The translations under genes and the position numbers were made by a program. Below the pieces are notes generated by a model. That model ran no database searches. It had not been told where the DNA came from and was given only the letters and a program-made list of their open reading frames with translations. Source: Nitrospiraceae bacterium (GTDB lineage Bacteria; Nitrospirota; Thermodesulfovibrionia; UBA6902). Taken from it: a stretch of 33,925 nucleotides of DNA. The number at the start of each line of letters is the position of its first letter. Position 1 is the stretch's first letter. Of this stretch, positions 1 to 33,925 are shown one piece after another. The DNA is taken from positions 1-33,925 of the forward strand of contig QZKO01000046.1 in the NCBI GenBank assembly GCA_003599505.1. The letters run 5' to 3'.

Positions 1-182
1 TATATAATTACATTCATTTCCGCTTCGAAGGTCGCAATCGCCGCGCGCCTTATGATTTTTTCATCAATACCCAATTCCATGAGTCTGAGTTTCAGCCCGG
101 TTGAAGCCTCCCCCGCGGTCGTAAAATTTCCGCCGATTAACTGATAACTTCCCTCTATAGGCTCATCCATTATTAAAGGCAT
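1..182 (-). CDS. RsbW-like ATP-binding (anti-sigma/serine kinase) protein, partial
   Basis: Only the first 60 or so codons are in the window; the gene continues past the left edge. The N-terminus contains a glycine-rich strand followed by GEASTGLKLRL and the block RRAAIATFEAEMNVI. That block matches the N1 region of the RsbW/SpoIIAB type of GHKL ATPase, where the glutamate and asparagine bind Mg-ATP. Family members phosphorylate or sequester regulatory partners. The chosen ATG at 182 lies 3 bases after the stop of the DRTGG gene; an in-frame ATG at 170 is the alternative, and neither has a clear Shine-Dalgarno. The tight spacing puts it in the same operon as the DRTGG protein, receiver and heme-motif kinase. 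Its target (sigma factor or other protein) cannot be seen. Confidence 0.72.
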   Translation of the reverse strand, partial: MPLIMDEPIEGSYQLIGGNFTTAGEASTGLKLRLMELGIDEKIIRRAAIATFEAEMNVII

Positions 183-185
183 AAA

Positions 186-539
186 TCATCTGTCGCGCAG
201 ACTGCGCAAGCCTGCCTCATACAATTTCCCGGAAGCCGTATACATGCAGTAAGGGGTGCTGAATAAAGGGATTTTTTTTTGCCTGGCAAGTTCAACTGTG
301 CGCGAGTCCGGTCTTTTGCTCAGGACAAATATGATTACCTTAATGCCCGCGATTTCCGCGGTCGTGACAACATGCGGCTGGGTAAGGCCGGTCAGCAGCA
401 GGGAATTGGGTGAATGGTAATACAGCACATCACTCATCATGTCGGCGCTGCATACGCTTTTAATAATCAGGTCGTCTGAATTCCCGGAATCGACGATGGT
501 TGCCGCATCAAGGATTTCTGATATTTCAGCTAATTTCAC
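186..539 (-). CDS. DRTGG domain protein
   Basis: A 117-residue protein made of a single DRTGG-like domain: an N-terminal helix, a central segment with the SADMMSDVLYY block, then alternating beta strands (VVTTAEIAGIKVIIFV) and a closing IPLFSTPYCMYTASGKLYEAG block typical of the family. DRTGG domains occur between CBS or HPr-kinase-like modules and as free-standing proteins. Free-standing copies often lie beside RsbW-like ATPases in NADH-linked hydrogenase clusters (family knowledge from memory). The biochemical function is not established. The start is a GTG at 539, with no visible Shine-Dalgarno because a 16-bp tandem duplication occupies the upstream gap. The downstream neighbour is the partial RsbW-like ATPase, 3 bases away. 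Confidence 0.75.
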   Translation of the reverse strand: MKLAEISEILDAATIVDSGNSDDLIIKSVCSADMMSDVLYYHSPNSLLLTGLTQPHVVTTAEIAGIKVIIFVLSKRPDSRTVELARQKKIPLFSTPYCMYTASGKLYEAGLRSLRDR

Positions 540-543
540 GTTG

Positions 544-575
544 TTATTATTGTGGACCGTTATTTTTGTGGACCG
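544..575 (-). repeat. 16-bp tandem duplication spanning the response regulator stop
   Basis: Two adjacent 16-base units, 544-559 and 560-575, differ at one position. On the minus strand they read CGGTCCACAAAAATAA and CGGTCCACAATAATAA. The first unit encodes the last residues and the TAA stop of the receiver protein; the second fills most of the gap to the DRTGG start. Confidence 0.85.
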
Positions 576-937
576 CCTGAATTTTCTGTAACTTCCCTGA
601 CGGCGGCGAGCAGCGTATCCGGAGTGAAGGGTTTTTCGATGAAATTATACGCCCCTAATCTCAGGGCCTGCACCGCGGTTTCAACAGTGCTGTAACCGGT
701 GATCATAATGACTTTTGTAGCCGGCCATTTCTCATTGATCCTGTTGAGCACTTCAATTCCGTCCATGTCGGGCATCTTCAGGTCAAGCAGGACGATCCCG
801 AAGGTTTCATTTTCAAGAAATTCGATGCCCTCCCTGCCGCTGGCCGCGAGTTTCACCTGATAGCCTTCCAGACCCAGCGCCCTTTCACAACTGGTCCTTA
901 CAATCGCCTCATCGTCTATTACAAGTATTTTTTTCAT
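560..937 (-). CDS. Stand-alone CheY-like response regulator
   Basis: A single receiver domain of 125 residues. The acidic pair D8/D9, phospho-acceptor D52 (in VLLDLKMPD), T80 (MITGYS) and K102 (EKPF) are all present, so phosphorylation should be possible. There is no DNA-binding or enzymatic output domain, so it must act by protein contact, as CheY or Spo0F do. Its ATG overlaps the TGA of the upstream histidine kinase (ATGA at 937-934), which makes the kinase its probable partner, and a GAGGG lies just upstream. The last residues (GGPQK) and the stop come from a 16-bp tandem duplication, so the C-terminus may be a recent remodelling. Confidence 0.93.
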   Translation of the reverse strand: MKKILVIDDEAIVRTSCERALGLEGYQVKLAASGREGIEFLENETFGIVLLDLKMPDMDGIEVLNRINEKWPATKVIMITGYSTVETAVQALRLGAYNFIEKPFTPDTLLAAVREVTENSGGPQK

Positions 938-2532
938 TTTCCCTCTTCCGTCAGGGGTAGTCTAACAAAAAAGCTCGTGCCTTTACCAACAACGCTGTTT
1001 ACCTTTATATAGCCGCCTAAATGCTTGACTATGCCGTGACTGACCGAAAGTCCGAGCCCCGTGCCTTTTCCCACCGGCTTCGTCGTAAAGAACGGCTCAA
1101 AGAGCTTGGGCAGGTCATCATCCTTTATCCCGCAGCCCTCGTCCGTAAATTCAATTTCAACATAGGGCCTGCCGTTCTCGGTTATCCTCCGGGTTGCTAC
1201 CGTGATCTTCCCCCTCTCGTTCATGGCGTCGGCTGCGTTAATGAACATGTTCAGGAATATCTGCTGGAACTGGGAAGAATCCCCTACTATAACGAACTGG
1301 TAGTTCTCCAGATGTACGTCAAATTTTATGTGATGGAACTTGACCTGGTTCTGCACCATGAAAACCGTGCGGTTGAGCACGTCGTTTATGCTTACTTTCC
1401 CTTTCTCTGAAGGCGTTGCGCGGGCGAAGGTCAGGAGGTTTTTTATTATCTTGGAGCACCTGTCCGCCTGTTCAATGATGATATTGAGGTCCTGCGACTC
1501 GGGGCTCTCCGCCGGGAAACGTTTTTTCAGCAGGTGCGCGAAGGTTACAACTCCGGTGAGGGGGTTGTTTATTTCGTGCGCGACTCCCGCGGCCATTCTG
1601 CCCAGAGAAGCAAGTTTTTCGGTCTGCACCAGGCTCGCGTGGGTTTTCCGTATCTCTTCGGCCTTCTTGGCGATCTCCTCTTCAAGGGTCTGGGTCCACT
1701 TTTCCCTCTGGTCCCGGGCCATCTTCAGGTCTTTTATCATGGAATTAAACGTCTGCGCCAGCACCCCCATCTCATCGACTGATTTTATGGGGACAGTGTA
1801 GTCAAGGTCGCCCCCAGCCACCTTCTCCATCCCCTGTGCGAGCTCGCTCACGGGTTTGGACACTATCTTGTAAATAATAAGGCCTAAAAACAGCGATACC
1901 CCGAGTACGAACAACACCACGTAAGCCGTGATGGCGAGCTTCTGCTTTAAGAGGGCCTCATCGAGAAAGGCAAGAGACAGTTGCGCGTCGACAAACCCGA
2001 GGACTTTCCGGTCCGGGGAATGAACATGGCAGGCCGCGGTATAACAGGACGGTTCGTTCGGGATTTCATCGATTACATGCAATGTCCTGTATCCATGCTC
2101 GTCCCTGTAGACAGCCCACTTTCGCGGGGCTTCCTGAAGCGCGGGGGATTTTTCAGGGTCAGTGTGGCATCCTTTGCAGGCGACAGTATTCCTGTCAATA
2201 AGCTGCCCCGTGCTTTTCTTGTCGGAACTGAACAGTATGTTGCCCTGATGGTTATATATGCTTACTCTCCGGACCCCTTGAGGCGTGCTGAGAGTTTCAA
2301 GCATCCGCTGCGTTTCATCGCGCTTGAAATTGAGCATGCTGGCCCGGACGCTCTCTTTCGTAAAATTTACAAAAGAGCCGCCGTATCTTACCGCTATGGA
2401 AGTGATGTCTTTTTCCTGCTTTATGAGAATGGCGTACCAGAAGATAAGGGTGAGCAATATCATAAGCAGGCCGATTGCGATGATAAGTTTTGACGCGACG
2501 GATTTTTCAGGATGTCTGAAAATGTTTTTCAT
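934..2532 (-). CDS. Membrane histidine kinase with periplasmic CxxCH-type motifs
   Basis: A 532-residue sensor kinase. TM1 spans about residues 17-37 and TM2 about 200-222. Between them is a periplasmic sensor of about 160 residues carrying CKGCH (119-123) and CYTAACH (163-169), that is, a classical CXXCH and a CX4CH c-type heme attachment motif. A HAMP linker follows (about 223-275), then a coiled coil, the HisKA site H319 in GVAHEINNPL, and a HATPase_c domain with DAMNERG, DEGCGI and GKGTGLGLS motifs. It probably senses redox state, oxygen, NO or another heme ligand and phosphorylates the overlapping receiver protein. I chose ATG 2532 over TTG 2541 because a TATAAT at 2551-2546 predicts a transcript starting near 2539. 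It is divergent from the complex I operon. Heme binding is inferred from motifs only. Confidence 0.9.
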   Translation of the reverse strand: MKNIFRHPEKSVASKLIIAIGLLMILLTLIFWYAILIKQEKDITSIAVRYGGSFVNFTKESVRASMLNFKRDETQRMLETLSTPQGVRRVSIYNHQGNILFSSDKKSTGQLIDRNTVACKGCHTDPEKSPALQEAPRKWAVYRDEHGYRTLHVIDEIPNEPSCYTAACHVHSPDRKVLGFVDAQLSLAFLDEALLKQKLAITAYVVLFVLGVSLFLGLIIYKIVSKPVSELAQGMEKVAGGDLDYTVPIKSVDEMGVLAQTFNSMIKDLKMARDQREKWTQTLEEEIAKKAEEIRKTHASLVQTEKLASLGRMAAGVAHEINNPLTGVVTFAHLLKKRFPAESPESQDLNIIIEQADRCSKIIKNLLTFARATPSEKGKVSINDVLNRTVFMVQNQVKFHHIKFDVHLENYQFVIVGDSSQFQQIFLNMFINAADAMNERGKITVATRRITENGRPYVEIEFTDEGCGIKDDDLPKLFEPFFTTKPVGKGTGLGLSVSHGIVKHLGGYIKVNSVVGKGTSFFVRLPLTEEGK

Positions 2533-2545
2533 GAGTGTCAAAGGT

Positions 2546-2551
2546 ATTATA
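2546..2551 (-). promoter_or_regulatory. Possible -10 box for the heme-motif kinase operon
   Basis: The minus strand reads TATAAT at 2551-2546, 13 bases before the ATG at 2532. The matching -35 position (about 2574-2569, TTTTAA) is weak. If used, the 5' leader would be only about 7 bases. No Shine-Dalgarno is visible for this gene, which fits a very short leader. Confidence 0.4.
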
Positions 2552-2615
2552 AGGAGCTTTTATTTTTTTTAAAAGGGCGATAAATAACTTAAAACACCGC
2601 ATAAATAAGATTAAG

Positions 2616-2645
2616 TTGACAGGGGCGGATGTTTTCGTGTATAAA
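2616..2645 (+). promoter_or_regulatory. Sigma70-type promoter of the nuo operon
   Basis: A perfect TTGACA at 2616-2621 and TATAAA at 2640-2645 are separated by 18 bases. Transcription would begin near 2652, about 3 bases before the nuoA ATG at 2655, so the mRNA would be almost leaderless. There is no Shine-Dalgarno in front of nuoA, in agreement. The -35 box itself contains a TTG in the nuoA frame, which can mislead gene callers. Confidence 0.6.
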
Positions 2646-2654
2646 AAACAACGT

Positions 2655-3026
2655 ATGCCCGGAACATTTATTCCAACGGATTATTTTCCTGTTGTTGTTA
2701 TCTTTTCAATCGCTTTATTAATCGGTCTCGGCGCCGTAGTGGCGGGTATTCTGGTAAGGCCCAGGAGGCCGTACACCCAGAAGCTTTTCCCGTACGAGTC
2801 CGGCAACCCGCCTGTCGGGGAACCGAGGTATAAATTTTCCGTCAAATTTTATATCATAGCCATGCTTTTTGTGGTATTTGACGTTGAAGCGGTCTTTCTT
2901 TATCCCTGGGCCGTTGCTTATGACAGTCTCGGCATATACGGCTTTGTCGAAATGATGCTGTTTGTCTTCATCCTTTTAATAGGTTATGTATATGTATGGA
3001 AAAAAGGCGCCTTTGAATGGGAATAA
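2655..3026 (+). CDS. nuoA: NADH-quinone oxidoreductase subunit A
   Basis: Small membrane subunit of complex I, 123 residues with three transmembrane helices (about 11-33, 69-91 and 96-116). The conserved family blocks are visible: PYESGNPPVGEPRYKFSVKFY in the loop after TM1, and FDVEAVFLYPWA in TM2 with its acidic residues. NuoA sits beside NuoH and NuoJ near the quinone site at the junction of the peripheral and membrane arms. The ATG at 2655 gives the usual family length. An upstream TTG at 2616 would add 13 residues but falls in the predicted -35 box, so I reject it. First gene of the 14-gene nuo operon. Confidence 0.95.
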   Translation: MPGTFIPTDYFPVVVIFSIALLIGLGAVVAGILVRPRRPYTQKLFPYESGNPPVGEPRYKFSVKFYIIAMLFVVFDVEAVFLYPWAVAYDSLGIYGFVEMMLFVFILLIGYVYVWKKGAFEWE

Positions 3027-3032
3027 ATAATG

Positions 3033-3057
3033 GTAGGGGCGGGTTTCAAACCCGCCC
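3033..3057 (+). repeat. GTAGGGGC-type palindromic intergenic element
   Basis: GTAGG at 3033-3037 leads into a near-perfect palindrome: GGGCGGGTTT (3037-3046), one spacer base, then AAACCCGCCC (3048-3057). It lies in the nuoA-nuoB gap and would form a strong 10-bp hairpin in the mRNA. A divergent member of the same GTAGGGGC class lies at 31231-31262. No T-run follows, so it is not a standard terminator. Confidence 0.8.
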
Positions 3058-3081
3058 TTGTGGAGCAAAGGAAATTAAAAT

Positions 3082-3597
3082 ATGATAATCGGCGCGGATT
3101 TAGTCGAAGTTGAAGAAGGGGTAAAGATAATCCCCGGCGCAAATACTTTTGTAACGTCGCTTGACAAAGTTGTTAACTGGGGCAGAAAAAATTCACTCTG
3201 GCCCATGGCCTTCGGCCTTGCCTGCTGCGCAATCGAAATGATGACAACAGGCTCAAGCCATTATGACCTGGACCGCTTCGGGATCATATTCCGCGCGTCT
3301 CCGAGACAGTCGGACGCTATTGTCATAGCAGGGACCGTAACAAAGAAAATGGCCCCGGTTGTCAGGAGGGTATATGACCAGATGCCGGAACCGAGGTATG
3401 TAATTGCCATGGGGAGCTGCGCGTGCTCCGGCGGTATATTCGATACATATTCGGTGGTGCAGGGATGCGACACGTTCCTGCCTGTTGATGTTTATATCCC
3501 CGGATGTCCTCCCAGGCCCGAAGCCCTCATGGAAGGGCTGATGAAGCTGCAGGAAAAGATAGACAAGGAACATTTCAGATGGAGCCCATGGAGGTAA
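3082..3597 (+). CDS. nuoB: NADH-quinone oxidoreductase subunit B
   Basis: A 171-residue peripheral-arm subunit holding the terminal [4Fe-4S] cluster N2, which reduces quinone. The tandem cysteine ligands C48-C49 (LACCAIEMM), C113 (GSCACSGG) and C142 ([10 protein letters not shown]) are all present, matching the family's CC...C...C arrangement. Other family blocks include [15 protein letters not shown] and [13 protein letters not shown]. An AAAGGAAA about 8 bases before the ATG can serve as Shine-Dalgarno. It follows nuoA after a 55-base gap that holds a palindromic repeat element. Confidence 0.97.
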
Positions 3598-3634
3598 ATA
3601 GCTTATAGCCGATAGCTGTAAGCTGATAGCTGAT
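3598..3634 (+). repeat. AGCTnATAGC-family repeat in the nuoB-nuoC gap
   Basis: The gap is almost entirely built from variants of AGCTTATAGC, GATAGCTGTA and AGCTGATAGC, ending 2 bases before the nuoC ATG. The same family occurs inverted at 5361-5396 and as a short piece at 7145-7171. The motif is internally palindromic (AGCT). Confidence 0.8.
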
Positions 3635-3636
3635 TT

Positions 3637-4167
3637 ATGGAACCCTTAGAAATCGCCGGCAGACTTAAGGATAAATTCCCGTTTGAGGTCCTCGAAGTAA
3701 AGAGCTTCAGGGACCAGGTATTTGTAAGCGTTAAACGCGAAAAGATACTGGAAATATGCCGCTATCTTTATGAAGAACCGGACCTGTGCATGAATTTCTT
3801 ATCGGACCTGTGCGGTGTTGACTATCCTGAAAGAAAGCACAGGTTTGAAGTCGTTTACAATCTTTATTCATTGAAATATAACCACCGTGTCCTTCTCAAG
3901 GCGCAGGTCCCCCAGGACGATCCGTCCATTAACAGTGTCGTGGCGGTCTGGAACGGCGCCAACTGGCATGAGAGGGAAGCATGCGATATGTACGGTATTG
4001 TATTTAACGGACATCCCGATCTGAGACGCATCCTGATGCCTGACGACTGGGACGGTTTCCCCCAGAGAAAGGACTATCCTTTAAGAGGGAAAGAAGGAGC
4101 GGAATACAGGGGCTTTGAAGAGACTAAAGAGCTGCATGCCCATGATAAGGAATGGAATATAGTATGA
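3637..4167 (+). CDS. nuoC: NADH-quinone oxidoreductase subunit C
   Basis: A 176-residue peripheral-arm subunit (30-kDa type), separate from NuoD rather than fused as in E. coli. The recognisable core is [22 protein letters not shown], then [19 protein letters not shown] and the signature [21 protein letters not shown] near the C-terminus. It forms the structural part of the Q-module with NuoB, NuoD and NuoI. The ATG comes 2 bases after the repeat tract, and no Shine-Dalgarno is visible. Its TGA overlaps the nuoD ATG (ATGA at 4164-4167), implying coupled translation. Confidence 0.96.
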
Positions 4168-5360
4168 ACGACTTCGATAACGGGCGAATTGCGACAACGG
4201 ACCTGACGCTGAACCTGGGGCCCCAGCACCCGGCAACTCACGGGGTCCTGCGCCTTGTATTGGACCTTGACGGCGAGACCATCGTGAAATGCACCCCATA
4301 TGTGGGTTATCTCCACAGGGGGGTAGAAAAACTTGCCGAGCACAGGAATTTCCTCCAGATATTACCCCTCACGGACCGTCTTGATTATATTTCTTCCATG
4401 GCGAATAACATCGGTTATTGCGTCGCGGTAGAAAAGCTTTTTGGAATAGAGGTCCCTGAGCGGACCCAATTTATAAGGACGCTGACGGCGGAAATGACCC
4501 GCATTTCAAACCACCTTCTCTGGCTTGCCACACACGCGCTCGATATCGGCGCCATGACGGTGTTCCTCTACTGTTTCAGGGAAAGAGAGAAGATACTGGA
4601 CCTCTTTGAAAAACTGTGCGGGGCCAGGCTCACGGTCAGCTATCCGAGAATAGGCGGGCTGAAGAACGATGTCGAGCCTCAATGGCTTGACGAGCTTTAC
4701 CGCTTTACGGATGAATTCCCGATGAGAGTGGAACAGTATGAGACCCTTATCGACAAGAACCGTATATGGCTTAAGCGGACGAAAGGGATCGGCGTAATCT
4801 CCGCTGAAGACGCAATCAACTGGGGTATGAGCGGGCCCGTGCTGAGAGGCTCCGGCGTTCCCTATGATGTAAGGAAAACGATGCCTTACGGCGCTTATGA
4901 CAAAGTGAAATGGGAAGTGCCTACCGGGAAGAACGGTGATATATACGACCGGTACAGGGTACGGATGGATGAGTTCCGCCAGTCGAATTCCATCATAAGA
5001 CAATGCATAGACAAACTGCCTGAAGGCCCCATAATGGCGGACGCCCCGAAGTTCACCCTGCCGGCAAAAGACAGGGTGCTTTCCGACATGGAGCATCTCA
5101 TACATCATTTTGTGCTGATTACAAAAGGTCCCCAGACGGCCCCTGAAGGCGAGGTTTATTCCGCCACGGAAGTCCCAAAGGGCGAGCTGGGATTTTATTT
5201 TGTCAGCGACGGGACCGGCAAGCCTTACAGGATGAGGATCAGATCTCCGTCCTTTGTGCACGTTTCGGCGCTGCCGAAACTCTGCGAAGGAGAGCTGGTG
5301 GCGGACGTAATCGCGAATATAGGCAGCATCGATATCGTTTTGGGAGAATGCGACAGGTAA
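4164..5360 (+). CDS. nuoD: NADH-quinone oxidoreductase subunit D
   Basis: The 49-kDa-type Q-module subunit, 398 residues, related to the large subunit of NiFe hydrogenases without the metal site. The quinone-site loop [20 protein letters not shown] is near the N-terminus, followed by [32 protein letters not shown], and the C-terminal [14 protein letters not shown] and DIVLGECDR blocks. I chose the ATG at 4164, which overlaps the nuoC stop as ATGA with AAGGA 12 bases upstream. An in-frame ATG at 4152 would add four residues but has no usable spacing. Confidence 0.96.
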
Positions 5361-5396
5361 TCAGCTTACAGCTTTAAGCTATAAGCTATCAGCTAA
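5361..5396 (-). repeat. AGCTnATAGC-family repeat in the nuoD-nuoE gap
   Basis: The gap between nuoD and nuoE consists of AGCTTACAGC, TTTAAGCTATAAGC and TATCAGCT units. Read on the minus strand it matches the 3598-3634 repeat, so it is an inverted copy of the same family. It ends a few bases before the nuoE ATG at 5400. Confidence 0.8.
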
Positions 5397-5399
5397 GAA

Positions 5400-5864
5400 A
5401 TGTTCAACGAAACTGTCTTAAAAGAGATTGATGAGATAAGGGTGAAGTATCCTGACAGGAAGAGCGCCCTTCTGCCTTCACTTTATATCGCGCAGAGGGA
5501 ATTCGGCTGGCTTAGCCAGGAAGCCTTGCTCTGTGTCGCAAAGACTTTAAACCTGCCGGAGACGGAGGTTAGGGGGGCCGCGTCTTTTTACTCAATGTAC
5601 AGGCACAAGCCGGCAGGACGCAACCTGATCCAGCTTTGCACAAATGTATCGTGCATGGTCCTGGGCGCTGAAAGGCTGGCAGATTTTATCTCGCGGAAAT
5701 ACGGGGTCCAGCCCGGCGGCACATCGCAGGACGGAAGATTTTCCCTTGTAATCATGGAGTGCATAGGCGCCTGCGGCACTGCCCCCGCGATGCTGGTCAA
5801 CACGGATTTTCATGACAGCCTGACTGAGAAGAGGATAGAGGAGATATTAGAGAAATATAAATAG
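5400..5864 (+). CDS. nuoE: NADH-quinone oxidoreductase subunit E
   Basis: Thioredoxin-like [2Fe-2S] subunit of the NADH-oxidising N-module, 154 residues. The four N1a ligands are C80 and C85 (CTNVSCMVLGA) and C121 and C125 (CIGACGTAPAM). The N-terminal helical region SALLPSLYIAQREFGWLS and VRGAASFYSMYR are typical. It partners NuoF. The start codon directly follows a repeat tract with no recognisable Shine-Dalgarno. A second NuoE-like protein is encoded at 18603 in the formate dehydrogenase operon. This copy's place between nuoD and nuoF identifies it as the complex I version. Confidence 0.96.
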   Translation: MFNETVLKEIDEIRVKYPDRKSALLPSLYIAQREFGWLSQEALLCVAKTLNLPETEVRGAASFYSMYRHKPAGRNLIQLCTNVSCMVLGAERLADFISRKYGVQPGGTSQDGRFSLVIMECIGACGTAPAMLVNTDFHDSLTEKRIEEILEKYK

Positions 5865-5888
5865 GGTTCAAGGGGCCAAGGGTTCAAG
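5864..5888 (-). repeat. Period-8 TTGAACCC repeat in the nuoE-nuoF gap
   Basis: On the minus strand the tract reads TTGAACCC, TTGGCCCC, TTGAACCC, an 8-base period with one degenerate unit. It begins at the last base of the nuoE stop codon and ends 2 bases before the nuoF ATG. It is the inverted counterpart of the longer tract at 10713-10750. Confidence 0.8.
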
Positions 5889-5890
5889 TA

Positions 5891-7150
5891 ATGGAAAAAA
5901 TTTTATTAAAAAACATCGACAACCCCAACTCTGCCGGCATTAACGAGTACATAAAGGCCGGCGGATATCAGGGCCTGTCAAAGGCCCTCGGACTTCAACC
6001 GAAAGACGTCCTTGAAGAAGTAAAAAAGTCAGGGCTGAGAGGCAGGGGCGGGGCAGGCTTTCCCGTCGGGATGAAGTGGAGTTTCGCGCTTGCCGATCCG
6101 AAATTCCCCAAGTATCTGATATGCAACGCGGATGAAGGCGAGCCGGGCACATTCAAGGACAGGCCCATACTCGAAAAAAACCCCCATCTGCTCATAGAAG
6201 GCATGGTCATCTCCGGATATACACTCGGCTCGGAATACGGCTATATATATCTCAGGGGAGAATATCCGCTTGCAAAGGACATACTCAACAGGGCGATTAA
6301 CGAGGCCCGTGAAAAGAATTATCTCGGAGACAATATCCTCGGCAAAGGGATTAAATTTCACCTTGTCGTTTATCAGGGCGCGGGGGCCTACATATGCGGC
6401 GAAGAGACAGCGCTGATTGAATCCATTGAAGGGAAAAAGGGGCAGCCGAGAAACAAGCCTCCTTTTCCGGTGAATTCCGGCGCGTGGGCCCTGCCGACGA
6501 TTGTGAATAATGTTGAGACCCTTTCAAATGTGCCGTATATCGTAACGATAGGGGGGGAAGCATACTCGAAAATAGGCAGCAAAGACTGTCCAGGCCCCAA
6601 ACTGTTCAGTGTAAGCGGGTGCGTTGAAAAACCCGGGGTATATGAGCTTCCGATGGGCACAAGCCTGAAAGATATTATCTTCAGACATGCCGGTGGAATA
6701 AAGGGCGGTAAAAAATTGAAGGCTGTAATACCCGGGGGCATTTCCACGCCTGTGCTTCCCGCGGACGGCATTGATTGCGCGATGGACTTTGTCGCGATGC
6801 CGAAGGCCGGCAGTATGCTGGGCTCAGGCGCTGTGATTGTTATGGATGAATCTGTTTGCATGGTGAGAGTAACGTACAGGGCGTTGAAATTTTTCGAGCA
6901 TGAATCCTGCGGCAAGTGCGTCCCCTGCCGGGAAGGCACGGACTGGCTCAGGAAAATCCTTGAGAGGATCGAAAACGGAAAAGGCCGTGACGGAGATATC
7001 GAGCTTCTCTCCGATGTCGCGGCGAATATAGCAGGCAAGACCTTTTGTCCGCTGGGAGACGGCGCTGCAGGTGTTATAAACGGAATGCTGAAGCATTTCA
7101 GGAACGAATTCGAGGAACACATAAAAAATGCGGAATGCATTTTTAGCTGA
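5891..7150 (+). CDS. nuoF: NADH-quinone oxidoreductase subunit F
   Basis: The 419-residue NADH- and FMN-binding subunit. The glycine-rich block GLRGRGGAGFPVG (49-60) and NADEGEPGTFKDR (79-91) form the FMN/NADH site, and GAGAYICGEETALIESIEG continues it. Cluster N3 ligands are C340, C343 and C346 (SCGKCVPC) and C386 (FCPLGD). It accepts hydride from NADH and passes electrons to NuoG. There is no C-terminal ferredoxin extension, unlike the paralogue at 19079. The start is the ATG 2 bases after a repeat tract, without a Shine-Dalgarno. The final serine and stop lie inside an AGCT-type repeat, so the C-terminal end appears set by repeat DNA. Confidence 0.97.
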   Translation: MEKILLKNIDNPNSAGINEYIKAGGYQGLSKALGLQPKDVLEEVKKSGLRGRGGAGFPVGMKWSFALADPKFPKYLICNADEGEPGTFKDRPILEKNPHLLIEGMVISGYTLGSEYGYIYLRGEYPLAKDILNRAINEAREKNYLGDNILGKGIKFHLVVYQGAGAYICGEETALIESIEGKKGQPRNKPPFPVNSGAWALPTIVNNVETLSNVPYIVTIGGEAYSKIGSKDCPGPKLFSVSGCVEKPGVYELPMGTSLKDIIFRHAGGIKGGKKLKAVIPGGISTPVLPADGIDCAMDFVAMPKAGSMLGSGAVIVMDESVCMVRVTYRALKFFEHESCGKCVPCREGTDWLRKILERIENGKGRDGDIELLSDVAANIAGKTFCPLGDGAAGVINGMLKHFRNEFEEHIKNAECIFS

Positions 7151-7171
7151 CAGCTATTAGCGATAAGCTTA
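7145..7171 (+). repeat. Short AGCTnATAGC-family repeat at the nuoF-nuoG junction
   Basis: AGCTGACAGCTATTAGCGATA followed by AGCTT overlaps the last serine codon and the TGA of nuoF and fills the gap to the nuoG ATG at 7174. It is a third, shorter member of the family seen at 3598 and 5361. Confidence 0.65.
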
Positions 7172-7173
7172 TT

Positions 7174-9738
7174 ATGATTACCTTAACCATTAACGAAAAA
7201 GAGATAACGCTGGACAAGCCGGTGACCGTTCTCGAAGCGGCAAAGCTGGCCGGCATAAAAATACCGACTCTCTGTTATCACGAGGCGCTCAAGCCGTACG
7301 GCGGCTGCAGGCTCTGCGTGGTCGAGGTCGAGAGGATGCCGAGGCTGCAGACCTCGTGCACCCTTATGTCCGCGGACGGCATGGTGGTAAAAACAGAATC
7401 CGAAGCAATCTCAAAAGCGCGCCGCGGCATACTGGAATTCCTGCTTATAAACCACCCCCTTGACTGCCCTTACTGCGACAAGGCCGGCGAATGCGAGCTT
7501 CAGGACATGGTCAACAAATACGGGGCCTCGGCCGGCAGATATAAAGAGGAAAAAAGAAAAGTGCCGGAGAGCCATAAGGACCAGATCCTCGCGAGGAATA
7601 TGGAGAGGTGCATCGTCTGCACAAGGTGCGTCCGGATGTGCGGCGACGTCCAGGGCGCTTCCGCCATTTCGATTATAGGCAGAGGCAACCGTTCAAGAAT
7701 GGAGCCTTTTTCTTCGGCCGCTTTTAACTGCGAATACTGCGGCAACTGTCTGACGGTCTGCCCTGTGGGCGCGATACTGAGCCGCCTGTATATACACAGC
7801 TTCAGGCCCTGGCAGCTTGATAAAGAAGTTGAAACTGTCTGCTCCTACTGCGGTGTAGGATGCTCTTTTGTAGCGCAGGTAAGAGACGATTCAATAAAGC
7901 GCGTCATCCCCAGGTTCGATCTCGGATTAAACAAAGGGCTCCTCTGTTCAAGGGGACGTTTCGGCTATGAATACATAAGCAGCCCGGAAAGACTGAAAAC
8001 CCCTCTCGTGCGGAAACACGGCAAGCTTGAGGAAAGCACATGGAGCGAAGCGTTAAGCGTGGTCGCGGAACGGCTGGGACACATTAAAAAGACACACGGC
8101 GGCTCCTCGATCGCAGGCATTGCTTCACCGAGATGCTGCAATGAGGACAATTACGTATTCCAGAAATTCATGCGCACTGTGTGCGGATCAAACAATATAG
8201 ATTCAATTTCAAGGACGGGGTTTGCAGCGGCGCAGAAATATTTTGAAGACCTCCTGGGACAGGGCATAACGGCGAATATGATAGACGGACTTAAAAACTC
8301 CGACGCTATTTTAATTCTCGGCGGCGACCCTACCGCGATAAACCCTGTGCTGGGACTTTCCATACGCGAGGCGTCCGGACGCGGGGCGAAAATACTGGTC
8401 CTCGGCAATGCAAAAGGACTTGAAAGGTTCAAGACCCTTCACATAATGCCGGAGGTCTTTAAGGAGGCGGACACCCTTGAGTCGCTTCTCATCGGGATTT
8501 ACAATGCCAGAGGAACGCGCGGAGAAAAACCGGCTATAGACCACGGCATTAAATCTCTTGCCGGAAAAACAGGAGCCAGGACCGCGGTCCCGGAGTTTGA
8601 CGAGCTCATGATGACGCTCCTTGAGAGTAAATCCGCGTCCATTGTCTTCGGTCCCGATCTGGTGCAGCGCACGGACGGCCACAGGTCCCTTTTCGCTGTT
8701 TCAGGACTGACCTATCTGCTTGAGGCAAGACTTTACCTCCTTTCGGAAAAACCGAATGAGCAGGGGGTTGTCGATACAGGATGCGTCCCTGACATGCTTC
8801 CGGGAGGAAGACCTCTGAATGTTTACGACTTCAGAAGGAAATTCGAAGAGGCCTGGAAAGGTCCTGTCCCGGCAGAAGACGGACTGACACTTTTTGAAAT
8901 AATCGAAAACGCAGGCGCCGGGAAAATAAAAGCGATGTATATCATGGGCGAAAACCCGGTCTTCAATCTCCCCGGCGGCCCTTATATAAAAAATAAACTG
9001 CAATCCCTGGACCTGCTGGTGGTGCAGGACCTTTTTCTCACGGAGACGGCGGAAATCGCGGACGTGGTCCTGCCTGCGCTGGGATGGTCGGAGAGAACAG
9101 GCACATACACCAATCTTGAACGGAGGGTCCAGCTTCAGAGAAAGACGGTCGAAACACTGCACGGGATGGAAGACTGGCGGATAATCTCGGAGGTCTCCGG
9201 CAGGATGGGCTGCAAGATGAGTTACACGGAGGTAAGGGATATTATGGAAGAGATGGCAGGAGTGTCCCCTCTCTACCGGGATATAACTTATCAGGAGATA
9301 GGCAAAGGCAACTGTTTATGGCCCTATCACGGTGAACCGTTAAGGGGAGAAATGAAGACGGTCCCCGCGGCCGCTGATATAGAGCGAGAGCACAGGGAGG
9401 ATTTTTATCTCTCGGTTGAAAAACCCCTGTTCCATTCAGGAACTCTTTCGGGAAAATCACCCGCGCTTATGAAGATATACCCCGGGCCTGTTCTCAGGGT
9501 CGGGGCTTCAGCCGCAAAAAAGGCTGGACTGAAAGAAGGGGATAAGGTACAATTCTTCACGCAGACCGGCAGCCGGGAAGCGGTTGTCTCTATCGAAGAG
9601 TCGATCAGGGACAACAGGGTTTACTACAGCAATAATTTCAAAGGCAGCGGGGCCCTGGGCCTTATGACTTTTACTATCGATGAAGTAACAAAGGCCCCCG
9701 GGCTTGAGGGCTGTGAGGTCAAGATAAAGAAATTATGA
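7174..9738 (+). CDS. nuoG: NADH-quinone oxidoreductase subunit G
   Basis: An 854-residue Fe-S subunit related to molybdopterin oxidoreductases. In order: a [2Fe-2S] ferredoxin domain (YGGCRLCVVEV), the His-Cys3 [4Fe-4S] site (HPLDCPYCDKAGEC), two [4Fe-4S] motifs (CIVCTRCVRMC and CEYCGNCLTVC), the additional N7-type site CSYCGVGCSF...LLCSRG, then the large Mo-bisMGD-like fold and a C-terminal molydop-binding domain. At the position where catalytic homologues carry Sec or Cys it has Gly349 (DSISRTGF), so no molybdenum catalysis is expected. Electrons pass from NuoF to the Q-module. The TGA overlaps the nuoH ATG (9735-9738). The paralogous FDH subunit at 21411 shares the same N-terminal architecture. 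Confidence 0.95.
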   Translation: MITLTINEKEITLDKPVTVLEAAKLAGIKIPTLCYHEALKPYGGCRLCVVEVERMPRLQTSCTLMSADGMVVKTESEAISKARRGILEFLLINHPLDCPYCDKAGECELQDMVNKYGASAGRYKEEKRKVPESHKDQILARNMERCIVCTRCVRMCGDVQGASAISIIGRGNRSRMEPFSSAAFNCEYCGNCLTVCPVGAILSRLYIHSFRPWQLDKEVETVCSYCGVGCSFVAQVRDDSIKRVIPRFDLGLNKGLLCSRGRFGYEYISSPERLKTPLVRKHGKLEESTWSEALSVVAERLGHIKKTHGGSSIAGIASPRCCNEDNYVFQKFMRTVCGSNNIDSISRTGFAAAQKYFEDLLGQGITANMIDGLKNSDAILILGGDPTAINPVLGLSIREASGRGAKILVLGNAKGLERFKTLHIMPEVFKEADTLESLLIGIYNARGTRGEKPAIDHGIKSLAGKTGARTAVPEFDELMMTLLESKSASIVFGPDLVQRTDGHRSLFAVSGLTYLLEARLYLLSEKPNEQGVVDTGCVPDMLPGGRPLNVYDFRRKFEEAWKGPVPAEDGLTLFEIIENAGAGKIKAMYIMGENPVFNLPGGPYIKNKLQSLDLLVVQDLFLTETAEIADVVLPALGWSERTGTYTNLERRVQLQRKTVETLHGMEDWRIISEVSGRMGCKMSYTEVRDIMEEMAGVSPLYRDITYQEIGKGNCLWPYHGEPLRGEMKTVPAAADIEREHREDFYLSVEKPLFHSGTLSGKSPALMKIYPGPVLRVGASAAKKAGLKEGDKVQFFTQTGSREAVVSIEESIRDNRVYYSNNFKGSGALGLMTFTIDEVTKAPGLEGCEVKIKKL

Positions 9739-10709
9739 ACGTAACGGACATGCTCTGGACTCTGCTTAAGGTTTTTATCGTGGTCAACGTGCTGATGATA
9801 CACGTCGCGTATGTCGTGTATTTCGAGCGGAAGGTAATAGGCCACATGCAGGCCAGACTCGGGCCCATGAGGGTCGGCTGGCACGGACTGCTTCAGCCGA
9901 TCGCGGACGGGATAAAGCTTTTCTTCAAGGAAGACATCATCCCTTCTCAGTCCGACAGGCCGATTTTTTACATAGCGCCCATTATCGGACTCGTCGCGGT
10001 TTTATCTTCTCTTGCGGTGATCCCTTTATGGGAAGGGTTTTCAATCGCAAACCTCAATATCGGGATTTTATATATCCTCGCGCTTTCCTCGGTCGGGGCG
10101 TACAGTATCATTCTCGCCGGCTGGGCCTCCAATTCAAAATATTCATTCCTTGGAGGATTGAGGTCTTCGGCGCAGGTCATCAGCTATGAAATCGCGATGG
10201 GTTTGAGCCTTGTCGGCGTCATGATGCTTGCCGGAAGCGCGAACCTTACCGATATCGTAAAGGCCCAGTCAGAGGGCTGGTTCCTCTGGTATCAGCCTGT
10301 CGCGTGCCTGATATTCGTAATGTCGGCAATGGCGGAAACCAACAGGGCGCCTTTTGATTTGCCTGAGGCGGAGTCGGAACTTGTGGCCGGCTATTTCACG
10401 GAATACAGCAGCATGCGCTTCGGCCTGTTTTTCATGGCTGAATACGCCGGGATGTTTATCATGTCCGCCCTCGGGACCATATGTTTTCTGGGTGGCTGGA
10501 GCGGTCCCGATTTTGGGATATTTGCCCACGTCCCGAAGGTTGTGTGGCTTTTGCTGAAGATTTACGGGTGTATATTCTTTTATTTCTGGATAAGGGCGAC
10601 GCTGCCGAGATACAGGTATGACCAGCTCATGGCGCTCGGATGGAAGGTGTTTATCCCGCTGGCATTGGCGAATATTGTAGTAACGGGAGTGATAAAACTG
10701 TGGAAATGA
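9735..10709 (+). CDS. nuoH: NADH-quinone oxidoreductase subunit H
   Basis: Membrane subunit at the quinone channel, 324 residues with about eight transmembrane helices. The signatures are YFERKVIGHMQARLGPMRVG and LQPIADGIKLFFKED near the N-terminus, the charged loop AETNRAPFDLPEAESELVAGYFTEYSSMRF, and RATLPRYRYDQLMALGWKVF near the end. It transmits quinone-reduction energy into the membrane arm. The start overlaps the nuoG stop as ATGA. Downstream is a 49-base gap made mostly of period-8 repeats before nuoI. Confidence 0.97.
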   Translation: MNVTDMLWTLLKVFIVVNVLMIHVAYVVYFERKVIGHMQARLGPMRVGWHGLLQPIADGIKLFFKEDIIPSQSDRPIFYIAPIIGLVAVLSSLAVIPLWEGFSIANLNIGILYILALSSVGAYSIILAGWASNSKYSFLGGLRSSAQVISYEIAMGLSLVGVMMLAGSANLTDIVKAQSEGWFLWYQPVACLIFVMSAMAETNRAPFDLPEAESELVAGYFTEYSSMRFGLFFMAEYAGMFIMSALGTICFLGGWSGPDFGIFAHVPKVVWLLLKIYGCIFFYFWIRATLPRYRYDQLMALGWKVFIPLALANIVVTGVIKLWK

Positions 10710-10712
10710 ATA

Positions 10713-10750
10713 GAACCCTTGAACCCTTGAACCCCGGGACCCTGGGACCC
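10713..10750 (+). repeat. Period-8 GAACCCTT tandem repeat in the nuoH-nuoI gap
   Basis: Units read GAACCCTT, GAACCCTT, GAACCCCG, GGACCCTG, GGACCC: five consecutive 8-base periods with drift. The tract occupies most of the intercistronic gap and stops 8 bases before the nuoI ATG. The tract at 5864-5888 is the same family in the opposite orientation. Confidence 0.85.
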
Positions 10751-10758
10751 TACTTATT

Positions 10759-11307
10759 ATGACTGTCACCGACTTCGTAAAAAAGGTATTATTCCTGGAA
10801 ATCCTCAAAGGGCTTGCCCTCACGATCAGGCATTTTTTCTCGCCCGCGGTCACGAGGCAATACCCTTCGGAGAAGAGAGAGCCTTTCCCCGGTTCGAGGG
10901 GACTCAACGCGCTTGTAAGAGACCCTGAAACAGGCAAGGCGAAATGTGTCGGCTGCGGGCTTTGCGCGGCCATGTGCCCCTCGCAGTGCATTCATATTTA
11001 CACGAGCGAGGGTGAGGACCACAAAAAGGTTGTCGACAGGTATGAGATTGAGGTATTGAGGTGTGTTTTCTGCGGGCTTTGCGTTGAGGCATGCCCTTAC
11101 GGCGCTGTGGCGCTTACCGACTGCTACGAGTATTCGGGCTTTACAAGGGAAGAATTTTATATGAACAAAGACCGTCTCCTGAAAAACTGGGACGATTATA
11201 TGGCAGGCGAAAAAGGCAGAATATATTTTCAGAAATACTGGACGCCCAGGGCTTCCGATTTCAGAGCTGCCGCGCTGTCCCGCTCAAAAGAGGAGGCAAA
11301 GACATGA
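10759..11307 (+). CDS. nuoI: NADH-quinone oxidoreductase subunit I
   Basis: A 182-residue subunit carrying clusters N6a and N6b, which bridge NuoG to NuoB. The two ferredoxin motifs are C63-C66-C69-C73 (CVGCGLCAAMC) and C102-C105-C108-C112 (CVFCGLCVEAC), each followed by a proline as usual. The amphipathic N-terminus (LTIRHFFSPAVTRQYP) anchors it to the membrane arm. The ATG lacks a Shine-Dalgarno because the preceding bases are repeat-derived. The C-terminus reads KEEAKT and its TGA overlaps the nuoJ ATG. Confidence 0.96.
   Translation: MTVTDFVKKVLFLEILKGLALTIRHFFSPAVTRQYPSEKREPFPGSRGLNALVRDPETGKAKCVGCGLCAAMCPSQCIHIYTSEGEDHKKVVDRYEIEVLRCVFCGLCVEACPYGAVALTDCYEYSGFTREEFYMNKDRLLKNWDDYMAGEKGRIYFQKYWTPRASDFRAAALSRSKEEAKT
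11291..11296 (+). promoter_or_regulatory. Shine-Dalgarno deciding the nuoJ start
   Basis: AGGAGG ends 7 bases before the ATG at 11304. It shows that nuoJ begins there rather than at any of the upstream in-frame codons, which lie inside nuoI. Confidence 0.85.
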
Positions 11308-11819
11308 CAGCGCCCCAGGTCTTCTTTTCCTATTTCGCGGCCATGATTACAGGTCTGTCCCTGCTTGTGGTGACCAGGAAAAATCCCGTCCACAGCGTAC
11401 TGTGGATGCTGCTGCTCTTCGTGCATATAGCGGGGCTCTATCTTTTCCTGAACGCGGAATTCCTTGCGGCGATACAGATAATCATATACGCCGGGGCCAT
11501 ACTTGTATTATTCCTGTTTGTCATAATGCTGCTGAACCTGCGGAAGGAAGAGACTGAAAAAAGGTTTCAGAGGCAGTGGCCTCTCGGTCTGGGCATAGGC
11601 GTTGTCCTTATGATGTTCCTGGTCCCGGTCCTCGGCAATATCAGCGTGGTCCCGCCGTTAGGACCTTACTCGGTGGATGCCATAAAATCAGAAGGACATA
11701 TTATGACGGTAGGAAAGGTCTTATACACCGAATTCCTGCTGCCGTTTGAAATCGCTTCGGTGATACTTTTAGTCGCGATCGTCGGCGCTGTGGTGCTGGC
11801 GAAGAGGAGACTGGAGTGA
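11304..11819 (+). CDS. nuoJ: NADH-quinone oxidoreductase subunit J
   Basis: Membrane subunit of 171 residues with five predicted helices. The conserved stretch [33 protein letters not shown] covers TM2 and TM3, including the region that forms a pi-bulge in complex I structures. The final helix ([20 protein letters not shown]) is also typical. The same frame stays open back to 11091 within nuoI, but the AGGAGG at 11291 and the ATGA overlap with the nuoI stop fix the start at 11304. It ends 7 bases before nuoK would start at its first TTG. Confidence 0.95.
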
Positions 11820-11829
11820 GGAGGTTTTG

Positions 11830-12132
11830 TTGGTCCCGTTAAGCTGGTACATAATTTTAAGCGCGGTGATGTTCAGTATCGGCGTGTTCGGTTTCCTCGC
11901 GCGGCGCAACCTGATTATTGTTTTTATGTCGGTCGAGCTGATGCTTAATTCAGTGAACATCAGCCTTGTGGCCTTCAGCCATTACCTGCAGTCCATGAGG
12001 GGACAGATACTTGTCTTCTTCGTAATAACCGTAGCTGCTGCCGAGGCAGCGATCGGCCTGGCCATACTGATCGCCTTTTACAGGAACAACCCCACTATAA
12101 AAGTGGATGAGATAAATTTGCTGAAAGGATGA
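11830..12132 (+). CDS. nuoK: NADH-quinone oxidoreductase subunit K
   Basis: A 100-residue, three-helix membrane subunit related to MrpC. The conserved glutamate lies in the [16 protein letters not shown] block of TM2, and [18 protein letters not shown] in TM3 carries the second functional glutamate. Two adjacent TTG codons (11827 and 11830) are possible starts. GAGGAGG at 11818-11824 gives a 5-base spacing to 11830 but only 2 to 11827, so I choose 11830, giving an N-terminus MVPLSWY as in many homologues. Its stop is followed at once by nuoL. Confidence 0.93.
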
Positions 12133-12133
12133 A

Positions 12134-14053
12134 ATGAAATACACATTAATACCATTGCTGCCGCTCCTTTCTTTCATCATCAATATCCTCTTCGGCAGGA
12201 ATTTCATAAAAGATAAAGCGCACTGGATCGCTGTTCCCGCAGTCGCAGGATCGTTCATCCTCGCGGTCTCGGCCTTTATGGACGTGCTGGCAGGCAATGT
12301 AATCAACCTCAACATCTATAACTGGATTGTATCGGGAGATTTTCAGGTATCCATCGGTTTCCTCATTGACCAGTTGACCGCTATAATGCTGATTGTCGTC
12401 ACGTCCATCAGCACCCTGATATTTATTTATTCAATAGGATATATGCACGGAGACGGAGGTTATTACAGGTTCTTCGCTTATCTGAGCCTGTTCGTCTTTT
12501 CCATGCTCATGCTCGTTATGGCAAACAACTTCCTGCTACTTTATTTCGGGTGGGAGGCGGTCGGCCTGTGTTCATATTTCCTCATAGGTTTCTGGTTCCA
12601 CAAGAAATCCGCGGCTGACGCCGGCAAGAAGGCCTTCATCGTCAACAGGTTCGGGGACTTCGGTTTCGGCCTCGGCGTGATACTCGTCTTCCTTACCTTT
12701 GGAAGCCTTGATTACGCGCAGGTGTTCGGCAACGCAGGCAGTGTCGTCGGACAGACAATAAATATTCTCGGAACGGATTATGATCTTATAACAGTAATAT
12801 GTCTGCTTCTCTTCTGCGGCGCTGTCGGAAAATCAGCCCAGATGCCGCTGCATGTATGGCTGCCCGACGCGATGGAGGGACCCACTCCGGTTTCCGCGCT
12901 GATCCATGCGGCCACTATGGTAACGGCGGGCGTTTTCATGGTCGCGCGCTGCAACCCGCTGTTCAACCTCTCTCACACCGCGATGAATACGGTGGCGGTT
13001 GTCGGCGGCGTGACCGCGATATTCGCCGCTACAATCGGCCTGGTGCAGAATGACATTAAACGCGTCATCGCGTATTCCACGGTCAGCCAGCTTGGCTATA
13101 TGTTCCTCGCCCTCGGCGTGGGCGCGTACTCGGCGGGGATATTCCACCTCTATACCCACGCTTATTTCAAGGCGCTCCTCTTCCTCGGTTCAGGAAGCGT
13201 TATCCATGCCCTGCATGACGAGCAGAATATGCAAAAGATGGGCGGACTGAAAAAATATATGCCCGTGACGTACGCGGTATTCATTATAGCCACGCTGAGC
13301 ATCACGGGAATTCCCGGACTGGCGGGCTTCTTCAGTAAAGACGAGATCCTCTACAGGGCCTATCTCGGCGGAGATACCGGCAAATTTCTATGGCTCCTCG
13401 GTACAGCCGCGGCCCTCATGACTTCATTTTATTCCTGGAGGCTTATATTCATGACGTTCCACGGCAAATTCCGGGGGACGCATGAACAGGAGCACCACCT
13501 GCATGAGTCGCCAAAGGTGATAACAGTCCCCCTGATGTTCCTTGCCGTGGGCGCGATATTCGCGGGATATGCCGGCATACCGCCCCTTCTTATGGAGCAC
13601 GGCGACAGGATCGGTGAGTTCCTCTCACCCGTGCTCGGACATCCTCACGGCGAAGGTACCCATGCCGAAGAGATGATGGTCATGGCGTCTTCAGTGCTTG
13701 TCGCGCTGGCAGGATGGTTTATCGCGCATAAAATGTATGTCAAAAATCCGGAGCTGCCCCGGAAAGTCGCTGAAATGTTCAAACCTTTTTATAATCTCCT
13801 GTTCAACAAGTACTATGTGGATGAGCTTTACGGAAAGACAATCGTTCAGCCGGTGCTTAAAATTTCGGACAAAGTCATACTTGGTTTTTTTGACGCAAAA
13901 ATAATAGAAGGGATTGTTAACGGCGTGCCTAACCTGATAGGCGCCTTCAGCAGGAAGTTCCGGCAGGTCCAGACCGGGCTTCTGTCGAATTACGGACTCG
14001 CGATGGCGCTCGGAGCGCTTGCGATTATCGGGTATATGATTTTTATGAGGTAA
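12134..14053 (+). CDS. nuoL: NADH-quinone oxidoreductase subunit L
   Basis: Distal proton-pumping subunit, 639 residues, homologous to MrpA antiporters. It has many transmembrane helices, the core motif KSAQMPLHVWLPDAMEGPTP with the lysine and histidine used in proton transfer, and the conserved glutamate in FGWEAVGLCSYFLIGFW. The C-terminal part (about residues 520-639, MKKYYV-like segment NKYYVDELYGKTIVQP) corresponds to the long lateral helix and the last helix that spans the other antiporter subunits. The ATG lies 1 base after the nuoK stop with AAGGA upstream, so translation is likely coupled. Confidence 0.97.
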   Translation: MKYTLIPLLPLLSFIINILFGRNFIKDKAHWIAVPAVAGSFILAVSAFMDVLAGNVINLNIYNWIVSGDFQVSIGFLIDQLTAIMLIVVTSISTLIFIYSIGYMHGDGGYYRFFAYLSLFVFSMLMLVMANNFLLLYFGWEAVGLCSYFLIGFWFHKKSAADAGKKAFIVNRFGDFGFGLGVILVFLTFGSLDYAQVFGNAGSVVGQTINILGTDYDLITVICLLLFCGAVGKSAQMPLHVWLPDAMEGPTPVSALIHAATMVTAGVFMVARCNPLFNLSHTAMNTVAVVGGVTAIFAATIGLVQNDIKRVIAYSTVSQLGYMFLALGVGAYSAGIFHLYTHAYFKALLFLGSGSVIHALHDEQNMQKMGGLKKYMPVTYAVFIIATLSITGIPGLAGFFSKDEILYRAYLGGDTGKFLWLLGTAAALMTSFYSWRLIFMTFHGKFRGTHEQEHHLHESPKVITVPLMFLAVGAIFAGYAGIPPLLMEHGDRIGEFLSPVLGHPHGEGTHAEEMMVMASSVLVALAGWFIAHKMYVKNPELPRKVAEMFKPFYNLLFNKYYVDELYGKTIVQPVLKISDKVILGFFDAKIIEGIVNGVPNLIGAFSRKFRQVQTGLLSNYGLAMALGALAIIGYMIFMR

Positions 14054-14056
14054 TGA

Positions 14057-15604
14057 ATGGAAAATATAATCCTTAACCAGTTAAATTACCCGGTTCTCAC
14101 ATGCACGGTGTTCCTGCCCGTGGCAGGCGCGCTGCTCCTGCTCTTCCTGCGGGGCGATAGCCTGATAAGGTTTACAACTCTTCTCGTGACCCTCGCGACC
14201 TTTGTTATTTCACTGCCGCTCCTTACTGATTTTGACAAGACAACTTATAAAATGCAGTTCGTTGAAAAACACGAATGGATCCCTTCCTGGGGAATAAACT
14301 ATTTCATAGGAATCGACGGCATCAGCATCCTGTTCATCTTCCTGACAACGCTGCTCAGCATACTTTGCGTCCTGGTCTCCTGGAAGGCGATAGAGAACAA
14401 GGCAAAGGAATTCCATATCGCCCTGCTCACGCTGGAAGCGGGGATGCTGGGGGTGTTCGTGGCCCTGGATTTCTTCCTCTTCTATATCTTCTGGGAAGCC
14501 ATGCTCATTCCCATGTTCCTCCTTATCGGCGTATGGGGAGGGCCTCAAAGGGTTTACGCGGCGATAAAGTTCTTCCTCTACACGCTTGTCGGGAGCGTGC
14601 TGATGCTCGTCGGGATTGTGGTGCTCTATTTCACCGGCGGCAATACACTGGACATTCTCGCTTTAAGCGCCTTACAGTACCCTTTGAAGCTTCAATTCTG
14701 GCTGTTCCTTGCCTTCTTCGCGGCCTTCGCCGTAAAGGTGCCGATGTTCCCGTTTCATACATGGCTGCCCGACGCCCACACAGAGGCGCCGACAGCCGGA
14801 AGCGTTATCCTCGCGGGCGTCCTGCTCAAGATGGGGGCCTACGGTTTTCTCAGGTTCTCCATCCCCATGTTCCCGGACGCTACAAGGTTATTCGTTAAAC
14901 CGGTATTCATACTGTCGGTTATCGGCATCATCTACGGCGCGCTGGTATGTCTCGCTCAAAAGGATTTAAAGCGCCTCATCGCATACTCCAGTGTCAGCCA
15001 TATGGGATTTGTCACGCTGGGCATTTTTGCACTGAATATCCAGGGAGTAGAAGGCGGGATACTCCAGATGGTCAACCACGGGATTATCACCGGCGCGTTG
15101 TTCCTTATGATAGGGATTATTTATGAAAGGACCCACACAAGGGAAATAGCGGCTTACGGCGGGTTTGCCACCCTTGTCCCATGGTACGCGGGGCTATTTA
15201 TCATACTGACCTTTGCCTCCATAGGACTGCCGGGGACGAACGGTTTCATCGGCGAATTCCTGATACTGTTCGGGGCGTTCAAGGCCCAAAAACTTTACGG
15301 GGTGCTGGCTGCCACAGGAGTCATACTCGGGGCAGGTTATATGCTTTGGCTCTACCAGAAGATTTTCTGGGAAAGACCTGGACCTGATTACGGCCCGTCA
15401 GGCCGTCACCCGGTGCGGGACCTGGGTTTGAGAGAAGTTGTTACACTTGCGCCGTTGATAGCGCTTATATTCTGGATAGGGTTCTATCCGGAGGTTTTTC
15501 TGGGCTATATGCATTCATCAGTAGAGCGTTTGCTTCAAGACTTTAATCTGAGCGCTTACGCGGAAAGTCAAAATTTAATGGCGCAACTCAGGGAGATATT
15601 CTGA
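14057..15604 (+). CDS. nuoM: NADH-quinone oxidoreductase subunit M
   Basis: A 515-residue antiporter-like pumping subunit. Key blocks are FFLFYIFWEAMLIPMFLLIGVWGG with the conserved membrane glutamate, KVPMFPFHTWLPDAHTEAPTAGS with the proton-channel lysine and histidine, and KRLIAYSSVSHMGFVTLG. GAGG just upstream of the ATG at 14057 serves as Shine-Dalgarno. The TGA overlaps the nuoN start (TGATG at 15602-15606). Only one nuoM copy is present here. Confidence 0.97.
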   Translation: MENIILNQLNYPVLTCTVFLPVAGALLLLFLRGDSLIRFTTLLVTLATFVISLPLLTDFDKTTYKMQFVEKHEWIPSWGINYFIGIDGISILFIFLTTLLSILCVLVSWKAIENKAKEFHIALLTLEAGMLGVFVALDFFLFYIFWEAMLIPMFLLIGVWGGPQRVYAAIKFFLYTLVGSVLMLVGIVVLYFTGGNTLDILALSALQYPLKLQFWLFLAFFAAFAVKVPMFPFHTWLPDAHTEAPTAGSVILAGVLLKMGAYGFLRFSIPMFPDATRLFVKPVFILSVIGIIYGALVCLAQKDLKRLIAYSSVSHMGFVTLGIFALNIQGVEGGILQMVNHGIITGALFLMIGIIYERTHTREIAAYGGFATLVPWYAGLFIILTFASIGLPGTNGFIGEFLILFGAFKAQKLYGVLAATGVILGAGYMLWLYQKIFWERPGPDYGPSGRHPVRDLGLREVVTLAPLIALIFWIGFYPEVFLGYMHSSVERLLQDFNLSAYAESQNLMAQLREIF

Positions 15605-17055
15605 TGGAGACTGCAAACATCATAACTTTGGCCGGTGTCAGGCTGATCATACCCGAGCTTACTATGGTCTGCATGGGTTTGATATTGCTGCTGCTGGACC
15701 TTGTTGTAAAGAAGAAAGGGGTCATCGCTGCCGTCGGGATTGCCGGCGCCCTTGTCGCGCTGTACGGGACCTTCAAGCTTTTCGGCATCGGCGGACCCCA
15801 GACCGCTTTCGCGAACATGTTCGTGCTGGACGGATACGCCAACTTTTTTAAACTGATTTTTTACCTGAATATCATTCTTACCGTTTGCATTTCTCTTAAA
15901 TATATGGCTATAGAAAAGGCCTCTTTCGGTGAATATTACGCGCTCCTTTTCTTCTCGACCGCGGGCATGATGATTATGGCTTCCGCCGCAGACCTTATCA
16001 TCCTTTATCTCGGGCTTGAATTGATGGCGCTTTCCACCTACATCCTTGCAGGCCTTATGAGGAAACAGCCCCGCTCGAATGAAGCCGCGCTGAAATACTT
16101 TTTCCTCGGAGCGTTTTCGTCCGCGTTCCTCCTGTACGGGATATCGCTTACCTACGGTCTTACCGGCACCACCAACCTTAAGGAGATTGCTTCAGCACTG
16201 CAGGCCCTGAACATCTCGGGCAGTCCCACGGTATTCATCGGGCTGATATTCCTCATAGTAGCGTTCGGGTTCAAGATCGCCCTGGTCCCCTTTCATATGT
16301 GGGCGCCTGACGTGTATGAGGGGGCCCCCACTTCCATAACCGCTTTTATGTCCGTGGGCCCAAAGGCCGCGGGGTTCGCGGTCCTGGGACGCGTATTGTT
16401 CGACGCCTTCGGGAGCATGCAGGTGCAGTGGAACAGCATCCTCGTCCCGCTTGCCGTTATTACCATGGCAGCGGGGAGCATCCTGGCGCTTGCGCAGTCC
16501 AATATCAAAAGGATGCTCGCATACAGCTCCATAGCTCATGCCGGTTATATGCTCCTTGGGGTCATCGCGGGCACGCCCGGGGGACTGACAAGCACCGTGA
16601 ACTACTTGATGATTTATATGTTAATGAATATCGGGGCCTTTGCCGTAATTATTATGCTGAGAAGGGAAGGCTTTCAGGGTGAAAACCTTGAAGATTACAT
16701 GGGCCTCGCAAAGGGCCATCCCCTTGCCTCGGCCCTTATGCTCATCTTTATGTTTTCCCTCACCGGGATCCCTCCCACGGCGGGCTTTATAGGTAAGTTC
16801 TATGTATTTATGGAGGCGATAAATTCAGGCTATACGCATCTCGCGATTATCGCGGTCCTTTTCAGTGTCGTCTCCGCGTTTTTCTACCTGCGGGTCGTTA
16901 TGTATATGTATATGAAAGACCCTAAAGAAGACGTGGTCCTTACTACCTCCTGTTCCATGAACCTCGCGCTCGCGTTTACAGCCGTAATGGTCCTTGTCAT
17001 CGGTATTTTCCCGTCGCTTCTGCTTGACATCGTAAGGGTTTCCATCCTGGGCTAA
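15604..17055 (+). CDS. nuoN: NADH-quinone oxidoreductase subunit N
   Basis: A 483-residue proton-pumping membrane subunit and the last gene of the operon. Characteristic segments are LGLELMALSTYILAGL, KIALVPFHMWAPDVYEGAPTSI with its conserved lysine and histidine, NIKRMLAYSSIAHAGYMLLG, and GIPPTAGFIGKFYVFM. The ATG shares a base with the nuoM TGA. No convincing terminator follows: the 66 bases to the convergent ATPase gene hold degenerate repeats instead of a hairpin with a T-run. Confidence 0.97.
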   Translation: METANIITLAGVRLIIPELTMVCMGLILLLLDLVVKKKGVIAAVGIAGALVALYGTFKLFGIGGPQTAFANMFVLDGYANFFKLIFYLNIILTVCISLKYMAIEKASFGEYYALLFFSTAGMMIMASAADLIILYLGLELMALSTYILAGLMRKQPRSNEAALKYFFLGAFSSAFLLYGISLTYGLTGTTNLKEIASALQALNISGSPTVFIGLIFLIVAFGFKIALVPFHMWAPDVYEGAPTSITAFMSVGPKAAGFAVLGRVLFDAFGSMQVQWNSILVPLAVITMAAGSILALAQSNIKRMLAYSSIAHAGYMLLGVIAGTPGGLTSTVNYLMIYMLMNIGAFAVIIMLRREGFQGENLEDYMGLAKGHPLASALMLIFMFSLTGIPPTAGFIGKFYVFMEAINSGYTHLAIIAVLFSVVSAFFYLRVVMYMYMKDPKEDVVLTTSCSMNLALAFTAVMVLVIGIFPSLLLDIVRVSILG

Positions 17056-17108
17056 GTCAGGCCGGTTCTGATTAAACCCTGCTTCCCAACTTCGGCGTTT
17101 ACATACTC

Positions 17109-17140
17109 CGAACTTTCACGCTTACGAACTTTCGCGCTTT
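17109..17140 (+). repeat. 16-bp tandem repeat at the 3' end of the DUF4143 ATPase gene
   Basis: Units CGAACTTTCACGCTTA (17109-17124) and CGAACTTTCGCGCTTT (17125-17140) differ at two positions; a more degenerate relative lies at 17090-17108. The TAA stop and the last five or six residues of the convergent ATPase gene lie inside these units. Confidence 0.8.
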
Positions 17141-18291
17141 GCGGACAGTTTCCTCCATGGAAGTATTTTTATTTTCCCTTTGACCATCTCTTGTTCTCCA
17201 CCGTAAACAAGCAAGGCCGGGAGATCACTTTTGCCCGATAATTCGCTCCACTTCTCTAAATTAGCCAGAAATTCCGGTACAAATGTTTGCCCGGATTTGA
17301 TCTCAACAGGTTTCAGCAGGTCGCCATCTTCCAGCACAAGGTCGATCTCCAACCCCTTGCTGTCTCGCCAGAAATACAGATTCGGCTGCATACCCTGATT
17401 GAGATGGGCCTTGAGGAACTCCGTTATTATAAGCGTCTCGAACAGCGCCCCTCGCTGGGCATGAAAGGAAAGCTGTTCGGGGTCCCTGATCCCCAGCAGC
17501 CACGCTGCAAAACCTGTATCGCAGAAATACAGCTTCGGCGTTTTAACAAGGCGCTTGTTGAAGTTGCGGTAATGGGGCTTCAGCAGAAACACAATATAAC
17601 TCGCCTCCAGCACCGATATCCAGGAGGACGCCGTATTATGGGTGATTCCACAGTCCGTAGCCAAAGAGGATAGGTTGAGCAATTGACCGGTACGGGCCGC
17701 GCACATCTTTACAAAACGCTGAAAAACCGAAAGGTCCTTCACATTGATAAGCTGTCTTAAATCCCTTTCGATATAGGTCGCCATATAGCCGGCAAACCAG
17801 TCGGCCGGTAAGAGGTCCCTGTCGTAAAGCGGCGGGTACTGCCCGCAAAAGAGAAGGTCGGAAAGATTATCGCAAAGCCGCTTTGCCGTCTTAAGCTCGC
17901 TCATTGAAAACGGCAAAAGCTGCACCAGTCCCACCCTGCCTGCAAGGGACTGGCTTATGCCGGACAAAAGGCCGAACTGCTGCGAGCCTGTAAGCACAAA
18001 CTTGCCGGGCAGCATGTCCTTATCGACAATGGTCTGGAGATAAGAGAACAGTTTTGGGGCGCGCTGCGCTTCATCCAGAACAACTCCGTCTGGAAATCTC
18101 GACAGCAGTCCCCGGGGGTCATCTTCTGCCAGCATTCGCATGTCGGGGTCTTCAAGCGACAGGTAGGGTTTTTGAGGGAATACTGCTTTGGCGAGAGTTG
18201 TTTTGCCGGATTGCCTTGGCCCGGTTATGGCCAAAATCGGGAACCCGCGCGCAAGACGCTTGAGAGTCCGGCCTGAATCCCGCTCGATCAT
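17122..18291 (-). CDS. AAA-family ATPase with DUF4143 domain
   Basis: A 389-residue accessory ATPase of the AAA_14/DUF4143 class. The Walker A motif GPRQSGKT is at residues 24-31 and the Walker B VVLDEAQ ends with D73-E74. The DUF4143 C-terminal half has the usual sequence of a winged-helix-like segment (LSSLATDCGITHNTASSWISVLE), KLYFCDTGFAAWLLG, and a nuclease-like tail (LYFWRDSKGLEIDLVLEDGDLLKPVEIKSG) with a restriction-fold E-x-D...E-x-K pattern. The molecular role of this widespread family is unknown; copies are patchily distributed and often horizontally transferred. The gene is monocistronic, opposite to its neighbours, with its own promoter and a repeat-derived C-terminus (AKRESS). Confidence 0.92.
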   Translation of the reverse strand: MIERDSGRTLKRLARGFPILAITGPRQSGKTTLAKAVFPQKPYLSLEDPDMRMLAEDDPRGLLSRFPDGVVLDEAQRAPKLFSYLQTIVDKDMLPGKFVLTGSQQFGLLSGISQSLAGRVGLVQLLPFSMSELKTAKRLCDNLSDLLFCGQYPPLYDRDLLPADWFAGYMATYIERDLRQLINVKDLSVFQRFVKMCAARTGQLLNLSSLATDCGITHNTASSWISVLEASYIVFLLKPHYRNFNKRLVKTPKLYFCDTGFAAWLLGIRDPEQLSFHAQRGALFETLIITEFLKAHLNQGMQPNLYFWRDSKGLEIDLVLEDGDLLKPVEIKSGQTFVPEFLANLEKWSELSGKSDLPALLVYGGEQEMVKGKIKILPWRKLSAKRESS

Positions 18292-18297
18292 GATACT

Positions 18298-18326
18298 ATC
18301 CTAAATTATGTTGCACAATATGTCAA
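18298..18326 (-). promoter_or_regulatory. Near-consensus promoter of the DUF4143 ATPase, leaderless
   Basis: On the minus strand a perfect TTGACA (18326-18321), a 17-base spacer and TAGGAT (18303-18298) precede the ATG at 18291 by only 6 bases. The predicted start of transcription falls at or next to the A of the ATG. There is no separate Shine-Dalgarno, although AGGAT inside the -10 could act as a weak one if transcription starts upstream. Confidence 0.6.
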
Positions 18327-18332
18327 TAGTAT

Positions 18333-18491
18333 TTACAATTTGTACCGAAAAGGAGAGGAGAGATTCTTTAGTTCCGGATTGTTCTGCAGGAAAGTGCTTA
18401 TTCCGTTCTGCCTCATTCCGGTCATTACCGTAACCGGCATATCATGCAGTTGTAAGGTGGACCATTTTGCTTCAGCAGCGCCTTGCGGCAT
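18333..18491 (-). pseudogene. Remnant N-terminus of a second AAA ATPase with broken Walker A
   Basis: A 52-codon reading frame from ATG 18491 to TAA 18333 encodes MPVTVMTGMRQNGISTFLQ followed by NNPELK. This aligns with the Walker A region of GMRQ-type AAA_14 ATPases (usual form TGMRQxGKSTxLQ plus a PELK-like stretch). The catalytic lysine is replaced by isoleucine (GMRQNGIS), and the similarity stops soon after PELK. I read it as the decayed 5' end of a gene related to, but distinct from, the intact ATPase beside it. It sits in the 310-base region between that ATPase and the FDH operon. A small expressed peptide is possible but not supported. Confidence 0.6.
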
Positions 18492-18560
18492 CTTTACTTA
18501 ATTTTTATTTTTCTTTAAAATAATTGCTCGCCTGAGTTTTTAAAAAAAATTTATATCGGT

Positions 18561-18566
18561 TATAAT
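18561..18566 (+). promoter_or_regulatory. Probable -10 box of the formate dehydrogenase operon
   Basis: TATAAT at 18561-18566 lies in an AT-rich stretch 36 bases before the ATG at 18603. The -35 position (about 18538-18543) reads TTTTAA and is weak, so an activator or another sigma factor may be needed. I could not find a clean sigma54 or FNR site. Confidence 0.45.
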
Positions 18567-18602
18567 AAAAGTCCGCTTGATTCCCCCTTAGAGGTGATTT
18601 GG

Positions 18603-19067
18603 ATGATAGAGAGAGAGAGCCAAAGAATTCTTGATAAATATTATCGGGAAAAGGGCAGTGTCATATCCATACTCCAGGATGTTCAGGAGGCCTTCGGATA
18701 CATCCCTGAGGACGCGGTATTCTGGTTTTCAGGGAAACTGAATATCCCCGCAAGCAACTTTTTCGGAGTCGCGACTTTTTATGCCCAGTTTTATTTAAAA
18801 CCGCGCGGGAAGAACATCATCACCGCGTGCTGCGGGACCGCCTGTCATGTCAAGGGCGCGGAGCCGATGATAAACAGGATACGGGCCGACCTTGCCGTTG
18901 CCGAAGGCGAAGACACGACCTACGACGGACAGTTCACAATCGAGAAGATCGCCTGCGTAGGCGCCTGCAGTATCGCTCCGGTATTAATAATAAACAAGAA
19001 GGTCCACGGCAACATGTCTCCGGACAAGGCCTCGAAGACCCTGAAGGAATTTGAGAAAAGCAAATAA
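18603..19067 (+). CDS. NuoE-like [2Fe-2S] subunit of NAD-linked formate dehydrogenase
   Basis: A 154-residue thioredoxin-fold ferredoxin subunit similar to NuoE, HydC and HndA. The helical N-terminus (SVISILQDVQEAFGYIPEDAV) leads to FFGVATFYAQFYL, then the cluster ligands C76 and C81 (CCGTACHVKGA) and C118 and C122 (CVGACSIAPV). It would work with the NuoF-like protein encoded next, linking formate oxidation to NAD(P)H. GAGGTGA at 18591-18597 sits 5 bases before ATG 18603, so I prefer this start to the GTG at 18594, which lies inside the Shine-Dalgarno. First gene of a four-gene operon ending with the catalytic selenoprotein. Confidence 0.9.
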   Translation: MIERESQRILDKYYREKGSVISILQDVQEAFGYIPEDAVFWFSGKLNIPASNFFGVATFYAQFYLKPRGKNIITACCGTACHVKGAEPMINRIRADLAVAEGEDTTYDGQFTIEKIACVGACSIAPVLIINKKVHGNMSPDKASKTLKEFEKSK

Positions 19068-19078
19068 CGTTACCGACA

Positions 19079-20914
19079 ATGACTGAAAAGAAGAAGACCG
19101 TAAACAAGAAGGCCCAACCAAAGGCCAAAAGCAAACCAAAGTCAAGGATACCGAAAGACCTGACCATACGGGTGTGCGTCGGCACCGGCGGACTTGCCGC
19201 GGGCAGCAAAGAAGTCATCGAGGCGTTTTACGCTGAGCTGGAAATCCATGGTTTGCCTCCGTGTGTTGAGAAAAAATGCGTCAACAAGACCGGCTGTCGC
19301 GGCTTTTGCGCAAAAGACGTGCTTGTGGATGTAATCATTGACGGCGAGCTTTCGACCTACCAGTTTATAAAGCCGGAAATGGTCAACCGTATTGTAAATG
19401 AGCATATTATCGGCGGCAACCCTGTCACGGAATGGCTGGTCGGCCCTGATTATCATGTTTTCCACGACAAACAGACGAAGATACTTCTGAAACAGTGCGG
19501 ACAAATTGATCCTGAGGATATCGAGGCATATCTCGGCATCGGCGGGTATAAAGGGGCCGGAAAAGCGCTTTCAGTAACGCCTTTTGAGGTAATTGAAGAG
19601 GTAAAGGCCTCGGGCCTTCGCGGAAGGGGCGGGGCCGGGTTTCTCACAGGGCTGAAATGGGAGCTCTGCAGCATGGCAAAAGGGACGCCGAAATATATCA
19701 TCTGCAACGCGGACGAAGGCGACCCCGGAGCGTTCATGGACCGGTCTGTCATTGAAGGCAATCCCCACTCCGTGCTCGAAGGCATGATTGTCGGAGGTTA
19801 CGCGATCGGGTCAAGTTACGGATATGTCTACATCCGGGCGGAATATCCGCTTGCCATTGAACGCCTGGAGACGGCCATCAGACAGGCAAAGGAAAAAGGG
19901 TTTCTGGGAAAAAATATTTTCAACAGCGGATTTGACTTCGATATAAAAATCAAACAGGGAGCTGGCGCCTTCATCTGCGGTGAAGAGACCGCGCTCATTG
20001 CTTCCATAGAAGGAAAACGCGGGATGCCCCGTTCCAAACCGCCGTTCCCGGTCAACAAAGGCCTATGGGGCAAACCCACTGTAATAAATAATGTCGAGAC
20101 GCTTTCAAACCTCCCGTCAATTATTACAAACGGCGCCAAATGGTACTCATCGATCGGTACCGAGAAGAGCAAAGGGACCAAGGTCTTTGCGCTTACCGGG
20201 AAAATCAAGAATACCGGCCTCATTGAAGTGCCGATGGGCATTTCGGTGAAAGAGATTATCTATGACATCGGCGGAGGCATGGAGAGGAACCGTCAGTTCA
20301 AGGCTGTTCAGACAGGCGGGCCTTCAGGGGGCTGCATCCCTGCTTCGCACATCGACATGCCGGTGGATTATGAATCACTGATCGGTATCGGCTCCATGAT
20401 GGGTTCAGGCGGCATGGTCGTCATGGACGACGCCACCTGTATGGTCGATATGTCAAAATTCTTTCTGTCGTTTACCCAGCACGAATCCTGCGGCAAGTGC
20501 GTCCCCTGCAGGATCGGGACCAAGAGGATGCTTGAGATACTGACCAGGATAACCGAAGGCAAAGGCAAAGAAGGCGACATAGAGCTTCTCCTTGAGCTTG
20601 GTACCGACATTAAATTGTCTTCATTATGCGGTCTCGGACAGTCCGCGCCGAACCCTGTCCTCTCGACCATAAGGTTTTTCAGGAATGAATATGAGGCGCA
20701 CATAAATGACGGCATATGCCCGGCCCATGTATGCAAGGCCCTGCGCCAGTATGTCGTAAACGCGGAGGTCTGCAAGATGTGCGGCAAGTGCTTCAGGGTA
20801 TGCCCTTCAGGCGCGATTACATGGGAGCCGAAGAAGAAGGCGGCAATAAGTAAATCAAAATGCGTAAAATGCGGCGCATGCTTTGAGGCATGCCCGTTTA
20901 ATTCAATCATGTAA
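19079..20914 (+). CDS. NuoF-like NAD(P)-, FMN- and Fe-S-binding subunit of formate dehydrogenase
   Basis: A 611-residue fusion typical of HydB/HndC and soluble FDH beta subunits. After a lysine-rich start comes an N-terminal thioredoxin-like domain (about 28-115), then the NuoF core with GLRGRGGAGF (179-188), NADEGDPGAFMDR and GAGAFICGEETALIASIEG. N3-type cluster ligands are C471, C474, C477 and C517. Two C-terminal ferredoxin motifs follow (C565-568-571-575 and C595-598-601-605). The N-terminal domain has C33, C62, C67, C73 and C77; where many relatives show a C-x4-C pair, only C33 is kept (VCVGTGGLAAGS), so its [2Fe-2S] site may differ. It would exchange electrons between FdhA and NAD(P)+. 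Subunits of this architecture also occur in electron-bifurcating enzymes, but bifurcation is not shown here. Confidence 0.9.
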   Translation: MTEKKKTVNKKAQPKAKSKPKSRIPKDLTIRVCVGTGGLAAGSKEVIEAFYAELEIHGLPPCVEKKCVNKTGCRGFCAKDVLVDVIIDGELSTYQFIKPEMVNRIVNEHIIGGNPVTEWLVGPDYHVFHDKQTKILLKQCGQIDPEDIEAYLGIGGYKGAGKALSVTPFEVIEEVKASGLRGRGGAGFLTGLKWELCSMAKGTPKYIICNADEGDPGAFMDRSVIEGNPHSVLEGMIVGGYAIGSSYGYVYIRAEYPLAIERLETAIRQAKEKGFLGKNIFNSGFDFDIKIKQGAGAFICGEETALIASIEGKRGMPRSKPPFPVNKGLWGKPTVINNVETLSNLPSIITNGAKWYSSIGTEKSKGTKVFALTGKIKNTGLIEVPMGISVKEIIYDIGGGMERNRQFKAVQTGGPSGGCIPASHIDMPVDYESLIGIGSMMGSGGMVVMDDATCMVDMSKFFLSFTQHESCGKCVPCRIGTKRMLEILTRITEGKGKEGDIELLLELGTDIKLSSLCGLGQSAPNPVLSTIRFFRNEYEAHINDGICPAHVCKALRQYVVNAEVCKMCGKCFRVCPSGAITWEPKKKAAISKSKCVKCGACFEACPFNSIM

Positions 20915-20934
20915 CTATTATTCATGGGGGTAGC

Positions 20935-21396
20935 ATGGTCAGCACAAGGCGTTTAAAGGAAATTATATTATTCAAAGATTTTACGCAGGAAGAGCTTGAA
21001 AAGATTTCAAACATTCTGAAGGAATCCTTCTACCCGAAAGGTACTGTAATCTGGGAAGAAGACAGCCCTGAACAGGGACTGCAGATTATTGATTACGGCA
21101 GGGTAAGGGTGTCGAGAAGGACCAAGGAAGGGAACAGGCAGATACTTGCCGTTCTGAAGGCCAATAATTTTTTCGGGGAGCTTTCGATTCTCGACGGCCG
21201 CGCCCATTCCGCATCAGTGGAGTCCCTGGAGGACACGAAGGTGTTCATCCTATCGAAAGCCGACATGGACAAGCTCCTCGCGGAAACACCCCAGACCGCG
21301 TATAAGATTGTAAGTGAAATGACTATCGCAATCGTGGAAATACTGCGTGAAATGAACGACAAGTTCATGAAGCTGGTTGATTATGTGTGGGAGTGA
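20935..21396 (+). CDS. Stand-alone cyclic-nucleotide-binding-like domain protein
   Basis: A 153-residue protein with one cNMP-binding beta-roll of the CRP/FNR type and a C-terminal helix, but no helix-turn-helix. FTQEELEKISNILKE, FYPKGTVIWEEDSPEQGLQII and FFGELSILDGRAHSASVES define the fold. In the phosphate-binding cassette G81-E82 are kept, but the arginine normally before Ser-Ala is H91 (HSA instead of RSA), so cAMP or cGMP binding is doubtful. The C-terminal helix (IAIVEILREMNDKFMKLVDYV) looks like the dimerisation helix of CRP. It lies between the NuoF-like and catalytic FDH genes with short spacing, so it may be a regulatory or assembly partner of the enzyme. That role is an inference. 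Confidence 0.85.
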   Translation: MVSTRRLKEIILFKDFTQEELEKISNILKESFYPKGTVIWEEDSPEQGLQIIDYGRVRVSRRTKEGNRQILAVLKANNFFGELSILDGRAHSASVESLEDTKVFILSKADMDKLLAETPQTAYKIVSEMTIAIVEILREMNDKFMKLVDYVWE

Positions 21397-21397
21397 C

Positions 21398-21404
21398 AGG
21401 AGGT
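21398..21404 (+). promoter_or_regulatory. Shine-Dalgarno deciding the fdhA TTG start
   Basis: A perfect AGGAGGT lies 6 bases before TTG 21411. It favours this start over GTG 21387, which lies within the preceding gene and upstream of the ribosome site. Confidence 0.8.
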
Positions 21405-21410
21405 ACGGAG

Positions 21411-24107
21411 TTGACCGACAAACAACTTAAAATAACTATAAACGGCAGGGAAGTCGTCTGCGGGAAGGAAGATACGATCCTTCAGGCCGCGCAAAAAGCG
21501 GGGGTCCGGATTCCTACACTCTGCAATGACAACCGTCTTGAGCCATACGGCGGATGCCGGTTATGTATAGTCGAGGTAAAAGGCGTAAACAGGCCTCTTC
21601 CGGCCTGCACCACCCCTGTTACGCAGAACATGGAAGTCCGCACGGATAACGATACCATCACGAGGGTCCGGAAGACCCTCATTTCCCTGCTGCTCTCAAA
21701 CCATCCGAATGACTGCATGAGATGCGAGAAGACCGGCGACTGCGGCCTTCAGGACCTTTCATACGAGTACGGTGTGGACGGCAAGAGGTTTGAGGGGGAG
21801 ATGTGGGACCTGCCTATTCGTGAAGATAACCCGTTTATCACCTATGAGCCCAACAAATGCATATTGTGCGGGAGATGCGTGAGGATATGCAATGAAATCG
21901 TTATGGCAGGCACCATTGACCTTGTCGGGAGAGGCTTTAATTCAATGCCTGACACCGCCTTCAGAAAACCCCGCTCTCTGGACAATTGTGAGTTCTGCGG
22001 GCAGTGCGTATCCACCTGTCCGACCGGAGCGCTGACCGACAGGAAAGGCAGGGGCAAGGGGCGTTCATATGAGATGAAGAAAGTGAAGACCACCTGCTCG
22101 TACTGCGGCACAGGTTGCAACTTCTATTTAAATGTGAGGAACAATAAAGTCATAAAAGTGACTTCTGCCTATGACGCGCCTGTCAATCAGGGGAACCTCT
22201 GCATAAAAGGGCGCTACGGTTATGATTTTATCCACAGCCCTGAAAGGATAAAAACACCTCTTATAAAAAAGGGCGGGAGCTTCCATGAGGCCGGTTGGGA
22301 TGAGGCGCTTGACCTCATAGCGAATAAATTCAAGGAACTGGTTGATAAGCACGGACCGGAAAAGGTCGGCGGCTTTTCATCATCAAGATGCACTAACGAG
22401 GAAAACTACCTGCTTTCAAAGTGGGTCAGATGCGCGATCGGCTCGAACAACGTAGACAATTGCGCGCGTGTCTGACACGCTCCGACTGTGGCCGGTCTGG
22501 CCACCAGCCTGGGAGCGGGAGCTGCCACGAATTCATTATCACAGATGCCGGACATTGACACGCTCTTTCTGTTCGGCTCCAACCCTACGGAGGCGCATCC
22601 CATAGTTTCTTTCTGGCTGAAAGCGGCCTTGCGCAACGGCGCTAAGCTTATCGTAGGCGATCCCCGTAAGACCTGGATGGCAAGACGCGCGGACGTCTGG
22701 CTTAACCTCAAGCCCGGCAGCAACATTGCCATGATGAACGGCCTTGTGAATGTGATACTTCAGAACGGCTGGGAAAATAAAGAATTCATAGCAAAAAGGA
22801 CAGAGGGATTTGAAGAGTTAAAGGCAAAAGTTCAGGAATATGACCTGGAGCGTGTCGAGAAGCTTACAGGGGTTTCAAGAGATAATATAATCGAAGCGGC
22901 CCGCTTGTTTTCACACGCCGACAAGGCGATGATCGTCTACGGCCTTGGAGTTACAGAGCACCAGACCGGCACGGAAAACGCGATGGCGATTGCGAACCTC
23001 GCCCTTGTCTGCGGGCATCTCGGAAGGCCTTCAACCGGCATTATGGCGCTCAGGGGGCAGAACAATGTTCAGGGCGCTTCGGACCTCGGCCCGTTACCGG
23101 CGACCCTTCCGGGTTATCAGCCTGTCTCGGACGCGAAGTCGCGCGAAAAGTTTGAAAAGGCCTGGGGCGTAAAGATAAGTCCCAAACCGGGACTGAAATC
23201 CGTTGAGATGCTTGATGAATGCCGGAGGGGGAATTTCAAGGGACTGTTCATACTTGGAGAAGACCCTGCCCAGACAGACCCGGACCTCCACCATGTTTGG
23301 AAGGCGCTTGAGTCCGTGGAATTCCTTGTGGTGCAGGATATCTTCCATACAGAGACCACGCGTTTTGCCCACGTGATACTTCCCGGCGCAAGCTTTGCAG
23401 AAAAAGACGGCACGTTCACGAACGGCGAGCGCCGGGTCCAGCGCGTAAGAAAGGCGATAGAGCCTCTTTCTGGTATGGCGGAATGGCAGGTCATCAGCAG
23501 GCTGTCGACCCTCATGGGTTATCCCATGAATTATACTCACCCGGCTGAGATCATGGATGAGATCGCGGGTCTCGTGCCGATTTACGGAGGGATAAGTTAC
23601 GGGCGTCTTAATAACGGGGGAATACAGTGGCCCTGCCCGACTAAAGACCATCCCGGGACCACAACATTATACACTGATTTATTCTCAAGACCCGGGGGGT
23701 TGGCGAAATTCATGGCCCTGGACCATAAAGGCTCCGCCGAAGTCCCGGACAAAACCTATCCGTATGTGCTGATTACAGGAAGGATACGAGAACACTACAA
23801 CAACGGCTCCATGACAGGAAGGGTGCCCGGGATTATGGAGCTTGTCCCTGAGGAACTGCTGGAAATGAGTCCGGAAGATGCAAAGGCGCTGAACATTAAA
23901 AACGGCGACCGCGTAAAAGTGGCATCGAAGAGAGGCGAGATAAAGGTAAAAGTGAAAGTGACGGACCGTTCGCAGCCGGGCAACGTGTTCCTCACGTTCC
24001 ATCACAGGAACGCCCTTTCAAACCTGCTGACCTCTGAATTCAGAGACCCGATTACCGGCACGCCGGAATACAAATCGTGCGCTGTAACGATAGAGAAGCA
24101 GGGTTAA
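21411..24107 (+). CDS. fdhA: Selenocysteine-containing formate dehydrogenase catalytic subunit
   Basis: An 898-residue Mo/W-bisMGD enzyme that oxidises formate to CO2 (or runs in reverse). It reads through an in-frame UGA at 22473-22475 as Sec355 in CARV-U-HAPTVAG, the standard FDH active-site context, with a SECIS hairpin directly after it. The N-terminus has NuoG-like domains: [2Fe-2S] C38, C49, C52, C66; His-Cys3 H98, C102, C105, C111; ferredoxin motifs C150-153-156-160 and C193-196-199-203. The FDH [4Fe-4S] site starts at C229 (CSYCGTGC). The molybdopterin core and a C-terminal dinucleotide-binding domain (near YVLITGRIREHYNNGSMTGR) complete it. The start is TTG 21411, set by AGGAGGT. The host must have selA-D functions and fdhD-type maturation elsewhere; none are in this window. 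Confidence 0.95.
22473..22516 (+). promoter_or_regulatory. Bacterial SECIS element for Sec355 of FdhA
   Basis: The UGA at 22473 is followed by a hairpin at the spacing found in E. coli fdhF. The upper stem GTGGCC (22488-22493) pairs with GGCCAC (22499-22504) around the loop GGTCT (22494-22498), which is the SelB-recognised GGUCU. A lower stem GCTCC (22479-22483) pairs with GGAGC (22512-22516). All of it lies in coding sequence. Confidence 0.93.
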
Positions 24108-24111
24108 ACAG

Positions 24112-24687
24112 TCAACTCATTAATTCTTTCAGCCTGACCGTCAGGCCTTCGGTCAGCTCGATGAAACTGTCCCGCCGGTGAAAATCAGCGTGTTGGGCCT
24201 GATGGGCCAGGGCCCAATAAGTCGCTTCGCCGTCTCTATTTTTGATAACCGCGCTGATTGCGGCCTCCAGAGGCTGACCTGGCTGAATGATCCCGTCCAG
24301 ATCGAGTTCCAGATCAATCAGCAAAGAATCGCGATGACGCTGAACGCTGAAAGGCAATGACGTAATAGCCGTTTCCTCCCGCATCCCCTGCCGGTACGCG
24401 TCAAACCGGAAGACATTCCAGTGTCCTGCAGGCGAGAGATTGAATTCCCAATAGCCGGGAGAGCCGGGGACGCCGAGGAAGAGCTCAAGGCATGTTTCTT
24501 CCCACAGGTTTCTTTTGCGGTCAGGCCTGCCGGCAGGTCCGGGAATCATAAGGCAATCCATATCGCCGAGAAGCTCGTAATGGACGGTTATCGTACCGGC
24601 GTGCCGGAAGATACCGCAGGTTATCTTTATATCCGGCAGGGGCGCAGCAGAGGGGAATGGGCGCAGGGAAAGATTAAGTCTGTTCAT
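24112..24687 (-). CDS. DOMON-like domain protein
   Basis: A 191-residue protein resembling the DOMON-like single-domain family: beta-rich, with ITVHYELLGDMDCLMIP near the start, the central NLWEETCLELFLGVPGSPGYWEFNLSPAGHWNVFRFDAYR block, and ATYWALAHQAQHADFHRRDSF near the end. DOMON-type folds bind heme or sugars in other proteins; the ligand of this bacterial branch is unknown. There is no signal peptide, so it should be cytoplasmic. Its ATG overlaps the stop of the upstream kinase (ATGA at 24687-24684), a pairing that suggests a shared, possibly sugar-related, role. It converges on fdhA with only 4 bases between the stops. Confidence 0.75.
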   Translation of the reverse strand: MNRLNLSLRPFPSAAPLPDIKITCGIFRHAGTITVHYELLGDMDCLMIPGPAGRPDRKRNLWEETCLELFLGVPGSPGYWEFNLSPAGHWNVFRFDAYRQGMREETAITSLPFSVQRHRDSLLIDLELDLDGIIQPGQPLEAAISAVIKNRDGEATYWALAHQAQHADFHRRDSFIELTEGLTVRLKELMS

Positions 24688-25784
24688 TTCGCGTCCTGTA
24701 TAGTTTTGCGGATGGCTGTTTCCTGTGATTCGATGCTCTCCACGAGCCTGAACTGAACAAGCGCGCGCGCAAGATTATGCTCCGGGCCAGCGGCCTTAAA
24801 ATAGATATTGCCTTCCAGATAATCTGTAAAGAACCTCAAGCCCAGCTCAAAAGCAAGCAGTTGGATTGAGTCGTACACATATTCATAATCAGATGGAGTG
24901 AGAAAACCCCTTGCCTGTGAAAGATAGCCTTGCAGGACCGCCCTGCAAATATTAATATCGAAATAAACCGACTCCCGCTGTCCGGTTTCTTCACCCTTGA
25001 GATTGCAGCCCGAGCGGAGTAAGTCGCCGATATCATAGTGGACCAGGCCGGGCTTGACCGTGTCCAGGTCGATGATGCTGACGGCCTGCCCTGTGGAGAT
25101 GTCAATAAGGACGTTGTTGATCTTCGGATCGCCATGGATAGTGCGAAGAGGCAGCCTGCCCCGCGCTTTCGCGTCCTCGAGGACATGCGCGAGGGTCCTC
25201 CTCTCATTTATAAACTTCAAACAATATTCCACTTCAGGGGACTTCCTCCCGCTGTTTTTCTCCAGGACCTCATCATAATGCTGAAGATAGCGCGGGGCGA
25301 TGTGGAATCCCGGCAGGGTATCGGCAAGTTTCTCACAGGGAAGGTCGCTGGTAAGATAGTGGAATAAACCAAGGGCGTAACCGGCTTCACGGGCATGCTC
25401 CATATCTTTGATTTTATCAAAGGATTGAACAGCTTCTATAAATGTAAGCGCCCGCCAGAACGAGCCGTCAGGGGCAATCCAGTGGGTTTTGGCGTCCCGC
25501 GTCAGCAGTATGCAGGGCATCTCCCATCGGCGGCCGGCAACGGAAGGAGCGCCCTTAAGGCGACCAAGCACATGCGCGGTCAAAACACGCATGTTTTGCA
25601 TGACAAGCTCCGGCTGCCTGAAAACCTTCGTGTTCAGGCGTTGAAGGATAAAGCGGCGTTGCGCATCAGAATCTACTGTAACAAGGAAAGTATCATTGAT
25701 ATTGCCGCTTCCGAACGCCTGAATGTCTAAGACTTCGCCCCGCGGTTTAAACCGGTCCGCGATGTCAAAAAGATTTTTCCGCAC
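24684..25784 (-). CDS. APH-fold sugar kinase, N-acetylhexosamine 1-kinase-like
   Basis: A 366-residue kinase of the aminoglycoside phosphotransferase fold. The N-lobe has FGSGNINDTFLV and the block FILQRLNTKVFRQPELVMQNM, which closely resembles NahK-type N-acetylhexosamine kinases. The catalytic loop is HGDPKINNVLID and the metal-binding DFG equivalent is IIDLDTVKPG, with D following the strand. It probably phosphorylates a sugar or amino sugar; the exact substrate cannot be told. GTG 25784 is the start, with GAGGTGG about 10 bases upstream, and it overlaps the TAG of the ABC-F gene by one base. A resistance function is unlikely given the NahK-like motifs. Confidence 0.82.
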   Translation of the reverse strand: MRKNLFDIADRFKPRGEVLDIQAFGSGNINDTFLVTVDSDAQRRFILQRLNTKVFRQPELVMQNMRVLTAHVLGRLKGAPSVAGRRWEMPCILLTRDAKTHWIAPDGSFWRALTFIEAVQSFDKIKDMEHAREAGYALGLFHYLTSDLPCEKLADTLPGFHIAPRYLQHYDEVLEKNSGRKSPEVEYCLKFINERRTLAHVLEDAKARGRLPLRTIHGDPKINNVLIDISTGQAVSIIDLDTVKPGLVHYDIGDLLRSGCNLKGEETGQRESVYFDINICRAVLQGYLSQARGFLTPSDYEYVYDSIQLLAFELGLRFFTDYLEGNIYFKAAGPEHNLARALVQFRLVESIESQETAIRKTIQDAK

Positions 25785-27643
25785 TACTGCGCCACCTCCA
25801 TACCGCTGAGCTTCTCTTCAAATTCTTCAGTCCTGTCTCCAAGTTCGGTATGCAGGCGTTCCAGTTCGCAGAAGAGCGAATCGATCTTTGATTTTGAATC
25901 GTGGATGGTCTTTGACAGCCTTTTGATGGTTTCTCCGTCGCTCTTAACGGAGGCCTCCATAATATCTTTGCTGCCTTGAGCGACAGTTTCTTCAAGGCCC
26001 ATGATCTCACGTTCAATTTCATCAATCCTTTTCTGCAAGCCGCCGAGGGTCCTTGATTTTTCATTGATCAGTTCAGCGCGCGCGCGGCGAAGGAGTTTCC
26101 TGTCCACAGTCCTGCTCCCGCTCACTGCGGCATCGGACGGCCCAGGAAGGTTTTCATTTTTCCATCCTACCCTGTCCAGGAAGTCCTGGTACGTGCCTTC
26201 AAAAAACGTCGCCTCGCCGCCGTCAAAAACGATAAGCCGCGTTGCAATGGCATGGAGTATCATTTCGCTGTGGGTGACGATAATCACGGCCCCGCTGAAC
26301 GCGTCAAGCGCCTCAAGCAGAGACTCGGCAGACTCCATATCAAGGTGGTTTGTCGGCTCATCCAGCATAAGCATGTTGGCGGGGCTGACGAGCAGTTTGC
26401 CGAGCAGCAGACGGCTCTTTTCCCCGCCGGAGAGGACGCTGATCTTCTTTAACGCGTGATCGCCGGGAAACATCATGACTCCGCAGATATTACGCGCCGC
26501 GCCCCTGTTATGGTCGGGGTGCGCGTCCATTATCTCTTCTTCCACGGTCTTTTGCGGGTCAAGCCGGTTTATGTTCGTCTGGCCGAAATATGCGAACCTC
26601 AGGTCATTGTGATATTTGACGCCGCCGCTGACAGGCGATAATTCATCGGCGAGGAGATTAAGGAGTGTTGTTTTCCCCTTACCGTTCTTTCCGATAATGG
26701 CAATGCGGTCCTTCTTGCCGACATAAAAGCTCAACCCGTCAATCAGGGGCTCGCCGGCAGAAAAACCAAAAGACAAAGCCCTTGCCTCCATCAGATGCCT
26801 GCCTGTAAAAGGCGCCGGGTTAAACGCGAAATCAAGGTTTTTTGTGTCGGTCAATTTTTCGAGCCGTTCTTTTTTCTGCAAGGCCTTTATCCTTGACTGG
26901 ACGGCCCGTGCCTTGGTAGCCTTGGCCCTGAAACGGTTTATAAACTGTTCAACTTCTTTCCGCTTTTTATCATCGTTTATCCTCGTCTTTTCGTATACCT
27001 CTTCTTCAAGCAGCAGTTGCTGATATATATTCCCGGTAGGACCCGCTGCCTTCCGCACTTTACAGCGGTGTATGGCCATGGTATGCGTGGTGACGCTGTC
27101 CATGAAAGCGCGGTCATGCGTGATGATTATAAGCTCTTTTTTCCAGCCGCGTAAAAAATTCGCGAGCCATCTGAGCGACACGATATCAAGATAATTCGTA
27201 GGTTCGTCAAGGAGCAGGAGGTCCGGGTCCGAGATAAGCGCCCTGGCAAGGGTCAGCCTTACCTGAAAACCTCCTGATAACAGAGCGGGACCGAGACTGA
27301 AATCCTCAATGGAAAAACCGAGGCCGGTCAGGATGGTTTCCGCCTTGTAACTTTCATCCCTGCCGTCTTCCCTGTGCGGAAGGCTCAGACACGCCTCTTT
27401 CAGCACTGTATCGCCGGTCAACCTTATTTGCTGTGAAAGATGTCCTATCTTATAGCCTGTTGGAATGCCGATGTTTCCCGAGTCCGGCTGCTCCTGTCTT
27501 AAAATTAACCTGAAAAGGGTAGTCTTGCCATGCCCGTTCCTGCCGACGAGGCCCACGCGTTCACCGGGGTTGACCATAAATGCGGCATTGTCGAAGAGGA
27601 CCTGCTGTCCGTATGATTTATACAGGTTGCTGACCTGGATCAT
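25784..27643 (-). CDS. ABC-F family ATP-binding protein
   Basis: A 619-residue cytoplasmic protein with two ABC ATPase domains and no membrane segment. Domain 1 has Walker A GRNGHGKTT (34-42), signature LSGGFQVRL and Walker B LLLLDEPTNYLD. An interdomain linker of the ABC-F type, rich in charged helix (KKRKEVEQFINRFRAKATKARAVQSRIKALQK), follows. Domain 2 has GKNGKGKTT, LSGGEKSRLLLGKLL and LMLDEPTNHLD. The last 90 residues form a coiled coil (RIDEIEREIMGLEETV), as in Uup- and YheS-like members. ABC-F proteins act on ribosomes to relieve stalling or, in some branches, confer antibiotic protection. This looks like a housekeeping type. GAGGG lies just before the ATG. Confidence 0.93.
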   Translation of the reverse strand: MIQVSNLYKSYGQQVLFDNAAFMVNPGERVGLVGRNGHGKTTLFRLILRQEQPDSGNIGIPTGYKIGHLSQQIRLTGDTVLKEACLSLPHREDGRDESYKAETILTGLGFSIEDFSLGPALLSGGFQVRLTLARALISDPDLLLLDEPTNYLDIVSLRWLANFLRGWKKELIIITHDRAFMDSVTTHTMAIHRCKVRKAAGPTGNIYQQLLLEEEVYEKTRINDDKKRKEVEQFINRFRAKATKARAVQSRIKALQKKERLEKLTDTKNLDFAFNPAPFTGRHLMEARALSFGFSAGEPLIDGLSFYVGKKDRIAIIGKNGKGKTTLLNLLADELSPVSGGVKYHNDLRFAYFGQTNINRLDPQKTVEEEIMDAHPDHNRGAARNICGVMMFPGDHALKKISVLSGGEKSRLLLGKLLVSPANMLMLDEPTNHLDMESAESLLEALDAFSGAVIIVTHSEMILHAIATRLIVFDGGEATFFEGTYQDFLDRVGWKNENLPGPSDAAVSGSRTVDRKLLRRARAELINEKSRTLGGLQKRIDEIEREIMGLEETVAQGSKDIMEASVKSDGETIKRLSKTIHDSKSKIDSLFCELERLHTELGDRTEEFEEKLSGMEVAQ

Positions 27644-27649
27644 CGTCCC

Positions 27650-29551
27650 TCACTTCTCACCGGGTTTCCTGTTATCAGCCGCATCGGCAACATACGCTAA
27701 GGGGAGGTAGATATTGAAGGTCGTTCCTTTTCCGGTTTCACTGTGAATATCGATGAAGCCGTTATGTCTGTTTATTATCCCGTACACCATTGAAAGGCCC
27801 AGCCCCGTGCCTTTTCCCTGCTCTTTCGTGGTGAAAAACGGCTCGAATATCCTTGGTCTTGTGCTTTCGTCCATGCCTGTCCCGGTATCGGAAACAGCGA
27901 TAAGGGCGTATTTGCCTGTCCTGCCGTATCCATGAGCTTCAATAAATTCCCGGTCCGGACTGATGGTCCTTGTCGCGATCCCCAGCTTCCCGCCTTCCGG
28001 CATGGCGTCCCTGGCATTGGTGACAAGGTTCATAATCACCTGTTCTATCTGACCGCTGTCAGCCATTACGCTGATCTTGTCTTCTGCAAAGGCAGTCGTC
28101 AGTATAATATCCTCCCTTATAACCCTGAGAAGAAATTTCTCGAATCTTTTTATCACTTCGTTCAGATCGACCGGAGACAGGTCGCCGGGCTGTTTTCTGC
28201 CGAACGAAAGAAGACTCTGCGTGAGCGCCGCGGCCCTGTTTGACGCTTCCAGTATCTGACCGGTACAATGGCGCACCTGGTCGTTTCCCTGTATTTTTAT
28301 CTGTATCAGATGAGTATAACCGATTATCGCCGAGAGGATATTGTTGAAATCATGGGCGATGCCGCCGGCCAGGGTGCCGACAGCCTCCATCTTCTGGGCG
28401 TGTCTGAGCTGCTCTTCAAGCTTTCGATGCCCGGTTATGTCGCGTATTATCTCTATTACACTTTCGACCTTGCCCGATTCCCCGGAAATAGGCGCCGCCC
28501 TGAACTCAAGGATTCTCCCGTCCGGGGTTACAGCATCCCCGCCTTCAAATTTGCCTGAACTAAAGCTCCTGACAGCGGAGCATTGATTGCATATAGCCTT
28601 ATAGCTCCAGAAGGCTTCATAACAGTATCTTCCTTTAAGTTCCGACTCGCTGTCTCTTCCCGCCTGCTTTATCAGAGACTTGTTGGCCCAGATAATCCTG
28701 AGGTCGGGGGTCAGGTGAACGATGCCGTCGGGGATGTTATCGAGCAGGGCCTGGAACTCGTGTGAGAGCGTGCGGTATTTCTTTTCCTGTCCGATCAACG
28801 CCTCTTCAGCGTTCTTGCGGTCGGTAACATCCTGTATGGTGCCGATCATCCGTTCCGGCTTTCCGTCCTTTCCTGTCTCGAGACGGCCCAGTCCGTGCAG
28901 CCAGCGCTCAGCGCCGCCATTGGCGCGCAGGATACGGTATTCCCGGTCAAAGGGGTTCACGTCCCTTAAAACGTAATCCCGGAGATACGCCCTCATTTCG
29001 TCACGGTCTTCAGGATGCACGAGGTCCAGCCAGCCCTCCACGTTTTTCGTGAAAGAAGAGTCAATGCCGAAAATCTCGTCCAGCACATCCGAGCTGGTCC
29101 AGTCCCCTGAGCGGGCGTTAAAAACATAATGCCCCAGGGCCGCGACACGCTGGGTCTGCATCAGGACCGCTTCGCTTTCAAGCAGCGCCTCCTCCATGAG
29201 CCTGCGTTCAGTAACGTCGCGGAATATTCCGATAAGGTAGGGCCTGCCGTCAAACCGCACGGCTGAAGACGTGATGTCGGCATAAAACACGGACCCGTCC
29301 CGGCGCCTTACCGGGATGTCGGCGGCGAGCTGTATCTCACCGCGCGACTGCCTTTGAAACTGCTTTATGACATAGGGCAGGTCTGCTTCAGGGTGAATGT
29401 CCATAACCCCCAACCGCTTTATCTCCTCCGGGCTGTAGCCAAGCATGTGGCTGATCGCCGGATTGCCGAACAGGAACTTCATGGTCTCCGCGTCGGCGAG
29501 CAGGATGCCGTCGATTACGCTTTCAAAGATTATGTGGAATTTCTCTTCCAT
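27650..29551 (-). CDS. Soluble PAS-domain sensor histidine kinase
   Basis: A 633-residue cytoplasmic kinase with three PAS domains (about 1-118, 130-250, 262-378), each ending in a PAC-type DVTxR or DITGH segment. A HisKA domain follows with H400 in GGIAHDFNNIL, then HATPase_c with NLVTNARDAMPEGG, DTGTGMD and GKGTGLGLSMVYG. No membrane helix is visible. The third PAS carries C310, C321 and C324 (ICNQCSAV), a small cysteine group common in redox- or metal-responsive PAS domains. No receiver gene is adjacent, so it is an orphan in this window. I chose ATG 29551, 2 bases after the NUDIX stop. The frame stays open to 29653 inside the NUDIX gene, but that extension has no PAS character. Confidence 0.9.
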   Translation of the reverse strand: MEEKFHIIFESVIDGILLADAETMKFLFGNPAISHMLGYSPEEIKRLGVMDIHPEADLPYVIKQFQRQSRGEIQLAADIPVRRRDGSVFYADITSSAVRFDGRPYLIGIFRDVTERRLMEEALLESEAVLMQTQRVAALGHYVFNARSGDWTSSDVLDEIFGIDSSFTKNVEGWLDLVHPEDRDEMRAYLRDYVLRDVNPFDREYRILRANGGAERWLHGLGRLETGKDGKPERMIGTIQDVTDRKNAEEALIGQEKKYRTLSHEFQALLDNIPDGIVHLTPDLRIIWANKSLIKQAGRDSESELKGRYCYEAFWSYKAICNQCSAVRSFSSGKFEGGDAVTPDGRILEFRAAPISGESGKVESVIEIIRDITGHRKLEEQLRHAQKMEAVGTLAGGIAHDFNNILSAIIGYTHLIQIKIQGNDQVRHCTGQILEASNRAAALTQSLLSFGRKQPGDLSPVDLNEVIKRFEKFLLRVIREDIILTTAFAEDKISVMADSGQIEQVIMNLVTNARDAMPEGGKLGIATRTISPDREFIEAHGYGRTGKYALIAVSDTGTGMDESTRPRIFEPFFTTKEQGKGTGLGLSMVYGIINRHNGFIDIHSETGKGTTFNIYLPLAYVADAADNRKPGEK

Positions 29552-29553
29552 CT

Positions 29554-30000
29554 CTAACGGGGCAGCTCCTCTATCATCCTCTTTGCCTTCTGCATAATCT
29601 GCTTTTCGCTTTTGTAAGACAATGTTTCTATTGCCTCGTCTATCGGGAACCACCTCGCCTCGTCCACTTCATGGTCATGGTCTCCGGTGCTCCCCTTGAC
29701 GTATTTCAGCAGGAAGAAATGGACCGTTTTGTGCACTTTCACCCTGTCGTCGTTCAGGAAGTACCAGTAGGAAATATGTCCCAGCTTGCCGATTATGTCC
29801 CCGTGAAGGCCTGTTTCCTCCCTGACCTCTCTTAACGCAGCGGCGGGAGGGTCTTCATTTTTATCTATCAAGCCCTTGGGAATACACCATGCCTTGCCGC
29901 CTCTTACCGATATCAGGGCGGCTTCAGCGCGGCCCTCCGATATCCGGAATACGACGCCTCCTGAAGACGTCTGTTTTTTTATTGCCGGGGGTCTTTCCAT
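29554..30000 (-). CDS. NUDIX hydrolase
   Basis: A 148-residue NUDIX-fold hydrolase. The NUDIX box is intact: G-LIDKN-E-DPPAAAL-REVREETGL, with the glutamates that bind Mg2+. The flanking sequence (SSGGVVFRI, AEAALISVRGGKAWCIPKG, then YWYFLNDDRVKVHKTVHFFLL) resembles the diadenosine polyphosphate/MutT-like branch that cleaves nucleoside diphosphate derivatives. The substrate is unassigned. I prefer ATG 30000 to the upstream TTG 30012, because the TTG lies in repeat-like sequence. The gene is followed within 2 bases by the PAS kinase, so the two are co-transcribed. Confidence 0.9.
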   Translation of the reverse strand: MERPPAIKKQTSSGGVVFRISEGRAEAALISVRGGKAWCIPKGLIDKNEDPPAAALREVREETGLHGDIIGKLGHISYWYFLNDDRVKVHKTVHFFLLKYVKGSTGDHDHEVDEARWFPIDEAIETLSYKSEKQIMQKAKRMIEELPR

Positions 30001-30008
30001 GTCAATCA

Positions 30009-30073
30009 GCAATTAACAATGAGTAATTATCAATTAAAGAAACTCCCTTCATTACGCATTATTCATTTTTCAT
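30009..30073 (-). repeat. AT-rich degenerate repeat between rseP and the NUDIX gene
   Basis: The gap contains CAATTAACAATGAGTAATTA with TCAATTA after it (TAATTG/CAATTA inverted ends), then a run of CATTA/CATT variants (CATTACGCATTATTCATT, TTTCATTGCCCATTAT). This type of intergenic filler is common in many bacterial genomes. No promoter or terminator stands out. Confidence 0.55.
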
Positions 30074-30085
30074 TGCCCATTATCT

Positions 30086-31192
30086 TTACTGCGGCAGACT
30101 TTTCTGAAGCCACGGGACCACGATCCTCATAATATCGTTGTAAAAAACAAAGGCAATCAAAGTGAATAATATGGCCATGCCGGCCTTGTTGGCAATGACA
30201 AGCGCCTTTTCGCTCAGGGGTTTCCCCCTTAACGCTTCAATAGTAAAAAACATAAGGTGTCCCCCGTCAAGGACAGGGATGGGCAGCAGGTTGAGTATTG
30301 CGAGGTTGATGCTGATTATCGCGATAAAGTTAAAATAAGCGAACGGCCCCACGGACGCGGCCTTTGCGGCGGCATCCACTATCAGGATGGGCCCTCCTAC
30401 CTGTTTTGTCGACACAGCGCCGGTAAACAGTTTGACTACAACTTCTATCGTAAGCGCGCACCATCCGTACAGCGCCTCAATGGCCCTGAAAGGCGCGCTG
30501 AATATGCTATCGCTCTGTATCACATGCGCGTCCAGTCTCTTGGAAATGCCTATTCTCCCGACAATGGTTCCCTTGCCGGTTTCATCCTTCGCTTCCGCCG
30601 GCTCCGGGGTTATCCGCACGTTTATGAATTCATCGCCCCTTTTGACCCTGAGACCCAATTCCTTCCCCGGGCTCTTTGAGAAAATCCCGGCCATTTCATT
30701 CCAGTCCATCACGGACGTCCCGTCGATTTCTACAACGGTATCGCCTTCTTTCAGGCCGGCCTTCATAGCGGGCGAACCGTCCATAACGCTCTCTATCGTG
30801 GAAGTCATGCTGTCAAGCTCCGGTATCGCGACAGGAAGCTTTAAACCCAGGAACACAAGAAAGATGATATAAGCCAGCACAAGATTAAAAACAGGACCGG
30901 CAATAACGATTGCCGCCCTTTTCCATACAGGCTGATATTGAAACGCCCTCGGCTTGTCTTCTTCAGCAAGCTCTTCCCCGGGCTCTTCTCCGAGAGGTTT
31001 TACATATCCTCCGAGAGGTATCGCGGAGATCAGATACTCGGTCTCGCCGATCTTTCTCCCTAAAACCTTCGGGCCGAAGCCGAGGGAAAATTTCAGGACC
31101 TTTACATTAACAAGCTTCGCGAAAATAAAATGCCCCAGCTCATGAAAAAAGATAAGTAAACCGAAAAAAATTACCGCCCACAAAATTGACAT
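30086..31192 (-). CDS. rseP: RseP-type site-2 intramembrane zinc protease
   Basis: A 368-residue multi-pass protease that in other bacteria cleaves anti-sigma-E (RseA) and clears signal-peptide remnants. The zinc motif HELGH (residues 17-21) is in TM1, a single PDZ domain lies around 115-205 (GSPAMKAGLKEGDTVVEIDG), and the second active-site block NLLPIPVLDGGH is in a later helix. E. coli RseP has two PDZ domains; this protein has one, like many non-proteobacterial members. AAAGGAAA precedes the ATG. It lies downstream of uppS-cdsA-dxr, a conserved arrangement. Confidence 0.95.
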   Translation of the reverse strand: MSILWAVIFFGLLIFFHELGHFIFAKLVNVKVLKFSLGFGPKVLGRKIGETEYLISAIPLGGYVKPLGEEPGEELAEEDKPRAFQYQPVWKRAAIVIAGPVFNLVLAYIIFLVFLGLKLPVAIPELDSMTSTIESVMDGSPAMKAGLKEGDTVVEIDGTSVMDWNEMAGIFSKSPGKELGLRVKRGDEFINVRITPEPAEAKDETGKGTIVGRIGISKRLDAHVIQSDSIFSAPFRAIEALYGWCALTIEVVVKLFTGAVSTKQVGGPILIVDAAAKAASVGPFAYFNFIAIISINLAILNLLPIPVLDGGHLMFFTIEALRGKPLSEKALVIANKAGMAILFTLIAFVFYNDIMRIVVPWLQKSLPQ

Positions 31193-31230
31193 TGTTGAAT
31201 TTCCTTTACATGTATTTTAACATTCATCCA

Positions 31231-31262
31231 GGCAAGGGCCGACACAGAGGCCTGCCCCTACA
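31231..31262 (-). repeat. GTAGGGGC-type element overlapping the dxr stop
   Basis: On the minus strand GTAGGGGCAGGCC, a short TCTGTGTC spacer, and GGCCCTTGCC form an imperfect hairpin. The TAG of this element is the stop codon of dxr. It is related to the palindrome at 3033-3057 in its GTAGGGGC head. It fills much of the 65-base dxr-rseP gap. Confidence 0.7.
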
Positions 31263-32415
31263 TAACTCTTAACTCATCTATTATTTCCTTTGCCTTTTCT
31301 TTTGCCAGGTCCGACGCTTTGATGACAGTGTCTATACTATCAGTTTTCAGGACGTTATGCGCCTCCATTGCTCTTGAGACCACAAGCGATATGGCCCTGA
31401 AAGATATTTTCCTGTCAAGAAACGCTTCCACGGCAACCTCATTCGCCGCGTTTAATACGCAGGGCATGGTCCCGCCCGCCCTTATCGCTTCATACGCAAG
31501 CGCAAGCGCCGGGTATTTCCCCATGTCCGGTTCTTCAAAAGTGAGCTTTCCGACACCGGCAAGATCGAGCGGCGGCATCGCCCCGCTGAACCTTTCAGGG
31601 AAGGAAAGCGCGTAACTGATCGGCCCCTTCATGTCAGGGACGGACATATGCGCGATAACGCTGCCGTCGATGAACCTGACCATTGAATGGATAATGCTCT
31701 GCGGATGCAGGACCACCTCTACCTTTTCAGGAGGCAGATTAAAAAGCCAGCAGGCCTCTATCACCTCAAGCCCCTTGTTCATCAGGGTCGCCGAATCTAT
31801 GGAAATCTTTTTCCCCATGTCCCACGTCGGGTGCTTCAGGGCGTCTTCAGGCGTCACCGCGTCGAGCTCTGAAATACTTTTCCTTAAAAAAGGGCCTCCT
31901 GACGCGGTCAGGACAATCTTCCGGATTTCGTCCATGTCCCTGCCGTTTAAACACTGGAATACCGCGCTGTGCTCGCTGTCAACAGGGATAATACGGACGC
32001 CGCGTCCGGCAGCCAGGGGGATTATTATGCCGCCTGCCATTACAAGGGCTTCTTTAGTTGCAAGGGCTATGTCTTTCCCTGCTTTTATGGCTTCGTACGT
32101 GGGAACGAGGCCCGCTGAGCCCACTATGGCGGATACGACCATGTCCGCGTTTTCGATAGTCGCCGCCCTGACCAGCCCCTGCTCCCCTGAAAAGATTTCA
32201 ACCGGGAGGTCTTTTTTCCTGACGCTCGCAGCGGCGTCTTCGTCAAAGACCGCCGCAATTTCCGGTTTGAATTCCCTTATCTGGGACTCAAGCAGGTCAA
32301 TATTGTTCCTTGCTGCCAGCCCGACAACCTTGAATTTGTCCTGACGGCCCCGGACCACTTCGAGGGTGTTTTTGCCGATAGAGCCTGTGGACCCCAGTAT
32401 GGAAATTCTTTTCAA
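31258..32415 (-). CDS. dxr: 1-deoxy-D-xylulose 5-phosphate reductoisomerase
   Basis: A 385-residue MEP-pathway enzyme converting DXP to MEP with NADPH. The nucleotide-binding GSTGSIGKNTLEV is at residues 8-20. Metal ligands D146 and E148 (PVDSEHSAVFQCL) and E217 (MNKGLEVIEA) are present, as is the flexible-loop region around HPTWDMGKKISIDSATL. The start is TTG 32415, with GTGAGG 5 bases upstream, and it overlaps the cdsA TGA (TTGA). The stop TAG belongs to a GTAGGGGC repeat element, so the last residues (ELRVM) may have been set by repeat insertion. Part of the uppS-cdsA-dxr-rseP block. Confidence 0.97.
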   Translation of the reverse strand: MKRISILGSTGSIGKNTLEVVRGRQDKFKVVGLAARNNIDLLESQIREFKPEIAAVFDEDAAASVRKKDLPVEIFSGEQGLVRAATIENADMVVSAIVGSAGLVPTYEAIKAGKDIALATKEALVMAGGIIIPLAAGRGVRIIPVDSEHSAVFQCLNGRDMDEIRKIVLTASGGPFLRKSISELDAVTPEDALKHPTWDMGKKISIDSATLMNKGLEVIEACWLFNLPPEKVEVVLHPQSIIHSMVRFIDGSVIAHMSVPDMKGPISYALSFPERFSGAMPPLDLAGVGKLTFEEPDMGKYPALALAYEAIRAGGTMPCVLNAANEVAVEAFLDRKISFRAISLVVSRAMEAHNVLKTDSIDTVIKASDLAKEKAKEIIDELRVM

Positions 32416-33227
32416 AAGCGCCTCACTATGAAATAGAGTATGGGGCCCGCGGCAAGAAAGCCGTCGATCTTGTCGAGCATGCCGCCGTGACCGGGGATAA
32501 TATTGCTCGAGTCCTTGACGCCCGCGTCCCGTTTAAACATGGATTCAATCAGGTCTCCGAATAATGCCGCTGTCCCCAATGCAGCGCCCACTGCCGCCGC
32601 TTCCGTTCCGGACAGACCGGGGATATCAAAAATATTTTTAATTATTACGGCGCCCAGCGCGCCGCCTGCCACGCTGCCGAAGGCCCCTTCGATAGTCTTA
32701 TTGGGGCTTACAGCCGGATACAGTTTGTTGCGGCCCAGGTATGTCCCCACATAATAAGCCATACTGTCTGAAAGCCACACCGACGCGTAAAGAAGGAATA
32801 TGTATTCAAGGCCGTTCTCCCCGGTCCTTAACAACCACTGAAAGCTGAGGGAAAACGCTATATAAAAAAACCCCAGTACCAGGGGCCCGAGCGACGACAT
32901 ACAGCCGGAAGGTGTAGTTACCAGGAGCAGCCTGAGCAGCAGGATAAGAAACAGGCCGGAAAACACGCCGAAGGTAAAATATTCCGGGTGGCGGCAGGAC
33001 AAATAAAACAATGCCGCGCCGATCGCAATACCAGGCAAATACAGCCTTGCAGGCACTCTGTACATCGTATAAAATTCCCACATGGCAAGCGCCGCGACGA
33101 CCGCAAGCAGGGCCAGGAAATACGGCCACGGCGGCAGATAATAAACAAAGGCAATGAGGACCGGCAGTATCAGCGCGCCGGCGACATGCCTTTTTATGAA
33201 CGAACTGTTTTTTACGCCTTTTTGCAT
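32412..33227 (-). CDS. cdsA: Phosphatidate cytidylyltransferase
   Basis: A 271-residue multi-pass membrane enzyme making CDP-diacylglycerol from phosphatidate and CTP. The signature SMFKRDAGVKDSSNIIPGH then GGMLDKIDG is near the C-terminus, matching the family pattern with lysine in place of the usual arginine after the last aspartate. SPNKTIEGAFGSVAGG precedes it. About seven or eight helices are predicted from the N-terminal hydrophobic runs. I start at ATG 33227, 19 bases after uppS ends. The frame stays open to 33308 inside uppS, but that part is polar and unlike the family. Confidence 0.94.
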   Translation of the reverse strand: MQKGVKNSSFIKRHVAGALILPVLIAFVYYLPPWPYFLALLAVVAALAMWEFYTMYRVPARLYLPGIAIGAALFYLSCRHPEYFTFGVFSGLFLILLLRLLLVTTPSGCMSSLGPLVLGFFYIAFSLSFQWLLRTGENGLEYIFLLYASVWLSDSMAYYVGTYLGRNKLYPAVSPNKTIEGAFGSVAGGALGAVIIKNIFDIPGLSGTEAAAVGAALGTAALFGDLIESMFKRDAGVKDSSNIIPGHGGMLDKIDGFLAAGPILYFIVRRF

Positions 33228-33246
33228 CCTGTTTGTCCGCTTTTCC

Positions 33247-33925
33247 TCACAGCGCTCCGAACCGCCTTTCCCTGCCGCTGTATTCCGAGACGGCCGACAG
33301 GAATTCATCCCTGCCGAAATCAGGCCAGAGGGTCCCGGTAAAGTAAAATTCAGAATAAGCCGCCTGCCAGAGAAGGAAATTACTGAGCCTCATCTCGCCG
33401 CTTGTGCGTATGATCAGATCAGGGTCCGGTATCCCCGCGGTATAAAGATAAGACTCAAAAACCTTTTCGTCAACGTCTTCAGCCCGCACCCCGGCGGTCA
33501 TTATGGTTTTCACGGCATTGACTATCTCAGCCCTGCTGCCGTAGCTCAGGGCGCTTGAGACCACAAGCCCGGTGTTGTTTTTTGTCAGTTTTTCAAAGTC
33601 GCTTACCAGTTTTTGGATATTCACCGGAAGTTTTTCAATGCAGCCTATGGCCCTGAAGACCACATTCATTTTATGCAGCCTACGCATTTCGCTTCTCAAA
33701 TACTTGTCCAGAAGACGCATGAGGGCGTTTACCTCGGCAGCGGGTCTCTTCCAGTTTTCCATCGAAAATATATAAAAAGTGACCGCCTCCAGGCCTATCC
33801 CGGCAGCAGTATCTATTATTTCGTTTACTCTCTTGACGCCGTTCCTGTGACCCTCGAGGCGGGGAAGTCCCCTCTTTTTGGCCCACCGGCCGTTTCCGTC
33901 CATGATAAGCGCCACGTGTCTGATG
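33247..33925 (-). CDS. uppS: Undecaprenyl diphosphate synthase, 5' end cut by the window
   Basis: About 225 residues of a cis-prenyltransferase that extends farnesyl diphosphate with IPP to the C55 carrier lipid for peptidoglycan. The substrate-binding RHVALIMDGNGRWAKKR is at the right edge. FYIFSMENWKRP, the RTSGEMRLSNFLLWQ block and the end motif YSEFYFTGTLWPDF are all intact. The codons before the GTG at 33915 (Ile-Arg-His) match the family, so the true start lies outside the window. First gene of the visible uppS-cdsA-dxr-rseP block. Confidence 0.95.
   Translation of the reverse strand, partial: IRHVALIMDGNGRWAKKRGLPRLEGHRNGVKRVNEIIDTAAGIGLEAVTFYIFSMENWKRPAAEVNALMRLLDKYLRSEMRRLHKMNVVFRAIGCIEKLPVNIQKLVSDFEKLTKNNTGLVVSSALSYGSRAEIVNAVKTIMTAGVRAEDVDEKVFESYLYTAGIPDPDLIIRTSGEMRLSNFLLWQAAYSEFYFTGTLWPDFGRDEFLSAVSEYSGRERRFGAL

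Follow-up and report, generated by a model that had tools for sequence, protein, structure and literature searches.

We report that the fdhA gene of an uncultured Nitrospirota bacterium contains an in-frame UGA codon which very probably (about 0.95 by our estimate) is decoded as selenocysteine 355 (Sec355) by means of a downstream hairpin, in what is predicted to be an NAD-linked formate dehydrogenase. The gene lies in a window of 33,925 nucleotides, the complete contig 31 of a draft genome (2.64 Mb, 87 contigs) rated 95.1% complete. Direct observation covers the features of the sequence, how they are conserved and covary, the homology of the enzyme, and the presence of selB and selD in the genome. 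An initial annotation of the window had proposed a UGA decoded as Sec together with an intact SECIS hairpin; conservation of the TGA, the loop codons, covariation of the stem, and the finding of selB together with a Sec-type selD all uphold that proposal, and Sec decoding is thereby supported as well as sequence alone permits.

The fdhA gene and the hairpin downstream of its UGA codon

The start of fdhA was set at a TTG codon picked from an AGGAGG motif (21398-21403) 7 nt upstream, and with this start the residue number 355 first assigned to Sec is correct. When the TGA is read through, a single open frame results, while the ORF list gives a 362-residue piece ending at the TGA and a 539-residue piece after it, so that gene calling does split the enzyme, as had been pointed out. 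The read-through protein consists of a NuoG-like Fe-S N-terminus followed by a molybdopterin catalytic part with complete molybdopterin domains (Pfam Fer2_4, NADH-G_4Fe-4S_3, Molybdop_Fe4S4, Molybdopterin and Molydop_binding), and it scores 882.1 bits against the TIGR01591 Fdh-alpha model, above the curated cut-off of 666.25. Its closest solved structure is a formate dehydrogenase alpha subunit (6tg9_A; 754 bits), which we take to be FdsA of the Rhodobacter capsulatus FdsABG complex. Formate oxidation or CO2 reduction is the predicted function, and FdhA would be expected to be an active enzyme carrying molybdenum or tungsten.

Table 1. Positions in the window of the formate dehydrogenase genes and of the elements associated with the UGA codon
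Feature	Position	Strand	Basis or remark
fdhC, NuoE-like thioredoxin-fold [2Fe-2S] gamma subunit	18594..19067	+	PF01257, 145 bits; synteny in relatives
fdhB, NuoF/HydB-type diaphorase beta subunit, two C-terminal 4Fe-4S motifs	19079..20914	+	Pfam and PDB matches
Stand-alone cyclic-nucleotide-binding-domain protein in the operon	20935..21396	+	PF00027, 74 bits
fdhA, formate dehydrogenase alpha subunit	21411..24107	+	898 residues in the read-through frame, Sec355; TIGR01591, Pfam and PDB matches
In-frame UGA, putative Sec codon, CARV-U-HAP context	22473..22475	+	Orthologous sites keep the TGA
SECIS upper hairpin, stem GTGGCC/GGCCAC	22488..22504	+	Pairing and covariation in homologues
Lower stem, GCTCC (22479-22483) / GGAGC (22512-22516)	22479..22516	+	Forms here; structure not conserved

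All the sequence letters named in the initial annotation are present where it had placed them. The hairpin is made up of GTGGCC (22488-22493), the loop GGTCT (22494-22498) and GGCCAC (22499-22504). As had also been claimed, its distance from the UGA matches that of the hairpin in E. coli fdhF. With its 5-nt GGUCU loop, 6-bp stem and distance of 18 nt between the UGA and the loop, it falls within the published bSECIS limits (PMC13188914). The segment 22473-22516 folds at -20.1 kcal/mol; a shuffle test of the folding energy gave a weak and unimpressive z of about -1.4, and with longer flanks the minimum-energy fold is a different structure. Folding energy by itself was judged too weak as SECIS evidence, and conservation was used in its place. 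As a chance model, the downstream peptide was back-translated with the codon usage of the window; 0.8% of the draws gave the GGTCT loop under an upper stem of Watson-Crick pairs throughout, and 0.24% gave the five lower pairs in addition to these. No SECIS match was returned by an Rfam scan at the gathering threshold; SECIS_3 (RF01989) aligned end to end over 22470-22528, beginning 3 nt before the UGA, with 25.7 bits (E 6.5e-4) against a gathering score of 63. The single-sequence case for a SECIS is good, not final, and the deciding evidence is the conservation and covariation in relatives.

Conservation and covariation among homologues

Homologues close to the window's fdhA occur in all family genomes (37/37), and of the matches that exceed 69% identity and cover the site, nearly all contain one internal TGA there, the exceptions being two Cys-type paralogues. 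Conservation of the read-through protein extends to either side of this codon. The site was extracted from the family matches and from named genome records, covering Nitrospirota, Desulfobulbaceae and more distant bacteria, and in this collection TGA (65 distinct sites) and the Cys codons TGY (25 sites) align at one place; the Cys set stands at 25 rows after L138, where the pattern had matched spuriously and out of frame, was dropped from 26. The loop and stem columns compared are synonymous codon positions. Sites keeping the TGA have the GGTCT loop in 63 of 65 cases, and their upper stem shows all six pairs in 60 and five of the six in the other 5. Pair 18-30 joins the third positions of a Val and an Ala codon, both of them free to vary; here the 65 sites have G-C (n = 48), U-A (n = 10), A-U (n = 5) or G-U (n = 2), and none has a mismatch. 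GGT accounts for only 104 of the 911 Gly codons in the window, and in the Cys homologues the loop Gly is GGT in only 5 of 25; the four sequences that have Cys and share the V-A-G-L-A peptide read GGTCT, GGGCT, GGCCT and GGCCT. Across 48 distinct homologues, 98.3% of the cells of the upper helix are paired and pair 18-30 covaries, the paired percentage and the covariation score of these 48 rows being higher than in any of the 500 shuffles or in any slid control. The alignments indicate that the upper-hairpin structure is kept by selection, and that the Cys homologues lose this constraint. One Cys-type (TGT) fdhA, from Nitrospirae nDJH15bin8 (L128), still has the six-pair upper stem, with the loop GGCCT, a pattern as expected soon after a Sec-to-Cys change.

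The lower GCTCC/GGAGC stem of the initial annotation is likewise present where it had been placed, but it is not conserved where codons vary freely. Of the 48 homologues, 27 lack pairing at 9-42 and 30 at 6-45, and the SECIS is therefore taken to be the upper hairpin; the other lower-stem pairs are mostly codon positions fixed by the protein. With its free pairs not maintained, the lower stem was ruled out as a conserved SECIS part, and in the window it is incidental or accessory, in keeping with the minimal SECIS of E. coli, an upper hairpin.

Two genomes of the window's genus, G008 (L073:1547-5296) and G005 (L074:603-3444), carry a selC*-type gene for a tRNA-Cys that has the anticodon GCA and a body resembling tRNA-Sec (53 and 49 bits against RF01852, respectively), upstream of a Cys-type fdhA by about 1 kb in L073 and about 30-55 nt in L074. 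In these fdhA paralogues, which are 70% identical to the window's FdhA, Cys TGT replaces the UGA, and the codons of the lost SECIS loop have started to drift. Both loci continue with a second selD that has an in-frame TGA of its own, and L073 also has a YedF-like ORF, identified by eye. In G022 (L076:3617-6152), a selC*-like tRNA-Cys adjoins a short fdhA fragment near a selD with an in-frame TGA, which points to selC* and FdhA moving together. The selC* tRNA-Cys is already known, Nitrospirae included (PMC7609411); its occurrence beside Cys-type fdhA in two congeners is a more unusual lead than the Sec fdhA itself.

Selenium pathway genes and competing readings

The signature of Sec decoding is selB plus selC, with selA and selD (PMC1273633). 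In the draft, selB was found on contig C18 (32084-33943; 365 bits, cut-off 242) and selD on contig C11 (321 bits, cut-off 125), the latter having itself an in-frame TGA at the known Sec site (GG-U-AAK). Neither selA (searched for by HMM and with a congener's SelA protein as query) nor tRNA-Sec (selC; searched for by covariance model and by BLAST with a congener's tRNA) was found in the draft, and no tRNA-Sec-like gene of this genome reached the Rfam threshold. The full selenium pathway that the initial annotation had expected elsewhere in the genome, with a search for its four genes as the check, was thus recovered as regards selB and selD and not as regards selA and selC; since the draft is incomplete, it is not the complete genome without them by which the proposal would have been refuted, and the pathway is not seen in full either. 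A selC nested in or overlapping selB has been reported for some Nitrospirae (PMC13188914), and none was seen around selB here. The gene flanking selC in two congeners, searched for in the draft to locate the gap, had no match, an uninformative result.

The congeners carry selA, selB and tRNA-Sec without exception (9/9). All three sel genes of G003 fit into about 12 kb, those of the others are scattered, and the selA and selC loci shift position from one congener to another. In G002, G010 and G013, no more than about 1 kb separates selB from a contig end, the G002 contig being 6.3 kb long. With selB near contig ends and the sel loci mobile, the sel genes are prone to assembly gaps, and because all nine congeners carry both selA and selC, their absence from the draft is more likely an assembly loss; gaps in assembly or binning are the most economical reading, and we infer that both genes exist in the organism. 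In G002 (L180:4208-5163), there is an overlap between tRNA-Sec and the end of an ORF that by eye resembles an integrase, which fits selC being an integration site and mobility of the sel loci in the genus. A second Sec fdhA, truncated by the contig start, was observed on contig 49 of the window's own draft genome (G000; L019:3-1685), with a TGA and its own SECIS of the same type, and with NuoE- and NuoF-like genes downstream.

The points against Sec decoding are the lack of selA and tRNA-Sec in a 95%-complete draft, the SECIS_3 score below threshold, the weak fold z-score and the other fold preferred with longer flanks. The first of these could mean that Sec decoding was recently lost, selA and selC being truly absent, the UGA terminating translation, and fdhA persisting as a relic beside intact selB and selD, and the HMM, the covariance model, the tRNA BLAST and the SelA query did all fail in this bin. 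Against such a loss, fdhA with its SECIS, the second Sec fdhA, selB and selD are open but for their Sec codons, selA and selC are kept in all nine congeners, and mobile selA and selC loci, with selB near contig ends in three congeners, make sel genes easily lost in assembly; we regard it as very unlikely. A lineage truly without selA and selC, be it one with an unrecognised tRNA and Sec-synthesis route or one that has just lost decoding with its selenoprotein genes intact, is improbable to the same degree.

A cysteine reading of the UGA by an opal-reading, tRNA-Sec-like tRNA-Cys (selC*) would have a precedent, as Nitrospirae have selC* tRNA-Cys genes, some of them with UCA anticodons (PMC7609411), and two congeners have the selC*-like genes described above. 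These, however, have GCA anticodons and read Cys codons, adjoin a Cys-type fdhA, and stand in genomes that keep a normal tRNA-Sec, whereas the window's genome holds selB and selD and has no tRNA-Sec-like gene reaching the Rfam threshold; this reading is more improbable still. Least credible of all is a chance hairpin after a TGA that either ends translation in the ordinary way, or is a sequencing error, or comes from a Cys codon mutated in a pseudogene. Standard gene calling breaks the gene there, 13 of the window's 28 genes end in TGA, more than in any other stop, and single-sequence folding is unremarkable, but the same codon is TGA in 65 distinct sites, the loop codons are conserved, the stem changes are compensatory, and with the protein conserved on either side of the TGA, conservation already refutes this reading. 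Decoding of the UGA as Sec remains the preferred explanation, by which the catalytic residue of FdhA would be the UGA-encoded selenocysteine 355; SelB would bind the hairpin just 3' of the UGA (GGUCU loop, 18 nt from the codon) and deliver Sec-tRNA-Sec to the ribosome, where Sec would be inserted at the UGA without termination.

The operon and its relation to known systems

By its gene content, the region reads as an NAD-linked formate dehydrogenase, FdhCB-(cNMP protein)-FdhA, of a Thermodesulfovibrionia-type Nitrospirota bacterium, and the order fdhC-fdhB-cNMP-fdhA is kept in most relatives. The cyclic-nucleotide-binding protein (153 residues), in which Pfam found no DNA-binding domain, lies between fdhB and fdhA, and it occurs at this junction in most family members (54-93% identity) and is absent in some. 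FdhB (611 aa) has its best PDB matches among HydB-like chains (9bov_B, 771 bits; 8oh5_B, 757 bits; 7q4v_B, 756 bits), with only 396 bits for 6tg9_B, and aligns to the HydB-type chains over residues 29-610, with a C-terminal 2x[4Fe-4S] region. These matches place the beta subunit in the HydB (electron-bifurcating) class, not with FdsB, and suggest as plausible a coupling to NAD and ferredoxin together. An AAA_14/DUF4143 ATPase gene is situated on the minus strand (17122-18291) between a nuo operon and the formate dehydrogenase genes.

The annotation is corrected in that one full-length selenoprotein formate dehydrogenase takes the place of two ORFs. NAD-linked Sec formate dehydrogenase with the same SECIS is general in this Nitrospirota family, whose genomes often hold two or more copies. 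The gene is of a well-known kind, its SECIS hairpin is canonical for bacteria and the mechanism is a textbook one; only the location is new.

As in the decoding of E. coli FdhF, FdnG and FdoG, the UGA stands in a CARV-U-H context in a genome with selB and selD, and the GGUCU apical loop begins 18 nt after it, as in fdhF. Unlike in the E. coli type, the upper stem can form six pairs, U17 pairing with A31 and not bulged, selA and selC are not in this draft assembly, and a NuoG-like fusion with diaphorase subunits takes the place of the formate-hydrogenlyase or membrane form. Rfam SECIS_3 resembles the element from end to end, with a score under the gathering threshold. The likeness to HydABC-type bifurcating complexes (7q4v, 8a6t, 9bov, 8oh5) is confined to the beta subunit; the catalytic partner in the putative bifurcating complex here is a formate dehydrogenase. 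With the FdsABG type (6tg9), the alpha subunit is colinear over residues 14-902 and NuoE- and NuoF-like partners are held in common, but FdsA-type homologues have Cys where this FdhA would have Sec, and the beta subunit here scores far higher with HydB-type chains (756-771 bits) than with the FdsB-type chain (396 bits).
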